DNA of 64,000 bases from Oryzomonas sagensis. GTDB lineage: Bacteria > Desulfobacterota > Desulfuromonadia > Geobacterales > Pseudopelobacteraceae. The notes beneath the pieces were generated by a model. It did not search any database. It was not told the origin of the DNA and was given only the letters and a program-made list of their open reading frames with translations. The position numbers and the translations under genes are program-made. Position 1 is the first letter of the stretch; every line of letters begins with the position of its first letter. Shown in pieces: positions 1 to 64,000 of this stretch. Location of the stretch: the NCBI RefSeq assembly GCF_008802355.1, contig NZ_VZRA01000003.1, forward strand, positions 442,361-506,360, in the 5' to 3' direction.

Positions 1-211
1 ACAGAAAGGAGTAGACCAATCGGAAAAAACGATTTAACTTGGCTGCCAAAAGGTTGACTTTGGCTGCCGTCAATTCCGTGACAAACCGGGTAAGGGAAAT
101 TGTATTTTATGAATAATATTAGCTACATACAATATAACTTATGGGACATTTATTTAAAAGTGGCTGTAACGTCCATCGACGCAGCAGGCCTCGCAGAGAA
201 TATCACCCCCC
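1..211. other. A+T-rich non-coding left edge
   Basis: No open reading frame of credible length is visible on either strand. The stretch is visibly A+T-richer than the genes to its right and holds a short imperfect direct repeat (ttggctgcc near 39 and again near 60). It is the 5' flank of the first gene, or the end of a gene outside the window. Confidence 0.5.
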
Positions 212-240
212 TTGAAAAATACGATGATTGAGCGTAATAA
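212..240 (+). promoter_or_regulatory. Candidate sigma-70 promoter
   Basis: TTGAAA at 212-217 is followed after 17 bases by TAATAA at 235-240. This would start transcription near 247, about 75 bases before the ATG at 321. It is a sequence match only. Confidence 0.4.
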
Positions 241-320
241 TATTGGATGTGACCTTTCGTTGTACGGTTGCACCAACCACTAAAAATTATCTGCTTTGGC
301 AGAATAGTCATGAAAGATCT

Positions 321-1034
321 ATGAATAAGAAACAGTTAGTTCCAGTTTGTGGCATTCCCGGAGTGGTTGTAATTTTGTTGCTGACCGCCTTCGTTTCTGG
401 TGTGCCGGTCTGTTTTGCCGGACAGTTCAGGACTGCCCCTGCCGCCAATCTGCCGGTTCCCACCTCTGTGAACGAATTTGAAATTTTGATCGGCAGCGCC
501 AGGGATATTTACGAGAAAGCCAAAACAAACCACTGGAAGCATCTCGATAAAAAAATTAATTCCATTATTAAAGCGGAACAATCCATCTCCGGTATGGTGC
601 ACGACAAGGATATCCCCTACTATAAGAATCTTATGGGCGCCACATCGGACCTTGAGCGGGCCGTTGCCGCACAAGACCGAATAGTTGCAATGAAATCAGC
701 AAACAAAATTATGCTGCTCGGCGCACGGTTGGCAGAAACCAGTAGTGCCGCTACGCCGATAAACGTTGCGGTCATTGGCTTTTGCGGCCGCAAGCTGGAG
801 ATACTCGCGGAAACTGAAAGCGTTTTCGAACTCTCCGACACGGTTTCCAAGCTGCACTTGGCGTGGCAGCAACTGATCCCGCAAGTCACCGCTCATGGCG
901 GGATAAAGGAAGTAAAGAAGTTTGCCGAAATCATGAAGCGCTTTGAAGTGGCGAAAACCCCCGATGAATATGGCAAACTGGCCGCAGCCGTGGTTGATCA
1001 AGTCGATATTATCGATAAAATATTCAAAAAATAA
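321..1034 (+). CDS. Exported protein of unknown function
   Basis: I do not recognise this 237-residue protein. A start at 321 gives a classical export signal: MNKK, then a hydrophobic run (about residues 11-28) and a likely cleavage after CFA-G near residue 34. An upstream in-frame start at 228 would bury this signal 31 residues in, so I reject it. The mature part is mostly predicted helix, rich in Lys, Ala and Glu, with no obvious catalytic motif and one internal Cys in GFCGRK. It stands alone: the next gene starts 58 bases later and looks unrelated. The role is probably periplasmic or envelope-associated, but nothing in the sequence identifies a substrate. Confidence 0.7.
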   Translation: MNKKQLVPVCGIPGVVVILLLTAFVSGVPVCFAGQFRTAPAANLPVPTSVNEFEILIGSARDIYEKAKTNHWKHLDKKINSIIKAEQSISGMVHDKDIPYYKNLMGATSDLERAVAAQDRIVAMKSANKIMLLGARLAETSSAATPINVAVIGFCGRKLEILAETESVFELSDTVSKLHLAWQQLIPQVTAHGGIKEVKKFAEIMKRFEVAKTPDEYGKLAAAVVDQVDIIDKIFKK

Positions 1035-1092
1035 CGCTTTCGACGCCAACGTACAGGATGTGGGGCTGTCATGCCCCTAAGGGTTGCTAATC

Positions 1093-2433
1093 GTGGGCGT
1101 AAACTCCCGTGAACATGGCCTGCTAAGGGCATTGCGCTCCAGGAATTACCAGCTTTTCGTTGCCGGCCAAGGGATATCCCTCGTTGGCACCTGGATGCAG
1201 CAGGTGGCCATGAGTTGGCTCGTCTACCGCCTGACCGGCTCGGCCTTTCTCCTCGGTGTTATCGGTTTTACCAGCCAGATCCCCACCCTCCTCATAGCTC
1301 CTGTTGCCGGCGTGCTGGCCGATCGCTGGGATCGGCGCCGCCTTCTCATGATCAATCAGACGTTTGCCATGTTCCAGGCCGCTTTTTTGGCAACCGCCGT
1401 CCTGGCCGGTTTCGCTCAAATCTGGCTGATTGTTCTGCTCAGTCTTCTCCTGGGCACCATCACGGCATTCGAGATTCCCATACGCCAATCCTTTGTCGTG
1501 GAGTTGGTCGAACATCGGGAGGACCTTGGCAACGTCATCGCCCTCAACTCCTCCATGGTGAACGGCGCCCGCCTCATTGGGCCATCCGTTGCCGGAATCC
1601 TCGTCGCATCGGCGGGCGAAGGGGTCTGTTTCATTATCAACGGCATCAGCTACCTGGCCGTCATTATGGCGCTCGCAGCCATGCGCATCGCGCCCCGCCC
1701 TCCCCGCCTCCGGCAACGGCACGTCATACACGAGCTCCGTGAAGGGTTCGCCTATGCCTTCGGGTTTAGCCCGATACGGAGTATTCTGCTGCTTGTAGCC
1801 TTTGTGAGCCTTCTGGGGATGCCCTATATCGTTCTCATCCCGGTCTTTGCCAAGGAGGTCCTCCATGGCGGCGCCCATACCTTCGGTTTCCTCATGACCG
1901 CGGCCGGCTGCGGCGCGCTCATCGGCACGCTGTACCTCGCCTCCCGCAGGAGTGTCGTGGGGCTCGGCAGGATAATTGTTTTGGCCGTCATCCTCTTCGC
2001 CGTGGGCATCGCATTGTTCGCCCTGTCGAGCTACCTCCCTCTCTCCCTTGCCGCACTCGCCATGGCGGGGTTCGGCTCCATCACGCTGGTGGCGTCGTGC
2101 AACACCATACTCCAAACCATCCTCGAAGAGGATAAACGGGGGCGGGTCATGAGCTTTTTTACCATGGCCTTCATGGGAATGGCGCCGTTCGGGAGTCTCG
2201 GCGCCGGGGCAATGGCAGACATCGTCGGCGTCCGGTACACGCTGCTGATCGGGGCAGGCTTTTGTCTGGCCGGTGCGGGGATCTTTGCCCGGAACCTCCC
2301 CAAAATCCGGGAGAAGATCCGTCCGCTTTACATTCGCATGGGCATTATCCGGGAAATCACCCTCGGCATGGACGTTGCCAACGGGCGGCCGTTGGCGCAG
2401 GGGGAACCGTATGAACGGGATCATACGCGATAG
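1093..2433 (+). CDS. MFS transporter, EntS-like exporter family
   Basis: This is a 446-residue major facilitator protein with about twelve hydrophobic segments, of the MFS_3 type that includes the enterobactin exporter EntS. The family signature loop GVLADRWDRRR lies at residues 73-83, between helices 2 and 3. The GTG at 1093 is preferred as the start because AAGGG at 1079-1083 sits nine bases upstream; the TTG at 1084 would abut that site. The substrate cannot be read from sequence; the family exports siderophores or drugs. The 3' end overlaps the next gene by 23 bases, so the two are probably co-translated. Confidence 0.85.
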   Translation: MGVNSREHGLLRALRSRNYQLFVAGQGISLVGTWMQQVAMSWLVYRLTGSAFLLGVIGFTSQIPTLLIAPVAGVLADRWDRRRLLMINQTFAMFQAAFLATAVLAGFAQIWLIVLLSLLLGTITAFEIPIRQSFVVELVEHREDLGNVIALNSSMVNGARLIGPSVAGILVASAGEGVCFIINGISYLAVIMALAAMRIAPRPPRLRQRHVIHELREGFAYAFGFSPIRSILLLVAFVSLLGMPYIVLIPVFAKEVLHGGAHTFGFLMTAAGCGALIGTLYLASRRSVVGLGRIIVLAVILFAVGIALFALSSYLPLSLAALAMAGFGSITLVASCNTILQTILEEDKRGRVMSFFTMAFMGMAPFGSLGAGAMADIVGVRYTLLIGAGFCLAGAGIFARNLPKIREKIRPLYIRMGIIREITLGMDVANGRPLAQGEPYERDHTR

Positions 2434-3247
2434 GCCGGCCGCGATGCTGCGCCTGGCACGCCTGATGACGACGGCCGCCACGGTTCTGTCTCTTTCATGC
2501 CGCCCAGCCCTGGCCGGCCCCACGGCGCAGATCAATATCCCGTCAACCGATGCCAAGGCGCTCAGGGAAGTCGCTGTCAATATCAGCAATTATGCCCGGT
2601 TATCGGACGCGCCCGACGCCGGAGGTTCCCTGTACAATGTCGGTATCGTAACCGGCCTGTTTCCCTGGGAACGGCTCAAACTGGAGGCGGGGGTCGATTA
2701 CACCACAACCGGCACCGGTTCCAGGGCCGATACCCACCCCTTCTCCTTCAACGTGAAGCTGGCCACGGCCGAGAATGCGATCGGCAATGGTTCGCCCGCC
2801 TTTGCCGTCGGTATGTACAATCTCGGGACATACGACAAGCCGGAAATCAGGGATGGCATCTCCACGCGGCAGAACCTTGCCTACCTCCTGGCTGCCAAAA
2901 CCCTGCCGTTGGTTGGCCGTCTTACCTGCGGCGGATATTACGGGTCTGAACGTGCCTTGGCGACGCCGGCCAATGCCAGGCGGAACAACAGCGGCATTCT
3001 GGCGTCCTGGGATCGCACCGTCACGGAGCTTTCCGATAAGCTCTGGTTTGGCGTGGAATATATGGGGGGCAACAACCCCAACGGGGAGATGAGCTTTGCC
3101 GGCAGCTGGGCTTTTTCCAAACAGGTTGCCCTGCTGGTCGGTGTGGTTATTTTCAATCCCTTCTACCGCCTTTCCCCGGCGGACAACGGTGCCATACCCG
3201 GCGGAAAACCGGCGATCACCACCCAATTGACCATTAACCTCCCGTAA
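2411..3247 (+). CDS. Exported barrel-like protein of unknown function
   Basis: The gene starts inside the end of the MFS transporter gene and encodes 278 residues. ATG 2411 follows a purine-rich AGGGGGAA; ATG 2444 is an alternative that would put the signal peptide at the very N-terminus. A hydrophobic segment ending in PALAG marks export. The mature chain is a run of alternating short strands rich in Gly, Tyr and Asn, with a hydrophobic-alternating C-terminus ending LTINLP. That resembles an outer-membrane or periplasmic beta-barrel-type protein rather than an enzyme. Coupling to the exporter suggests a shared transport or envelope task, which is inference. Confidence 0.6.
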   Translation: MNGIIRDRPAAMLRLARLMTTAATVLSLSCRPALAGPTAQINIPSTDAKALREVAVNISNYARLSDAPDAGGSLYNVGIVTGLFPWERLKLEAGVDYTTTGTGSRADTHPFSFNVKLATAENAIGNGSPAFAVGMYNLGTYDKPEIRDGISTRQNLAYLLAAKTLPLVGRLTCGGYYGSERALATPANARRNNSGILASWDRTVTELSDKLWFGVEYMGGNNPNGEMSFAGSWAFSKQVALLVGVVIFNPFYRLSPADNGAIPGGKPAITTQLTINLP

Positions 3248-3294
3248 GGGTTCAGCAAAAGCATCGATAATTGAGCGATCCAGCGTAATTGGAC

Positions 3295-3323
3295 TTGCAA
3301 TTTTGCGAGACTGCCAGTAATGT
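3295..3323 (+). promoter_or_regulatory. Candidate sigma-70 promoter for infA
   Basis: TTGCAA at 3295-3300 and TAATGT at 3318-3323 are separated by 17 bases. The predicted start near 3330 leaves a leader of about 39 bases before infA. Confidence 0.45.
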
Positions 3324-3368
3324 AAGAAAGTTTCGTAACATATGAACACATGAGGAGTCCCCTTCGGT

Positions 3369-3587
3369 ATGAGCAAAGAAGAAGCGATTGAAGTAGAAGG
3401 AACGGTCATCGAGCCACTGCCTAACGCCATGTTCCGTGTCAAATTGGAAAACGACCATGTGGTCCTTGCCCACATTTCCGGTAAGATGCGAAAATACTTC
3501 ATCAAAATACTTCCCGGCGACAAGGTGACGGTAGAGTTGTCCCCCTACGACCTGAGCCGCGGCCGGATCACCTATCGCGCCAAATAG
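3369..3587 (+). CDS. infA: Translation initiation factor IF-1
   Basis: This 72-residue protein has the family's usual length. It is a single S1/OB-fold domain that binds the 30S A-site and helps IF-2 and IF-3 assemble the initiation complex. The core is clearly present: [15 protein letters not shown], the HISGKMRK loop and the C-terminal RGRITYR. GAGGAG at 3352-3357 places the start. It lies 90 bases before efp, so initiation and elongation factors sit together here. Confidence 0.97.
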
Positions 3588-3677
3588 CCCCCTCTACGAG
3601 CCGGCTGGTACGAGGGCCCGTCCTTACGATGGGCTTTGTCGTATTTTGAATACCCAATTTATTTCAGTGAGGAACGA

Positions 3678-4241
3678 ATGTACACAGTAGCAGATCTGAA
3701 AAAGGGGCTGAAGATTACTCTCGACGGTGATCCCTACATCGTCATCGCCTTTGACTTTACCAAACCGGGTAAAGGCCAGGCGCTCTATCGGACCAAGATG
3801 CGCAACATGATCAACGGAACCATCCTCGACCGCACCTATCGTTCCGGAGAGACCTTCGAGCCGGCCAGCCTGGAGGAACGCCAGATGGAGTACCTCTACA
3901 AAGAGGGGACCCACTACACCTTCATGGACCAGCAGACCTACGAGCAGGTCGTCATGGAGGAAGAGGCCATGGGCGATGCCAAGAACTTCCTGCTGGAAAA
4001 CCTCAAGGTGGATGTCATGCTGTTCGGTGAAAAGGCCATCGGCGTTGCGCTCCCCAACTTCGTCAACCTGCGCGTCACCCAAACGGAGTCGTGGGCCAAG
4101 GGGGATACCAGCGGCAACGATTCCAAGCCCGCAACGGTGGAAACCGGCTACGTCCTCCGGGTGCCGCCTTTCATCGACGAGGGGGAACTGATCACCATCG
4201 ACACCCGTACCGGGGAGTATTCCACCCGCGTTAAAGGATAA
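3678..4241 (+). CDS. efp: Elongation factor P
   Basis: EF-P enters the ribosome E-site and rescues stalling at polyproline stretches. The product is 187 residues with the three-domain layout: an N-terminal KOW-like domain, then two OB-like domains ending in the conserved TGEYSTRV. The ATG at 3678 follows GAGGA and gives the standard N-terminus; an in-frame ATG at 3636 would add 14 unrelated residues and is rejected. The domain I loop reads KPGKGQA, with Lys32 at the tip where the family is modified. EpmA and EpmB, which beta-lysylate this lysine in Escherichia coli, are encoded about 4-6 kb downstream. A strong bidirectional terminator follows. Confidence 0.97.
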   Translation: MYTVADLKKGLKITLDGDPYIVIAFDFTKPGKGQALYRTKMRNMINGTILDRTYRSGETFEPASLEERQMEYLYKEGTHYTFMDQQTYEQVVMEEEAMGDAKNFLLENLKVDVMLFGEKAIGVALPNFVNLRVTQTESWAKGDTSGNDSKPATVETGYVLRVPPFIDEGELITIDTRTGEYSTRVKG

Positions 4242-4274
4242 CCGTACAACAGCGCACAATTTTCTCTTTAGCAC

Positions 4275-4320
4275 GCGCACCAAAAAGCCCCGCCTGAAAA
4301 GACGGGGCTTTTTGGTGCGC
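4275..4320. terminator. Bidirectional terminator with perfect 18-bp arms
   Basis: Arms 4275-4292 and 4303-4320 are exact reverse complements with a 10-base loop. The A5 and T5 runs inside the arms give a G+C stem flanked by U-tracts in both directions. It separates the convergent efp and chemoreceptor genes. Confidence 0.9.
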
Positions 4321-4340
4321 TTCTCACCGCGGCACGACAG

Positions 4341-6791
4341 CTACACCTTGAACCACTCGACCATGACATTCAGCTCCGAGGCGAGTGCGGAAAGGCTCAC
4401 CGACGAATTTTTGATGTCGGTGAATGAGCCCTGAATATTCCGGGTGATACCCGCGATGTCGTTCATATTCTTCGACACGTCTTCGGAGGTGGATGACTGC
4501 TCTTCCGTGGCTACCGCAATACGCTGGACCATGTCGGTAACCTGGCCCACGTAGGCCACGATGCCGTCGATGGATGCCAGGGTCTGGTTGACGTGTTCCA
4601 GAACCTTTTCTACCGATTCCCGCTCCGTTTTCATGCAGTCCACAGACTCCGTGACGCTGGACTGCATCTTGGTGATGGTGCGGGCGATGTCGTCCGTGGC
4701 TTCGGTCGTGCGTTCCGCCAGCTTTCGGACGCTGTCGGCGACCACGGCGAATCCTCGTCCCATATCGCCGGCGCGGGCCGCCTCAATGGCCGCATTGAGC
4801 GCCAGCAGATTGGTCTGATCGGCAACGTCCTTGATCAGCGTGACAATATTGTTGATCTCCTCCGACTGCGCCCCCAGATCCTCCACCTTTTGGGACGCAT
4901 CTTTCACCATGTCGGCAAACGACAGCAGTTCCGTCATGGTGCTCTGCATCACGTTTTTGCCATCCATGGCGATGCGCTTCATGTTTTCCGCCGCTTCGGA
5001 TGTCTCGGCGGTATTTCGCGCCACTTCCAGCGTCGTCTGGGACATTTCCGTGATGGCCGCCGCCGACTGTTCGATGCGGGCGGTCTGTTCCCCGGCTCCC
5101 TTTTCCAGGGAGGTGGAGGTGGTCGACATCTGATCGGAACTGCTCGCCAGGCTGAAGGTCGCCGATTTGATCTTCCCGACCATATCGCGCAGATTGACGA
5201 CCATGACGGCCATGGATTCCTGGACTTTGCCGATTTCATCGGTTCCGGCTCCGGAAATATCGGTATCCAACGCTCCGTTGGCCACGTTGCTGGAAACCCG
5301 CTGGAGGGTGCTCAGCGGCCGGGATATGGAGCGGTAGACCCAGATGCCGAATATGATGCCGAAGATAACTGCGCCGGCGCTGATCCCGACTATCAGAAGC
5401 GTCGTAAAGCTCACCATCCGGTTGACGGTCAGGATCGCTTTTTCCTGATCCCCCTGGGCAACGCTGACGGTGCTTTTTCCCCGCTCCAGCTGCTTGGAGA
5501 CAATCTCGTTCATTTTGACCGTTACTGCGGCAGCCTTCGCCTCCATGGCGATCCTGTTCTGAATCTTGGCGATCACTCCGTCCTTCGCCAAGAGCAGGTT
5601 CTTAATGGATGCGAGGCTGGTTGCGACGCCGCGCAGAATCTGCACCTCCTGCTGGGCTCGTACACCGGTCAGTTTTCTGTCCAGTTCGCCCCGCAGCTTG
5701 TCTATGCGGACAAAGGTGCGCTGAATTTCGCCTTCGGCATCGGTTACCTCCTTGGCCGTAGCCAGGGTGAACAGACGCGACGACATGCCCTCAACCGTAA
5801 GCCCAAGCGAGATAAGCTCCGAATTATCCACAAGGATTCCGGTAGCCGTGCTGTTTTGGGTGAAGAGCCCCCCCTGGCGTCCGGTTTCCGTAGAGTAGGT
5901 CTCGCCGGCGGTCGTCATCTCCTGTTCGATGACGAGCATCATGGCGCCGATCTTGTCGTTGATCTCCTTGACCTGGGCGTCGCGATTGGACGTATCGGCG
6001 TTGGCCTGGCCGATGGATGCGCCGAGCGATTTGAGCAACTCTGCGGATTTGGCGGCAATAATGCGAAGTTCGCCCGACAGGTGTGAAGAAGCCCTGATGT
6101 AGTCGCTCTGCTGAGTTTTATTGAGGGATGTGTTGAATTTTCCCTGGGCCAGGATGAGCGCCTTCCTCGTTGTCGCCCTCTGCAGCTCGAAGAGGTTCAG
6201 TTGCAGGTCCTTGAGCGACAATTTAAGCATTTCGATGCCGCGGACCTTGCCCGATACCGTCTTCGTCGTTTCGATGGATTTCGAGTACAACGACGAGGAT
6301 GTTTTCTGCAGCCCCTGAATCTTCTTGTCAAGCTCACGCAGCTTCAGGTTGCTTTCGCGAATCTTGTCGATGATGGTTTTGCTGGCGGCGCTGGCCTCGG
6401 CCTCGGCTTTGAGCTTGCTCTCCGTCACGGAGTAGATATCGGCTGCAACGGCAACAAACTCGTCATAGGTCTGGTTCTTGGTATCGCTGGAAAGCGCCTC
6501 GAGATTTTCCTGGGCGGTTTTTACTTCCGCCAGGGCTTTTTCGGCGGCGGGTTTAGCCGCGCTATACTCCGTTTGATTGCGGGATGTCTCCACTTTGATA
6601 AGGGATGCTGTGGCGCTCTGGATAAAACGTTGGAATTCAACCGTCCGCATCTGGAACGGGGTGCTGCGTTGGGTCAGATACTGGAGTTTTGTCTTTATGA
6701 AGCTCATGCCCACAATACTACCGACAGCCACTACGGCGATGATAATAATGACAATAACGACATTCAGCGTCAATTTTGTTTTGATCGTCAT
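4341..6791 (-). CDS. Methyl-accepting chemotaxis protein with large sensor region
   Basis: This is an 816-residue chemoreceptor. The start at 6791 gives a short basic N-terminus (MTIKTK) before the first membrane helix (about residues 9-30); an upstream in-frame ATG at 6833 would add 14 residues ahead of it. A long helical, probably periplasmic, sensor region of about 430 residues follows, then a second membrane helix near residues 460-485, a HAMP linker and the cytoplasmic signalling hairpin. The hairpin tip contains the highly conserved [18 protein letters not shown] and GRGFAVVA. The sensor region carries no domain I can name and looks all-helical. The ligand is unknown, and no che genes lie nearby, so it must use a cluster elsewhere. 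Confidence 0.92.
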
Positions 6792-6915
6792 GAAAGTGCC
6801 CCTGGCAGGTCTCGTTCCGCACATGCATCGCACGCATCACACCAATGTGTCGGTGCTGACGCCGCGGGAAATGAAACTGATGGATTATTGGGAAAACGAG
6901 CAAAAAAATAAATGA

Positions 6916-6943
6916 AAGAGCGGGGCATTTCTGCTCCGCTCTT
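6916..6943 (-). terminator. Terminator after the PstS-like gene
   Basis: On the minus strand AAGAGCGGaGC pairs with GCcCCGCTCTT across a short loop, with one mismatch. An A/T-rich stretch with seven consecutive Ts (plus-strand A run at 6902-6908) follows. Confidence 0.65.
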
Positions 6944-6955
6944 GGCAGATACCCC

Positions 6956-7720
6956 TCAGTTCTTGGTGAACTGCTTACCCTCGCCCTTGATGTAATCGAT
7001 CAAATGCTGCACCTTCGGGGACGGTTTTCCCTTGGTCACGGCGATGATGGGGCGCGCGTAGTCGGGGGTCTCCACCTTCTTGACCGTCGCATCGATGATC
7101 GAATAGGGGCCGAACCCGACCGCTTCGGGGTTGGAGGCGATAACGTTCCTGATGTCCTCGAATTTGGCCGCCTCGATTACGTCCTTGGCATACTCTTCCT
7201 TGTTCAAGGCCAGCTTTTTGAACGACCCCATGGTTGCGGGGTTCTGGTTGCTCAGGACAACGATGACGGGGGCGTCGTTGCCGCCGACTTCCTTCCAGTT
7301 GGAAATCTTGCCGGTGAAGATCCCCTTGACCTGCTCCCCGGTCAGTTTTCCCACCGGATTGTTGTTGTTGACCACGACATAGATATTGCCCTGGCCGATG
7401 ACCGTGTGATGATAGGCAGCCGGGTCCTTGACATCGAGCCCGTCCTTTTTGGCGCTTGCCAGGAGTTCGTCGAAGGTCGAACCGGCAGCGCTCATATCGA
7501 TCTCGCTGTTGGCCAACTGCTTAAAGGCGATGGTGGCACTGGTGAAGACGATGTTGAGCTTGTTGCCGGTTTTCTTTTCAAAACCGTCGCGCACCGGACG
7601 AATGAAGTTGTCGATCGGCGCGCCGCCGCCGCCGACCTTTATCTCATCCGCGTGAACCGTGTTGGTGCCTCCTGCCATAACAGCCGTTACAAAAGCCAGC
7701 GCAAGTACAATCCTCTTCAT
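6956..7720 (-). CDS. PstS-like phosphate ABC transporter substrate-binding protein
   Basis: The product is 254 residues with an N-terminal signal peptide (MKRIVLALAFV, cleavage near VHA-DEI). It belongs to the PBP-like family that holds PstS: residues in GGGGAPIDNF, SAAGSTFDELL and NPATMGSFKK are placed as in the two-lobed phosphate binders, and VGFGPYSIID is near the C-terminal lobe. GAGGGG precedes the ATG at 7720; the upstream in-frame ATG at 7756 would displace the signal. No pstC, pstA, pstB or phoU lies in the window. It could therefore serve a remote permease or act as a free-standing sensor, and the exact ligand (phosphate or another oxyanion) is not proven. Confidence 0.8.
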   Translation of the reverse strand: MKRIVLALAFVTAVMAGGTNTVHADEIKVGGGGAPIDNFIRPVRDGFEKKTGNKLNIVFTSATIAFKQLANSEIDMSAAGSTFDELLASAKKDGLDVKDPAAYHHTVIGQGNIYVVVNNNNPVGKLTGEQVKGIFTGKISNWKEVGGNDAPVIVVLSNQNPATMGSFKKLALNKEEYAKDVIEAAKFEDIRNVIASNPEAVGFGPYSIIDATVKKVETPDYARPIIAVTKGKPSPKVQHLIDYIKGEGKQFTKN

Positions 7721-7867
7721 GGTGCGGCCCCTCCCTCTGTAGTATCTACCCAGCAATGATATTACGATCTAATGAGAAACTATACTAGAAATGACGACAT
7801 TTCAAGCTAAATGCACGTAAAAAAACACTTTGTCCGATTGTCGGCGTTTACGCTATCGAATGACCGG

Positions 7868-7897
7868 TTGAGCTTGTCGGGCGGGCTGTGCTAATCT
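7868..7897 (+). promoter_or_regulatory. Candidate extended -10 promoter for epmA
   Basis: TTGAGC at 7868-7873 is followed after 18 bases by TAATCT at 7892-7897, with TG one base before the -10. It would start about 30 bases before the epmA ATG. Confidence 0.4.
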
Positions 7898-7933
7898 TGC
7901 GGCCTCACCGATTCCATAAAAAAAGGATGGATC

Positions 7934-8842
7934 ATGTCGTCATCTCGTCTGGCTAATCTTCACCTGCGGGCCCGCGTAATTCAAACAATCCGGGAGTTTT
8001 TCCGTTCACGCGGATTTCTGGAGGTCGAGACCCCGCACCGTATTCCGGCCAACGCGCCCGAAGAGCATATCGAGCCCTATCGGTCCGATGCCTGCCACCT
8101 CCAAACCTCGCCGGAAATCTGCATGAAGCGGCTTTTGTGCCGCGGATACGGGAATATCTTCCAAATCTGTCGTTGTTGGCGAAGCGATGAACGCGGCAGG
8201 AGGCATGTGCCGGAATTCACCATGCTGGAGTGGTACCGGGCCGATAGCGATTATTTCGTTCTCATGAGAGACTGCGAGGAGTTGCTGAAATCCGTGGTTG
8301 AAACGACGAGCGGGGGGACGGCACTGTCGTACCAGGGCCGTAAGATCGAGGTACATAACGGCAGCAGGCGGATAACGGTCCGCGAGGCGTTCGAGCGGTT
8401 CGGCGGCACAACCGTGGAGGCGGCGCTCCACGACGGCACATTCGACGAGATCATGGTTACCGCCATAGAACCGGCCTTGCCGCAGGATGTGCCGGCCATC
8501 CTGATGGATTATCCGGCCGCAGCGGCCTCTCTGGCCCGCCTCAAACCGGGCGACCCGACAGTCGGGGAGCGGTTCGAGCTGTACGCCGGCGGCCTGGAGC
8601 TTGCCAATGGCTTTAGCGAGCTGAACGATCCCCGGGAACAGCGGGCGCGCTTTCTGGAGGCCAACGACAAACGGCTCCGGTCCGGGCTCCCGCCCCTGCC
8701 CCTCCCGGAACCGTTTCTGGCCGATCTGGGGGATATGCCGCCTGCCGCCGGAATTGCCCTGGGCATCGACCGGCTGGTCATGCTCTGCGCCGACGCGGAC
8801 AGAATCGACGATGTTGTCGCCTTTACGCCGGAGGAGTTGTAA
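7934..8842 (+). CDS. epmA: EF-P lysyl-lysine ligase EpmA (GenX/PoxA/YjeA)
   Basis: This 302-residue protein is a class II lysyl-tRNA synthetase core without the tRNA anticodon-binding domain, the hallmark of EpmA. Class II motif 2 is seen as RSDERGRRHVPEFTMLEW (about residues 82-99). Motif 3 shows as GIALGIDRLVML near the C-terminus, and the specificity region as GGLELANGFSELN. In Escherichia coli EpmA activates (R)-beta-lysine and attaches it to Lys34 of EF-P; the matching lysine here is Lys32 of efp at 3.7 kb. AAAAAGGATG precedes the start. Its 3' end overlaps convergent epmB by 20 bases. Confidence 0.93.
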   Translation: MSSSRLANLHLRARVIQTIREFFRSRGFLEVETPHRIPANAPEEHIEPYRSDACHLQTSPEICMKRLLCRGYGNIFQICRCWRSDERGRRHVPEFTMLEWYRADSDYFVLMRDCEELLKSVVETTSGGTALSYQGRKIEVHNGSRRITVREAFERFGGTTVEAALHDGTFDEIMVTAIEPALPQDVPAILMDYPAAAASLARLKPGDPTVGERFELYAGGLELANGFSELNDPREQRARFLEANDKRLRSGLPPLPLPEPFLADLGDMPPAAGIALGIDRLVMLCADADRIDDVVAFTPEEL

Positions 8843-9860
8843 TGTCGCGGTAGGCAACCCGCTCGCCACGGTAGGTGGTCAGAAACACCACGTCGCCGTC
8901 CCGCTCGAACTGATCGGGCAATATGGGAACCTTTCCCTTGCCCCCCGGCAGGTCGATCACGTAGTGGGGAACCCCCAAGCCCGAGATATGGCCGCGCAAC
9001 GCCCGGATGATCTCAAGGCCGCTGGCCAGGGGCGTGCGGAAATGAGCCGTGCCTTTGACCAGGTCCATCTGGTGGAGATAGTAGGGCCGCACCCTGATGC
9101 CCAAAAGCCCCGTCATCAATGCGCGCATGGTCGCTATGTCGTCGTTGACCCCCCGTAGGAGCACGGTCTGATTGCCCATCTGGATGCCGGCATCCGCCAG
9201 CAGGCCGCAGGCAGCCGTCGATGCGGCGGTGATCTCTGCGGGATGGTTGAAATGGGTATTGACGTAGAGCGGATGAAAACGCTTCAGCATGGCGCACAAC
9301 TCCGGGGTCACACGCTCCGGCAGGGTGACCGGCATGCGGGTGCCGATGCGGATGATGCCGACGTGCGCGATGGCGCGCAGCCGGGTGAGGATGTCGTGCA
9401 GGGAGGCATCGTCGAGCATGAGCGGGTCGCCGCCGGTAAGCGTCACATCCCGGATGGCCGGGGTCGCCCCGATGTAGGCCAGTGCCTGCTCCAAACGCTC
9501 AGTGCCGGGAGGTTGATCCCCGCACCCCACATGGCGCTTTCGCATGCAGAAACGGCAGTACACCGGGCAGCGGTTCGATACGAGCAGCACGACCCGGTCG
9601 GGGTAGCGATGGATCAAGCCGGGGACCGGGCTGAGGGACACCTCGGCCAACGGGTCGGGAAGCTGGCCGTCATCCTCGAGTTCCCGCACATCCGGGATGC
9701 ACTGGCGCCAGACGGCATCGCCCGGCTCTCGGATCAGTCCGGCATAGGATGAGGAGACCAGGAACGGATAGCGTGCCGCCACCGCTTTGATGGCAGGCAT
9801 CATGTTTTGATTTATGTTTAATTTATCGACGGTTACGCTTGAGTAGTTGATGTATTTCAT
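8823..9860 (-). CDS. epmB: Lysine 2,3-aminomutase family, EF-P beta-lysylation protein EpmB
   Basis: This 345-residue radical SAM enzyme has the cluster motif CPVYCRFC (CxxxCxxC) and RKRHVG just after it. The KamA-type ending with LPGGKGKVP, where the PLP lysine is expected, is also present. The short length, without the extra C-terminal segment of clostridial lysine 2,3-aminomutase, fits EpmB, which isomerises lysine to (R)-beta-lysine for EpmA. The ATG at 9860 has GGAAAG nine bases upstream; the in-frame start at 9920 would add 20 residues without family similarity. Its position tail-to-tail with epmA supports the EF-P role over lysine catabolism. Confidence 0.9.
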   Translation of the reverse strand: MKYINYSSVTVDKLNINQNMMPAIKAVAARYPFLVSSSYAGLIREPGDAVWRQCIPDVRELEDDGQLPDPLAEVSLSPVPGLIHRYPDRVVLLVSNRCPVYCRFCMRKRHVGCGDQPPGTERLEQALAYIGATPAIRDVTLTGGDPLMLDDASLHDILTRLRAIAHVGIIRIGTRMPVTLPERVTPELCAMLKRFHPLYVNTHFNHPAEITAASTAACGLLADAGIQMGNQTVLLRGVNDDIATMRALMTGLLGIRVRPYYLHQMDLVKGTAHFRTPLASGLEIIRALRGHISGLGVPHYVIDLPGGKGKVPILPDQFERDGDVVFLTTYRGERVAYRDITTPPA

Positions 9861-9960
9861 GAGATCGTGCTTTCCGGTTGAGGTTGAATCGATTCGCGGG
9901 GGACGGCAATCCGTCTGCAAGACCGAATTGTCTTGAAAATAACCATATTATGTGAAATAT

Positions 9961-9985
9961 ACAACAGATTAAAATCATCTGTTGT
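9961..9985. promoter_or_regulatory. A+T-rich inverted repeat between epmB and the ExeA-like gene
   Basis: ACAACAGAT (9961-9969) and ATCTGTTGT (9977-9985) are perfect reverse complements separated by seven bases. It lies 21-45 bases before the ExeA-like start. It could be an operator or a leader hairpin. Confidence 0.4.
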
Positions 9986-10005
9986 GCTGCGCGACGGCGG
10001 TATCC

Positions 10006-11697
10006 ATGTACACCAAATATTTCGGATTCAAAGAAAAACCGTTTACCCTGACGCCCAATCCCCGCTTCATCTTCCTCAGCAAGCATCACAAGGAAGCGTT
10101 CGCCCATCTTCTGTACGGCATCAACAGCCATTACGGCTTTATTGAGCTGATCGGCGAAGTGGGCACCGGCAAGACCACGGTATTACGCACCCTGTTGGGG
10201 CAGCTTCAGGACAAGAACTACCGGACGGCCCTGATCTTCAACCCCAGCCTGACCGGCGTGGAACTGCTGCGCAGCATCAACAACGAGTTCGGCATCGACG
10301 CCGGCAGTCACTACGCCAATGAACTCCTGGCGGTCCTGAACCGTTTTCTGCTGGAGGAAAACACCAACGGCAGAACCGTTGTCCTGGTCATCGACGAGGC
10401 ACAGAACCTCGACCCGGCCACCCTGGAGCAGATCCGGCTGATCTCCAACCTGGAGACCGAGGATGATAAGCTCATCCAGATCATCCTCGCCGGGCAACCG
10501 GAGTTGGAACGCCTGTTGTCCAAACCGGAACTGCGTCAGATCAATCAGCGCATCGCCGTTCGCTACCGGCTCAGCCCGATCAGCATGGATGAAACCCGCG
10601 CCTATATCCGCCATCGCATGGAGGTGGCCGGCGAGAGCGGGGGCGTCTCCTTCAGCCGTTACGCCATCAAATACATCTATCTCTATACCCGCGGCGTCCC
10701 CCGCATGATCAACATCCTCTGCGACCGGGCTCTCCTGATCGCCTACGGTGACGAGCGCCGGGACATCAGCGCCGGCATCATCAGCAGAGCCATCAGGGAG
10801 ATTCTCAATCTGCCGCGGAATCGGTTTGCGCCCCGGCACCTGGCAGCGATGATCGCCGCCGTCATTATCGTGGTGTTGCTGGCGCTTTGGGCTGCGCAGT
10901 GGCAGTCCGGCCGCCTCTTGCACGCGGGACGGAGCCTGCTGGCCCGTTCCCCTGCCCCGGCACCGACGGAGCCGCCCGATGCAACGACACCTGCCAAGGC
11001 AGGCGGTTCGTCCGTCAAGGCGCCACCGCTGTCGGCATCGGCTGCCCGCCGGATCTCCAGCGCGGAGCAGGAACTCCTCTCCTACGATCAGGTCAGCACC
11101 CATCTGCACGCCCTGAATGCCCTCATCGGCCGGTGGCGGGGGCAATCCTACGGCGCGGTCGGTGTCCGGCTGACAACCCCGGATACGTTTTCGCGCCTTG
11201 CCGCCAAGCGGGGACTGCGCCTGACCCCCTTCAAGGGAACGCTTGACGAGGCTATCCGTTTTGGTCTTCCCTTCCTGGCGGTCACCAGGGTATCGGGTGA
11301 ATTGGGGCCCTACTGTCTTGCCGTGACGGCGGTTCGCGGCGATGGCGTCACCGTTTCGCCCGCCCTGTTCGGCAAGGGCACTATCGCGAAGCAGGAGTTG
11401 GCCTCCCTGGTAAACGGGACCTTCTATCTTGTCTGGAAAAATATCGGCCGCGTTCCGGTCACGATTACGCCCGGAGAACGCCGGAATGAAATAGGAACCC
11501 TGCAACGGCTCCTCAAACAGGCTGGGTCGTACCATGGGCCGTTCGACGGCATCTACGGCGATGCAACCGCCGCGGCCGTGCGGGAGTTTCAGCACGCTCA
11601 CGGCATCGCCGTGGACGATCTGGTTGGTGAACTGACCCTGGCTGCGCTTGTAGCGTACGATAAAAACGCCAACATCCCTTCCCTTAAGGGAAATTGA
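10006..11697 (+). CDS. ExeA/GspA-like AAA ATPase with peptidoglycan-binding domain
   Basis: The 563-residue protein begins MYTKYFGF, the typical ExeA N-terminus. It has an AAA ATPase with Walker A GEVGTGKT (residues 50-57) and Walker B VLVIDEAQN (about 127-135). A membrane helix follows near 278-298, then a Pro/Ala-rich linker, a C39-peptidase-like fold region (about 360-470) and a peptidoglycan-binding domain (about 490-555). In Aeromonas, ExeA with ExeB helps insert the type II secretin through the cell wall. The gene directly downstream is GspB-like, which supports this role. No other type II secretion gene is present in the window. Confidence 0.88.
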   Translation: MYTKYFGFKEKPFTLTPNPRFIFLSKHHKEAFAHLLYGINSHYGFIELIGEVGTGKTTVLRTLLGQLQDKNYRTALIFNPSLTGVELLRSINNEFGIDAGSHYANELLAVLNRFLLEENTNGRTVVLVIDEAQNLDPATLEQIRLISNLETEDDKLIQIILAGQPELERLLSKPELRQINQRIAVRYRLSPISMDETRAYIRHRMEVAGESGGVSFSRYAIKYIYLYTRGVPRMINILCDRALLIAYGDERRDISAGIISRAIREILNLPRNRFAPRHLAAMIAAVIIVVLLALWAAQWQSGRLLHAGRSLLARSPAPAPTEPPDATTPAKAGGSSVKAPPLSASAARRISSAEQELLSYDQVSTHLHALNALIGRWRGQSYGAVGVRLTTPDTFSRLAAKRGLRLTPFKGTLDEAIRFGLPFLAVTRVSGELGPYCLAVTAVRGDGVTVSPALFGKGTIAKQELASLVNGTFYLVWKNIGRVPVTITPGERRNEIGTLQRLLKQAGSYHGPFDGIYGDATAAAVREFQHAHGIAVDDLVGELTLAALVAYDKNANIPSLKGN

Positions 11698-11709
11698 TCG
11701 GGTAAACAG

Positions 11710-12378
11710 ATGAGTTCCATTCTCAAAGCGCTGAAAAAGCTGGAAGAAGAAAAATCGGCCCGGACACCGGATGCCCTCAAGATAGATTCGGAGATCCTGC
11801 GTGGCGGAAGCTCGTCCCGGTTCCCCTATCGCAACGTGATCCTGCTGGCGGTTCTGTTCTTTATCTGCGGTTCCCTGTTTACGTACCTGTATGTGAAGCG
11901 CGGGGCCAACCCGGCCGGCACCGCAGCGCCCACGGTCCCGTCGCCGGAGCGCACCATCCCCCCCCGTGCGGCTGTTACGGAAGCCCCGGGGAAGGTCGTA
12001 CCGGCCGACCGGCCGCGCCGCCAGGCACAGGATGCCCCGGCCCCGGTTTCCGTGGCCGCGCCCCATGCCAAGCCTCCCAAGCCTCCCAAACATCCCCGTG
12101 CCGCCCTGCCCGCAACGGCCGGACAAGCGCAGCCGGGAGCCGTGGCACAGCCGGTCGTTGCCGTGCCGTCAGCGCCGTCCAGGCGTATCCCCACCCTCAG
12201 GGTGGACGGCATCGCCTACCATTTCGGCAGCGCCGACAGCCTTGCCGTGGTCAACGGGAACACGGTCTTTGTTGGGGCAACGGTTGAAGGGGCAAAGGTC
12301 GAAGATATCGGGAAGGATCACATTCGGTTCAGCTATGGGGGGGAGAAGTTCGATGTCTCCCTGGGCAAGTCCAATTAA
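11710..12378 (+). CDS. GspB-like general secretion pathway protein
   Basis: This 222-residue bitopic membrane protein lies 12 bases after the ExeA-like gene. It opens with MSSILKALKKLEEEK, the signature N-terminus of GspB/ExeB-type proteins. One membrane helix (about residues 42-62) is followed by a long Pro/Ala-rich periplasmic spacer of about 100 residues and a C-terminal globular region (PTLRVDGIAYH onward) that matches the type II secretion GspB domain. It should partner the ATPase just upstream at the inner membrane and peptidoglycan. Confidence 0.85.
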   Translation: MSSILKALKKLEEEKSARTPDALKIDSEILRGGSSSRFPYRNVILLAVLFFICGSLFTYLYVKRGANPAGTAAPTVPSPERTIPPRAAVTEAPGKVVPADRPRRQAQDAPAPVSVAAPHAKPPKPPKHPRAALPATAGQAQPGAVAQPVVAVPSAPSRRIPTLRVDGIAYHFGSADSLAVVNGNTVFVGATVEGAKVEDIGKDHIRFSYGGEKFDVSLGKSN

Positions 12379-12517
12379 CCCGGGAAAAGCATGTGCCGCG
12401 GAGGCGCTGAGTTACATATTTCACCGGGGGAGCGACGATACCCCGGCCCCCCCGTCATTCCGGCTTTGAGAATTTCAGCGTCTTCTCGGCTCTGGCGCTG
12501 AACGGGGTGTGCCCCCG

Positions 12518-13111
12518 TCAGCGCACGATCACCCGGACGAATTTCACCAGGTAATCCACCCCCGACCAAATGGTCAGCAGGGTTGCGATCCAGAGATAAA
12601 ACATCCCCACATTATGCATGTTGACATGCACCAGCGGATTGTCGATCCCGAACAGCCAGTTGTAATCGTAATGCAGCACCAATCCCAGAATAGCCACAAT
12701 CTGGAAGATCGTCTTGAACTTGCCCAGATCGCTGGCAGGAATGACGATCCCCTCGCTCGACGCAATCCCCCGCAGTCCGGTAATGATGATCTCGCGTCCC
12801 AAAACCACCAGCACCATCCAGGCGGGCACCCTTCCAAAGGGGAGGATCATGATCAAGGCCGCCATCACGATCAGCTTGTCGGCGATGGGGTCGAGAAACT
12901 TGCCGAACACCGTGACAATCCCCATGCGGCGCGCCAGGTAGCCGTCCAGCCAGTCGGTGATGGATGCCAGGGCAAAAACCGCCGCGGCCCAGAAGCCTGC
13001 CGACTGGTCCGGCGAAAGGAGCAGAAACGCCATGAGCGGAATGGCGGCGATCCGGAGCATGGTCAGGATATTGGGGATATTGAGTATGGGATGGGAGGTG
13101 CGTGTCGTCAT
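12518..13111 (-). CDS. pgsA: CDP-diacylglycerol-glycerol-3-phosphate 3-phosphatidyltransferase
   Basis: PgsA commits CDP-diacylglycerol to phosphatidylglycerol and cardiolipin synthesis in the inner membrane. The 197-residue protein shows the complete CDP-alcohol phosphotransferase motif: DG (DWLDGYLARR), then G and D (GKFLDPIADK). It has about five to six hydrophobic segments. The start at 13111 gives MTTRTSHP; a longer in-frame start at 13162 lies inside the upstream gene. The start is four bases past the stop of the lytic transglycosylase gene, so they form a tight two-gene unit that links lipid and wall metabolism. A G+C hairpin overlaps the stop codon but lacks a T-tail. Confidence 0.95.
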   Translation of the reverse strand: MTTRTSHPILNIPNILTMLRIAAIPLMAFLLLSPDQSAGFWAAAVFALASITDWLDGYLARRMGIVTVFGKFLDPIADKLIVMAALIMILPFGRVPAWMVLVVLGREIIITGLRGIASSEGIVIPASDLGKFKTIFQIVAILGLVLHYDYNWLFGIDNPLVHVNMHNVGMFYLWIATLLTIWSGVDYLVKFVRVIVR

Positions 13112-13115
13112 GGAT

Positions 13116-13742
13116 TCAGTTCGCCTGGTAGGATTGCATGTAGGATAGCACCCGGTTGACATAGGTGCGGGTTTCGGCGTACGGAGGGATGCCCCCGTAT
13201 CGGGCCACTTTGTTCAGTCCGGCGTTGTAAGCGGCCACGGCCAGGGACACATCGCCGCGGAACGTATCCAGCAGAAAACGGAGGTATTTCACCCCCCCCT
13301 CCACGTTGTCCTTCGGGTCGAAGCTGTTGCTGACCTTGAGGGATTTGGCGGTTCCCGGCATGAGTTGCATCAGGCCGCTGGCCCCCTTGGGGGAAACTGC
13401 GTTGGGGTTGTATCCGGATTCGGCATGGATGACCGCCTTGATGAGTGACTGGTTGACCCCGTATTTATCCGCATAGGTCTTGATGATGTGATCGTATTCC
13501 GCCGGGTTGACCGAGGCGGCGAACTTCAATCTCGTGCGCAATTGCCGGTCCTTTTTGAGGTCGCGCATGAAGACCTTGAAGCGTTTGTCCGTGGGGGCAT
13601 CGGTAAAGTGGACGATCCCTTCCGCATCCTCATAACGGTAGATATCGGCATGGGCGGGCATGACCGGGAGCCCCGCGAACCACGCTCCCGCCGCTACACA
13701 AAGGGCTATCCTCTTCCTGCTGATGATTCGATCAAGTCGCAT
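13116..13742 (-). CDS. Lytic transglycosylase with N-terminal DUF4124-like module
   Basis: This 208-residue exported enzyme cleaves peptidoglycan to 1,6-anhydro-muropeptides. A signal peptide ends near PAHA-DIYRY (residue 32). Next comes a short DUF4124-type module (DIYRYEDAEGIVHFTDAP), then a Slt-type lysozyme-fold domain. That domain has the catalytic Glu in HAESGYNPNAVS, followed by GLMQLMPGTA and AAYNAG. The same module precedes a different wall hydrolase at 62.6 kb. It is the first gene of a pair with pgsA. Confidence 0.92.
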   Translation of the reverse strand: MRLDRIISRKRIALCVAAGAWFAGLPVMPAHADIYRYEDAEGIVHFTDAPTDKRFKVFMRDLKKDRQLRTRLKFAASVNPAEYDHIIKTYADKYGVNQSLIKAVIHAESGYNPNAVSPKGASGLMQLMPGTAKSLKVSNSFDPKDNVEGGVKYLRFLLDTFRGDVSLAVAAYNAGLNKVARYGGIPPYAETRTYVNRVLSYMQSYQAN

Positions 13743-13801
13743 AATTTTTCATAATCCCAAATAAGTATGAATTGTTCAAGAACAAATCGACATGGTACCC
13801 G

Positions 13802-15298
13802 TCACGGCATGCTCCCGCGCCGCCGGCCGTAGCGTTCCAGCCGATTGTTCATCTCGCCCGCCAGGCCCCGGTGGATCATATCCCAGGAAAAACGCCACCC
13901 CCAGTTTCCGAATGCCGTACCGGGAAGATTCATGCGGGCCGTACCGGGCAGGCCGAGGATGTCCTGGAACGGTATGACGACCGTATCGGCTACGGACATC
14001 AAGGCCACCCTGATGATATCCGCAACGATATCGCGCCCGTTCGAGCCGACATAGTCCCGTACCAGGCTACGGTGGTGTTCATCCAGGCTGGAATACCATC
14101 CCAGGGTCGTATCGTTATCGTGGGTGCCGGTGTAGACGACACAGTTTTTGACACAATTGTGAGGCAGGTAGGGGTTGGCCGGACCGGAATCAAAAGCGAA
14201 TTGCAGGATCTTCATGCCGGGAAAGCCGAAACGGTCGCGCAATGCCTCGACCTCGGGGGTGATGACACCCAGGTCCTCGGCAATAATCGGCAACTCTCCC
14301 AGTGCCGACCGAACCGCCTCGAACAGGCGTCCTCCCGGCCCGCCCCCCCACACGCCCCGCTCTGCCGTGTGTTCAGTGGCCGGCACCTGCCACGCAGCCT
14401 CAAAACCGCGAAAATGATCGATGCGCACGCCGTCGAACAGCGCAAACGCATGGCGGAAACGTTCGACCCACCAGTCGAATCCCCGGCGTTCCAGGATTTC
14501 CCAGTCATAGAGCGGGTTGCCCCAGAGTTGGCCGGTCTTGCAGAAATAGTCGGGCGGTACGCCGGCCACGACGGTCGGTTTGCCCTGGCCGTCAAGCAGG
14601 AAAAGGTCGCGGTTGCGCCAGACATCTGCCGAATCATAGGCCACAAAGATAGGTATGTCGCCGATGAACGAGACCCCGCGGCTTGCGGCATATGACCGCA
14701 ACGCTTGCCACTGGCGGGAAAACTGCCACTGCAGATATTTCTGGGCTCCGATCTCGGGCCCCAGCTTCAGCGAAGCCTTTTCATAGGTTTCCGCCGTCGG
14801 CAACGCCGCTTCCCGGGGCCATTTCTGCCAGCTTTTCCCCCTGTAATGCTGTTTGAGCGCCATGAAGAGCGCAAAATCGTGCAACCAGGGCGTCGTATCG
14901 CAGAAGTGCCAGAATTCCTCGGTCCGCGAGCTTCTCCCGGCGCCAAGGAAGGTTGCCGCGGCCTGATGGAGCAGGCCGAGCTTCACATCGGAAACGCCGC
15001 CATAGTCCACCCGTCCTTCGGGAAAATGGCTGCCGAGCGCCTCAAGCGGCAGATCGCCCTCCTTGACAAGTTGCTGGAGGTCCAGCAACAGGGGGTTGCC
15101 GGCAAAGGCCGACAGTGATGAATAGGGGGAGTTGCCGCAGGCGGGCGGGGTCAGGGGGAGCACCTGCCAGTAACTCATCCCCATGGTTGACAGCAGGTCC
15201 ACAAACCGTCGCGCATTGTCTCCCAGCGTGCCGATGCCGTCGTGTCCTGGAAGCGACGTTGGATGAAGCAGGACCCCGCAACTCCGTCTCTTCAGCAT
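13802..15298 (-). CDS. malQ: 4-alpha-glucanotransferase (amylomaltase)
   Basis: MalQ is a cytoplasmic GH77 disproportionating enzyme of maltodextrin and glycogen metabolism. The 498-residue length is normal. The nucleophile region DGVRIDHFRGFE, the acid/base region IIAEDLGVITPEV and the third carboxylate in YTGTHDNDTTLGW are intact. The ATG at 15298 is set by a perfect AGGAGG; a further in-frame start at 15355 would add 19 residues with no support. No glycogen or maltose genes lie beside it, so it appears to be a single-gene unit. Confidence 0.95.
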   Translation of the reverse strand: MLKRRSCGVLLHPTSLPGHDGIGTLGDNARRFVDLLSTMGMSYWQVLPLTPPACGNSPYSSLSAFAGNPLLLDLQQLVKEGDLPLEALGSHFPEGRVDYGGVSDVKLGLLHQAAATFLGAGRSSRTEEFWHFCDTTPWLHDFALFMALKQHYRGKSWQKWPREAALPTAETYEKASLKLGPEIGAQKYLQWQFSRQWQALRSYAASRGVSFIGDIPIFVAYDSADVWRNRDLFLLDGQGKPTVVAGVPPDYFCKTGQLWGNPLYDWEILERRGFDWWVERFRHAFALFDGVRIDHFRGFEAAWQVPATEHTAERGVWGGGPGGRLFEAVRSALGELPIIAEDLGVITPEVEALRDRFGFPGMKILQFAFDSGPANPYLPHNCVKNCVVYTGTHDNDTTLGWYSSLDEHHRSLVRDYVGSNGRDIVADIIRVALMSVADTVVIPFQDILGLPGTARMNLPGTAFGNWGWRFSWDMIHRGLAGEMNNRLERYGRRRGSMP

Positions 15299-15464
15299 TG
15301 TGTGCCTCCTGAAGCGTAGTGGTGCAATTAAGCCATATACGACCTTGCTTTGCAAATAAAATCAATATATTGCCAACTATTAAAATACAATTCAATTGTC
15401 GGCTTATTTCGGGTATAGTTCTATAAATGAGTACACATTTCACTAACCATCTTCTACGGTCCTC

Positions 15465-17639
15465 ATGAATAAGCACCCCCTGGGCATACCGGCACGCGCT
15501 ATCGATACCAAGCTTCTGGCGTCCCTGATCATCGAGCTCAATATCTCGCTCCGCTATTTCAAGTCCTATCCCGCTGGGCACCCTGTCATCAACGCCTCCT
15601 TGAACAAGGTGGTTGCTCTGTATGCACAATTAATGACGGCGCATGACGAAATCGTCGTTGCCGCCGCAAAAAATGCCCTGGTGGTGGAAAACGCCCCCCT
15701 CGACAAATCGAATCTTGTCTTTCGCGATTTTGCCGGCGCGCTTTTCGAACACGGCATCGGCGCCTTGATCTTCCACAAGGGCCTGAACGTCGAAGAACTC
15801 AGGAGCTTTAACCTGATTCTGGGGCTCAAGCGGGAGGAACTCAGCGCTCGGGGGGGAATCGGAAAGGTCTGGGAGCAGTCGCACATCACCGCCCTTGACA
15901 TGCGCGCCATCCGCTATGACCTGTTCAGCGCTACCGAGGATGATGCTCTGGCCGGCTCCTTGAAGATGGAGCCATCCGGCGCAGGGCTTTGGGAACAGTT
16001 TGCCCGCGGATTGTTGGGAGGCTCGCTCGGCTTCGACGCGGCAGACGATGCGGCCGGGATTGACCCGAAACTGCTGGCCCAGGCCTTGAACCGCCGGTAC
16101 CGCGAATCGGGCGCCGGCGAGGATGACGAGTACATCGACGTCTTCGCCGACCTGATCGAACCGGAAGAGGGGGACCGGGAAGATAACACCAACCTGGGCA
16201 TTCCCGGCAGCCGGATTGCAGCCTTTGTGGCAGACCTGGACCCCGGCCTCCGCCGTACATTCCTATCCAAATCCTTCGATATCGGCGCATGGGGCACCCC
16301 CTCGGCACTCGAAGACATCCTCGGGCACATGCCAGACCATGTGATTGCAGGAATTCTGGACGATATCGGCAGCAACAGGGTCTCGGTTTCGCCGGCAATC
16401 ATGGCGCTCCTGCAACGGTTGTCCCTGCACTCGGCGAGCGGGGCTCACGATTCGCTGCCCTTTTCCCCAAATGCGCAGGAAAAATTACACATCGTCTTCA
16501 GCGAACATGCTGCGGAGGAACATAAATTCCAGAACGACGGGGTGACGGCTCTGCCACGTTCCTCTTCCGGCGTGGCCTTCCCATCCCCCCGCCAGGAACT
16601 CTGCCTCTTGCGGGAAACCATGCAGGCCGGTTGGCTGGAGAACTGCGTCGGCCAGATCATCCTGCGCCTCGTGACTGCCGCGGACGACCCGGCGGAAACG
16701 GAGAGCCTCGCCCAGAACCTGGGGGATATGTGCGGTTATCTGCTCCAGACCGGCGATTACCACCAACTGCTCAGGATCATTGAACAGGCAAACTCCCCAA
16801 CCCTTCCCTCGGCATTCAGGGAACACCTCGCGGAACGATTTTGCCGCCGCGACTTCCTGGAGGAGGTCCTCAATGGCCTTACCACCTGGGGCAAAAGCCG
16901 CTTCGAGGACATCCGCCTATTGGTCGAAACGATCGGAACCCCGTTCATCGGACCGCTTCTGGATAGTCTGGCCGAGGAAGAAAACATGTCGTTGCGGCGT
17001 TTCATGATGGATTGCCTCCTGGAATTCGGCCCTGCCGCCAAGGAGTCGATCCTGGTGCGCCTCGACGACCAGCGCTGGTATTATCTGCGCAATTTGCTCA
17101 TCATGCTGCGTTCCCTGGACGATCCCGAAATCGTTCCCCACATCAGGCCCTTGGTTATGAACAGGAATCCCAAGGTCCGGCAGGATGCCCTGCGCACCCT
17201 GCTCTCCTATAACGATCCGGTTGCGGAACGCCAGCTACTGCGGGACCTGGAGAGCAACGACAAGGAGGTCCGGCTTGCGGCCATCGGCATGGCCGAGAAG
17301 AGCCGCTCCCCGGATGTCTGCAGGAAACTTTTGGCAATTGTCGCCAAAAGCGGTCTTTCGCAACTGGATATCGAGCTGAAAAGTACCGCCATTGCCTCCC
17401 TGAAGGAGATGGGGCGGGAGGAGGCCCTCCCCGAATTACTCAAGTTTCTGGGCTCCGTGAACCTGATCCGGGCCAAGGCGCTCACCCGCCTCAAGCTCGA
17501 TATCGTCCGTTCCCTTGAAGCGTATCCCCCTCCCAGCGTCCTGCCGATCCTGGAAAATATCGCCAGGGGGAGCGACGAATTGGCCCGGCAGGCCGAAGAG
17601 TCCCTACGGACCGTCAGGATGAAATCCGATGGACAGTGA
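15465..17639 (+). CDS. HEAT-repeat protein with N-terminal module shared with the next gene
   Basis: This 724-residue protein has no export signal or membrane helix. The N-terminal 150 residues contain a pattern also found in the downstream HD-GYP protein: Y..GHPV, a strand pair around ALVVENAPL, then FAGALFEHGIGALIFHKG. A middle region with acidic stretches follows. The last 250 residues are HEAT/PBS-lyase-like helical repeats, for example MNRNPKVRQDALRTLLSY and ESNDKEVRLAAIGMAEKS. Such repeats bind proteins and are typical scaffolds. It overlaps the HD-GYP gene by 11 bases, so the two are almost certainly made together. The function is unknown; a scaffold for a second-messenger enzyme is my inference. 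Confidence 0.8.
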   Translation: MNKHPLGIPARAIDTKLLASLIIELNISLRYFKSYPAGHPVINASLNKVVALYAQLMTAHDEIVVAAAKNALVVENAPLDKSNLVFRDFAGALFEHGIGALIFHKGLNVEELRSFNLILGLKREELSARGGIGKVWEQSHITALDMRAIRYDLFSATEDDALAGSLKMEPSGAGLWEQFARGLLGGSLGFDAADDAAGIDPKLLAQALNRRYRESGAGEDDEYIDVFADLIEPEEGDREDNTNLGIPGSRIAAFVADLDPGLRRTFLSKSFDIGAWGTPSALEDILGHMPDHVIAGILDDIGSNRVSVSPAIMALLQRLSLHSASGAHDSLPFSPNAQEKLHIVFSEHAAEEHKFQNDGVTALPRSSSGVAFPSPRQELCLLRETMQAGWLENCVGQIILRLVTAADDPAETESLAQNLGDMCGYLLQTGDYHQLLRIIEQANSPTLPSAFREHLAERFCRRDFLEEVLNGLTTWGKSRFEDIRLLVETIGTPFIGPLLDSLAEEENMSLRRFMMDCLLEFGPAAKESILVRLDDQRWYYLRNLLIMLRSLDDPEIVPHIRPLVMNRNPKVRQDALRTLLSYNDPVAERQLLRDLESNDKEVRLAAIGMAEKSRSPDVCRKLLAIVAKSGLSQLDIELKSTAIASLKEMGREEALPELLKFLGSVNLIRAKALTRLKLDIVRSLEAYPPPSVLPILENIARGSDELARQAEESLRTVRMKSDGQ

Positions 17640-18789
17640 AAGCCTCATCATACAGGAATCCATCCGCTCGCTACTCTCGGCAACCGCCAATGCCGCGCTC
17701 TACACCATGGGGCATCCTCAGGTGGCCCGTCTGGCCGAATCGGCCTTTAAAGGCATCAGCGCGGCCCTTGGCATCTCCCGGCAGATATCACTCACGGTTA
17801 TCGAGGATGAGCTGATTATCAACGGCGAACCGCCCTCCTTCAGCCTCTCTATGAACCGATTCGCCGAGGTGCTCAAATCCAGGGGGATCGGTCATGTAAA
17901 ATTCATCGAGGGGCTTGACCGCGAGGAGATCACCGCCCTCATCGCTGCTTTAGCCAGTCAGGAAATGGGGCGGGCTGCTTTAACCTCCAGCGAACATATC
18001 CGTTTCGGCCAAGTGGCACTCAGCGAGGGGAGCGGCGGCGGATATGCCGTTTCGCCCGACGGAGACGGCGCTCAGGGCCCAATTCCCCTGAAGGACATGC
18101 CGGCTGAAGAGTTGGCCCGTTTCACAGAGATCTACGGGGCGCTGAAAAAGAAGCAGAAGATGAAGGTGACCGGTATCGTCGAGATCGTGTCCGGTTTTAT
18201 CACCGCCTTCCGGCAGGAGGGCGAATCCCGTCTGGTCATGGCAACCATGCGCAGCGACGAGGAGTATACCTTCACCCATTCCGCCAATGTCTGCATTCTC
18301 AATCTGGCCCAGGCCATCTCCCTGGGCATCGAGGGACAGATGCTGCACGATATCGGCATTGCCGCCATGCTGCACGATATCGGCAAACTCCTCATTCCCG
18401 AGGAGATTCTCATCAAGAGCGGCAAACTGACCCCCCAGGAGTTCAAACTGTTGGAGGAACACCCGGTGCAGGGCGCCCGGCATCTCCTGGAAGTTCCCGG
18501 CGTTCCCCGCCTGGCGGTGGTGACCGCCTACGAGCATCATATGAAATACGATTTATCCGGCTATCCCGCCGCGCCAGAAGGGGGACGCCTCAATCTATGC
18601 AGCCAGATCACCATGATCTCCGATTTCTTCGATGCCATGCGGACCCGGCGCCCGTACCGCGCCCCGGTTGACCTGCGGACCATCGTCGGCCAGATCGTGG
18701 ACAGATCCGGGAGCGATTTTCACCCCCTCCTGGCCCGAAATTTTCTGAACATACTCAAGCGCATGGTTGACGCGCGTCGTTCCTCGTAA
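17629..18789 (+). CDS. HD-GYP domain protein with degenerate GYP segment
   Basis: This 386-residue protein carries a C-terminal HD-GYP domain (about residues 190-375) of the cyclic di-GMP phosphodiesterase family. The HD metal motif is intact in LHDIGKLLIPEEIL. The GYP segment reads HHMKYDLSGYP, so the usual Glu after HH and the Gly before x-GYP are replaced, and the downstream G-L-x-G-E segment is also unlike the consensus. Activity is therefore uncertain. The N-terminal 130 residues resemble those of the upstream HEAT protein (YTMGHPQV, ELIINGEPP, FAEVLKSRGIGHVKFIEGL). There is no receiver domain, so input probably comes through that module and its partner. Confidence 0.88.
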   Translation: MDSESLIIQESIRSLLSATANAALYTMGHPQVARLAESAFKGISAALGISRQISLTVIEDELIINGEPPSFSLSMNRFAEVLKSRGIGHVKFIEGLDREEITALIAALASQEMGRAALTSSEHIRFGQVALSEGSGGGYAVSPDGDGAQGPIPLKDMPAEELARFTEIYGALKKKQKMKVTGIVEIVSGFITAFRQEGESRLVMATMRSDEEYTFTHSANVCILNLAQAISLGIEGQMLHDIGIAAMLHDIGKLLIPEEILIKSGKLTPQEFKLLEEHPVQGARHLLEVPGVPRLAVVTAYEHHMKYDLSGYPAAPEGGRLNLCSQITMISDFFDAMRTRRPYRAPVDLRTIVGQIVDRSGSDFHPLLARNFLNILKRMVDARRSS

Positions 18790-18882
18790 TCTCCCCCTCC
18801 CCTTCTTGACATTCCCCGCTTCCATGCTTACCTAAACTATGTAGAGAGCAGCACATTCCATTTTTATCCGAAGGAACGAATC

Positions 18883-21510
18883 ATGGACTTCAACCGTTTG
18901 ACGCAAAAATCCCAGGAAGCCTTTGCAGAGGCCCAGAACAAGGCGGTAACCAGCGGCCATGTGGAGGTGGACGGCGAACACCTGCTCTGGGCATTATTGG
19001 AACAACCGGATGGTCTGGTGCCCCGCCTGCTGACCCGGATGGATGTCCGCCCCGAAACGATCAAAAAGGAGGTTGAGGCGGAACTGGACCGCCGCCCGCA
19101 CGTCTCGGGCCCCGGAGCGGAACCGGGCAAAATCTACGTCTCCCAGCGGCTGTCGCGCATCCTGGTTGCCGGCGAGAACGAGGCCAAGCGGCTCAAGGAC
19201 GAGTATGTCTCGGTAGAGCACCTCTTCATGGCGCTTCTGGGGGAAGGGGACAAATTCCCGTCCGGCCGGATACTCAAGCAGGCCGGCATCGATCGGGAAA
19301 AATTTCTCAAAACCCTGACCGACGTGCGCGGCAACCAGCGGGTGACCTCCGCCAACCCGGAGGCCAGTTACGAGGCCCTGGAAAAGTATGGCCGCGATCT
19401 GGTCAAGATGGCCAGGAGCGACAAGCTCGATCCGGTCATCGGCCGGGATGAGGACATCCGTCGGGTAATCCGTATCCTGTCGCGCAAGACCAAGAACAAC
19501 CCGGTGCTGATCGGCGAGCCGGGAGTCGGCAAGACCGCCATCGTGGAGGGATTGGCCCAGCGTATCGTGCGGGGCGACGTGCCCGAGGGGCTCAGGGACA
19601 AGACGGTCTTTGCCCTGGATATGGGGTCGCTCGTGGCCGGGGCCAAATACCGCGGCGAATTCGAGGAACGCCTCAAGGCGGTCCTGAACGAGGTCAAGGA
19701 GGCCGAGGGAGGCATCATCCTCTTTATCGACGAGTTGCACACCATCGTGGGGGCCGGCAAGGCCGAAGGCGCCATGGACGCCGGCAACATGCTGAAACCG
19801 ATGCTGGCCAGGGGGGAGTTGCACTGCATCGGCGCTACGACCCTTGACGAGTACCGTCAGCATATCGAGAAGGATGCCGCCCTGGAGCGCCGGTTCCAGC
19901 CGGTCCTGGTGGAGCAGCCCTCGGTGGAGGACACGGTCTCCATCCTGCGGGGGCTCAGGGAACGATTCGAGGTGCACCACGGGGTAAAGATCCAGGACAA
20001 CGCCCTGGTGGCGGCCGCTACCCTCTCCAACCGCTACATCACCGAACGGTTCCTGCCGGACAAGGCTATCGATCTCGTGGACGAGGCCTGCGCCATGCTC
20101 CGTACCGAGATCGACTCGCTTCCCTCCGAACTGGATACCATATCCCGAAGGGTCATGCAGTTGGAAATCGAGGAGCAGGCCCTGAAACAGGAGAAGGACC
20201 CGGCCAGCCGGGAGCGGCTGGAGGCGCTTCGCAAGGAGCTGGCCTCTGACCGGGAGAAGGCCTCTGGCATGCGGGCCCGCTACGACACGGAAAAGTTAGC
20301 TATCCAGCGCATTCAGGGGCTGCGGGAGCAGATCGAGAAGACCCGCCGCGACATTGAGCAGGCCGAGCGTACCTACAATCTGGAACAGGCCTCCAAGCTC
20401 AAATATTCCGAGCTGCCGGGGTTGGAAACCGCTCTGAAGAACGAAGAGGCAGCCCTGAGCGAAAAACAGGGCGGGGAGAAACTGCTGAGGGAGGAGGTCA
20501 CCGAAGACGAAATTGCCGAGATCGTGGCCCACTGGACCGGTATCCCGGTCACGAGACTGGTGGAGGGGGAACGGGAAAAGCTGCTGCGCCTGGAGGACAT
20601 CCTGCATCAGCGGGTAGTGGGACAGGACGAAGCGGTACGCCTGGTGACGGATGCCGTGCTGCGCGCCCGTTCGGGCATCAAGGACCCGCGGCGTCCCATC
20701 GGTTCGTTCATCTTCCTGGGGCCCACGGGGGTCGGCAAGACCGAGCTTGCCCGCACCCTGGCCGCCGCCCTGTTCGACTCGGAAGAGAACATGGTGCGTA
20801 TCGACATGTCGGAATACATGGAGAAATTTGCCGTGTCGCGTCTCATCGGCGCGCCTCCCGGCTATGTGGGGTACGAGGAGGGGGGGCAGTTGAGCGAGGC
20901 GGTCCGGCGCAAGCCTTACAGCGTTCTCCTGTTCGACGAGATCGAGAAGGCCCACCCCGACGTCTTCAATATCCTGCTGCAGATTCTGGACGATGGCCGG
21001 GTCACCGACAGCCACGGACGCATGGTCAGCTTCAAGAATACGGTTATCATCATGACCTCGAACATCGGTGCCCCCCATCTGCTGGAGGGTATCACCGCCG
21101 ACGGCGAGATTCGGGAGGATGCCCGCAAGGCGGTCATGAACGAACTGCGGGCCAGCTTCCGCCCCGAGTTCCTGAACCGGGTTGACGACATCGTACTCTT
21201 CAAGCCGTTACATCTTGATGAGGTGGTGCGCATCGCCGACCTCCTGGCGGAGCAATTGAAGGAACGACTGAAGGATCGCCACATAACCCTTGAAATTACC
21301 GACGAGGCCAAACGCTTTATCGCCCGGGCCGGCTATGACCCGGTCTACGGCGCCCGGCCGCTCAAACGCTACCTGCAGCGGGAGCTGGAGACGCGGGTGG
21401 CGCGCGCCATCATTGCCGGTAATGTGGCGGAGGGAAGCAAACTGCGGGTGCAGGTCAAGGATGGCGCCCTGGATGTCAGCGGAGAAGCTGAAATGCATAC
21501 CACACCATAA
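18883..21510 (+). CDS. clpB: Disaggregase chaperone ClpB
   Basis: ClpB is a hexameric AAA+ disaggregase working with DnaK. The 875-residue protein shows the usual order: Clp N-domain (residues 1-145), first AAA with GEPGVGKT, a charged coiled-coil middle domain (about 400-530) and second AAA with GPTGVGKT. The C-terminus covers the D2-small domain ([15 protein letters not shown]). AAGGA precedes the ATG. A perfect TTGACA lies at 18806, but no good -10 stands at normal spacing, and I see no CIRCE element, so its heat-shock control is not readable here. Confidence 0.97.
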
Positions 21511-21595
21511 ATCCCGATTTGATTTGATATTTTTAAAAAAGGTTATACAATTCGTCGAAATGTTTTTACTCGAGTCACCGGGAGGAACTGCACCT

Positions 21596-23629
21596 ATGTT
21601 CAAAAATGTCAGTGTCGGCACCAAAATCCTCGGAACGGTCGCCACGATCCTGGTCTTAATGATCCTCGTCGGCATCCTGTCCATTGTAAGACTTTCCAGC
21701 GTGACCGGGGTGGCCGACGACATGGGGCAGAATTTCATGCCCAGCGTGTCGCAGTTGGCAAAGATGCGGAACACCGTGGACACCTATCGGCGCTCCGAGT
21801 TGCAGTTTTACCTGCCGAATACGGAAGAGGACTTCAAACGTTACAGCGACCGCATGGTCAAGATGCAGGACGAGTTGAAAACAACACGGGAAAGCTATGT
21901 CAAGCTTAACCTGACCGATGAGGAAAAGAAACAGATTGCCACCTTCGACTCGGTGTGGCAGGCATATGCGGCTTCCGCCAATAAGGCGCTGGACCTGATC
22001 AGGGCCGGTAACCTCGAGGAAGCACAGAAACAGACCCGTGGCGAGGGCAAGAAGCTGTACGATCAGGCAAATAAGCTCCTGGGCGATCAGCAGGTTTACA
22101 ACCAGAAGAAGGCCGATAACGGCGTCAAACAGGTGCATCAGCTGGCTTCCATGACGCGCACCTGGATCATCATGCTCGTCATGTTCGGGTTGATCGTCGG
22201 CGTCGTGCTCGCTTTGGTCACCGTCAGGGTGATCTGCGCACCGCTGCGCCGCCTGGCGTCCGATGCCGAGCTTGTCGCCACGGGGGACCTGGGGGTCCAG
22301 GTCCGGATCGATTCCGAGGACGAGGTCGGCCAACTGGCGCGTTCTTTCGAAAAGATGGTCAATAGCCTGCGGGAGATGATCGGCACCTTGGCCGATTCGT
22401 CGACCCAGATTTCGAACTCCTCGTCGGAGATGCAATCCGATTCGGAAAAGATGGCCTTCGGTGCGGAAGAGGTTGCCGCTCAGTCCATAGGTGTTGCAAC
22501 CGCAAGCGAGGAGATGTCGGCAACATCGGGAGACATTGCCCAGAACTGCCAACTTGCGGCGGAAAGCGCCCAGCGTGCCAATAAGGCTGCCGACCACGGC
22601 GCCGGTGTGGTGGAAAATTCGATCTCCGTCATGCACCGCATCGCCGAGCGTGTCCAGTCTTCGGCCACAACCGTTGAAGCCCTGGGAAAACGTTCCGACG
22701 AGATCGGTGCGATTGTCGGCACCATCGAGGATATTGCCGATCAAACCAACCTTCTGGCGCTCAACGCAGCCATCGAGGCCGCCCGGGCAGGGGAACAGGG
22801 ACGCGGGTTCGCCGTTGTGGCCGATGAAGTGCGCGCCCTGGCGGAACGGACGACCAAGGCCACCCGGGAGATAGGGCAAATGATCAAGGCCATCCAGCAG
22901 GAGACCAAGACCGCCGTATCCGCCATGGAAGAGGGGGTTGCCGAAGTCGAGCAGGGAACCGAAGAGGCGGCCCGTTCGGGCGAAGCGTTACGGAAGATCC
23001 AGGACGAGATCAATGCGGTCAATCTACAGGTGCAACAGATCGCAACGGCCGCAGAAGAGCAGACCGCCACGACCGGCGAAATCAGCACCAATATCCACCA
23101 GATCACCAATGTGGCCCAAAATACGGTGGAAGGTGCCCGCAACACCTCCACCACCGCGCAACAGCTTTCCCGGCTTTCGGACGAGCTGCAACGGCTGGTG
23201 GGACAATTCAAGCTTGCCGCATCCGACAAATTGATCAACTGGAGCGCCAGCTACAGCGTCAATGTCCCCGTCATGGACAAGGAACACCAACGTCTGATCG
23301 AAATCATCAACAACCTGTATGGCGCCATGCGCTCCGGCCGGGGCCTGGATGCCATCGGCACCATTCTGGACGAACTGGTTGCCTACACCAAAACCCACTT
23401 TGCCCACGAGGAGCGCCTGATGCAGGACGCGGGATACGCCGGTTACGATGAGCAAAAACGCGCCCATGAAGCCCTGGTGCAACAGGTCGCGGATATTCAA
23501 AACAAGTACCGGGCCGGTACAGCCCTGAGCCAGGAGGTCATGAGTTTTCTGAAAAGCTGGCTGGTCAACCACATCCAGGGACTCGACAAGCGTTACGGTC
23601 CCCATCTGAACAAGAAAGGGCTCAAATAA
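21596..23629 (+). CDS. Methyl-accepting chemotaxis protein with C-terminal bacteriohemerythrin domain
   Basis: The 677-residue protein has an N-terminal membrane helix (about residues 10-32), a roughly 150-residue four-helix sensor region and a second helix near 185-210. A HAMP linker and signalling hairpin with [18 protein letters not shown] follow. Fused at the end is a bacteriohemerythrin of about 130 residues. Its di-iron ligand pattern is complete: [20 protein letters not shown] and NHIQGLD. In Desulfovibrio DcrH a comparable fusion senses oxygen. GGGAGGAA sets the start at 21596; the frame is open upstream inside clpB but has no ribosome site there. A 17-bp-arm terminator follows. Confidence 0.94.
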
Positions 23630-23660
23630 AAGATCAGCGTTCAAAGAGATACCGCCACGG

Positions 23661-23700
23661 GAACAAAGCCGTACCTGCTCACCCAGGTACGGCTTTGTTC
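23661..23700. terminator. Terminator with perfect 17-bp arms
   Basis: Arms 23661-23677 and 23684-23700 are exact reverse complements with a six-base loop. A T-rich stretch (23711-23715) follows. It ends the chemoreceptor-hemerythrin gene. Confidence 0.85.
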
Positions 23701-23735
23701 GTTGCACCCATTTTTATTGTTCGGCCCCTCTCCGC

Positions 23736-23764
23736 TTGACAAAGTTTCCCCACAGGAGAATAAT
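23736..23764 (+). promoter_or_regulatory. Candidate sigma-70 promoter for nadB
   Basis: A perfect TTGACA at 23736-23741 is followed after 17 bases by AATAAT at 23759-23764. It lies about 40 bases before the nadB start, straight after the terminator. Confidence 0.55.
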
Positions 23765-23805
23765 TCAAAAATTTCGCGTATACAAACCAGAAGGGACAGT
23801 GCGTT

Positions 23806-25407
23806 ATGCTTATCGAAAGTGATTTTCTCGTCATCGGCAGCGGTATTGCCGGACTCTCTTTTGCCCTCCAGGCTGCCGACCATGGCAGCGTCGTCCTTGT
23901 AACCAAACGTGACATTTCCGAATCTGCCACAAAGTATGCCCAGGGAGGTATTGCCTCGGTTTTTTCCACCGAGGACTCCTTTGACGCCCATGTGAACGAC
24001 ACCTTGGTGGCGGGGGCCGGCATCTGCCATGAGGATGTGGTGCGTATGGTGGTCGAGGAAGGCCCCCAGACGATCCGCAATCTGATCGAATGGGGCGTCA
24101 AATTCACCACCGGCAGCGGTAGCCAAGCCTACGACCTGACCCGCGAAGGCGGCCACAGCGCCCGCCGCATCCTGCACGCGGAAGATATCACCGGCCGCGA
24201 AATAGAGCGGGCCCTGGTGGAGGCGGTCCGCCAGCACCCCAATGTCAGAGTGTACGAAAATCACATCGCCGTCGACCTGATCACCCAAGCCAAGGTCGAA
24301 CGCCGCCCCGTGGAACAGAACCGCTGTCTGGGGGCCTATGCCCTGGATATTACCGCCGGCGAGGTAAAGACCTTTTCATCCAAGATCACCCTGCTGGCAA
24401 GCGGCGGAGCCGGCAAGGTCTACCTTTACACCTGCAACCCCGACGTGGCGTCGGGCGACGGCGTGGCCATGGCCTACCGGGCCGGCGCTACCATCGCGAA
24501 TATGGAGTTCATGCAGTTTCATCCCACCACCCTTTTCCACCCCCTGGCCAAGTCGTTTCTGATCTCCGAGGCGGTGCGCGGCGAAGGGGCCATCCTGCGG
24601 CGCCGGGACGGCACGGCTTTTATGGAAAAATACCATAAGCTCAAGGACCTTGCGCCCCGGGATATTGTGGCCCGCGCCATCGATCACGAAATGAAGATCA
24701 GCGGCGACGATTGCGTTTTCCTGGATATCACCCACGAACCGGCGGACTTCGTGCGCAGCCGTTTCCCCAATATTTACCAAACCTGCATGGAATTCGGGCT
24801 GGACATGACCAAGGAATGGCTGCCGGTGGTGCCCGCGGCTCACTACCTGTGCGGCGGGGTGGCGGTCAACACCGACGCGCAGACCGATATCCCCGGGTTG
24901 TACGCCATCGGAGAGGCCGCCTGCAGCGGGCTGCACGGAGCAAACCGCCTGGCCAGCAATTCACTGCTGGAAGCGGCTGTCTATGCCGGCAAGGCCTATC
25001 GCCATGCCATCCAGGCGGTGAAAAAACTGCCCAACGGTCACCCGGAGTTGCCGAGATGGGACTCGGGCACCGCCACGAACAGCGACGAGATGGTCGTGGT
25101 CTCCCAAAACTGGGACGAGATCCGGCGCAGTATGTGGAACTATGTGGGGATCGTCCGTTCCGACAAACGGTTGGAACGGGCCATGCGGCGCATCAAACTG
25201 ATCCAGGACGAGATCGAGGAGTACTACTGGAATTTCATTGTCACTTCGGACCTGATCGAGCTGCGCAATATCGCTACTGTCGCCGAGTTGATCGTGACCT
25301 GCGCCCAGATGCGCAAGGAATCCCGCGGCCTGCATTACAATATCGACTATCCGGAGCGGGATGATGTCAATGGCAAAAAGGATTCGTTCATCAAGAAGCA
25401 ATTCTGA
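23806..25407 (+). CDS. nadB: L-aspartate oxidase
   Basis: NadB is an FAD enzyme that oxidises L-aspartate to iminoaspartate, the first step of de novo NAD synthesis. The 533-residue protein starts with the dinucleotide-binding GSGIAGLSFALQAA. It has the substrate-loop region ATKYAQGGIASV, the arginine-containing HSARRILHAED and the C-terminal FAD-binding GLHGANRLASNSLLEA. AGAAGGG precedes the ATG. It leads a small unit with chorismate mutase and a 69-residue protein; nadA and nadC are not nearby. Confidence 0.96.
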   Translation: MLIESDFLVIGSGIAGLSFALQAADHGSVVLVTKRDISESATKYAQGGIASVFSTEDSFDAHVNDTLVAGAGICHEDVVRMVVEEGPQTIRNLIEWGVKFTTGSGSQAYDLTREGGHSARRILHAEDITGREIERALVEAVRQHPNVRVYENHIAVDLITQAKVERRPVEQNRCLGAYALDITAGEVKTFSSKITLLASGGAGKVYLYTCNPDVASGDGVAMAYRAGATIANMEFMQFHPTTLFHPLAKSFLISEAVRGEGAILRRRDGTAFMEKYHKLKDLAPRDIVARAIDHEMKISGDDCVFLDITHEPADFVRSRFPNIYQTCMEFGLDMTKEWLPVVPAAHYLCGGVAVNTDAQTDIPGLYAIGEAACSGLHGANRLASNSLLEAAVYAGKAYRHAIQAVKKLPNGHPELPRWDSGTATNSDEMVVVSQNWDEIRRSMWNYVGIVRSDKRLERAMRRIKLIQDEIEEYYWNFIVTSDLIELRNIATVAELIVTCAQMRKESRGLHYNIDYPERDDVNGKKDSFIKKQF

Positions 25408-25458
25408 TTTCTTGCCGAACAGAAATGTCTCTTATTCTTCGGTACTGGGGAGAAACCA

Positions 25459-25740
25459 TTGGATATCAATGAAATTCGCACAAGGATAGACCTGTTGGAC
25501 GATGTATTGCTGCGCATCTTCAACGAGCGTGCCCGCCTCGCCCTGGAGATCGGGCACCTCAAGAAGGGACTGAGTCTGCCGGTCTTTGATCCGAATCGCG
25601 AAAAACGCATCTTCGCCCGCATGAAGGACGAGAACCCCGGCCCCCTTGACGATGGGGCAATTGTGAGGCTTTTCGAGAGGGTCGTGGATGAATCGCGCCG
25701 TCTGGAACGCATCATGTCGCATCAGGAAGAGGAGGCTTGA
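25459..25740 (+). CDS. Chorismate mutase, AroQ class, TTG start
   Basis: This 93-residue all-helical protein matches free-standing AroQ chorismate mutase, which turns chorismate into prephenate for Phe and Tyr synthesis. The features include the N-terminal RTRIDLLDDVLLRIFNERA, the ALEIGHLKK segment and the arginine-containing VFDPNREKRI. The start is a TTG at 25459 fixed by GGGGAGA seven bases earlier; no ATG fits. In many bacteria this domain is fused to DAHP synthase or prephenate dehydratase. Here it is separate and is followed by a lone DAHP-synthase regulatory-like domain. It lies 51 bases after nadB. Confidence 0.88.
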   Translation: MDINEIRTRIDLLDDVLLRIFNERARLALEIGHLKKGLSLPVFDPNREKRIFARMKDENPGPLDDGAIVRLFERVVDESRRLERIMSHQEEEA

Positions 25741-25808
25741 CCGCTTCGCCGCAGATGCGCGGTGCGGAAGCCATGTTTAAAGCAATGAGTGAAAGGAGTT
25801 AGTTTACC

Positions 25809-26018
25809 ATGCTGATTATAATGAAAAAACACGCGCCTGACGACACCCTTGACCGGATAAAGGAATATCTTATCACCCGCGACTTCGATATTCATCAATC
25901 AACCGGGGCCAACCGGACGATCATCGGCGTCATCGGCGATACGGATACCCTGAACGATCACGAAATCGAGGCCATGCCGGGGGTAAGCCAGGTGGTGCGG
26001 ATCAAGAAGGACGATTAA
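25809..26018 (+). CDS. Stand-alone DAHP-synthase N-terminal (ferredoxin-like) domain
   Basis: This 69-residue protein resembles only the N-terminal ferredoxin-like regulatory domain of type I-beta DAHP synthases. It has MLIIMKKHAPDD, then RTIIGVIGD and PGVSQVVRI. The catalytic barrel that would follow in a protein of about 340 residues is absent: the stop is followed by only 37 bases and a terminator before convergent hisS. AAAGGAG precedes the ATG. In Thermotoga the domain confers Tyr/Phe inhibition. It may be a free regulatory subunit or a relic; linkage to chorismate mutase supports a role in aromatic synthesis. The identification rests on recalled family patterns. Confidence 0.7.
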   Translation: MLIIMKKHAPDDTLDRIKEYLITRDFDIHQSTGANRTIIGVIGDTDTLNDHEIEAMPGVSQVVRIKKDD

Positions 26019-26029
26019 AACGGAAATAA

Positions 26030-26053
26030 AAACGGCGGGTCACCCCGCCGTTT
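26030..26053. terminator. Bidirectional terminator between the DAHPS-like domain and hisS
   Basis: AAACGGCGGG (26030-26039) and CCCGCCGTTT (26044-26053) pair across a four-base loop. The A and T runs at the ends allow use from both sides. Confidence 0.8.
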
Positions 26054-26055
26054 CG

Positions 26056-27300
26056 TTATGCCACCATATTCACGATATCAGCGCATTTCAGAGGAGCCTC
26101 CATCTGCTCCCCATCCTCCATCCGCTTGAAAGCTGCCTTGCCTGAAGTAACCTCGTTCTCGCCGATAACCACGCTGTAACGCGCGCCCAGCTTATCGGCG
26201 CGTCGCATCTGGCTCTTCAGGCTCTTGCCTTCGTAATCCATCTCGACCCGCACCCCCGACCGCAGCAGTTCATGCATCAGCCGGAAGGCAAAATCACGCT
26301 CCCCGGCCCCCATGGTGGCAATGAACAGGTCCGGCTGGCGGGAAAAATCCTTGTCTCCCAGGAGCAGGGCCACACGTTCGAATCCGATGGCAAAGCCGAT
26401 GCCGGGGATGGCCGGCCCGCCCAAGTCGGAGATCAGACCGTCGTAACGCCCGCCCGCCGCCACGGCCGATTGGGACCCCAACAGGCTGGTCACCAGTTCG
26501 AAGGTGGTGCGGGTATAGTAATCCAGGCCGCGGACCATGCGGGGGTTGATGTTGTAGGGGGTGGCGGTGGAGTCCAGGTAGCGTTTGACGCTGGCGAAGT
26601 GGTCGGAGCAATCGCCGCAGAGATGATCCAGCATGGAAGGCGCGCCGGCCGTGGCCTCGACGCAACCCGGCACCTTGCAATCCAGGGTGCGCAGCGGGTT
26701 GGTGGTGAAGCGCCGCTTGCAATCCTCGCAGAGACGGTCCAGACGCTCCTCAAGGAATGCCACCAGCGCCGCACGGTAAGCGGGCCGGCATTCGGGGCAC
26801 CCCAGGGAGTTTATCTGCAGGGACGGTTCGTCCAGGCCGATCTCCCGGAAGAATTGAACCAGCATGTTCAGCACCTGGGCATCGGCCAGGGGAGCGTTGA
26901 CGCCGGTGATCTCGGCGCCGATCTGGTGGAATTGGCGGTAGCGCCCTTTTTGCGGGCGTTCGTAACGGAACATGGGGCCCAAATAGTACAGCTTGGCCAC
27001 GGGGTCCTGGGCATAGAGCTTGTGCTCGATAAAGGCCCGCATGACGCTGGCCGTTCCCTCGGGGCGCAAGGTAATGCTGTTATCCCCCTTGTCGGTAAAG
27101 GTGTACATCTCCTTTTCGACGATGTCCGTGGCGTCACCGATGGAGCGGCAGAACAGCTCGGTCTTCTCCATGATCGGCACGCGTATTTCGGAAAAACCGT
27201 TCAGTTCGAAAACGCGGCGCGCGGCCCGTTCTATATACTGCCATCGCTCCGATTCTGTCGGAAGGATGTCGTTAAATCCTTTGATTGCCGTAATGGACAT
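26056..27300 (-). CDS. hisS: Histidyl-tRNA synthetase
   Basis: HisRS is a class II synthetase charging tRNA-His. The 414-residue product has the N-terminal KGFNDILP and motif 2 around YYLGPMFRYERPQKGRYRQF. It also has the histidine-specific LDYYTRTTFE, motif 3 GIGFAIGFERVALLL, and a C-terminal anticodon-binding domain (KLGARYSVVIGENE). The ATG at 27300 follows GAGGAT; an in-frame start at 27450 would run into the neighbouring gene and is rejected. It follows the GGDEF regulator gene on the same strand after 43 bases. Confidence 0.97.
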   Translation of the reverse strand: MSITAIKGFNDILPTESERWQYIERAARRVFELNGFSEIRVPIMEKTELFCRSIGDATDIVEKEMYTFTDKGDNSITLRPEGTASVMRAFIEHKLYAQDPVAKLYYLGPMFRYERPQKGRYRQFHQIGAEITGVNAPLADAQVLNMLVQFFREIGLDEPSLQINSLGCPECRPAYRAALVAFLEERLDRLCEDCKRRFTTNPLRTLDCKVPGCVEATAGAPSMLDHLCGDCSDHFASVKRYLDSTATPYNINPRMVRGLDYYTRTTFELVTSLLGSQSAVAAGGRYDGLISDLGGPAIPGIGFAIGFERVALLLGDKDFSRQPDLFIATMGAGERDFAFRLMHELLRSGVRVEMDYEGKSLKSQMRRADKLGARYSVVIGENEVTSGKAAFKRMEDGEQMEAPLKCADIVNMVA

Positions 27301-27343
27301 GGGTATCCTCGGTTTAGTGAGATAAACGTATGATGAAAATGGT

Positions 27344-28705
27344 TCAGGAAGTGAATGAAAAATGGCTGACGCAGTTCTTGCCGCTGGACTTGCTGGAGTA
27401 CATGGCCTTGTCGGCCATTTCCAGAAGTTCATACTTGGACAGGGTATCATCGGGGCAACAGGCGTAACCGATGCTACAGGTCAGGCGGATATTGTAGCCT
27501 TCCGGTGCAAGGAATACATGGGATTCGATCCGTTTCCGAATACGTTCGGCCACCAGGAGGGCGATATCGCATCCGGTCTCCACCAAAATGATCGTGAACT
27601 CGTCGCCGCCGTAACGGATCACCACATCGACCTCACGCACCGTTTTTTGCGTCAGGGCGCCCATTTCCCGCAGCACCTGACTTCCGACCAGATGGCCATA
27701 GGTGTCGTTGACGCTCTTGAAGGAGTCGATATCAAGAAACAGAACGGCAAGATGCGACGAGTAGCGCTCGACCCGTTTCAACTCCTGATTGAGGGCGACC
27801 TCCAGGTAGCGGTGGTTGAACAGGCCGCTCAGGTCGTCGATGAAGAGCATGTCTTTGGCCCGGGAATAGGTTTCGGCATTCTCGAAGGCCTGTGAAGACT
27901 GCTCCAGGAGGAAAAGGATGTTTTTCCGCTCACGTTGGATATCGGGCAGCCGATGTCCCGGTTCATTGAACAGTACGATTACCCCGTGGAGCATTCCCCG
28001 GTTGCAGACATATATCAGGCAGGCCTCCTCGATCTCATTGTCGGCCTCGCCAGGAAGCGCGAGCATGTCGATCTGGTGGCTTGTCGGCAGTTTTTCGGGG
28101 AGCGCGGCCTGGACAATCGTGCGGTAATGCTCGGCGCTATCGGAGGTAAGCCCGCGCATCTCTTTCAGTTCAAGCTGATTGTCGGCCTGAAAAAAACCAA
28201 GATAGCGGCCAACGCCGACCTCGCGCGCCACCGCCTCGACCATGAGATGGTAGATCCGCTCCAACTCAAGGCAGCTGGCGATGGTCTGGCTGACTTGAAA
28301 CAGGCTCACCATCTTCTTGAGCTCTTCGTTTTCGTTCAAAAGCCTGCGCTGCTGTATGCACAGGGCGACGGAGTGACGAAACTCGTCGGGATTGACCGGC
28401 TTGAGCAGATAATCCCGTGCGCCGTGTTTCAGGGCAAAAATGGCCGATTCCAGGTCGGTGTTGCCGGTCACCATGATAACGTCGATATCGGGGGTGGAGC
28501 CCTTGACGCGGGACAGTACCTCCATGCCGTCAACCTCCGGCATGATCAGGTCGGTGATCACCAGATCGTAGTGTTTCCCGGCAAGCATCTCGAACCCTTC
28601 GCCGCCGCCGCAGGCGCAATCCACGTCATACCCTTCCTTCTGCAACAAGTCGGAGAAGGTCTCGCGAAAGAAACGGTCGTCTTCTATAATAAGGATTCTT
28701 TCCAT
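27344..28705 (-). CDS. Response regulator with GAF-like and GGDEF domains
   Basis: This 453-residue protein is a probable diguanylate cyclase. The receiver domain has acidic pair EDD at 8-10, phosphoacceptor Asp52 in VITDLIMP and the conserved Lys in DYLLKP. A GAF-like segment covers about residues 140-290. The GGDEF domain covers 300-450, with active-site RYGGDEF intact and DIDSFKSVNDTYGH upstream. No histidine kinase is adjacent. It is well placed to produce cyclic di-GMP (or a hybrid dinucleotide), which the PilZ and HD-GYP proteins of this window could bind or degrade; that connection is inference. Confidence 0.92.
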   Translation of the reverse strand: MERILIIEDDRFFRETFSDLLQKEGYDVDCACGGGEGFEMLAGKHYDLVITDLIMPEVDGMEVLSRVKGSTPDIDVIMVTGNTDLESAIFALKHGARDYLLKPVNPDEFRHSVALCIQQRRLLNENEELKKMVSLFQVSQTIASCLELERIYHLMVEAVAREVGVGRYLGFFQADNQLELKEMRGLTSDSAEHYRTIVQAALPEKLPTSHQIDMLALPGEADNEIEEACLIYVCNRGMLHGVIVLFNEPGHRLPDIQRERKNILFLLEQSSQAFENAETYSRAKDMLFIDDLSGLFNHRYLEVALNQELKRVERYSSHLAVLFLDIDSFKSVNDTYGHLVGSQVLREMGALTQKTVREVDVVIRYGGDEFTIILVETGCDIALLVAERIRKRIESHVFLAPEGYNIRLTCSIGYACCPDDTLSKYELLEMADKAMYSSKSSGKNCVSHFSFTS

Positions 28706-28798
28706 GAAGTGGGCCCGTGGATGCGTAAAATGCTGTTAGTATCTCTTTACCGCATTTACGCAAGCCATGTCAAATTGCTTTATCCTGTTGCGGCACAA

Positions 28799-31243
28799 TT
28801 ACTCCGTACCATAGGGGGCTTTTACGCTCCACCCGTCGCCGTCGCTGGTCAATTCTATGGTGCCGTCCCGGTCCGTACGCCAGGCATGGATGCCGCGCCG
28901 CCCCAGGCGATCCAGAGTCTGCCGGGCCGGCAGTCCGAAACTGTTGCCCCGCCCGGCCGAGATCAGGGCCACGGATGGTGAGACCTTGTCGAGCAGCATC
29001 TCCGACGTGGAGTAGCGGCTGCCGTGATGTCCCGCTTTGAGTACGGTGGAGGCAAAATTGCCCTTGTCCGCCAGCATTCGCTCCTCGGCAGGGAAACCGG
29101 CATCGCCGGTGAAGAGCATGCTGAACGAGCGAAAACGGAGTCGAAAAACCAACGACTCATCGTTCATTCCCATCTCGTCATCGGACGGCCGCCGGGTAAG
29201 AGCGCCGCGCGGCGGAGAGAGCACCGTCAGTTCGATGCCGTCGCCAAAGACGAATGTATCGCCGGCGGCCAGACGTCGGCTCGGAACGCCCCGCTCGGCC
29301 AGAACTGCCTGCAACTGCTCGTACTGGGCGCCGACGCCGCCCTGAACCGGTTCCCAGAATTCACGCACCGGAAAGGTGCGGACAATGAACGGCATGCCGC
29401 CCATATGGTCGGGGTGACTGTGGGTCAACACCAAACGGTCGATTCTGCGCACGCCGAGCTTCCACAGGGCTGGCCCCAGGGTCTGGCGGCCAAAGTCACG
29501 GCCGTTGTCGTACAGATACCCTCCCCCATCCACCAACATGGTCTCGCCGTTGGGAGAACGGACCAGGAGCGACTCCCCCTGCCCCACGCTGAACATGGTG
29601 ATGTGCAGACGTCCGTCAGCCGCGGCAGGGGTGTTCAGGTGCGCCACAACCGCCACCAGGGGGGGCAAGGCACAGAGTGCGAACGCCCTTCGGGAACGGT
29701 GCAGGAAGGTGACCAACACCATGAAGCAGATAAAACATGCCATGTCCAGACGGGTAATGCCGTGAAAGGAAAAGAGCGGAAGCCGTGCGAACAAAGCCAC
29801 CAGCCAGTTGGAGAGCGCCGTGAGTTGCGCCGCACACCACATGAGCACCCGGGCCGCGGGCGGGAAGAGATAGACGAACGGCAGGGCGCTGGAGCCGGTC
29901 AGCACCGCGCCATAGCCAAGGATCGGTACAATCAGAAAATTTGAGACAATGCCGTTGAGCGAGGCTTGATCGAAATAGAATAAAACCGGGACCATGGTGG
30001 CGCACGACGCAGCGCAGGATACGGCGACAAACTGCAGGAGGTTACGCTGCCAGCCCCTCGTCACTCCTCCGAGGCGCTCCATGACCGGCGGGACGGCGAT
30101 GACGATGCCCCACAGGGCCAGGAAAGAGAGCTGGAAGGAAAGATCGAACAGGCATGGCGGCGTAAGCACGACCAGGAGAAAGGCTGCCAGCAGCAAGGCA
30201 TTGAGCGGATCGGTTTCACGTTCGGCATGGAGCGCCAGGACAAAGGCGGCCAACATGATGACCGAGCGGGAGGTAGCAGGTGCCGCGCCGGACAGGAAGA
30301 GATAGGCCAGCATGACCGGCAGTGCGATCAGCAGCGCCATACGACGCAGGTCGAAACGGAGTGCCAGGCATTCGGAACGGGCTGCCAGGGACAGGACTGC
30401 CGTGACCATGAACCAGGCAACGATGCCCACATGAAACCCGGATATGGAGAGGATGTGGTTTACGCCAGCCCGCGTGTAGGCATCGTTCAGGTCGTCGGGG
30501 ATACCTTTCTGGTCGCCGATCAGGAGGGCTATGAGAACCGATGACCGCTCCCGGTCCGGGACCGCAATCCTGATGAAATCGCCGAGACGGCGCGCAATGA
30601 GATCCATACGCCGCAGGAGCGAATCTTCGGCGGCGGCGCGAATCAGGATGATCCCGTCCGGTGTCGCGACCCGCCCCGTAGCCGCCACCTCCCGATAGGC
30701 CAGGTAACGCGCATAGTCGAATTCCCCCGGAAGCCCGAGCCGATGCGGCAGTGCGATTCGCGCGGCGCACCGGACCCGGTCGCCCCGTGCCAGGGTGACG
30801 TCCCCCCCATCGAGAGAAACCATCAATCTGCCACAGGCAGGGACCGTGGTGCCACCTTCCCTGCAAACCCCTTCAGCCCGCAGCACAAAACTGCTCCCAC
30901 GGGAGGTGGCCGTTGGCCGTGAATCTATGACCCCCTCCACAATGGCCGGGGTGCGTGCGGCAAAATTGCGTATATCGCTTGCCGGGACGGCAGGAGTTGT
31001 GTAAGGCCCCAGGGCATGGAGCCCCAAGGCAAAGAAAAAGGCTGTAGTGCAGAGGAGATATACAATGGGTGTTTTTATCAGACAACTGAGCAGCAAACAG
31101 CAGAAAACAGCGGCCAGGAGGCTGAACGGCACGGCCATAGCCCGGCTATCCGCCAGGCAGAGGCCGGCAGCCATCGCCCAGAAGGGTATCAGCAGCGGAT
31201 GGCGCCGGAGCATGGAGGGGGGACAGTAGGTGGGCGGTAACAC
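28799..31243 (-). CDS. comEC: DNA internalization protein ComEC/Rec2
   Basis: This 814-residue inner-membrane channel is the type that passes single-stranded DNA during natural transformation. The N-terminal region contains a DUF4131 segment between membrane helices. The competence core (NHILSISGFHVGIVAW and many helices) occupies about residues 230-520. The C-terminal metallo-beta-lactamase domain has THSHPDHMGGMP and TGDAGFPAEE. GTG 31243 is chosen because GGAG stands ten bases upstream; ATG 31213 has no ribosome site. No comEA or type IV pilin genes are close by. Confidence 0.92.
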   Translation of the reverse strand: MLPPTYCPPSMLRRHPLLIPFWAMAAGLCLADSRAMAVPFSLLAAVFCCLLLSCLIKTPIVYLLCTTAFFFALGLHALGPYTTPAVPASDIRNFAARTPAIVEGVIDSRPTATSRGSSFVLRAEGVCREGGTTVPACGRLMVSLDGGDVTLARGDRVRCAARIALPHRLGLPGEFDYARYLAYREVAATGRVATPDGIILIRAAAEDSLLRRMDLIARRLGDFIRIAVPDRERSSVLIALLIGDQKGIPDDLNDAYTRAGVNHILSISGFHVGIVAWFMVTAVLSLAARSECLALRFDLRRMALLIALPVMLAYLFLSGAAPATSRSVIMLAAFVLALHAERETDPLNALLLAAFLLVVLTPPCLFDLSFQLSFLALWGIVIAVPPVMERLGGVTRGWQRNLLQFVAVSCAASCATMVPVLFYFDQASLNGIVSNFLIVPILGYGAVLTGSSALPFVYLFPPAARVLMWCAAQLTALSNWLVALFARLPLFSFHGITRLDMACFICFMVLVTFLHRSRRAFALCALPPLVAVVAHLNTPAAADGRLHITMFSVGQGESLLVRSPNGETMLVDGGGYLYDNGRDFGRQTLGPALWKLGVRRIDRLVLTHSHPDHMGGMPFIVRTFPVREFWEPVQGGVGAQYEQLQAVLAERGVPSRRLAAGDTFVFGDGIELTVLSPPRGALTRRPSDDEMGMNDESLVFRLRFRSFSMLFTGDAGFPAEERMLADKGNFASTVLKAGHHGSRYSTSEMLLDKVSPSVALISAGRGNSFGLPARQTLDRLGRRGIHAWRTDRDGTIELTSDGDGWSVKAPYGTE

Positions 31244-31424
31244 ATCGGTTCATCTCCAGAGAGAATTTCCGGCACCCATGACAATAACCGCAGGGATCAC
31301 TGTCAAAACGATACCAGAATACCGCAAGAGATACAATATTATGCCGCCCACTTGAAAACATCGCGATTGGATGGTAGATATGTAAAAGGGAATACTACCG
31401 GTGCGAAGAAAGTCCCGAGGATCC

Positions 31425-31826
31425 ATGATCCCTGATCAGCCTCATTCCACAAAATCGATGTTCTTGGCTGCCGCCGAGCCGGGGCGTTCCTGCCGGAGTG
31501 CCGAGATCAGCCAGCGACGTCGGCTTACCTCGACCGAAGCCATTACCACGGCCAACCTGCATTGTATCGAATCCGGCAGCGTCAGCCAGATGGCCGCTAT
31601 CCAGTTCGACGCTTCCATGACGTTCGGCTGGTTCCATGAGTTGTTCCCCGCTTCTGAACCGTTTTTCGGCCAACCGTTCAAGATAGGCACAGCCCGGAAA
31701 ATGGAGACCATCGGACGACCGAACTTTATCATGAAACCGTATAACCCGTTTGAACTGTCGCAGATCTTACCGAGCACATCAGAACCACCCCCCGGAGCGA
31801 AACGAACGGAGACCTTTCATGAATGA
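31425..31826 (+). CDS. Small open frame of uncertain status before a response regulator
   Basis: The frame encodes 133 residues from ATG 31425 (GAGG at 31417-31420, a short four-base gap) or a little more from GTG 31401. The stop overlaps the next ATG as ATGAATGA, a layout typical of coupled genes. The C-terminal part contains NFIMKPYNPFELSQIL, which looks like the Lys-Pro end of a receiver domain, but no acidic pair or phosphoacceptor segment precedes it. Competing frames of about 90 and 110 codons exist on the other strand, and codon bias is weaker than in neighbours. It may be a decayed regulator or non-coding. Confidence 0.35.
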   Translation: MIPDQPHSTKSMFLAAAEPGRSCRSAEISQRRRLTSTEAITTANLHCIESGSVSQMAAIQFDASMTFGWFHELFPASEPFFGQPFKIGTARKMETIGRPNFIMKPYNPFELSQILPSTSEPPPGAKRTETFHE

Positions 31827-32865
31827 ACACATTCTGATTGTCGATGACGAGGAAATGATCAGAGAACTGCTCGCCTCGGCGCTTCTCCAGGAAGGCTATG
31901 TCTGCCATCTGGCATCCAATGTGGATGAGGCGTTCGCCATTCTGAGCGAACATCCGATTGTTCTGGTTATCTCCGACATCATGATGCCGGGCAGAAGCGG
32001 CGTCGATCTGCTGAGGGACATCAAAAAGGTCGATGCCGACATTGCGGTCCTGATGGTCACGGGGCTCTCCGATATGAACACCGCCCTGGAGTGCATCCAC
32101 CTCGGCGCGGACGACTATATATCCAAGCCGTTCAGCATCAACCGCGTGTTCCTGACGGTCAAAAACCTCATAGAAAAACGCAATCTTGCCATAGAAAGGA
32201 AAAACTACCAGATCAGCCTTGAGTTCAAGGTCTTGGAACAGACCGAGCAAATCCGCCGCACCATGAATGAGTTGCACAAGGCTTACGACCATACCCTGAC
32301 CGCCCTGGTCAGGGCGCTGGACGCCCGGGAAAAGGAGGTCGGCTCCCATTCGGAGCGCGTGATGAACTACACCTCACTCATGGCCGCCAAGCTGGGAATT
32401 CATGGAAACGATCTCGAGCAGTTGGCCAAGGGGGCTCTGCTGCACGACATCGGCAAGATCGGCATATCGGACAATATCCTGCTCAAACCGGGTCCTCTGG
32501 ATGACGGCGAATGGGTAGAAATGCGCCGCCATCCAGAGGTGGGATATGCCATTTTATCCGAGATCGGTTTTCTGAAAGGTCCGGCAGAGGTTATCCTCAC
32601 CCATCACGAGCGTTTTGACGGCACCGGGTATCCCAAGGGGCTCAAGGGTGAGCAGATTCCTATCGGTTCGCGGATTTTTGCCGTGGTGGACACGCTGGAT
32701 GCCATGACTTCAGACCGTCCCTACCGCAAGGCGCTCCCGTTCGATGCCGTGAGCAGCGAGGTGCGCACCTACCGCGGCAGCCAGTTCGACCCCGACATTG
32801 CCGACCTCTTCCTCTCCTTGACCCGCAGCCAGTGGGAAGAATGCGCCGGCAAAAAGTTCATCTGA
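31819..32865 (+). CDS. Response regulator with HD-GYP output (RpfG-like)
   Basis: This 348-residue protein has an N-terminal receiver domain with acidic DDEE at 9-12, phosphoacceptor Asp53 in VISDIMMP and Lys in DYISKP. A short coiled segment leads to an HD-GYP domain. That domain keeps the canonical sequence: LLHDIGKIGI, then HHERFDGTGYPKGLKGEQIP and DTLDAMTSDRPYR. It should be an active cyclic dinucleotide phosphodiesterase, unlike the degenerate copy at 17.6 kb. GGAGA precedes ATG 31819; a longer in-frame start at 31750 is rejected because it adds 23 non-receiver residues. Confidence 0.93.
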   Translation: MNEHILIVDDEEMIRELLASALLQEGYVCHLASNVDEAFAILSEHPIVLVISDIMMPGRSGVDLLRDIKKVDADIAVLMVTGLSDMNTALECIHLGADDYISKPFSINRVFLTVKNLIEKRNLAIERKNYQISLEFKVLEQTEQIRRTMNELHKAYDHTLTALVRALDAREKEVGSHSERVMNYTSLMAAKLGIHGNDLEQLAKGALLHDIGKIGISDNILLKPGPLDDGEWVEMRRHPEVGYAILSEIGFLKGPAEVILTHHERFDGTGYPKGLKGEQIPIGSRIFAVVDTLDAMTSDRPYRKALPFDAVSSEVRTYRGSQFDPDIADLFLSLTRSQWEECAGKKFI

Positions 32866-32882
32866 TTCCATGATATTTTACG

Positions 32883-32918
32883 AAAAGAGGGGGACGGCAC
32901 GAGCCATCCCCCTCTTTT
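32883..32918. terminator. Bidirectional terminator after the HD-GYP regulator
   Basis: AAAAGAGGGGGA (32883-32894) pairs with TCCCCCTCTTTT (32907-32918). The 12-base loop contains a further small GGC/GCC stem. It lies between convergent genes. Confidence 0.85.
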
Positions 32919-32943
32919 TACCTCTATCACCGAGCGCTCTTGC

Positions 32944-33258
32944 TCAGTCGTCCTCCCAGTCGTCCAGGTCATCGTCGTCCCGGTCGTCCTGGGCATCATC
33001 CTCACCATAGACATCCTCATCCAGATCGTCCCCATCCTCCTGGCCTCCGGACCGGTAAGAGTCAACCGCCAGAGGGCGCGCGTCGTCTTTTTCGGAGATA
33101 CGTTCAAAACGCATCAGCAGTTCACCGTTGGTGCAGAAACGGCCTTGCTTATAATCGCACCGTTCCCGTTCGCACAGGTCGAACAACTGGATTTCGCTGC
33201 ACAGCCGCTGTACCGGCTTCCCCGCTACATTTTCTTCGATGTCGTCTTTGCCGGGCAC
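32944..33258 (-). CDS. Small Cys4 protein with highly acidic tail
   Basis: I do not recognise a function for this 104-residue protein. Cysteines at 20, 29, 34 and 42 (LCSEIQLFDLCERERC, then FC) could bind a metal. From about residue 70 to the end the chain is almost all Asp and Glu and ends DDLDDWEDD. Such tails mimic nucleic acid or bind basic proteins. The start is GTG 33258 with GGAGG eight bases upstream. It lies 32 bases after the stop of fbp on the same strand, so it may be co-transcribed with it. Confidence 0.72.
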   Translation of the reverse strand: MPGKDDIEENVAGKPVQRLCSEIQLFDLCERERCDYKQGRFCTNGELLMRFERISEKDDARPLAVDSYRSGGQEDGDDLDEDVYGEDDAQDDRDDDDLDDWEDD

Positions 33259-33290
33259 GACCCGTCCTCCCTTGTTTCTATACGTTTACT

Positions 33291-34235
33291 TTATGCGTGA
33301 CCGTTCAGGAACTCGCCGGCCTTTTCCACATCTTCGCGGCTCCCGATGTAAACCGGGGCGCGCTGGTCCAGGCCATCCGGCACGATGTCCAGGATAGGAA
33401 TCTTTCCGTTGGTGGCCGCTCCGCCGGCCTGTTCGATGAGATACGCCATCGGGTTGAGTTCGAAAAGCAGACGCAGCTTGCCGTTGGGGCTGTCCGTGAG
33501 GGCCGGGTACATGAATATCCCCTTCCCTTTCATCATCACTTGATTGATATCCGGCACAAAACCGCCGGAATAACGCAATTTCGAGCCTTTATCCTCCAGG
33601 TGGCGGATGAACCGCTCATTCTCTTCCGTATATTTTTTGCGCAGGCCGCCCGGGGCGTAGATATCCCCGCTCGGTTTCATCTGCACATCCTCCTTGGTCA
33701 GGGTGAACTCCATCAACTGGTTCATGGTGAATTCGTAGACCCCTTTGCCGATGGAGTAAACCAGCGAAACCCGAGGCCCGTAGAGGATATACATGGCGCC
33801 GACCATCTTTCGCCCCGGCTGGAGCAGGTCGCACCCCTGGTAGATGCCGACAATGGTTCCCACGGCCAGATTCACATCCACCAGCGACGAGCCGTCCAGG
33901 GGATCGTACGCCACCGAAAACATCCCCTGGGGATTACTGGTGACCTGATAAATCTCTTCCATCTCCTCGGAAGCGATGTTGCACACCACGCCGGAATGGA
34001 TCAGACGCTTGCGCATGATGCGATCGGAGAGCACATCCAGGGCCAACTGCTCTTCGCCATAGAGGTTCGAGGTCCCTGCAACGCCCAGATCGCCGGTGCG
34101 CACCGCATTGATGACGTATTTGCTTGCCTCGGCGATTTCGCAGATCAGATGAACCAAGTTGTCGCTGATGTTCTGTTCGCGCAAATGCGCGCGCAGATCT
34201 ATCTGGAATTTGGTTTTTCCTGGTTCGCTGGGCAT
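33291..34235 (-). CDS. fbp: Fructose-1,6-bisphosphatase, class I
   Basis: Class I FBPase hydrolyses fructose 1,6-bisphosphate in gluconeogenesis. The 314-residue protein carries the metal-binding signature YDPLDGSSLVDVNLAVGTI, the upstream IASEEMEE acidic loop and the substrate segment KLRYSGGFVPD. A perfect GGAGG marks ATG 34235; the frame is open for another 138 codons upstream but with unrelated, shadow-like sequence. The gene fits a life on acetate or other small acids, in which hexoses must be made. Confidence 0.95.
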   Translation of the reverse strand: MPSEPGKTKFQIDLRAHLREQNISDNLVHLICEIAEASKYVINAVRTGDLGVAGTSNLYGEEQLALDVLSDRIMRKRLIHSGVVCNIASEEMEEIYQVTSNPQGMFSVAYDPLDGSSLVDVNLAVGTIVGIYQGCDLLQPGRKMVGAMYILYGPRVSLVYSIGKGVYEFTMNQLMEFTLTKEDVQMKPSGDIYAPGGLRKKYTEENERFIRHLEDKGSKLRYSGGFVPDINQVMMKGKGIFMYPALTDSPNGKLRLLFELNPMAYLIEQAGGAATNGKIPILDIVPDGLDQRAPVYIGSREDVEKAGEFLNGHA

Positions 34236-34464
34236 TGCCGACCTCCGCTTTGAGTCACGTTTATTTGAATGTTGCAACGTTGGAACCATACTGTAAATAG
34301 CCGTTTTTAGCAATACTAAAAGCCTGTCGAACCGGGCCCTGGCGGCAAAAAAAAACCAGGGAAAGAGCCGAAGTGATGAAAAAAACAAGCGTATGATGAG
34401 GCGATGAGGCAAACACAATTGATGCGGCGGCACGAACGCCCCCCAGTGGCGATGAACCGGAGAG

Positions 34465-35232
34465 TTACAACGATGAAATGTAGGTAACCAGGGCATCCAT
34501 GAAAAAAACGACGAACAGGCTGAACATGACCCCCTTGGTGGCGACCTGGGGGATCTCGGTGACGCTCCGGTCAACGCTGAGGCCGAAGCAACAGCAGGTG
34601 GCCGAGGTGCAGAGGCCGAAGAGCACGCTCTTGAGAAGAGGGACCACAACCTCTTTAACCCCGAGTGCCGTCAGAATTCCCTGGATGAACTGCTCATACG
34701 GGACGTGCCAGCCCACGGAGGCGATCAGAAAGCTCCCGATAAACGCCGTCAGGACAAAATAGACGGTCAGGATGACCATCGAAATGGTCACTCCTGCGAT
34801 GCGAGGAAAAATCAGGTAGTGTTCGCTGGGAATCCCCATCATCTCCAGAGATTCGATTTCGCCGTTGATCTTCATGGCGCCGAGCTCGGCGGCGATTGCC
34901 GTTCCGCTTCGGGCAATGACGACGATGGCGGTCAAGAGCGGCGCCAGTTCCCGCAGCACGACCCACACCAAAATTTTTCCGGTCAGAAAACCGTTATCCC
35001 CCACCAGACTGACCACCTGAGTAATAATGACGGTGCCCAGGATCAGAGCGATGGTCATGATGATGCCCGAGGCCTCCAGGCCGGTGAAATAGATCTGCTT
35101 CAGGAAGACCGCACGGGTTGCGGCTCGTCCCTCGAAGGATAGAGTGTTCTTGCCCGCCCGCCCAAGGGTGAGAAAAATATCCGCAACGATGGAACAACGT
35201 ATGACGGCCCAGCGGCCCAGTGCGGTGAACAT
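34465..35232 (-). CDS. MlaE-type ABC transporter permease
   Basis: This 255-residue membrane protein belongs to the MlaE/VpsC permease family of phospholipid-trafficking ABC systems. It has about five hydrophobic helices. The family core is present: VVLRELAPLLTAIVVIARSG, AAELGAMKINGEIE and the MGIPSEHYLIFPRI segment. ATG 35232 is chosen because GGAG lies nine bases upstream; a TTG at 35253 would overlap the preceding stop codon. The usual ATPase (MlaF) and MCE protein (MlaD) are not in the window, so partners must be elsewhere. Only 17 bases separate it from the upstream metal-hydrolase gene. Confidence 0.88.
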   Translation of the reverse strand: MFTALGRWAVIRCSIVADIFLTLGRAGKNTLSFEGRAATRAVFLKQIYFTGLEASGIIMTIALILGTVIITQVVSLVGDNGFLTGKILVWVVLRELAPLLTAIVVIARSGTAIAAELGAMKINGEIESLEMMGIPSEHYLIFPRIAGVTISMVILTVYFVLTAFIGSFLIASVGWHVPYEQFIQGILTALGVKEVVVPLLKSVLFGLCTSATCCCFGLSVDRSVTEIPQVATKGVMFSLFVVFFMDALVTYISSL

Positions 35233-35249
35233 GAACGGCGACTCCGAAG

Positions 35250-36008
35250 TCAAAGCGCGAAAACGGCGCCATCATGGAGGAGTTCAATCTCCTCCATGGC
35301 AAGGTTTTCGAGCTCCCTGCGGATGGTATCACGGTGTTGGGGTTTGGGATGGGTGATCAGGATACGGCGGGGCAGGTTTCTGATCTTCTTCAGTTCGGCG
35401 CGCAGCAGAGACGAGGTCAGATGTTTGGTCGTCAGCGCCAAAGCCTCCATGCTGTCGGGGAAGGAAACCTCGACGATCAGGGCATCGATGCCGTCCACGC
35501 AACGCCAGAACTCCTCGGTCGGGCCGGTATCGCCGGTATATGCCAGCGTTTTCCCACCGTGACTGACACGATAACCGACCGCAGGGACCGTGTGATCAAC
35601 GGCAACGGCGCGTATATCGTAATTTGAGACAACGGAAACCGCTCCGGCCTCAAGGGGCTGAAAGGAGATAACCGGGGTGTCCCGGTCCGGCAAGCTGGTG
35701 AAGTCGGGCCAGATCACGCCGTTGAAGAGATGCTCCCGCATGGCGGCGATGACAGCGGGGATGGCGTGGACAAAAACGGTCTGGCGCAGGTTTTGTACGA
35801 TGATATTGTCGGCCAGGGCCGGAATGGCGCGGATATGATCGAGATGGGCGTGGGTGATGAAGATATGCCGGATGCCCCACTGTTCCTCAGCCGTCAGCAC
35901 CGAGCCGATGGTGCCCGCATCCAGCAGCAGATGGTCATCGACCAGAAAGGCCGGTGGTCTGAAGCCGGGAAATTCCGCCCCGGCACTCCCCAATACCCGT
36001 AATTTCAT
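35250..36008 (-). CDS. Metallo-beta-lactamase-fold hydrolase, class II cyclic nucleotide phosphodiesterase-like
   Basis: The 252-residue protein has the metal-binding THAHLDHI motif (about residues 52-59), a later DHTVPAVGYR and TGDTG, and a final ITHPKPQH. This order resembles the class II 3',5'-cyclic-nucleotide phosphodiesterases and RNase Z relatives. The substrate cannot be fixed from sequence. GGAGAGGGG precedes the ATG at 36008. It is the first gene of a unit with the MlaE-like permease. Confidence 0.75.
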   Translation of the reverse strand: MKLRVLGSAGAEFPGFRPPAFLVDDHLLLDAGTIGSVLTAEEQWGIRHIFITHAHLDHIRAIPALADNIIVQNLRQTVFVHAIPAVIAAMREHLFNGVIWPDFTSLPDRDTPVISFQPLEAGAVSVVSNYDIRAVAVDHTVPAVGYRVSHGGKTLAYTGDTGPTEEFWRCVDGIDALIVEVSFPDSMEALALTTKHLTSSLLRAELKKIRNLPRRILITHPKPQHRDTIRRELENLAMEEIELLHDGAVFAL

Positions 36009-36197
36009 GTATCCCCTCTCCGCGTGGCCCTGTTCCTACGCCAGAAAACCGTTGGGCCGCATTCTGTATCATTGCTGCCCTCCGCGTCAAGCCCGGGCGA
36101 TAGCTTCCCCACGCATATTGTATCAACATATCTGCGGGAGTAAATTGGCAGATATCATTTAATTCCTCAGGAACGGAGTGAGCCGCAGCATTTTGAA

Positions 36198-36241
36198 ATT
36201 GCCAGGCCCCCCGGAATCGACTTTCCGGAGGGCCTGGCAAT
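36198..36241 (-). terminator. Long hairpin downstream of the small membrane protein gene
   Basis: Arms 36198-36215 and 36224-36241 pair over 18 positions with one mismatch (C36210/A36229) and an eight-base loop. On the minus strand it is followed by a mixed A/T stretch. It lies 28 bases after the stop of the 125-residue gene. Confidence 0.65.
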
Positions 36242-36268
36242 GGTTGGTTTGGCGGGCGGGATGACGGC

Positions 36269-36646
36269 CTAATCATCGCTCCGCTGCTTGACCGCTTCCA
36301 AGCGGCTCGCGGTAAGCTGATCGATCCTCTGGGACAGGATCGATTCAACCAGGGCAAAGCAGAATGAAATCACCGCATAGAGTGCCGTGACGGCAGCCAA
36401 TCGCTCGGGCTGCCCAAGATTTGGGCAGGTTTTCATGGCAACGACCAGCGCAACGGCACAAAGCGCACAGGCCACATGGCGGATAACCCAGCCATTCTCC
36501 TGTCTTTGCAGCATGAGGAGCTTTTCCCGATCATCCTCTTTCGCGTATTCCCTGAACCGCAGCCAGTCGAAGCCGATGCGGGGGATCATGCAGAATGTGA
36601 CCATGGTAAGCAATGTCATCATAAGGGCCGTTAGCGTCGACATCAT
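36269..36646 (-). CDS. Small integral membrane protein of unknown function
   Basis: This 125-residue protein begins with a hydrophobic segment (residues 3-22) and a charged cytoplasmic-looking loop (FREYAKEDDREKLLMLQR). Two more hydrophobic segments (about 52-70 and 80-100) and a charged C-terminus follow. GGAG seven bases upstream fixes ATG 36646; the frame continues upstream to 36757 without a ribosome site. I do not recognise the family. It opens the A+T-richer patch that holds several small genes. Confidence 0.65.
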   Translation of the reverse strand: MMSTLTALMMTLLTMVTFCMIPRIGFDWLRFREYAKEDDREKLLMLQRQENGWVIRHVACALCAVALVVAMKTCPNLGQPERLAAVTALYAVISFCFALVESILSQRIDQLTASRLEAVKQRSDD

Positions 36647-37133
36647 GGTAAATCTCCATCGTATGGTCTTGGTGCTGCTTGAATCGAAACTTTTGACTGT
36701 GTTGCAAAATTCTGCCCAACCTGCTTCAGGTGTACAATTTTTTAAAACAAAGCTCAAAACCGTGCTATTACAGCTTGTTACATATGGCCTTTCAGTTCAC
36801 TGCATAAATCCATCTCCACGTGTGGGGGCTTATTGCGCAAAATGGACGACAAATGTGCGCATACAATGGTCATATAGCGCATATTATTAAAAAGCATACT
36901 CGGCTGATGCCTCTATGCTGGCGACAAAACAGAATTTCTCCTGATGAAATACACAGATTAATAACGTTATTTAACCGACTTGTAGCTCGGCAACATACCG
37001 GCCACGTGCGCATGCGGATGGAATAAACGGGACACGATTCAGGGGCATCCTGATGGGGCCGGAGAGGCTGGGGGGCTGGGCAGAGGTACCCGGCCCTGCT
37101 CACCGGCAGAAGAAAGCAGGATCAGATCAAATG
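36647..37133. other. A+T-rich intergenic patch without convincing gene
   Basis: This 487-base stretch is visibly richer in A+T than the flanking genes. Open frames of 60-80 codons exist on both strands (for example plus 36820-37026) but have no ribosome sites or family similarity. No tRNA, IS end or direct repeat was seen. It could be the remnant of an insertion or a long regulatory region. Confidence 0.5.
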
Positions 37134-37313
37134 CTAAGGGGTATTTTTTTTGTCCAGCGGCTTATGCTGCATATGAAGAACCACCAGGAAAAAGGGGAAT
37201 ATTCCCGATATTACCCCCCAGAGAAACGGATTTTTGCCGCGCCTTCGAGCCATATAGAAACCGACGGCGGCAGGCAAGCCGAACAGCAACAACAGGAAGG
37301 CCAGTTCGCTCAT
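37134..37313 (-). CDS. 59-residue two-helix membrane protein
   Basis: The minus-strand frame starts MSELAFLLLLFGLP, continues as a basic turn MARRRGKNPFLWG and a second hydrophobic helix (VISGIFPFFLVVL), and ends in a polar tail. GAGGAAAAA directly before the ATG serves as the ribosome site. The architecture (helix, RRRGKN turn, helix) is that of many tiny conserved membrane proteins, but I cannot name a function. The plus-strand frame through the same bases is Gln-rich and looks like an antisense shadow. Confidence 0.65.
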   Translation of the reverse strand: MSELAFLLLLFGLPAAVGFYMARRRGKNPFLWGVISGIFPFFLVVLHMQHKPLDKKNTP

Positions 37314-37449
37314 TTTTTCCTCGCAAATAATGGGCTATTATTTTACAACTATAGCACTCGCCAGCCGCTTTTCAATCCGGGCGCCACGGCTGTTTTCCGG
37401 ATGAAGCCTGGCCGGGCGGGACCACAACAAAACCGGGAGGTGATACACG

Positions 37450-37554
37450 ATGGCAACCTGGAAATGTGTCTGCGGATTTACCAAGGAAGGGCGTTGCAAA
37501 CCCCAAAAGTGCGAAAAATGCGGAGAAAAGGGAAAGTTTGTCAAGGCTGAGTAG
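37450..37554 (+). CDS. 34-residue rubredoxin-like zinc ribbon (RCKP motif)
   Basis: The product is MATWKCVCGF, then TKEGRCKPQK, CEKCGEKGKF and VKAE. Cys6 and Cys8 form a CxCG knuckle and Cys21 and Cys24 form a CxxCG knuckle; Cys16 lies in RCKP. This matches small rubredoxin-like ribbons with an RCKP motif, as also seen at the ends of rubrerythrins. A near-perfect GGGAGGTGA at 37435-37443 supports translation. It would bind one zinc or iron. No rubrerythrin gene lies nearby, so the partner is unknown. Confidence 0.75.
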   Translation: MATWKCVCGFTKEGRCKPQKCEKCGEKGKFVKAE

Positions 37555-37705
37555 CCGGCATCCCCCGGGGGGCTCCAAACGAGCGGGCCGCCCCGGGCTC
37601 CGGCCTGCTCTCGCGCTACATCCCCATCGGAGATATGCTTCATCAACCAGTCGGCGCCCGGTTTTTCGATAAAATCAGATAGTTTATTGGCTACTTATTT
37701 CGATA

Positions 37706-38602
37706 TTACCCTTTCCAATGGGAGAGCATAAGATCCCAGAAGGCGGCGGCGGCCGGCGAGAGTTCCCTGCCGTCCCGCCGGGCGGCATAGAATGTCCTGG
37801 AAATATTCAGCCCCGGGATTCTGACCGTGGTCAGTTGCCCATGGTTAAGTTCTTCCGCAATGACCATGCTGGAAATGAAGGCATAACCGATGCCGTTCAG
37901 GATAGCGCGCTTGATGGCTTCACTACTGCCGAGCACCGCGACGATGCGCAACGACTCCTTGTTGATCCAGGTTCCGGCAAAGGCGTCATAGACCGCTTTT
38001 TGCGTTCCCGATCCCTGTTCGCGGACGATCAGCGGCACCTTGCACAATTCGGCCTGGCTGAGGCTGTGCTTGCTCTTTGCAGCGATATCGGAAGTAACGG
38101 CGCACACAATGGTGTCTTCGCCCAAGGCTTCGAAATGAATCCGCTCGTCATTGAAACGCCCGCCGATAAACCCCAGTTCGACCTCCTCGTTGACCAGTTG
38201 CTCAATGACCGACGTACTGTCCCCCTGCAACACCTCCAACCGGACGCGGGGGTATTGTTTGTGGAATTGGTCAAGGAGCGCCGGGATCAGACAGGTTCCG
38301 GGGGTGTTGCTCGCACCGACGCGCAGCACCACATCCTCCATGCCGACGAAGCGACGCACCGCCGAGCGGGACTCGTCGCATTCGGCCAGGATCTTCCGGG
38401 CACGCCCCACGAGCAGCTTGCCCGCCTCGGTCAGAAGGGCGCCCCCCCTGCCCCGGTCGAAGAGCCTGATGCCCAACTCCTCCTCCAGGCCCTGGATATG
38501 CTGGCTGGCGGTTGATTGGGTAATGCAGGTCTTGTCGGCCCCCCGGGAAAAGCTGCGGGTTTCGGCAACGGCAACAAACACCTCGAGTTGTTTTAAGGTC
38601 AT
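37706..38602 (-). CDS. LysR-family transcriptional regulator
   Basis: This 298-residue protein has the LysR N-terminal winged helix (MTLKQLEVFVAVAETRSF, then ITQSTASQHIQGLEEELG) and the two-lobed effector domain (from about residue 90). It resembles the CysB/CbbR-like branch in length. GAGGTGA precedes ATG 38602. It is divergent from the oligoendopeptidase gene across about 200 bases that include GCAATTGC, a candidate partial operator. The effector is unknown; regulation of itself and perhaps the divergent peptidase is expected from family habit. Confidence 0.9.
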   Translation of the reverse strand: MTLKQLEVFVAVAETRSFSRGADKTCITQSTASQHIQGLEEELGIRLFDRGRGGALLTEAGKLLVGRARKILAECDESRSAVRRFVGMEDVVLRVGASNTPGTCLIPALLDQFHKQYPRVRLEVLQGDSTSVIEQLVNEEVELGFIGGRFNDERIHFEALGEDTIVCAVTSDIAAKSKHSLSQAELCKVPLIVREQGSGTQKAVYDAFAGTWINKESLRIVAVLGSSEAIKRAILNGIGYAFISSMVIAEELNHGQLTTVRIPGLNISRTFYAARRDGRELSPAAAAFWDLMLSHWKG

Positions 38603-38801
38603 GGAAAATCACCTCTATTTGCAATTGCGATAGCGATAATCGGTAATCTACAAAATACCGGTGTGCGTTTCAAGATAAATTACTGGTATCCAGCATAAAT
38701 TCTGGGAGGGAACGCCCCGCCTTGACGCCGTCAGTCCAACAGGGTATCTTCTTCACCAGCACATCATTTGGCGCAGGTAAAAACAACCAATGGAGCCCCA
38801 C

Positions 38802-40571
38802 ATGTCTCAAACCGATCTGACCTGGAACACCGCCCTGCTCTACCCCGCACCGGATTCGCCCGAACTGGAAAGCGACCTGGCCTCCTTCGACGCCTTGGCC
38901 GCTGCCTTCCGCGAGCGGTATTTTGAAAAGATAGCCGGTCTGGACAGCGCCGCCATCCTGGCGGCCGTTCAGGAGTACGAGGCCTTGCAGGTGCGCATGG
39001 CCAAGCCGTTTTGTTACGCCCACCTGCTCTTTGCCGCGGATTCGGCCGACGAAGCCAACCGCGCCCTGGCGCAGCGCTGTTCCGAGCTTGGGAGCAGCCT
39101 GTCGCAGCAACTGTTGTTCTTCGATCTGGAATTGATGCACCTGGACGACCGGAGTTTCGAATCCCTCTGCAACCTGCCGGAGGCGGCCCCCTACGTTCAC
39201 TTCCTGACCGGCATCCGCAAATTCCGCCCCTACAGCCTCAAGGAAAACGAAGAACGGCTCCTGACCCGCAAGGACCTGACCGGGGTGAACGCCTTCACCA
39301 AGCTGTTCGACGAGTTGTCGGCATCCTTCAGCTACCGGATGGAACTGGACGGCGAGGAGCGTGATTTCACCGGCGAGGAATTGCTCTCGCTGCTGCACCA
39401 CCCGTCTGCGGATGTGCGCTTCCGGGCCCAGACCACCTTTTTGGAGCGCCACGCCGAGCACGGCATCGTCTTCAACGCGGTGTTCAACAACATGGCCCTG
39501 GACCACGGCCAGGAGATGGAACTGCGCGGCTATGCCGCGCCGATCCAGCCCACCAACATCGGCAACGAGATTCCGGACGAGGCGGTGGAACACCTGATGA
39601 GCGTGACCGAGGCCAACTACGGTCTCGCCCAGGACTATTTCCGTCTCAAGGCCAAGATGCTCGGCATGGATAAAATCCGCAACTGCGACATGTACGCCCC
39701 GGTGGCTGAAGCGGAGAAGCAGTACGGTTTTGACGAGGCCCGCGCCATGGTGGTTTCGTCCTACGCCCAGTACGACCCGGATTTCGGGCGCATCGTCGGG
39801 GCATTTTTCGACGAACGCCGCGTGGATGTGCTGCCGCGTACCGGAAAATCGGGCGGGGCCTTTGCCATGGGCATTTCGCCCCAATCCCCGCCGTTTCTCC
39901 TGCTCAACTATACCGGCACCCTGCGCGATCTGGCCACCATCGCCCACGAGGCCGGCCACGGCCTGCATTTCGTCCTGTCCCAAAAGCAGAACATGCTCAA
40001 CTACCACGCCCCGCTGCCCCTGGCCGAAACCGCGTCGGTATTCGGCGAAATGCTGTTGACCCGCATGCTGCTTGAAAAGGAAACCGATCCGGCGGTGCGC
40101 ACATCCCTGTTGTGCGCCAAGATCGAGGACATCATCGCCACCACCTTCCGCCAGACCGTGCTGACCCGCTTCGAACTGCGCCTGCATAACGAGCGGCAGG
40201 CCGGCCTGCTTTCCAACGACCGTATCGCGGAAATCTGGCTGGAGGAGAACAACCGGCTGTTCGGCGATGCCGTGGAGTCCATCCCCGCCTACCGCTGGGG
40301 GTGGAGTTATATCAGCCATTTTATCCACAGCCGTTTTTACTGCTATTCCTACACTTTTGCCGAGCTGTTGGTTCTGGCGCTGTTCCAGAAATACCGCGAA
40401 GATGGTGACGCTTTCAAACCGGGCTACCGCCGTCTGCTGGAGTCGGGGGGGGCGCTGCCGCCGGCCGACACGGCCCGCCTGGCGGGGATCGACATTACCG
40501 CGGGGGATTTCTGGCAGAAGGGGTATGACGTCCTGAAGGACTTGATTGAAGAGTTGCGAGAGATCGTCTGA
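38802..40571 (+). CDS. M3 family oligoendopeptidase
   Basis: This 589-residue cytoplasmic zinc peptidase is of the PepF/thimet class. The zinc motif IAHEAGHGLH (HExxH) and the later AETASVFGE, which supplies the third ligand Glu, are intact. The C-terminal YCYSYTFAELL matches the substrate-binding Tyr/His segment of the family. GGAG six bases before ATG 38802 marks the start; ATG 38790 is an alternative. Such enzymes trim short peptides, for example processed signal peptides. The divergent LysR gene may regulate it. Confidence 0.93.
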   Translation: MSQTDLTWNTALLYPAPDSPELESDLASFDALAAAFRERYFEKIAGLDSAAILAAVQEYEALQVRMAKPFCYAHLLFAADSADEANRALAQRCSELGSSLSQQLLFFDLELMHLDDRSFESLCNLPEAAPYVHFLTGIRKFRPYSLKENEERLLTRKDLTGVNAFTKLFDELSASFSYRMELDGEERDFTGEELLSLLHHPSADVRFRAQTTFLERHAEHGIVFNAVFNNMALDHGQEMELRGYAAPIQPTNIGNEIPDEAVEHLMSVTEANYGLAQDYFRLKAKMLGMDKIRNCDMYAPVAEAEKQYGFDEARAMVVSSYAQYDPDFGRIVGAFFDERRVDVLPRTGKSGGAFAMGISPQSPPFLLLNYTGTLRDLATIAHEAGHGLHFVLSQKQNMLNYHAPLPLAETASVFGEMLLTRMLLEKETDPAVRTSLLCAKIEDIIATTFRQTVLTRFELRLHNERQAGLLSNDRIAEIWLEENNRLFGDAVESIPAYRWGWSYISHFIHSRFYCYSYTFAELLVLALFQKYREDGDAFKPGYRRLLESGGALPPADTARLAGIDITAGDFWQKGYDVLKDLIEELREIV

Positions 40572-40650
40572 TTCATGGACCGTGTTGCAGAAGCAGGTTG
40601 TCGGGCAGCGCTCTGAGTCGGTTGCCATACAAGGCGCACGCGCAGGAGAA

Positions 40651-40682
40651 AACAGAGGCGTACCAAGAGGTACGCCTCTGTT
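40651..40682. terminator. Terminator-like hairpin inside a larger imperfect inverted region
   Basis: Perfect 14-bp arms (40651-40664, 40669-40682) with loop AAGA follow the oligoendopeptidase gene. On both sides (about 40595-40625 and 40690-40715) imperfect complementary stretches continue, including GGGCAG against CTGCCC. The whole 120-base element could fold on itself and looks like a dispersed intergenic repeat type, though no second copy is in the window. Confidence 0.6.
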
Positions 40683-40747
40683 GTTGAACAACGGGCAGCA
40701 ACGCCGCAGACTGCCCCAGGAGTGGCTTTCAACAGGAGATGTACCGT

Positions 40748-41695
40748 ATGCAAACCGACATCGTCACGGAAGTTCTGGTCCTTTTTCTGATCATGGCAAC
40801 AGGCTACTACGCCCGCCGCAGAAGGTTCATAGACGCGGCCGCCAACCGGGCCATCACCGAACTGATTCTCAATGTGACCCTTCCACTGATGATCCTGGTT
40901 TCCTTTACCTTTGACTTCAACCGGCAGATGCTTTCCACCGCCATGAAACTCCTCATGGTCTCCTTTGCCCTGCATGTGGCTCTCTATCTCATCAGCGGCT
41001 TGTTTTTTCGGCGCCATCCCCAGGAAACGCGCAGCGTGCTGCGTTTTATGACCATATTTTCCAACAGCGCCTTCATGGGGTATCCGGTGCTGCAAAGCCT
41101 GTACGGAAAGATCGGCATCTTCTACGCCTCAATCTTTGGCGTCCCCTTCACCATCGCCCTCTGGAGCCTGGGAGTAATGCTGTTTACCGGGGAAAAGGGG
41201 CCGCAGGCGTTCAAAAAGGCGCTCATCAATCCGGGGGTTCTGGCGGTTGCCGCCGGGCTGGTCATCTTCATCGGCTCCATCAAACTCCCCACGCCCCTGC
41301 TCAAGGCCTGCGAACTGGTGGGGGCTACCACCACTCCCCTGTCCATGATCGTCGTCGGCGCATCCCTGGCCGATACGCGGCTGCGCGATCTCTTCTCCGG
41401 CCTGGCGATCTACTACGGCAGTGCGGTACGCCTTTTGATCGTACCGCTTCTGGTCCTGGCGGTCCTGTCGCTTTTGGGAATCAAGGGGATGGTCCTGGGG
41501 ATTTGCGTCGTGAGCATGGCAATGCCTGCGGCGGCCAACACCGCCATGTTCGCCGAAAAATTCGATGGCGACACCCAACTCGCATCACGATGCATATTCC
41601 TGTCCACGGCGCTTTCGCTGCTTACTATCCCGTTGGTAATCGCCATACTCCAAGTTGCGCTTGGAGAAAAGACCATGAATCTGCATTTGTGGTGA
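40748..41695 (+). CDS. AEC family transporter
   Basis: The 315-residue protein has about ten hydrophobic helices in the auxin-efflux-carrier/malonate permease fold (Mem_trans family). Typical segments are TLPLMILVSF, FMGYPVLQSLYG, the GVPF turn and AANTAMFAEKFDGD near the end. AGGAG is nine bases before ATG 40748; ATG 40739 is too close to it. Bacterial members move organic acids or amino acids; the substrate is not known here. Confidence 0.88.
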   Translation: MQTDIVTEVLVLFLIMATGYYARRRRFIDAAANRAITELILNVTLPLMILVSFTFDFNRQMLSTAMKLLMVSFALHVALYLISGLFFRRHPQETRSVLRFMTIFSNSAFMGYPVLQSLYGKIGIFYASIFGVPFTIALWSLGVMLFTGEKGPQAFKKALINPGVLAVAAGLVIFIGSIKLPTPLLKACELVGATTTPLSMIVVGASLADTRLRDLFSGLAIYYGSAVRLLIVPLLVLAVLSLLGIKGMVLGICVVSMAMPAAANTAMFAEKFDGDTQLASRCIFLSTALSLLTIPLVIAILQVALGEKTMNLHLW

Positions 41696-41786
41696 TGTGG
41701 GCGTGCCGGATGGCAACGCCTCTGTTGGAAGTGAAAACGGGATGAATCTTACACCGTTCCGGTTGGGACGCGGCAGGCGGGACTCT

Positions 41787-42965
41787 TTACACCCGGAACC
41801 TGCTCGCCAGGGTTTTCAGTTCGATCGCCGAACTCGTCAGCCCCGATGCCGATTGGTCGGTATCCCTGGTGCCGTGGGAAACCGTGTCGATGACGTCGCT
41901 GATCGCCCTGATGTTGTTTCTGACCCCGGCGGTGGTGGCTGATTGTTCCTCGATTGCGGTTGCAATCTGGGCAACGCTGTCGGTCAGGACCTCGATGTGG
42001 GACTTGATGTCGGATATGGCTTGGCTGGAAAGCTGGACCCCCTGTTCGCCGTTTTTGACGCTCCGAGAACTCTGCCCCATGGAATCGACGACGTTCCTGA
42101 CGTCGTTCTGCAGCACGGCGATGATCTTCTGAATTTCCTGCGTTGCCGTTGTCGTGCGTACCGCCAGGCTTCTGACTTCATCCGCCACCACGGCAAACCC
42201 ACGCCCCTGTTCGCCGGCGCGGGCCGCCTCGATGGCCGCGTTCAAGGCCAGCAGGTTGGTCTGGTCCGCAATATCCTCGATCGTACCCACGATCTCACCG
42301 ATCTGGTGGGAATTGTTGCCCAACGACTCAACGGCACGGGTCGTGTCGCTCACTAACGAGCCGATCTCCGTCATCATCCGGGACATGGCATCGATGGTCC
42401 GCTCGCCATCCTGGGTGGATTCCTTTGTCTCCGTCGCTTTACTGGACATCAATTGGCAATTTCGGGCAATATCCGAACTGACCGACGTCAGGTCTTCCAC
42501 CGCATTCACCACCGAGGCCGACTGCCCCACCGCCTGTTCGGCGCCGGCCGCCATCCCCTCGGAGGTCCGGCGCAGATCGCCAGCCGCCTTGTTTAACCCT
42601 TCCGAAGTGGATTGAATCGCGGAAATCATCGAGCGCATATTTTGCTGCAACTCGCCTATGGTTTTGATAATAAGGCTGATTTCATTATTGCGCTTGGCGG
42701 CAATATTCTGGGACAAATCGCCGTTGGCCATGGTTTGAAGGTAGGCAATAACCCGGTCGATGGAACTTCCGATGCCCAGGATATTCAGTAAGCCGAAGAA
42801 AGCTCCCAGAACGATAAAGAGCCCCAACGCCCCCCAACGTACCGTCCAGGAGTCGGAACGGGCCAGAACGGTCAATGCGATCATGCAGATGCTGTAGCAG
42901 AAACAGAGCAGGGCAATTCGCATCTTGATGGAGAGGCGGAAATAATAATCCTGAAGAGCATTCAT
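41787..42965 (-). CDS. Methyl-accepting chemotaxis protein lacking a periplasmic sensor
   Basis: This 392-residue receptor has two adjacent membrane helices (about residues 16-35 and 44-66) with only about eight residues between them. A HAMP-like linker with [10 protein letters not shown] follows, then the signalling hairpin with [18 protein letters not shown] and [11 protein letters not shown]. With no room for an outside ligand domain, it probably senses membrane or cytoplasmic conditions, or a partner protein. It ends with SRFRV and has no pentapeptide tether. An A+T-rich region of about 175 bases lies upstream. Confidence 0.92.
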
Positions 42966-43142
42966 AGACGTCTTCTCTCTTAGCTTTTATTTTTTATCAT
43001 GTTTACACCAAAACTGTATGATATTCAACAGTATTTTCAATATGTTAAAAAAAATTCATGCAATCGCGTAACGAGAGTATGCCTCCTGGACGTACACCGC
43101 AATATGAAGGAAATTTGATGGCCGACACGGCCGCAGGCGGAG

Positions 43143-43523
43143 TTATGAATGACTCATCCTGAGATAATCGAAATGTTTGTTGAACAGCTCGATTCCCTCA
43201 CGGCGCGGGATCAGGTGGATATGGGCGTGCAGAATGGATTGGCCGGCGACCGGGCCGCAGTTCACGCCGATGTTGAACCCCTGGACGGTGGAGTCATACC
43301 GCATGACCTGATCCCTGAGTGCAAGCAATAGCTGTTGCGCGTCGAAACGTTCCTCGTCGGTCATGGTGAAGTAATCAAGGGTGTGGCGACGGGTGACGAC
43401 GAGCAGGTGTCCTTGGGTGACCGGATAGAGGTCTTCAATGGCAAAGACCGTCCCCTGCTCCATCAGGATGCGGTGCTGTATTTCATCGGAACAGAATGGG
43501 CATTTTTTCGCAAATCCCAGCAT
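43143..43523 (-). CDS. HIT family hydrolase
   Basis: This 126-residue protein of the histidine triad superfamily hydrolyses or transfers nucleotidyl groups. The active site HAHIHLIPR is complete and a zinc-type CPFC is near the N-terminus (residues 8-11). The Fhit/HinT-like middle (TQGHLLVVTRRH) is typical. It starts seven bases after the stop of the MDR oxidoreductase gene, with AAGGTGCG as ribosome site inside that gene's end, so the two are co-transcribed. The physiological substrate is unknown. Confidence 0.92.
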   Translation of the reverse strand: MLGFAKKCPFCSDEIQHRILMEQGTVFAIEDLYPVTQGHLLVVTRRHTLDYFTMTDEERFDAQQLLLALRDQVMRYDSTVQGFNIGVNCGPVAGQSILHAHIHLIPRREGIELFNKHFDYLRMSHS

Positions 43524-43530
43524 ATGTGAT

Positions 43531-44469
43531 CTATCGCACCTTCAGAACGATCTTGCCCCGCGTATGGCCGTTTTGGCTCAACTCCTGGGCACGTCGCGCT
43601 TCGGCGAGGGGCAGTACCGCCTCCACCATGACCCTGAGCTTTCCCGAATCCACCAGCTTGGCGAGCGCCGACAACTCCGCCGCATCGGGCTGGATAAAGA
43701 CAAACTCCGCGCGCACGCCGTGGGCCACCGCCTCTTCCTGCGACGGGGGGCTGACGATGGAGACCATGACGCCCCCTTGCTTCACCACGTTCCAGGAACG
43801 GGTTTGGGTCTCTCCGCCTATGGTGTCGAAGACCACGTCGACATCCCGGACCTTGTCCTCAAAGCGTACGTTCTGATAGGCGATGACCTCGTCGGCGCCC
43901 AGCTCGCGCAGGTAGTCGTGATTGCGTTCGGAAGCGGTGGCGATGACATGGGCGCCCTTCCATTTCGCCAACTGTACGGCATAGGTTCCCACCCCTCCTG
44001 CCGCCCCATGGATGAGTATGGCCTGCCCGGCTGAGAGTTTGGCGGCGGCAAAGAGCGACTTGCACGCCGTCAGACCGGCAAGGGGGATGGCGGCAGCGTG
44101 CAGGTGGTCGATGGATTGCGGCTTGAACGCCGCCTCATTCTCCCTGATGACGATGAACTCGGCATACGCGCCGTCCCGCTCGATATCCGGGCGGCTGAAC
44201 ACCTCATCCCCCACCTTGAAACGGACCACCTCCGGGCCCACCGCCTCCACCGTCCCGGACAAATCCCAGCCCATGATTAAGGGCAGGCGGCTATTGAGCA
44301 TCCCCTTGAGGTACCCCTCGCGGATTTTCCAGTCCACGGGGTTGACCGCGGCGGCATGAACGCGAACCAGGATTTCGTCCTTTCCCGGCTGCGGCAATGG
44401 CGCATCTTCATACACAAGTGCCTCGGGGCCGCCGTATGCGTGAATGCGCACCGCTTTCATGGTTTTCAT
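43531..44469 (-). CDS. NADP-dependent MDR oxidoreductase, quinone oxidoreductase-like
   Basis: The 312-residue protein is a zinc-free medium-chain dehydrogenase/reductase. An N-terminal GroES-like domain with AAAVNPVDWKIREG is followed by a Rossmann domain with HGAAGGVGTYAVQLAKW (about residues 150-170). Zinc-ligand cysteines and histidines are absent. Such enzymes reduce quinones or enones with NADPH. The C-terminal NGHTRGKIVLKV is a family hallmark. It is the first gene of a unit with the HIT protein. Confidence 0.9.
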   Translation of the reverse strand: MKTMKAVRIHAYGGPEALVYEDAPLPQPGKDEILVRVHAAAVNPVDWKIREGYLKGMLNSRLPLIMGWDLSGTVEAVGPEVVRFKVGDEVFSRPDIERDGAYAEFIVIRENEAAFKPQSIDHLHAAAIPLAGLTACKSLFAAAKLSAGQAILIHGAAGGVGTYAVQLAKWKGAHVIATASERNHDYLRELGADEVIAYQNVRFEDKVRDVDVVFDTIGGETQTRSWNVVKQGGVMVSIVSPPSQEEAVAHGVRAEFVFIQPDAAELSALAKLVDSGKLRVMVEAVLPLAEARRAQELSQNGHTRGKIVLKVR

Positions 44470-44519
44470 ATTTTTCTTCCCCCATTCGCGAAAATTTCAC
44501 CATCCGACTGGCGGAAAAC

Positions 44520-45308
44520 TTACCTGCCCTCTTTGAAAATCTCCGAGAAGAACAGCTTCATCGCCTCCCACGATCGTTTGTCGGCCTTTTCGTTGTAGGC
44601 GGCACCTTTGCTGTTGTCGTTTCCGGCTTCGGGATTGGTAAAGCTGTGTACCGCATTGGCATAGCTGATGAACTGCCAGTCCACCCTGGCTGCGCGCAAC
44701 TCCTGCTGAAAGGCGGCGACCTCATCCGCCTTGACGAAGGGATCATCGGCGCCATGCATCGCCAGGATCTTGGCCTTAATGTTCCTGGCATCCTCGGGCC
44801 TGGGCGTAGCCAGACCGCCATGGAAGCTGGCGACGCCTTTCAGGTCGGCGCCATCACGGGCCAGTTCCAGCACGGTCGTGCCGCCAAAGCAATACCCGAT
44901 GGCGGCAAGGCGTTTCTGATCAACCAACTTCTGGCTTTTCAAAACCTCCAACCCGGCCCGGGCGCGGGCACGCATCAAAGGCCGGTCATCCTTGTAGATG
45001 GCGGCGACCTTGGCGGCATCGGCGGGAGTTGCTGGGCGCACCCCCTTGCCGTAAATGTCGGCCGCAAAGGCCACATACCCCAGTTTTGCCAGCATCTCGG
45101 CCCGTTTCTTCACATAAGGGCCAAGCCCGGTCCACTCATGCACCACCAGCACCCCGGGGCGTTTACCGGCCTTGGCGTTGTCCCAGGCCAGGTATCCCTC
45201 CAGCACGGTGTCTCCCTGCTTGTATTCTATGACCTTGGTCTTGACGGCAGCCTCGGCAGAGGCTGCACAACCGACGAGAGCCGCTGCGACTATGATCTGT
45301 TTCCACAT
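44520..45308 (-). CDS. Exported dienelactone hydrolase family protein
   Basis: This 262-residue alpha/beta hydrolase has catalytic Cys in GYCFGG, Asp in HGADDPFV and His in AVHSFTNP. The N-terminus is an export signal: after MWKQIIVAAALVGC comes AASAEA. LVGC looks like a lipobox, which would make it a lipoprotein; cleavage after AEA by signal peptidase I is the alternative. AAGGAG sets ATG 45308. A strong promoter candidate lies 40-70 bases upstream. Family members open lactones; the true substrate is unknown. Confidence 0.88.
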   Translation of the reverse strand: MWKQIIVAAALVGCAASAEAAVKTKVIEYKQGDTVLEGYLAWDNAKAGKRPGVLVVHEWTGLGPYVKKRAEMLAKLGYVAFAADIYGKGVRPATPADAAKVAAIYKDDRPLMRARARAGLEVLKSQKLVDQKRLAAIGYCFGGTTVLELARDGADLKGVASFHGGLATPRPEDARNIKAKILAMHGADDPFVKADEVAAFQQELRAARVDWQFISYANAVHSFTNPEAGNDNSKGAAYNEKADKRSWEAMKLFFSEIFKEGR

Positions 45309-45351
45309 GGTTATTCTCCTTAACGGCATTGATTATCGATGGTTCGCTCTT

Positions 45352-45379
45352 ATTATATACCATGCGGCGGCTTGGTCAA
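45352..45379 (-). promoter_or_regulatory. Strong sigma-70 promoter candidate for the dienelactone hydrolase gene
   Basis: On the minus strand TTGACC (45379-45374) and a perfect TATAAT (45357-45352) are 16 bases apart. The expected leader is about 37 bases. Confidence 0.65.
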
Positions 45380-45448
45380 TTGCCGTGCTTTCCCAGCTTG
45401 GCGCCCGGTCTGGCCATACGTCTCTGCGTCAAAATCGTTATCCACGGA

Positions 45449-45478
45449 TTGATCTCGTCAACGGAATCATGCTAATAA
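45449..45478 (+). promoter_or_regulatory. Extended -10 promoter candidate for the CDF gene
   Basis: TTGATC (45449-45454) and TAATAA (45473-45478) are 18 bases apart, and TGC immediately precedes the -10. The transcript would begin about 70 bases before the start codon. Confidence 0.5.
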
Positions 45479-45554
45479 GTCACATAAAGCAGCAATCCTC
45501 CCACGGAACCGCTGAAAAACACCAATCCATACTTGCACAAGCCGGAGTACCGCA

Positions 45555-46493
45555 ATGATTCAATCCCCCGAAGTCCTGGCGGCGAAAAACAGAGCCGCGG
45601 CCCTGTCCATAGCCTCCAATACGATACTGATCCTGTTGAAACTGATCGTCGGCATTGCGATGCAGTCGGTCAGCGTTATCTCGGAAGCGGTACATTCCGG
45701 CATCGACCTGATTGCCGCAATCATCGCCTGGTTTTCGGTCAGAGAGGCGGGCAAACCTGCCGATGACGATCACCGTTTCGGTCACGGCAAGATCGAGAAC
45801 GTGGCCGGAACCATCGAGGCGGTCCTGATCTTCGGCGCCGGCGTCTATATCATCCTGGAGGCGGTGCGCAAGCTGAGAACGGGGACCGTAGAGATCGAGA
45901 GCCTGGGAATGGGTGCTGCTGTGATGGCGGTGTCTGCCCTGGCAAACTACTTGGTTTCCCGGCATCTGCTGAGCGTTGCGGCCAAAACCGATTCGGTGGC
46001 GCTTGAAGCCGATGCCTTGCACCTGAGGACCGACGTGTACACCTCTGTCGGCGTACTGGGGGGGCTGGCCGCCATCAAACTCACCGGCATCGCCATGCTC
46101 GACCCGATCGTCGCCGTCGCCGTGGCGTTCCTGATTATCAAAGCCGCTTGGGATCTCATCAAGACAGCCTTCTTCCACATCCTTGACGTCAAGCTTCCCG
46201 ATGACGAGGAGGCCAGGATTCACGACGTTATGGAGCGCTACACCGGTCGCTTTATCGAGTATCACAAGCTGCGCACCCGCAAGTCCGGTCATATTCGCCA
46301 TATCGACATGCATCTGGTCGTGCCGAAACAGATGACCGTTGAAGCCGGGCATACGCTTGCCCATCAGATCACGGCAGACATCGAGCAATGCCTGCCCTAC
46401 AGCCATACCCTGGTGCATATCGAACCATGCCCCGGCGGGTGTGAGCGGTGTGCCGTGGCATGTCCGAAGATTGACACGTCCTCGACACCATAA
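45555..46493 (+). CDS. Cation diffusion facilitator exporter with Cys-rich tail
   Basis: The 312-residue protein is a CDF metal exporter with about six membrane helices and a cytoplasmic ZT-dimer domain. The transport-site motifs are visible: HSGID in helix 2 and HLRTD in helix 5, with DDDHRFGHGK between. The C-terminus ends in CPGGCERCAVACP, four cysteines in about 13 residues, an unusual possible metal-sensing tail. GGAG precedes the ATG. Zn, Fe, Co or Cd export is possible, and sequence alone does not decide. Confidence 0.92.
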   Translation: MIQSPEVLAAKNRAAALSIASNTILILLKLIVGIAMQSVSVISEAVHSGIDLIAAIIAWFSVREAGKPADDDHRFGHGKIENVAGTIEAVLIFGAGVYIILEAVRKLRTGTVEIESLGMGAAVMAVSALANYLVSRHLLSVAAKTDSVALEADALHLRTDVYTSVGVLGGLAAIKLTGIAMLDPIVAVAVAFLIIKAAWDLIKTAFFHILDVKLPDDEEARIHDVMERYTGRFIEYHKLRTRKSGHIRHIDMHLVVPKQMTVEAGHTLAHQITADIEQCLPYSHTLVHIEPCPGGCERCAVACPKIDTSSTP

Positions 46494-46534
46494 CTCCAGC
46501 GGGTTATACGCCGTCGCTCCTGTTGCCTTCCTTA

Positions 46535-46577
46535 ACCGCCGGGGAAACGAGCCGATTCCGGCCGTTCCCCCGGCGGT
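46535..46577. terminator. Candidate terminator between the CDF and cytochrome genes
   Basis: ACCGCCGGGGAA (46535-46546) pairs with TTCCCCCGGCGGT (46565-46577), with one extra C bulged, around an 18-base loop. Weak T-rich sequence follows. It lies between convergent genes. Confidence 0.5.
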
Positions 46578-46603
46578 GTCCCTGTTTGGTTGCCCTGATT
46601 TTG

Positions 46604-46927
46604 CTACTTGAAGGTTTTTAAAACGTACTCGGCAATTGCCCTCGCTTCCTTGTCGGGCATCTCCTTTTTGTCGAACTTGGTCATGCCCGGCCCAGGGTTG
46701 CGTATCTTTGCCACAATGTCCTTCCAGCTCTTGATGCCATTTTTCCTAAGGGCTTCCCTCTTCAACGGCTTTGCCTGGTTAATGGTATTGCCGCCCCCGG
46801 GATGGCATGCGGCGCAGTGTTTTTCGAACTCCGCCTTGGCATCCAGTTTCCCCTCCATGTCCGCCTGCGCGCTTATGGCTAAGGCTCCGGCCGAGAGTAG
46901 TACCACTGTCACGAGACTCTTTTTCAT
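46604..46927 (-). CDS. Monoheme c-type cytochrome
   Basis: This 107-residue periplasmic cytochrome has a signal peptide (MKKSLVTVVLLSAGALAISAQA) and one heme site CAACH. A probable axial Met is in NPGPGMTKFD. The size and the C-terminal EARAIAEYVLKTF helix are those of small class I cytochromes that carry electrons between membrane complexes. GGAG precedes ATG 46927; the frame is open for another 64 codons upstream without a signal. No oxidase or reductase gene is next to it, so the electron partners are unknown. Confidence 0.93.
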   Translation of the reverse strand: MKKSLVTVVLLSAGALAISAQADMEGKLDAKAEFEKHCAACHPGGGNTINQAKPLKREALRKNGIKSWKDIVAKIRNPGPGMTKFDKKEMPDKEARAIAEYVLKTFK

Positions 46928-46979
46928 AGGCGATATCTCCTTGTGCTTACCGAGCGATATTCCATCAAACCATGGATTG

Positions 46980-47007
46980 ACGATAGCACAATATACGCAG
47001 ATCTCAA
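46980..47007 (-). promoter_or_regulatory. Candidate promoter for the cytochrome gene
   Basis: On the minus strand TTGAGA (47007-47002) and TATCGT (46985-46980) are 16 bases apart, with TGC before the -10. The leader would be about 46 bases. Confidence 0.4.
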
Positions 47008-47009
47008 GG

Positions 47010-47046
47010 CCCTCGCTCCTTTCGAAATTCACCTGGAGAGCGAGGG
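47010..47046. promoter_or_regulatory. Inverted repeat just upstream of the cytochrome promoter
   Basis: CCCTCGCTC (47010-47018) and GAGCGAGGG (47038-47046) are perfect 9-bp arms around 19 bases, ending three bases from the candidate -35. The place fits a regulator site; a terminator use is unlikely because there is no T-tract. Confidence 0.4.
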
Positions 47047-47224
47047 TATAAACCTGTCTTGTTACAATCCATGGAGGGTGTGAGTATGGTCCGTCGTAGA
47101 GATGCTTGACATGTGGCAAACTGAGGGATGCCGTCGGCCTGTAGTCGGCGCCGGCTTTTGAACGTCGAGGAGGGTTTAGGGGCTGCCACTGATTATGGGC
47201 CTGGTGAAAAAAGCCCCGACGCCG

Positions 47225-47590
47225 CTAAAGGTTCTTATCACCCAGGTCGAGATGGAAGCGGTGTATGAAGCGATGGTAGATCGGGGTAAAGAGAACGCCG
47301 CAGAACGTCAGGAATGAAACCCCGCTGAAGATGGCGTAGAAGGATGCAAAAAGTTTGGCGCCGGCACTTTCGAGCTTATCGACCGGTCCCATGCCGGTAA
47401 GGATCATCGAGGCGTTTAGAAAGGCATCGACCCAGTTCAGATGAGCGGAGATGTGATAGCCGACGGTGCCGATGCCCAACGAAAACGCCAAAAACAGGCA
47501 GCCAAACAACCAATACCACCCCAAGCGTACCAGAAAATCCCCGCGGGGAAGCAACTGCGACGTTCTCTGTTCCAGCCTGAGGCGTTTCAT
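47225..47590 (-). CDS. Two-helix potassium-channel-like membrane protein
   Basis: This 121-residue protein has two long hydrophobic helices (about 24-45 and 78-103) with a re-entrant-like segment between them (WVDAFLNASMILTGMGP). That is the pore layout of two-TM ion channels. The filter position reads TGMGP instead of TVGYG, so ion selectivity is doubtful. The C-terminal TPIYHRFIHRFHLD is His-rich and basic. ATG 47590 has AAGGGG upstream; a longer in-frame start at 47656 adds 22 unlikely residues. It lies 98 bases downstream of the GAPDH gene. Confidence 0.65.
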   Translation of the reverse strand: MKRLRLEQRTSQLLPRGDFLVRLGWYWLFGCLFLAFSLGIGTVGYHISAHLNWVDAFLNASMILTGMGPVDKLESAGAKLFASFYAIFSGVSFLTFCGVLFTPIYHRFIHRFHLDLGDKNL

Positions 47591-47688
47591 GTGTGCACCC
47601 CTTTTTTCCAGATGGGGGCAGGTCCCCCAAACAAGCGACCTGCCCCCTCTGTCCATTCAGCAATGCCAATGGGCAACCGTTACCGGGA

Positions 47689-49128
47689 TCAGCACGGCAG
47701 GGTCGGCAGTTCCAGGCCGGCCATCTTCTGCACCATGCGGACCACCTGGCGGCTGTAGCCGAATTCGTTGTCGTACCACACATAGAGGACGCAACGGTTC
47801 CCCTCGGCAATGGTGGCCAGGGAATCCACCACGCCGGCATGACGTGAGCCGACAAAGTCGCTGGAGACCACTTCCGGGGAATTGGTGTAATCGATCTGGT
47901 TCTGCAAGGGTGAGTCCAGCGAGATACCGCGCAGGTAGTCGTTGATCTCCGCGACGGTGACCTGTTGCCCCAGTTCAAGGTTGAGAATGGCCAGGGAGAC
48001 GTTGGGGGTCGGCACCCGGATGGCGTTGCCGGTAAGCTTGCCGGCCAGATCGGGAATGACCTTGGCCACCGCCTTGGCCGCCCCGGTTTCGGTGATGACC
48101 ATGTTCAGCGGGGCGCTGCGGCCGCGGCGCGAGGCCTTGTGGTAGTTGTCGATCAGGTTCTGGTCGTTGGTGTAGGAGTGGCAGGTCTCCATGTGGCCGT
48201 GCACGATGCCGAAGCGGTCGTTGATGGCCTTCATGACCGGCACGATGGCGTTGGTGGTACAGCTGGCGGCGGAGAACACCCGCTCCTGGGGGGTAATCAG
48301 CTCGTTGTTGACGCCGGCCACCACGTTGGGGATATCCCCCTTGCCCGGGGCGGTGAGGATGACCTTCTCGATGCCGGGGGACTTGAGATGGCGGGACAGC
48401 CCTTCCCGGTCGCGCCACTTGCCGGTGTTGTCGATCAGGATGGCGTTGCTGATGCCGTACTGGGTATAATCCACCGAATCGGGCGCATCGGAATAGATGA
48501 TGCGGATCATGTTGCCGTTGGCGATAATGGCGTTCTCTTCCTCATCCACGGTGATGATGCCGTTGAACTGGCCGTGGATCGAATCGCGGCGCAGCAGGCT
48601 GGCGCGCTTGACCAGATCGTCGTCCCCCCCCTTGCGCACCACGGCCGCCCGCAGGCGCAGTTTCTCGCCGCTGCCGGCCTTGTCGATCAGGATGCGGGCC
48701 AGGAGACGGCCGATGCGGCCGAAGCCGTAGAGCACGATATCCTGGGGTTCGGCCAGAAGCGAGGTCCTGCCGGTATTGACGGAGGCGAGCTCCCGGGCCA
48801 CAAAGGCATCCACCGGCATGCCCGAGGCGCAAAAGCGCACGGAGAGTTTGCCCAGATCGATCCGGGCCGGGGCCAGATCGAGTTTGGCGATGGCCTCCAG
48901 CACCGGCTGAGTATCCAGCACCGTCAGTTCGCCGTCCAGGGTGAGCCGGGCAAAGCGGTGGGCCTTGAGCAGGTCGATCACCGTTCCATGCACCAGCGAG
49001 CGGCCATAGACGGTCAACACGATGTTGTGTTCGCGGTACAGCCGGCCGATGACCGGCAACATGCCCTCGGCAACGGCTTCCTGCCTCTGCCATTCTTTAA
49101 GGTGGATTTCAGGTTTTTGTCGATTCAT
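47689..49128 (-). CDS. Glyceraldehyde-3-phosphate dehydrogenase, long form
   Basis: The 479-residue protein is a GAPDH with an N-terminal extension of about 125 residues. The Rossmann motif GFGRIGRLLARILID starts near residue 134. The catalytic Cys is in SAASCTTNAIVP, the following His region is CHSYTNDQ, and the C-terminus has WYDNEFGYS. The extension is helical and without known motif; this long class occurs in several proteobacteria and is distinct from the usual 335-residue enzyme. It may serve gluconeogenesis beside fbp (33 kb). AAAGG precedes the ATG. Confidence 0.9.
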   Translation of the reverse strand: MNRQKPEIHLKEWQRQEAVAEGMLPVIGRLYREHNIVLTVYGRSLVHGTVIDLLKAHRFARLTLDGELTVLDTQPVLEAIAKLDLAPARIDLGKLSVRFCASGMPVDAFVARELASVNTGRTSLLAEPQDIVLYGFGRIGRLLARILIDKAGSGEKLRLRAAVVRKGGDDDLVKRASLLRRDSIHGQFNGIITVDEEENAIIANGNMIRIIYSDAPDSVDYTQYGISNAILIDNTGKWRDREGLSRHLKSPGIEKVILTAPGKGDIPNVVAGVNNELITPQERVFSAASCTTNAIVPVMKAINDRFGIVHGHMETCHSYTNDQNLIDNYHKASRRGRSAPLNMVITETGAAKAVAKVIPDLAGKLTGNAIRVPTPNVSLAILNLELGQQVTVAEINDYLRGISLDSPLQNQIDYTNSPEVVSSDFVGSRHAGVVDSLATIAEGNRCVLYVWYDNEFGYSRQVVRMVQKMAGLELPTLPC

Positions 49129-49219
49129 GGAATACGTACCTTTGCTGGTTGAAATAGGTTACTAAAAACCGCCCGCACAAGCCCGGGCAGGGTTATTTTA
49201 CGACATCAGGCATGCAGCC

Positions 49220-49546
49220 TCAAGCATTTAGTGACAGGGGAATCGCGGTACGTCCGGATATCAGAACTAATTTTTCTGTCCGATCCATGGCCTTGATCCT
49301 GATTTCCCGGCTGGCGGCGGAAGAGCGGCTGTGGGCACCCTCAAGATAAACCACCCGCACCGGCTGCCGCCCCCGGAAATACTTGGCACCCTTCCCCTCA
49401 GCGTGCTGACGGAAGCGCCGCTCCATATCCGTGGTAACACCGGTGTAGAGGGAGTTGTCGGAACAGAGGATGATGTAGACGTACCATTCCACAGGATTTA
49501 TGGTTTGATGTATGGGGTCGGTAACATGGCAAAACCGTTCATACAA
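49220..49546 (-). CDS. GIY-YIG domain protein, YhbQ-like, TTG start
   Basis: This 108-residue protein is a single GIY-YIG nuclease-fold domain of the UPF0213/YhbQ type. The core reads WYVYIILCSDNSLYTGVT, followed by the Arg helix DMERRFRQH, GKGAKYFRG and the Glu in ASREIRIK. The TTG at 49546 has GGGGGAG five bases upstream and is preferred; a GTG at 49492 would begin nearer to the domain but has no ribosome site. The role is unproven, though a DNA-repair link is suggested for the family. Confidence 0.88.
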   Translation of the reverse strand: MYERFCHVTDPIHQTINPVEWYVYIILCSDNSLYTGVTTDMERRFRQHAEGKGAKYFRGRQPVRVVYLEGAHSRSSAASREIRIKAMDRTEKLVLISGRTAIPLSLNA

Positions 49547-49578
49547 CGAAGCTCCCCCGATGGCCGTGTTTTCAGGTG

Positions 49579-50850
49579 TCAGACAAACAGCGGCACGCTG
49601 GAGCCCAGGCCATGGACGACGCTGGTGAAGGCGTCCCGCTTGTCCAGTTTCTCCCGGCCGAAGCGTTCGGCGAAAAGAGATTGGATGCAGGGAATCCGCG
49701 AGGTGCCGCCGGTCAGAAAGACCGTATCCATCTGGGCCGGCACCAGCCCGGAGCGGGCCACGACCGCATCGATACAGTCGGAAATCTGCCGGATATTTTC
49801 CGCATTGATCGCCTCGAACTCCCCTTTGCCGATTTCCTCGTCAATGTACAGATCGCGTTCTCGGAAGCTGATCAGGGTCCGTTCCCGGTCGGAAAGCTCG
49901 CACTTGGCCTTTTCGATGGCCTGGAAGAGAAAAAAACCGTAATTGTCGCCGATGATGTTCTCCAGGTGTTCGATGGCCTGGCGGTCATCGGTGGTGCCCT
50001 TGATCACCCGGATATGCTCCCTGGTCTTGCGTGATCGCAACAGCGGGATACGATGCCACTGGCAGAGGGTGTAGACGATGCTCTTGGGGACATTGACCCA
50101 CTCATCCTTGCCCATGGTCTTGTAGCGGGCATAGCGCCCGAAATGGTGCGCCACCTTGTCCCACATGATCTGCGAATCGAACTTGTCCCCGGCCACATAG
50201 ACGCCCCCCAGGGAGAGCACGTCGCTGCGCCGGTCGGAGCGGGCAAAGGCGCCCCCCTTGACCCGGATCACCGAGAAGTCAGACGTGCCGCCGCCGAAAT
50301 CGCCGATGAATACGATCCGTTCCTGCCCGGCCTGTAACGTCTCTTCAAAGGCCAGCGCCGCCGCCACCGGCTCGTACTGGAACCAGATGTTCCTGAAGCC
50401 GGCCTTGCGGGCGGCCCGTTCAAGGCGCTGTTCGGCCACGGCGTCCTTCTCCGGGTCCGGGGAAAACACCACCGGCCTGCCCAGCACCACGCTCTCCACG
50501 GGGCAGCCAACATGCGCCTCGCCCCGGGCCTTGATCTTCCTGAGGATAATCGCCACCAGGTCATCGATGGCGTAGCGTCTGCCGAACACCTCGGTGCTGT
50601 CGAAACTGGTGTTCGGCAGGAAGGTCTTGATCGACTGCATGAAGCGCCCGCAGGCACCGTCGTCCACATACTGGCGAATGGCTTCCTGCCCGACAGAGAT
50701 CTCGTGTTCCTCGTTAAAATAGAGCACCGACCGCATCAACTCCCCATCCCGGTCGCCGCCGTCCACGGCAACCACCTCGACCGAACCGTTCCGGTAAACC
50801 GAAAGCGCTGAATTGGTGGTGCCAAAGTCGATACCGAATACGATCTGCAC
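49579..50850 (-). CDS. Hsp70-family ATPase, YegD-like
   Basis: The 423-residue protein contains the actin-like ATPase of Hsp70. Phosphate 1 is IDFGTTNSALSVY, phosphate 2 is IGDFGGGTSDFSVIRV and the adenosine motif is VFLTGGTSRIP. It ends shortly after the ATPase, so the peptide-binding domain of DnaK is lacking, as in YegD. The start GTG 50850 is set by GAGGAG seven bases upstream; ATG 50868 lies within that site's flank. Clients are unknown. It precedes the GIY-YIG gene by 32 bases. Confidence 0.9.
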   Translation of the reverse strand: MQIVFGIDFGTTNSALSVYRNGSVEVVAVDGGDRDGELMRSVLYFNEEHEISVGQEAIRQYVDDGACGRFMQSIKTFLPNTSFDSTEVFGRRYAIDDLVAIILRKIKARGEAHVGCPVESVVLGRPVVFSPDPEKDAVAEQRLERAARKAGFRNIWFQYEPVAAALAFEETLQAGQERIVFIGDFGGGTSDFSVIRVKGGAFARSDRRSDVLSLGGVYVAGDKFDSQIMWDKVAHHFGRYARYKTMGKDEWVNVPKSIVYTLCQWHRIPLLRSRKTREHIRVIKGTTDDRQAIEHLENIIGDNYGFFLFQAIEKAKCELSDRERTLISFRERDLYIDEEIGKGEFEAINAENIRQISDCIDAVVARSGLVPAQMDTVFLTGGTSRIPCIQSLFAERFGREKLDKRDAFTSVVHGLGSSVPLFV

Positions 50851-50880
50851 GTGTAAGCTCCTCACCATCAAACGTACCCT

Positions 50881-50945
50881 CGCCCGGCAAGCCGCGGGGG
50901 TACGCACATTACGCCATCGGCTTTTCAGCTTCAAGTATTTTTGCG
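50881..50945. repeat. Copy A of a dispersed intergenic repeat
   Basis: Upstream of the Hsp70-family gene, CGGCAAGCCG, a G-run and the core ACGCCATCGGCTTTTCAGCT lead into TCAAGTATTT. The same order recurs at 51721-51787. The two copies differ at about one in five positions. Confidence 0.55.
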
Positions 50946-51049
50946 ATGCACGACGTAAAAAGGGCAAGGAGGAGAAGTTGATCGCAGAGATGTATGGGGA
51001 CGGGATTCCACACCAACTTTTTACAACGGATTGACGATTCCGCCGTTAT

Positions 51050-51295
51050 TTACTCGTTTGCAGCCGCTTCCAAGGCCCGCGCCAACTGGTCGGGGCACGA
51101 CGTATCCCCCTGGCAGGCGATCCCCTTCAGGCGCCGCACCACTTCCGCCACCGGCATCTCTTTGACCAGGGCGGCCACCCCCTGGGAATTGCCGGAACAA
51201 CCGCCGATGAAGTCGGCACTCACGAGCACGCCCGCCTCCACCTCGATGTCGATCCGCTTGCTGCAGGTGCCGGTCGTTTCATAACTGAATTTCAT
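51050..51295 (-). CDS. TSCPD domain protein
   Basis: This 81-residue protein is a free-standing TSCPD domain, the module found at the C-terminus of some class II ribonucleotide reductases. Its features include MKFSYETTGTCSKRI, FIGGCSGNSQGV and the name-giving GDTSCPDQLARAL. Cysteines at four positions may bind a metal. AGGAG lies upstream of ATG 51295. Small members of this family are common and of unknown function; no reductase gene is in the window. Confidence 0.88.
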   Translation of the reverse strand: MKFSYETTGTCSKRIDIEVEAGVLVSADFIGGCSGNSQGVAALVKEMPVAEVVRRLKGIACQGDTSCPDQLARALEAAANE

Positions 51296-51433
51296 TACTT
51301 CACATCTCCTGTCATGGAATAGATTGTTTTGTCGTATCATAATAGAGCGACACGTCACGACCGCCTTAGCACTGCGTTTTTTCTCCACGCCGGCATCAAT
51401 ACGCTAAATACGTCTCGTCTCGCGTTTACCCCT

Positions 51434-51462
51434 TTGTGCTTCTGCCGGCGGTGTGCTATCAC
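51434..51462 (+). promoter_or_regulatory. Candidate extended -10 promoter for the 54-residue gene
   Basis: TTGTGC (51434-51439) and TATCAC (51457-51462) are 17 bases apart, with TGC before the -10. The leader would be about 30 bases. Confidence 0.4.
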
Positions 51463-51498
51463 TAGCCGTGCCTGTCATCCCATTAAGCGGCGGACCCC

Positions 51499-51663
51499 AT
51501 GAATAAATTCAGCATGATCATACTTCTTGTTTTTGTCCTTGGCTTGGTTGGCTTTGCGACGTGGCAACTCTTTGCGGGCAACCTGGCGGCTTCCTTTTCG
51601 ACCTTCCCCGTCCTGCTCATCACCTATCTGTTCGTGTTGCGATTGCGGCGTAACCAGGACTGA
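51499..51663 (+). CDS. 54-residue two-helix membrane protein
   Basis: The product begins MNKFSMIILLVFVLGLVGF, has a short loop (LFAGNLAAS), a second helix (FPVLLITYLFVL) and ends RLRRNQD. The positive-inside rule puts both ends in the cytoplasm. A promoter candidate stands 37 bases upstream, but the ribosome site is weak. I recognise the layout of small conserved membrane proteins but no function. Confidence 0.6.
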   Translation: MNKFSMIILLVFVLGLVGFATWQLFAGNLAASFSTFPVLLITYLFVLRLRRNQD

Positions 51664-51712
51664 TGTCCGATCCTGCCAGCGTCAGGCTTGAAATTTAGCG
51701 CAAAAGGAAACA

Positions 51713-51748
51713 TGACCCCCCGCCCCGGCAAGCCGGAACGGGGGGTCA
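51713..51748. terminator. Hairpin terminator between the 54-residue gene and acnB
   Basis: TGACCCCCC (51713-51721) and GGGGGGTCA (51740-51748) pair, and an inner CCGG/CCGG stem closes the loop. On the minus strand TTTCCTTTT follows. It serves two convergent genes. Confidence 0.75.
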
Positions 51749-51787
51749 TAGTACGCCATCGGCCTTTCAGCCTCAAGCATTTCCTCA
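51721..51787. repeat. Copy B of a dispersed intergenic repeat
   Basis: This stretch repeats the order seen at 50881-50945: CGGCAAGCCGG, a G-run, then ACGCCATCGGCCTTTCAGCC and TCAAGCATTT. Its left part is also the right half of the terminator hairpin just before. Confidence 0.55.
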
Positions 51788-51794
51788 CACTACC

Positions 51795-54335
51795 CTACTT
51801 CTTGTATTCGGGCATCTCGTCGAACTGCAGATACCGGTAAATCTTCTCCTTGTTCGGCTCGATCTTTTCCTTGTAAATCTTCATATATTCCGATGGCTTG
51901 GGCAGCTTGCCCATGAGGGCCGTTACCGCTCCCAGTTCGGCGGAACCTAAGTAGACGCGCGCGCCGTCACCCATGCGGTCGTCGAAGTTGCGGGTCGAAG
52001 TGGAGTAGACGTGGGACTTGTCCGGTACGCGGGCCTGGTTGCCCATGCAGAGCGAGCAGCCGGCGATCTCGATGCGGGCGCCGAAAGCGCTGAAGACCGA
52101 GAAGTATGCCTCGTCCTTGAGCTGCTGCTGATCCATACGGGTCGGCGGGCAAATCCAGGTGCGGACGTCGGCGTTGAACTTCTGACCGCGCCAGATCTCG
52201 GCTGCGGCGCGGAAGTGGCCGATGTTGGTCATGCAGGAGCCGAGGAATACGTCCTGGATCTTGTCGCCGGCCACCTCGGAGAGCAGTTTGACGTCATCCG
52301 GGTCGTTCGGGCAAGCCAGGATCGGCTCCGTGATATCCGCCAGGTTGATCTCGATCACGGCCGCGTACTCGGCCCCCTTGTCGGCCTTCAACAGGCTCGG
52401 TTTCTTGAGCCATGCCTCAACCGCCTTGATGCGGTTTTGCAGGGTTTTCTTGTCCGAGTAGCCATCGGCGATCAGTTTTTTCATAAGGGCCACGTTGGAT
52501 TTCAGGTACGTGGCGATGGATTTCTCGGAGAGCTGGATGCAGCCTGCGGCGGCCGAACGCTCGGCAGCGGCGTCGGTCAGTTCGAAAGCCTGCTCCACGG
52601 TCAGGTCGGGCAGCCCTTCCATTTCGAGGATGCGGCCGTTGAAGATGTTGACCTTGTTCTTTTTGGGCACGGTCAGAAGTCCCTGTTTGATGGCCCAGTA
52701 GGGAATGGCGTTCACCGCGTCACGCAGGGTGATGCCGGGGTTGAGCGTACCCTTGAAGCGCACCAGGACCGATTCGGGCATATCCAGCGGCATGAAGCCC
52801 ATGGCACCGGCAAAGGCAACCAGGCCCGAACCGGCCGGGAAGGAGATGCCGATGGGGAACCGGGTGTGGGAGTCGCCGCCGGTGCCGACCGTATCGGGCA
52901 ACAGCAGGCGGTTCAACCAGGAGTGGATCACGCCGTCACCGGGACGCAGGGCAACGCCGCCGCGCTCGGCCACGAAACCGGGCAGGGACTTGTGCATCTT
53001 GACGTCGGCCGGCTTGGGATAGGCGGCGGTGTGGCAGAAGGACTGCATAAACAGAGGTGCCTGGAACTTGAGGCAGGCCAGTTCCTTCAACTCGTCGGCG
53101 GTCATGGGGCCGGTGGTGTCCTGGGAACCGACGGTGGTCATCTTGGGCTCGCAGGCGGTGCCGGGCAGGATGCCGGCCACGCCGCAAGCGACGCCGACCA
53201 TTTTTTGGGCCAGGGAGTACGCCTGTTTCGCCTTGGGTTTGGGGTTGTCCGGCAGGGTGAAGGCCGTGGTCGGTTTGAGGCCTAAGGCCTTCCTGGCCTT
53301 GTCGGTCACGGCACGGCCGATGATCAGCGGAATACGGCCCCCGGCGCGGAACTCGTCGGGCACGGTATTGGGGGCGATGGCCAGCTTGGAGAGGACCTTC
53401 TTGCCCTTCTCGTCGGTGATAACCCCCTTCTTGGTATCAATCACGATCACGTCGCCGGTTTTCATGCCGGTCACGTCGGCCTTGAGCGGCAGGGCGCCGG
53501 AGTCCTGGGCGGTGTTGAAGAAGATCGGGGCGATGACGCCGCCGATGATCACGCCGGCAGTTTTCTTGTTGGGCACGCAGGGGATCTCGTCGCCGATGGC
53601 CCAAAGCACGCTGTTGCAGGCCGACTTGCGGGAAGAACCGGTGCCGACCACATCGCCCACGAAGGCGACCTGAAATCCTTCCTTGCGGAACTTGGCGATG
53701 GTGGCAAGGCCGTCCTTGAAGCGGGTCTTACCCATGGCCAGGGAGTGCAGCGGGATGTCGGGGCGGCTCCAGGCGTCGCCGGCGGGCGAGAAGTCGTCGG
53801 TATTGATCTCGCCGTCCACCTTGTAGACCTTGACCTTGATGGTCTCGGGCACGCCTTTGCGGCTGGTGAACCACTCGGCATCGGCCCAGGATTTGAGCAC
53901 CGTGGCCGCCGCGGCGTTTTTGGCCTTGGCCATTGCGACCACCTCGTCGAAAGCGTCGTAGACCAGGGTGATGTGGGAGAGCGCCTTGGCGGCCTCGTCG
54001 GCCAGTTTTTTGTCCTTCAGGGCCTCTACCAGCGGAGCCACGTTGTAGCCGCCGATCATGGTGCCGAGCAGTTTGATGGCGGCAACCGGATCGATCAGAG
54101 GAGATTTTTTCTTGCCGCTGACGATCCCGGCCAGAAATTCGGCCTTTACCTTGGCGGCCGGATCAACGCCCGGAGAAACGCGGTTGGTGATCAGGTTCAG
54201 CAGAAACTGTTCTTTTCCCTTGGGGGGCTTGACCAGCAACTTGCACAGCTCGGCGGTCTGTTCGGGAGTGAGCGGCAAGGCGGGGATTCCCTGAGCCGCC
54301 CGTTCTTTTTCGTGAGCTAAATAGGCTTCGATCAT
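51795..54335 (-). CDS. acnB: Aconitate hydratase B
   Basis: AcnB interconverts citrate and isocitrate in the TCA cycle and also acts on 2-methylisocitrate. The 846-residue protein has the AcnB order: an N-terminal HEAT-like domain (residues 1-155), a swivel domain with [18 protein letters not shown], then the catalytic domains. Iron-sulfur ligands are in GSCMTNIGH and CSLCMGNQ, and [11 protein letters not shown] is the active-site His/Ser region. AAAGGAGG fixes the start. A good promoter lies about 80-105 bases upstream. The gene suits acetate oxidation. Confidence 0.97.
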
Positions 54336-54413
54336 CTGACATCCTCCTTTGGGATATATACTGCGGTCGTTATTTGTCTTTGTCCATCATCTGCCACGTG
54401 TAAAAATGCATAC

Positions 54414-54442
54414 TGTATACACTTCAAATTGGCCCATGTCAA
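54414..54442 (-). promoter_or_regulatory. Sigma-70 promoter candidate for acnB
   Basis: On the minus strand a perfect TTGACA (54442-54437) and TATACA (54419-54414) are separated by 17 bases. The leader would be about 70 bases. Confidence 0.6.
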
Positions 54443-54757
54443 TTGGTTACAGTCTCATAGCACTTCAAAGATTTATGTGCCACTTCCGTCCCATAAATCA
54501 CTGCAAGCAACAAAAATCAGTCGACCCACAGCCCTGAAGCACGTCTTACCACCCCCTCAGAACAAACCCCGCAACCAATAGTGTGTCATCTTGGTCTCTT
54601 TATAATGAAAACGGAATATCTGAATAATAATTCAATATCGAGCAATACCAGCTAGTTAAAACGTAAACCACAGACAAGCAATATGGGCACTGTCCTTGCT
54701 CATTACTACCCCCGACTGAAGATATCCACGGCTTGCGCCCGGGAAGGAACCAACTGC
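54443..54757. other. A+T-rich intergenic region between acnB and a membrane protein gene
   Basis: No gene is visible in these 315 bases. The middle (54595-54680) is strongly A+T-rich and probably contains the promoter of the plus-strand membrane protein gene, but I found no well-spaced -35/-10 pair. An in-frame ATG at 54683 belongs to an unlikely N-terminal extension of that gene. Confidence 0.5.
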
Positions 54758-55381
54758 ATGATGCAGCTTCTATACAGCCGTAGGGCAAAGCTCCTGCTGA
54801 GAACCCTTCATACCTTTGCTTCATGCGCCTGGGTCGGAGGCGTATCAGCCGTCATGATAATCCTCAACAACGACCGGCGCACCATTAATGGCGACGAGTT
54901 ATTCGCCTTCAATTCCGCCATCACGACCATCGACGATATGCTCATAGGACCGGCGGCCGCCCTGTCGCTTCTGAGCGGCGCACTCCTCTGCCTCACATCG
55001 AAATGGGGTTTCTTCAAGCACGGCTGGGTAATCATGAAGTGGATCGGAACCCTGGTTGCCATCTATGTGGGGATAGCCTACCTCAATCCCTGGATGAGGG
55101 ATCTGGCGCATTTTTCAGACATCCTTCGGGACGACGTGACACAGAGCATCGATTACCAGCAGCTTTTCCACAAAGGAATCGTTGCGGTTTCCCTACAGAT
55201 CGCAGCCCTGGTCCTGCTGGTAATCGTATCGATCTTCAAGCCTGATCTGGAGCTCTTGACGGGCGAACACGACGGCCTTCAGCATCTCGTGCCCCTTGAT
55301 ACCCCTCCAAAGGCCATACGCCTGCGCGCCAGGATTGCAGCCAATGCGCGACGCTCCCTCGACGCCAATCAGTCGCCCTGA
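54758..55381 (+). CDS. Integral membrane protein, DUF2269-like
   Basis: This 207-residue protein has about four hydrophobic helices. The first contains LRTLHTFASCAWVGGVSAV, typical of DUF2269/CopD-like families in which a His and Trp lie in helix 1. Later helices are at LIGPAAALSLLSGALLCL, WIGTLVAIYVGIAYL and VAVSLQIAALVLLVIV. AAGGAACC precedes ATG 54758. The C-terminus is basic and cytoplasmic. The function of the family is not established; a link to copper or heme is speculation. Confidence 0.68.
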   Translation: MMQLLYSRRAKLLLRTLHTFASCAWVGGVSAVMIILNNDRRTINGDELFAFNSAITTIDDMLIGPAAALSLLSGALLCLTSKWGFFKHGWVIMKWIGTLVAIYVGIAYLNPWMRDLAHFSDILRDDVTQSIDYQQLFHKGIVAVSLQIAALVLLVIVSIFKPDLELLTGEHDGLQHLVPLDTPPKAIRLRARIAANARRSLDANQSP

Positions 55382-55386
55382 CCCGA

Positions 55387-56190
55387 CTACCACACCGAAA
55401 CCGCTGCATACCCCACTACCTGATTGCTGTCACCGGTAATATCGCCGCTGTTCCCATAGGCGGCCAGTTCGGCCCGGGTAGCCCCCAGTTCGCGACTCGC
55501 CACCAGCATGACCGCCGCCGGAATCACGCCGCACATGGTGATGTGCTCACGGTGGCAGATCTTCAACAGCCCCTCCGGATCAAAGGCCAGCACGCGCGCC
55601 AACGCCAACTCGTCCTTGCGCCGAGCCGAATCGGCCGGTTCGTAATGGGTCATGTCAGAGCTGGCCACAATCAGCACGTCCCCGCCGTACTCCCGCACAG
55701 CCGCAGCAACCCCCTTGCCGATCGCCTCTACCGCCGGAAAGTCGCCATGGCCAAGACAGAGCGCCGCCATGGTGACATCGGAACGCATGTGTTGGATAAA
55801 GGGGACTTGAACTTCAAGAGAATGCTCGAAGCGGTGGGCGCTGCTGTCGGTCTCCACAAAGGGGACATGGTGCCGCAACAGCGCATTGAGATGCGGGTTG
55901 ATGGCGATGGAACCGAGGGGAGTCAACCACTCCCCGTCGGGATAGAGGGCGGCGGCCGCTCCCGCGCCATGATGGTTGGGGCCGATGATCACTACAGTGG
56001 GGGGGATGGCGATCTGGCCGTAGACTTTACCGGCAATGGCCCCAGAGTAGACGTAACCGGCATGGGGCGCGATGATGCCCAAGGCGCGCCGTTTTTTCGA
56101 CTCGCGCGGGACCAGCTCGCCCAAAACGGTTTGAAGCTGTTCCCGCGTACCAGGATAGAACTGTCCCGCAACCGCCGCATAACGTTGCAT
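55387..56190 (-). CDS. AmmeMemoRadiSam system protein B (MEMO family)
   Basis: The 267-residue protein belongs to the MEMO family, whose fold resembles extradiol dioxygenases. Conserved segments are AGQFYPG, IAPHAGYVYSG, GPNHHGAG, RFEHSLEVQVPF and SSDMTHY; the two His and one Cys (TMCGVIP) form the metal-like site. In many archaea and bacteria it occurs with AMMECR1 and a radical SAM protein; neither is in the window. A perfect AGGAGG sets the start. It follows scpB by 39 bases and may be part of that run. Confidence 0.93.
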   Translation of the reverse strand: MQRYAAVAGQFYPGTREQLQTVLGELVPRESKKRRALGIIAPHAGYVYSGAIAGKVYGQIAIPPTVVIIGPNHHGAGAAAALYPDGEWLTPLGSIAINPHLNALLRHHVPFVETDSSAHRFEHSLEVQVPFIQHMRSDVTMAALCLGHGDFPAVEAIGKGVAAAVREYGGDVLIVASSDMTHYEPADSARRKDELALARVLAFDPEGLLKICHREHITMCGVIPAAVMLVASRELGATRAELAAYGNSGDITGDSNQVVGYAAVSVW

Positions 56191-56229
56191 GGCATACCTC
56201 CTGCGTTTATCAGGCTTTTTCCCGCCCGG

Positions 56230-56838
56230 TTATTCAGGATCGTCAAACGGAAGCGAACTATCGACCGGGGATGGCTGCTCCGACTCCAGCGGCAACTCCT
56301 CCTGGCGTTCAAACGCAGGGGCCTCGTCAAGAGCCTGAATCTCTCGCAAAGTCGGCAAGCTCTTTAGGTCTTTAAGTCCAAATACTTCAAGAAATTCTTT
56401 AGAGGTTCCATAGATCAGTGGCCGACCGGGGATATCCTTTTTGCCAAGGATTTTGACCATTTTTTTTTCCAAAAGCGACTTGAGGACGCCGCCGCAATCG
56501 ACGCCGCGCAGATGCTCCACCTCGGCCCGGGTCAGCGGCTGGCGGTAGGCGATGATGGCCAGGGTTTCCAGAGCCGATTGAGAAAATTTGGCAGCCTTGG
56601 CCTTTGTATGCCGGACCACGTATTCCTGCAATACCGGGTGGGTCCTGAACTGCCAGCCGCCGGCGACCTCCACGAGCCCGAAGCCCCCTCCCCTCCCCTC
56701 ATGGAATTCGGCCAGTTCGGTCAAGGCGGTTTTGATGTCGCCGCGTTCGTATTCGGGCAGCATCTCGCAGAGCCGGTCAAGGGGCAGGGCCGCATCGGCG
56801 GCAAAGATGATACTTTCAATAATGGCAGGCAAAGACAT
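56230..56838 (-). CDS. scpB: Segregation and condensation protein B
   Basis: ScpB is the dimeric kite protein of the SMC-ScpA-ScpB condensin. The 202-residue chain has two winged helices, including the strongly conserved LETLAIIAYRQPLTRAEVE and GRPLIYGTSKEFLEVFGL. The C-terminal 35 residues are acidic and variable. AAGG before ATG 56838 is preferred over TTG 56844. It lies about 100 bases after scpA; smc is not in the window. Confidence 0.95.
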   Translation of the reverse strand: MSLPAIIESIIFAADAALPLDRLCEMLPEYERGDIKTALTELAEFHEGRGGGFGLVEVAGGWQFRTHPVLQEYVVRHTKAKAAKFSQSALETLAIIAYRQPLTRAEVEHLRGVDCGGVLKSLLEKKMVKILGKKDIPGRPLIYGTSKEFLEVFGLKDLKSLPTLREIQALDEAPAFERQEELPLESEQPSPVDSSLPFDDPE

Positions 56839-56940
56839 GGTCAAACCTTAAGACGTGAGTTAGGCCGCAGAGCCGCGGGGTCGCAAGTGAAATCGATGTC
56901 GTTCACCAGCGATTGCACCACTTGGTTGAAGGCCGCGCCT

Positions 56941-57756
56941 TTACGCGGGAGATTGAACGGCCTCTCCGTCACTCCCCGCTTGTTCCGGGGCAACGGCAGG
57001 AACGAACCAGATGGCGCCGTACTCCCCATTCTGAAAGATGCGGATCAGTTTAAGACGGCACAACTCCAAGAGGGCCAGAAAGGTGACGATGACCCGCTCG
57101 CTGGTCAATTCGTCTTTGACGAGCTCATCGAATTGTAGTGTATCACGATCCTGGAGCAGGGAAAGTATTTCATTGATACAGTCTGCAATATTAAGGGAGT
57201 CGCCGGGGGCGACATCATGGAAGCTTTCCTTCGGAATACGCGCCAGGAGGGCGCGGAAGGCATCCACGAGCTCGAACAGCGACACCTCCAGCGGCCCCTC
57301 TTCCGTGCGGGCCGCAGCCAACGCAGGGTCAGGGCAGGCGCGCGCAAAGACCTCGCGTCCCAGAAGCGCCCTGGCGCCAATGACCATGCCGGCCTCTTTG
57401 TACTGCTGATACTCCAGCAGGCGCCGCACCAGTTCGGCCCTGGGGTCCCCCTCTTCTTCCTCGTTTTCCTCTTCGTCATCCGACGGCAGCAGCATGCGGG
57501 ACTTGATGTGCAACAACGTGGATGCCATCAGCAGAAAATCTCCGGCCACATCCAGGTTGAGCACCTTCATCAATTTGATGTAGTCCAGGTACTGACGGGT
57601 GATGTCTGCAATGGGAATATCGCAGATATCGACCTCATTTTTGCGGATCAGGTGCAACAGCAGGTCCAGCGGTCCGTCGAACTTGTCGAGATGAACGCTG
57701 TAACCATCGCGGAAGCCGTCAAGAAGCGTGGGGTTTTCCTCCCGGGTCGGATTCAT
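56941..57756 (-). CDS. scpA: Segregation and condensation protein A
   Basis: ScpA is the kleisin that bridges SMC heads. The 271-residue protein opens with the typical YSVHLDKFDGPLDLLLHLI and IADITRQYLDYI. It has an acidic linker (DDEEENEEEEGDP) and a C-terminal winged helix ending FLALLELCRLKLIRIFQ. It lies 28 bases downstream of trpS and just before scpB, the common arrangement. The ribosome site is weak, so coupling to trpS is likely. Confidence 0.95.
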   Translation of the reverse strand: MNPTREENPTLLDGFRDGYSVHLDKFDGPLDLLLHLIRKNEVDICDIPIADITRQYLDYIKLMKVLNLDVAGDFLLMASTLLHIKSRMLLPSDDEEENEEEEGDPRAELVRRLLEYQQYKEAGMVIGARALLGREVFARACPDPALAAARTEEGPLEVSLFELVDAFRALLARIPKESFHDVAPGDSLNIADCINEILSLLQDRDTLQFDELVKDELTSERVIVTFLALLELCRLKLIRIFQNGEYGAIWFVPAVAPEQAGSDGEAVQSPA

Positions 57757-57784
57757 CGGTAGTGCGCCAAATCCAGAGCCACGG

Positions 57785-58771
57785 TCAGATCTTCAGGGCT
57801 TCACGGACTTCGGCCATGACGACATCGGAGATCTCCGAAGCCCGACGGCTGCCATCCTGCAACAGATCATTCACAAAATCGGGGCGGGTGGCCAACTCCG
57901 CCCGCTTTGCCCGGCAGGGCGACAAGCGTTCGTTCATGCACTCGGCCAGGATTTTTTTGCACTCCACGCAACCGATGGCGGCGTTGCGACAGGCCGGGAT
58001 GATCTCATCCAGCTTCTCCTGGGGCACGTAGATACGATGGAGATTAAAGGCCACGCAGACATCGGGATCGCCGGGGTCGCTTCGCCGAATCCGCGCCGGG
58101 TCGGTCATCATGGACAAGACCTTTTTGGTGGTTTCCTCGGCCGTGTCCGATAGGTAGATGGAGTTGCCGTATGACTTGCTCATCTTGCGGCCATCAAGGC
58201 CGAGCAGCTTGGGGGTCTCGGTCAGGAACGCCTCGGGCTCGGGAAAGACATTGCCGTACAGGTAGTTAAAGCGCCGGGCGATCTCCCGGGTAATTTCAAG
58301 GTGCGGCAACTGGTCGTGGCCAACCGGCACGCGGGTAGCCTTGTAGAGAATGATGTCGGCCGCCATCAGCACCGGATATCCCAGAAAGCCGAAGGTGGAA
58401 AGGTCCTTGGCCGCAAGGTTGTCCAGCATCTCCTTGTAGGTCGGATTGCGCTCCAGCCAGGAGACCGGCGTAATCATGGACAGGATCAGGTTCAATTCGG
58501 AGTGGTGCGGCACCAGGCTTTGGCGGAAAACGACGCTTTTGGCCGGGTCGAGGCCGAAACCGATCCAATCCAGCACCATCTCGTGGATGCTGGTGCGGAT
58601 ACCGGCGGTATTGTCGTATTCCGTGGTCAATGAATGCCAATCCGCTACAAAGAAAAAACAGTCGAAGGAGTCCTGAATCTTGATCCAGTTCTCCAATACG
58701 CCGTGATAATGGCCGATGTGCAGTTTCCCGGTCGGCCGCATGCCGCTGACAATACGCTGCTGTGTACCCAT
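57785..58771 (-). CDS. trpS: Tryptophanyl-tRNA synthetase
   Basis: TrpRS is a class I synthetase charging tRNA-Trp. The 328-residue length is normal. HIGH is seen as GKLHIGHYHG (residues 15-24) and KMSKS as GRKMSKSYGN. The substrate segment VPVGHDQLPHLEITR is intact. GGGAG precedes the ATG. It stands between the M50 protease gene and scpA, an arrangement known from many Geobacter-type genomes, and so probably shares their transcript. Confidence 0.97.
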   Translation of the reverse strand: MGTQQRIVSGMRPTGKLHIGHYHGVLENWIKIQDSFDCFFFVADWHSLTTEYDNTAGIRTSIHEMVLDWIGFGLDPAKSVVFRQSLVPHHSELNLILSMITPVSWLERNPTYKEMLDNLAAKDLSTFGFLGYPVLMAADIILYKATRVPVGHDQLPHLEITREIARRFNYLYGNVFPEPEAFLTETPKLLGLDGRKMSKSYGNSIYLSDTAEETTKKVLSMMTDPARIRRSDPGDPDVCVAFNLHRIYVPQEKLDEIIPACRNAAIGCVECKKILAECMNERLSPCRAKRAELATRPDFVNDLLQDGSRRASEISDVVMAEVREALKI

Positions 58772-58919
58772 TTTAGTGCTCCCAGAAGTTATAGTATGGA
58801 AACCGCGAGTCTTCGGCCCGGCACGATTGTCGAGGAATTATGCGGGGGCATAACAGCACGGCTTCACCCAAGAGATGTTGAGTGTTACAAGGCCGGAACC
58901 GGAAGCGGTTTCCCGTAAT

Positions 58920-59603
58920 CTAACGCATCATGAGTTGTGTAACACCCAACACCAAACCGCTCTGCGGTCCTGCCAACATATGGACCCCCACGTTGAGAAT
59001 GGGCGAAATGACATAGGAAAAGATATTCGTGAAGAATACCAGTACGATTATGATCACCATCCCGAATGGTTCGATGCGAGCCCATGCCGACGCCTGGCGA
59101 TAGGGGAGGAGCCCGACCAATACCCTGCCGCCGTCAAGCGGCGGCACCGGAATCATGTTGAAGATCGCCAGCAGCAGGTTGATGTAGACCGAGAAAGCCA
59201 GCATAAGGGCAACCGGCTCAACCAGCATGGAAAGGGGCGCCCCCTGTGCAACCATCGAATTGTCGACAGCAACCAGCCCCCGCAGCAAAAAAGCGGAAGC
59301 TGTCGCCAGAATGATATTGGTTATGGGGCCGGCTGCCGCCACCCAGATCATATCGCGTTTGGGATTACGCAGATTTGAAAAGTTCACCGGAACCGGCTTG
59401 GCCCAACCGATACCGATAAAGAAGATCATCAGGGTGCCGATGATATCGATATGCTTGAACGGATTAAGGGTCAGCCTGCCGAGCATCCGTGCCGTGGGAT
59501 CTCCGTAACGCCAGGCAATGAAACCGTGGGAGACCTCATGGCAGACAATGGCCAGCATACCCGGCACAAGCATGACGGAGAGCTTGAAGAGGAAATTTTC
59601 CAT
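58920..59603 (-). CDS. Site-2 protease family (M50) metalloprotease
   Basis: This 227-residue integral membrane protease has the zinc motif HEVSH (HExxH) in its first helix region and the third ligand in PVPPLDGGRVLVGLLP. About five to six membrane helices are visible. It is the short form without PDZ or CBS domain. AAAGGA supports ATG 59603 over ATG 59609. It leads the minus-strand run with trpS, scpA and scpB. Substrates are unknown. Confidence 0.93.
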   Translation of the reverse strand: MENFLFKLSVMLVPGMLAIVCHEVSHGFIAWRYGDPTARMLGRLTLNPFKHIDIIGTLMIFFIGIGWAKPVPVNFSNLRNPKRDMIWVAAAGPITNIILATASAFLLRGLVAVDNSMVAQGAPLSMLVEPVALMLAFSVYINLLLAIFNMIPVPPLDGGRVLVGLLPYRQASAWARIEPFGMVIIIVLVFFTNIFSYVISPILNVGVHMLAGPQSGLVLGVTQLMMR

Positions 59604-59678
59604 GAACATCCTTTAAAACTTGATAACCACTGTCTTTCTAACAGAGTGACCGTGTAAAGTCAATTGAAGCAAAAACGA

Positions 59679-59705
59679 AAAGAGGCGGGAAAATCCCGCC
59701 TCTTT
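59679..59705 (-). terminator. Terminator of glnA
   Basis: AAAGAGGCGGGA (59679-59690) and TCCCGCCTCTTT (59694-59705) form a tight hairpin, followed on the minus strand by CGTTTTTGC. It lies 27 bases after the glnA stop. Confidence 0.8.
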
Positions 59706-59731
59706 GGTGTTGCTCAGCCGTTGTGCCCAGA

Positions 59732-61144
<1,413 letters not shown>

Positions 61145-61189
61145 CAGTTTCTCCTTTCGGGGGGATATGTAATAAACCGCTTTTGTGCC

Positions 61190-61567
<378 letters not shown>

Positions 61568-61626
61568 TTATATGAATTATCACTCAAATTGCAAGCGGTA
61601 AGCTGCCGCATTCCACCGATTATTCT

Positions 61627-61643
61627 TGCAAACACTTTGCCAA
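61627..61643 (-). promoter_or_regulatory. Sigma-54 (-24/-12) promoter of glnB-glnA
   Basis: On the minus strand TTGGCAAAGTGTTTGCA has the GG and GC doublets exactly ten bases apart, as RpoN promoters require. Transcription would begin near 61616, about 88 bases before the TTG start. An activator site is expected further upstream, but I could not identify it. Confidence 0.8.
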
Positions 61644-61697
61644 AATCATCACATATAAATTTCAACAATATCAGGCAAATACAATTGCCGGACAAAT

Positions 61698-61726
61698 CAG
61701 CACCGCGGATCGGAAAGGCGGTGCTG
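61698..61726 (-). terminator. Hairpin downstream of the PilZ gene
   Basis: CAGCACCGC (61698-61706) and GCGGTGCTG (61718-61726) are perfect 9-bp arms. The T-tail on the minus strand is short (ATTTGTCC), so it may act as a weak terminator or insulate the glnB promoter. Confidence 0.5.
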
Positions 61727-61788
61727 CACAAAAACAAAGCACCATTGCGGGGATGTGCCCACAAAAGAGGCAGTGCGACAATTCCCGA

Positions 61789-62502
61789 TTACAACGTTTG
61801 TTCTTTGAGCTCTTTGATGATTTCAACCTGACGCTGGTTGATGTAGTAGGATATCTGCTGCTGGGAGTGTTTTTCCGGGTAGAATTCCACAAAGCAATTG
61901 TAGGGGGCTTCATCCCCCGTTACCTTGATGACCGTTGCGGCAACCCCGACCTCGTGTATCGAACCATTGACCATATCGGGGAGCTTCAGGAACATATTGA
62001 TGTCGAGCCCCGTGGGCAGTTGTTCCGTGGACATGACATTTATGGAGGCACCGCCAAGGGAGATATCCTTAATGTCTCCCTTGAGAATATCCTCCGCAAC
62101 TATTATTTCGGCTTCAAGCGGCCTATCGAGGACGACCCTGACAAAGCGGCGCATATCCGACCTGATCTTGGCGTAGCCGAAGTTGCAGAGTATGACCTTT
62201 TTCCGGGCAACGTTGACGTAAAAAGCCTCCCCGAACATATCTTCGCGGAAGGAAAATTTTTCATGGGAGCGAATCAGGGCCTTATGTTCCAGGGTAATGA
62301 CCTTTGCCTGGTACTCATGCACTTCGAATTCAGCCATTTCATTATCAACGTTGACCAACTTGGCATCGTAGGATACCGGAATTTCTTTATAATAATTGAG
62401 AAAGGAAAAATTCGTCCCAATCAGTTCTTTCATATTTTGAATAATTACCAAGGAATCTTCGCGCTCGGTCCCTTTAACGATTTTGTCAAAATACTGGAAC
62501 AT
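61789..62502 (-). CDS. PilZ domain cyclic di-GMP-binding protein
   Basis: This 237-residue cytoplasmic protein has an N-terminal YcgR-like region (about 15-105) and a PilZ domain (about 110-215). The ligand motifs are visible as RRFVRV (RxxxR-like) and KDISLGGASI (D/NxSxxG). A charged helix ends the chain. The ATG at 62502 is preferred for spacing to GGGGA; a GTG at 62505 is adjacent. It is a likely receiver of signals from the GGDEF and HD-GYP proteins of this genome. Its output is unknown. Confidence 0.9.
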   Translation of the reverse strand: MFQYFDKIVKGTEREDSLVIIQNMKELIGTNFSFLNYYKEIPVSYDAKLVNVDNEMAEFEVHEYQAKVITLEHKALIRSHEKFSFREDMFGEAFYVNVARKKVILCNFGYAKIRSDMRRFVRVVLDRPLEAEIIVAEDILKGDIKDISLGGASINVMSTEQLPTGLDINMFLKLPDMVNGSIHEVGVAATVIKVTGDEAPYNCFVEFYPEKHSQQQISYYINQRQVEIIKELKEQTL

Positions 62503-62606
62503 CACAAAATTCCCCGGGGAATTGATTGAATTGCAGAAAACACACGACTGTTGTATAAACGGGCAGGACTTTTTTTAACAGAAATGCCTTCGAACGACAA
62601 GCACTA

Positions 62607-63440
62607 ATGGAAACAATTATGCACAATCGGCGCACATTCCCCGTGTTCAGGATACAACCCCTTGTAATATTATGGGTGTGCGCATCCATCCCGGCATTGC
62701 CCGGGCAGTGCCGCGCCGATATTTACCGTTTCGTTACGGTTGACGGCGTTGAGACGTTCACCGATGCTCCCCAGAACAAGACGGCCAAGGTCGTCATCAA
62801 GGAGTATGGAACGCCCGTGTCCAAAAAGAAAAAGAAGGCTGCAAAAAACGAAAAAGTCAGGGATGTCTCCCTGAACGAGGTTGTGGAAAAAACCGTCAAC
62901 GCCTCGATCAATCCCCGGGAAACGCCACCGGCGAACTTTGAGCCGCACCTGCCGCCGGTGGGCGGGACAATAACCTCGGGGGTCGGCATGCGCATCGATC
63001 CCATCGACGGGAGGTTGCGCCACCACAACGGCGTCGACATCGCCATCCCCGAGGGAACGGCCGTCAAGGCGGTTGGACCGGGGGTCGTCGTCTACAGCGG
63101 CTTCCGTTCCGGCTACGGTTACACGGTGCTGGTCGAACACGTCAACGGCATGGTCACGCTCTACGGTCACAACAGCCGTCTGCTGGTCGCCCAGGGACAG
63201 CAGATTGACGCCGATACGACCATTGCGCTGTCCGGCAGCACCGGACGGTCAACAGGGCCCCACCTCCATTTCGAGGCGTGGCAGGCGGGCGTCAACGTCA
63301 CACCGGCCTTCATGCCCGGCAGCACCGTGCCCCTGCCCCGGACGCACCTGGCGGCGGCGAAACACAGGAGCAGTTTCCGCAAACAGGTCCTGGCCGACGG
63401 CTCGGTTCTCTTCACCAATATCCCCGCCTCCGTTCCCTGA
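62607..63440 (+). CDS. M23 family metallopeptidase with DUF4124-like module
   Basis: This 277-residue exported protein carries a signal peptide (cleavage near QCRA-DIYRF) and a DUF4124-type segment (DIYRFVTVDGVETFTDAP). A Lys-rich linker follows, then a LytM/M23 zinc peptidase domain with HHNGVDIA, GHNSRL and GPHLHFE. Such enzymes cut peptide crosslinks of the cell wall. The end of the chain (LADGSVLFTNIP) again resembles the start of the DUF4124 motif. ATG 62619 is an alternative start. The stop overlaps the next ATG as TGATG, so translation is coupled. Confidence 0.88.
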   Translation: METIMHNRRTFPVFRIQPLVILWVCASIPALPGQCRADIYRFVTVDGVETFTDAPQNKTAKVVIKEYGTPVSKKKKKAAKNEKVRDVSLNEVVEKTVNASINPRETPPANFEPHLPPVGGTITSGVGMRIDPIDGRLRHHNGVDIAIPEGTAVKAVGPGVVVYSGFRSGYGYTVLVEHVNGMVTLYGHNSRLLVAQGQQIDADTTIALSGSTGRSTGPHLHFEAWQAGVNVTPAFMPGSTVPLPRTHLAAAKHRSSFRKQVLADGSVLFTNIPASVP

Positions 63441-64000
63441 TGTACGATCAGATAGAAAAATACAGCCGTAAGCTGATCTCCGACCGCGCGGCCCTGCCGG
63501 ACCGGATCGCCTTTGCCGCCCAGGACGACGCCGTGATCGCCGCGGGAGACGCCGGGTTGGCCCGCCTGGCGGCCGCCGTTCTCGAACGGCTCAACTGCCT
63601 GGCGCTCTGCGCCGCAGCACCGGCCCTCCCCTTCGCCGATTTCTTGTTGCAGCGTGCCGGGAACAACGAGCGGGAGATCGTGCCGCGCGACACCGAAACC
63701 CGCACCTTTCTGCACGACATCCCGATCCTGCGCCACAGCGATCTCGGCGCCGATCCCGTGGGGGCCATCGCCCGCGTGCTGGGCAACCGCAAGGGCGTCA
63801 TCGTCCAAGGCATCGGCATTGTGGCCAGCGGCGCCCTGACCGTCGAACAGGCCTTCATCAACTGGTCCTCCGTGTTCCACTCCACGTTCATCAAGTATCT
63901 GGAGGACGTGTTGCGGGACGGCTTCAAGCTGCCCGACGAGGCCCGGGCCTTTGAACACTTCCGCACCAAATGGCTGGCGCGACTTACGGCGGAGGGGCTG
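63440..64000 (+). CDS. Class II aldolase/adducin-like protein, cut by the right edge
   Basis: The frame is open from ATG 63440 to the window end (187 codons) and starts within the stop of the M23 gene. The segment EIVPRDTETRTFLHDIPIL followed by VQGIGIVASGALTVEQAF resembles class II aldolase/adducin-fold proteins, in which GNHGV and GAL elements bind metal and substrate. The metal-binding histidines of true aldolases are not obvious, so the catalytic role is open. Codon use matches the neighbours. The rest of the gene lies outside the window. Confidence 0.65.
   Translation, partial: MYDQIEKYSRKLISDRAALPDRIAFAAQDDAVIAAGDAGLARLAAAVLERLNCLALCAAAPALPFADFLLQRAGNNEREIVPRDTETRTFLHDIPILRHSDLGADPVGAIARVLGNRKGVIVQGIGIVASGALTVEQAFINWSSVFHSTFIKYLEDVLRDGFKLPDEARAFEHFRTKWLARLTAEGL

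Follow-up and report, generated by a model that had tools for sequence, protein, structure and literature searches.

Two overlapping genes in the analysed stretch of Oryzomonas sagensis DNA (64,000 nucleotides, hereafter the window) encode a HEAT-repeat protein and an HD-GYP protein which, as judged by profile comparison, bear homologous modules at their N-termini. Their overlapping gene order is widely conserved, the two genes have been duplicated as a unit and the catalytic residues of the HD-GYP domain are conserved. On balance, we favour the reading that translation of the two proteins is coupled and that they form a complex, the HEAT protein controlling or placing the phosphodiesterase via module-module contact. 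The features of the locus are as follows, in window coordinates:

15465..17639, forward strand: gene of the HEAT-repeat partner (P0001, 724 aa), an open reading frame with a Pfam HEAT_2 match
15507..15914, forward strand: N-terminal module of the HEAT protein, about residues 15-150 (hhalign, AlphaFold2)
16800..17636, forward strand: HEAT-repeat solenoid, about residues 446-724 (orthologue profile matches, Pfam HEAT_2)
17629..18789, forward strand: gene of the HD-GYP partner (P0002, 386 aa), an open reading frame with a Pfam HD_5 match (E-value 1.1e-20)
17629..17639, forward strand: 11-base overlap of the two genes, from their coordinates; an overlap is common to related junctions
17635..18018, forward strand: N-terminal module of the HD-GYP protein, about residues 3-130 (hhalign, profile cross-matches, AlphaFold2)
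18088..18147, forward strand: helix 154-173, which follows a low-confidence linker and precedes the HD-GYP domain (AlphaFold2 model)
18169..18783, forward strand: HD-GYP domain with H217, H249, D250, H278, H303, H304 and D332, K253, G311-Y312-P313 and R341 (alignment with PmGH 4mcw, conservation, fold match)

Gene organisation and conservation of the pair

The initial annotation had reported both open reading frames and their 11-base overlap, all of which were found in place. In the HEAT protein, Pfam HEAT_2 was detected in three stretches (E-value of 5.9e-14, score 52.6 bits, cut-off 27.7), the strongest covering residues 530-607, and the solenoid profile matched orthologues down to E-values of about 1e-130. 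An Rfam scan of the window gave no match at the gathering score, and no sigma-70-like site was found by pattern in 15200-18900, where 1.5 were expected in shuffles.

The HEAT gene lies directly upstream of the HD-GYP gene in 78 of 80 related loci. Counting every HD-GYP gene once, 80 of the 82 junctions overlap, 60 by 4 bases and 11 by 11 bases. No other neighbour was comparably conserved, the HD-GYP, HEAT and next most frequent families being present at 80, 78 and 20 of 81 loci, respectively. The same genome encodes a second, diverged HEAT and HD-GYP pair, in which each protein again bears the module, and its HD-GYP partner was present in every one of the 20 related HEAT loci that were retrieved. 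The complete pair occurs in tandem copies at L153, L155, L160 and L161, and members from Nitrospirota were recovered at L157 and L158. Because the pair is conserved together in many related bacteria, these data suggest that it works as one signalling unit. The conserved neighbourhood and the duplication as a unit thus support the paired signalling device that the initial annotation had proposed.

Homology of the N-terminal modules

The module comprises about 130 residues in both proteins. The same order of motifs, noticed earlier at the two N-termini, reads as described: YPAGHPV in the HEAT protein and YTMGHPQV in the HD-GYP protein are followed by VVENAPL and IINGEPP, respectively, then by FAGALFEHGIGALIFHKGL and FAEVLKSRGIGHVKFIEGL, respectively, and finally by EE. 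The families of the two N-termini, of 14 and 16 rows, were aligned by hhalign with a probability of 97.9% and an E-value of 4.8e-13 over 110 columns at 21% identity; larger families (47 and 43 rows) gave an E-value of 6.5e-13. The HEAT N-terminus profile alone matched the N-terminus in 79 of the 84 HD-GYP proteins that belong to this family, and the converse profile matched 57 of 76 HEAT proteins.

We give virtually no credence to the alternative that the likeness merely reflects short helical segments of common composition. Three observations could be cited for it: the two window modules are just 20% identical to each other, the HD-type profile of pair 1 retrieves no other module of the genome at E-values up to 10, and the HD-GYP module of pair 1 reaches merely 7.6% with hhalign against the HEAT module of pair 2. 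However, the hhalign score fell to background upon reversal of either profile (from 82 to 12-13) and in 30 column-shuffle controls (at most 19.4). Cross-searching 3615 ORFs at an E-value of 1e-3 returned no unrelated protein besides the above matches, the sole extra ones being two frame-broken N-terminal halves of HEAT proteins, and the HEAT-type profile retrieved all four modules of the genome (two pairs) and nothing else. The profile similarity is thus significant and supports the earlier proposal that a scaffold-type protein and a second-messenger enzyme have a module in common.

Module fold and domain catalogues

AlphaFold2 models were obtained for residues 1-185 of the HEAT protein (pLDDT 88.3, pTM 0.78) and for the whole HD-GYP protein (pLDDT 89.8, pTM 0.66), in which the helices and strands of the module are predicted to follow one another in the same way. 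The module is uncatalogued, being without a convincing match in Pfam, NCBIfam or the PDB. When 40 members were scanned singly against Pfam and NCBIfam at E-values up to 0.1, no family was detected in more than two of them, the lowest E-value being 0.0019 in a single member. Sequence searches of the PDB gave scattered weak matches, the lowest E-value (0.0011 over 34 positions) corresponding to a designed protein. Foldseek detected nothing significant in the PDB, the best match being PelD (E-value 0.039, TM 0.16); GAF chains were frequent at the top of this list, which at such values is a lead only. VIA-align 2 found none of 999 chains with a Z-score of at least 5 (best 4.5), which does not by itself make the fold new.

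Distribution and possible roles of the module

Of the 297 genomes surveyed in the phylum, 119 contained the module. HEAT and HD-GYP pairs account for 84 of the 102 module places examined, and the remaining ones include solo HEAT proteins, two-module GGDEF-ATPase proteins and a histidine kinase. L237 and L238 are also HEAT and HD-GYP pairs, with widely overlapping open frames. At 11 of the 55 places without a listed partner, a module protein was present with no HD-GYP gene in the stretch read; therefore, the module does not always depend on an adjoining HD-GYP partner.

Single chains of 1431-1456 aa combine two modules, HEAT repeats and a GGDEF domain, an arrangement which we count in support of the complex. 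The strong form of a Rosetta-stone reading, in which these chains would be fusions of a HEAT-type and an HD-type module, was rejected on the basis of the module tree: both modules form one group (100/98), hence they do not derive from a fusion of the pair. From their grouping, they look like a duplication within that protein.

It is possible, though we regard it as unlikely, that each protein perceives the same signal alone, the module being a domain for sensing or ligand binding. The two proteins would then share a pathway and contact would be unnecessary, the enzyme changing c-di-GMP while the HEAT protein binds another target. Such a role would fit the occurrence of the module at the N-terminus of a PAS-histidine kinase (L231) and of proteins whose C-terminus is GGDEF-like (L229, L280), which are typical sites of input domains, as well as its presence in HEAT proteins without an HD-GYP neighbour. 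A plain sensor, however, leaves unexplained why two copies of the module travel jointly in overlapping genes. Moreover, the most constant module residues, the Tyr and His of the YPxxHP turn, are placed by the model between two long helices, where they look structural. The pairing favours an assembly role of the module at least as well as the input role put forward in the initial annotation.

Predicted activity of the HD-GYP domain

Pfam HD_5 was recognised in the HD-GYP protein with 74.5 bits against a cut-off of 27.2. The domain resembles that of PmGH from Persephonella marina (PDB 4mcw), an active HD-GYP phosphodiesterase according to PMC4159591 (Z-score 18.8, 3.1 A, 179 residues, 29% identity). 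Seven of the eight metal ligands of PmGH are present, H217, H249, D250, H278, H303, H304 and D332 corresponding to PmGH H189, H221, D222, H250, H276, H277 and D305, respectively, and a Tyr replaces the eighth ligand, E185. This Tyr occurs in all 58 rows of the family, at the position where the trinuclear E/D-T-G subfamily has Glu or Asp; the domain therefore falls in the Y/F subfamily of PMC4159591, for which that paper expects a binuclear centre. None of the 58 rows departs from the seven metal ligands of this subfamily, from the catalytic Lys, from GYP or from the guanine-binding Arg, and the catalytic residues are likewise invariant in all 20 complete rows of pair 2.

The GYP segment had initially been described as degenerate, which is misleading if it is taken to mean a defective enzyme: the segment is intact at those positions whose importance is known. 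Departures from the full consensus HHExxDGxGYP given in PMC4159591 concern the Glu of HHE, for which all 58 rows have another residue (Met 32, Leu 20, Ile 5, Ala 1), and the Gly of DG, replaced in 49 and retained in 9; the Glu is absent from the metal ligands listed in that paper. Since metal ligands, GYP and guanine-binding Arg are invariant, the domain is predicted from its residues to be an active binuclear cyclic-dinucleotide phosphodiesterase.

Alternatively, the domain could be a receptor devoid of enzymatic activity which relays its nucleotide-bound state to the HEAT protein, a possibility that we consider quite improbable. DvhD of the sulfate-reducing Desulfovibrio vulgaris provides an example: its HD-GYP domain resembles the present one (Z-score 18.0), although it differs in belonging to a membrane receptor with PAS which showed no hydrolysis of c-di-GMP and acts together with the DvhG protease, as described in PMC13090378. 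The two consensus replacements would be in keeping with a receptor, as would the Glu of the window protein at the catalytic D183 of PmGH and the variability of the K317 and I294 positions. So would the best fold match, Bd1817 of Bdellovibrio (PDB 3tm8, 3tmb, 3tmc, 3tmd; Z-score 21.0, 3.2 A, 213 residues, 15% identity), reported as inactive. In Bd1817, however, the Tyr of GYP is missing and there is no phosphodiesterase activity on c-di-GMP according to PMC4159591, whereas GYP is invariant here. The D183 position is Asp in 55 rows and Glu in 3. In the same paper, changing the metal ligands of PmGH to alanine essentially abolished activity, except for E185 and D305, where the fall was marked. 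These points, with the invariance of the seven ligands, Lys, GYP and Arg, argue for an enzyme.

Proposed device and known systems

In the favoured complex of HEAT protein and phosphodiesterase, the gene overlap would couple translation so that both proteins are made side by side, and they would bind each other by way of the homologous modules at their N-termini. The solenoid of the HEAT protein would act as the regulatory and placing partner, either carrying the enzyme to a target or keeping it active or inactive according to whatever the solenoid has bound. The HD-GYP domain would hydrolyse c-di-GMP or a related cyclic dinucleotide at a binuclear metal centre. We infer the translational coupling, module contact, direction of control, activity, substrate and input signal. 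Partial correlations of distance matrices, calculated on the few pairs available (75), were 0.363 and 0.395 between the HEAT module and the HD module or the catalytic domain, respectively, and 0.391 and 0.116 between the HD module and the HEAT C-terminus or its own catalytic domain, respectively; on these few pairs, module-module was not preferred over HEAT module-catalytic domain.

By analogy, the closest precedent, RcbA-RcbB of Vibrio vulnificus, also lends support to such a complex. As described in PMC12282931, this two-gene operon has the same kind of N-terminal domain on both proteins, one being a cyclic-dinucleotide enzyme and the other a partner that contains a region whose function is unknown; the shared domain joins them, and the partner controls the enzyme by relieving inhibition, features that may also hold here. 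The systems differ in several respects. The shared domain of RcbAB is a TPR whereas that of the window pair is a new module, and no TPR was found among the Pfam hits of the window HEAT and HD-GYP proteins at E-values up to 1. The RcbAB enzyme makes c-di-GMP (GGDEF) whereas the window enzyme is predicted to degrade it, the available text mentions no HEAT repeats in the RcbAB partner, and the bacteria are different (PMC12282931). PmGH likewise differs in having an N-terminal GAF instead of the new module, and no HEAT partner is mentioned for it in the accessible part of PMC4159591.

More tentatively, and with somewhat less than even confidence, we propose that the module defines a class of signalling domains, as yet uncatalogued, that act in twos. 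This class would comprise the HEAT/phosphodiesterase complex across the phylum and beyond, plus a mirror version with two modules, HEAT repeats, GGDEF and a STAND-type ATPase in one chain. Second-messenger making and breaking would then both be steered by HEAT-plus-double-module assemblies.

Significance and literature

In many cases it is not known what controls a soluble HD-GYP enzyme. Here, the gene next to that of the enzyme encodes a likely regulator with the same domain, which makes it possible to test directly whether a dedicated HEAT partner controls a phosphodiesterase. The module is also a gap in domain libraries, with no curated model matching it despite its presence in 119 of 297 genomes, and naming it would annotate a signalling-protein family in Geobacter relatives and other bacteria.

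The initial annotation could not match the pair to a described system; likewise, among the matches listed from the open-licence literature, judged by title and start of abstract, we found no description of the HEAT/HD-GYP pair. The same literature gave nothing joining HEAT repeat, HD-GYP and Geobacter, or HEAT repeat and Geobacter sulfurreducens. HD-GYP and HEAT repeat occur together in two open-licence Xanthomonas genome papers and in a jumbo-phage overview.

Identification of a common N-terminal module

Two overlapping genes of the window had been proposed in the initial annotation to encode proteins sharing an N-terminal module. Both open reading frames were recovered at the positions proposed, with the 11-base overlap:

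15465-17639, plus strand, ORF of 724 aa, HEAT-repeat protein
17629-18789, plus strand, ORF of 386 aa, HD-GYP protein

In the 724-aa protein, Pfam places the HEAT repeats towards the C-terminus (best stretch, residues 530-607); in the 386-aa protein it recognises an HD domain. The N-termini of both matched no model in Pfam or NCBIfam at E-values up to 1, and no convincing match to the module was found among PDB sequences or PDB folds; the module looks uncatalogued.

The comparison of the two N-terminal family profiles, set beforehand as a check of the proposed similarity, was significant, with 110 columns aligned at 97.9% probability and an E-value of 4.8e-13 (6.5e-13 on larger sets). The score of 82 fell to 12-13 when either profile was reversed and did not exceed 19.4 in 30 column shuffles. 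A module profile built from HEAT proteins only matched 79 of the 84 HD-GYP proteins belonging to this family, and one built from HD-GYP proteins only matched 57 of 76 HEAT proteins. Among the 3615 ORFs searched at an E-value of 1e-3, the sole additional matches were two frame-broken N-terminal halves of HEAT proteins (loci L150 and L155). The shared module is therefore real.

The AlphaFold2 models agree with this homology. In the HEAT protein (residues 1-185, pLDDT 88.3, pTM 0.78), helices are predicted at 15-34, 40-57, 84-95 and 109-120 and strands at 62-68, 71-74, 98-104 and 144-148, with two extra short helices ahead of the last strand. In the HD-GYP protein (pLDDT 89.8, pTM 0.66), the corresponding helices are predicted at 3-24, 30-50, 73-84 and 98-109 and the strands at 52-58, 61-64, 89-93 and 124-127. 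In the models, the two long helices are joined by a turn that contains the YPxxHP signature; across 40 mixed members, Tyr alone is invariant and His is retained in 90% or more.

Conservation of the gene pair

Scanned with the HD-GYP family, the public genome collection yielded 176 relatives, and the analysis was taken further on the best 80 loci. A HEAT protein was encoded directly upstream of the HD-GYP gene in 78 of these 80, so that the pair is conserved as neighbours; in the two exceptions (L139 and L154) the HD-GYP gene lies at a contig edge. Of 82 junctions, 80 show overlapping genes when the HEAT stop is paired with the start codon closest to it, a choice that favours overlap. Overlaps were of 4 bases in 60 cases, 11 in 11, 1 in 5, 8 in 2 and 14 in 2, and the remaining two junctions show a 2-base gap. 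In L136, L150 and L176, all from metagenome assemblies, the HEAT gene is split over two ORFs by frame errors or decay.

When neighbouring genes were clustered over the stretches read (81 loci including the window), HD-GYP recurred in 80, HEAT in 78 and the next family in 20, and hence no third conserved partner was seen; a downstream ClpB was common to 10 of the 81 loci only and an upstream glucanotransferase to 16. In four loci (L153, L155, L160 and L161) the whole pair occurs twice in tandem. A family survey covered 76 genomes: the HEAT query found matches in 59, including HEAT proteins of the second pair described below, and the HD-GYP N-terminus in 45; the closest surveyed relative has a HEAT protein 90% identical to that of the window.

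A second pair in the same genome

Searching the 3.6 Mb genome with the HEAT-module profile at E-values up to 10 returned exactly four places: both modules of the window's pair (pair 1) and both modules of a second, diverged pair (pair 2):

another contig, HEAT protein of 529 aa and HD-GYP protein of 461 aa, module profile E-values 6e-10 and 2e-8

The narrower HD-type profile matched its own gene only. Compared module against module, the pair 2 partners reached 95.2% probability (E-value 2.6e-8). Between pairs, values were 99.0% for the two HEAT modules, 95.1% for the two HD modules, 97.5% for HEAT 1 with HD 2 and just 7.6% for HD 1 with HEAT 2. Two bases separate the pair 2 genes. Their HD-GYP partner was present in 20 of 20 loci of relatives, which had been chosen because the HEAT part was already seen there. 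The genome holds nine HD-GYP-like places, and the module is found on the two paired ones only. Another HD-GYP-like place of the window lies at about 32317-32826 (G000:C3:474677-475186 on its contig, ORF of 376 aa), where no module copy was found.

A tree of 111 modules was built on only 131 columns, with many forks open and bootstrap values not settled. All 30 pair-1-type HD modules form one group (97/91), 21 of the 24 pair-1-type HEAT modules a separate one (88/95) and 11 of the 20 pair-2-type HEAT modules a third (96/83); pair-2-type HD modules are scattered across several groups, and modules of GGDEF proteins cluster together (100/98). The grouping by HD and HEAT type suggests that the modules on the two partners of a pair diverged long ago, as would be expected if each had specialised for its own role.

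Distribution and other architectures of the module

With a mixed module profile, 119 of 297 genomes of the phylum matched at an E-value of 1e-4 or better, and the best 150 module places among the matches listed were analysed place by place. Of these, 94 resolved into 47 same-strand pairs spaced by 1.5-2.3 kb, most second partners being judged by spacing and ORF length rather than by domain. The other 56 were read as 55 loci (L227, L239 and L243 were also read, being already counted): 37 HEAT and HD-GYP pairs, 3 loci with large two-module proteins, 11 with a module protein but no HD-GYP gene in the stretch read, 1 lone HD-GYP gene (L269) and 3 cut by contig ends (L246, L271 and L272). Pairs thus account for 84 of 102 places drawn from the best 150 listed (47 by spacing and 37 read). 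Within the 37 read pairs, the module was unseen at an E-value of 0.01 in 6 HD-GYP partners and in 4 HEAT partners, the genes being split or cut in all four. Other architectures were:

L224:3053-7420 and 7899-12212, L225:3542-7834, L226:2934-7256 (minus strand), proteins of 1431-1456 aa, each having HEAT repeats and two modules in tandem
L231:2287-4656, minus strand, N-terminal module with PAS-HisKA-HATPase histidine kinase (Pfam)
L229:3862-6126, module with GGDEF-like C-terminus, GGDEF below the Pfam cut-off
L280:3860-6142, module with GGDEF-like C-terminus, GGDEF above the Pfam cut-off

Three two-module proteins, one per locus, were scanned with Pfam and showed the order GGDEF, AAA_16/STAND-type ATPase, two tandem modules and HEAT; in L224 two such genes are consecutive, one of them scanned. 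The module genes of L229 and L280 each directly follow a putative Ser/Thr protein kinase ORF (glycine-loop motif recognised by eye).

State of the HD-GYP enzyme

Residue roles follow the description of PmGH, the active HD-GYP phosphodiesterase of Persephonella marina (PDB 4mcw; PMC4159591). The equivalents of H189, H221, D222, K225, H250, H276, H277, GYP, D305, D308 and R314 are identical in 58 of 58 aligned rows. At the D183 position, Asp occupies 55 rows and Glu 3, one of which is the window protein. The E185 position is Tyr in all 58, which, following the same source, assigns the protein to the Y/F subfamily, for which a binuclear metal centre is likely. The Glu of HHE is replaced in 58 of 58 rows and the Gly of DG in 49, and the K317 and I294 positions are not constant. 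Pair 2 shows the same conserved set in 20 of 20 complete rows. The HD-GYP model matches the Bdellovibrio protein Bd1817 (Z 21.0, 3.2 A, 213 residues) and PmGH (Z 18.8, 3.1 A, 179 residues). From these residues and fold matches, the window protein is predicted to be an active phosphodiesterase on some cyclic dinucleotide.

Proposed association of the two proteins

Several features point towards a complex of the two proteins: their genes overlap, both carry the same kind of domain, the pair is duplicated as a whole, and no third gene is conserved beside it. None of the papers listed when the open-licence PMC literature was searched describes the pair. The closest worked-out example is RcbAB, in which a TPR domain at the N-terminus of both proteins links a diguanylate cyclase to a partner that relieves its inhibition (PMC12282931). 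As a device, the pair is a variation on a known theme, the control of c-di-GMP through a partner protein. By analogy with RcbAB, the HEAT protein would bind the phosphodiesterase via the module and would control or place it; the contact, the direction of control and the signal are points that we infer. In L250 (2665-4344, minus strand), an in-frame TAG immediately past the module breaks up the pair's HEAT gene, leaving the module in one open frame, the HEAT repeats in the next, and then the HD-GYP gene.
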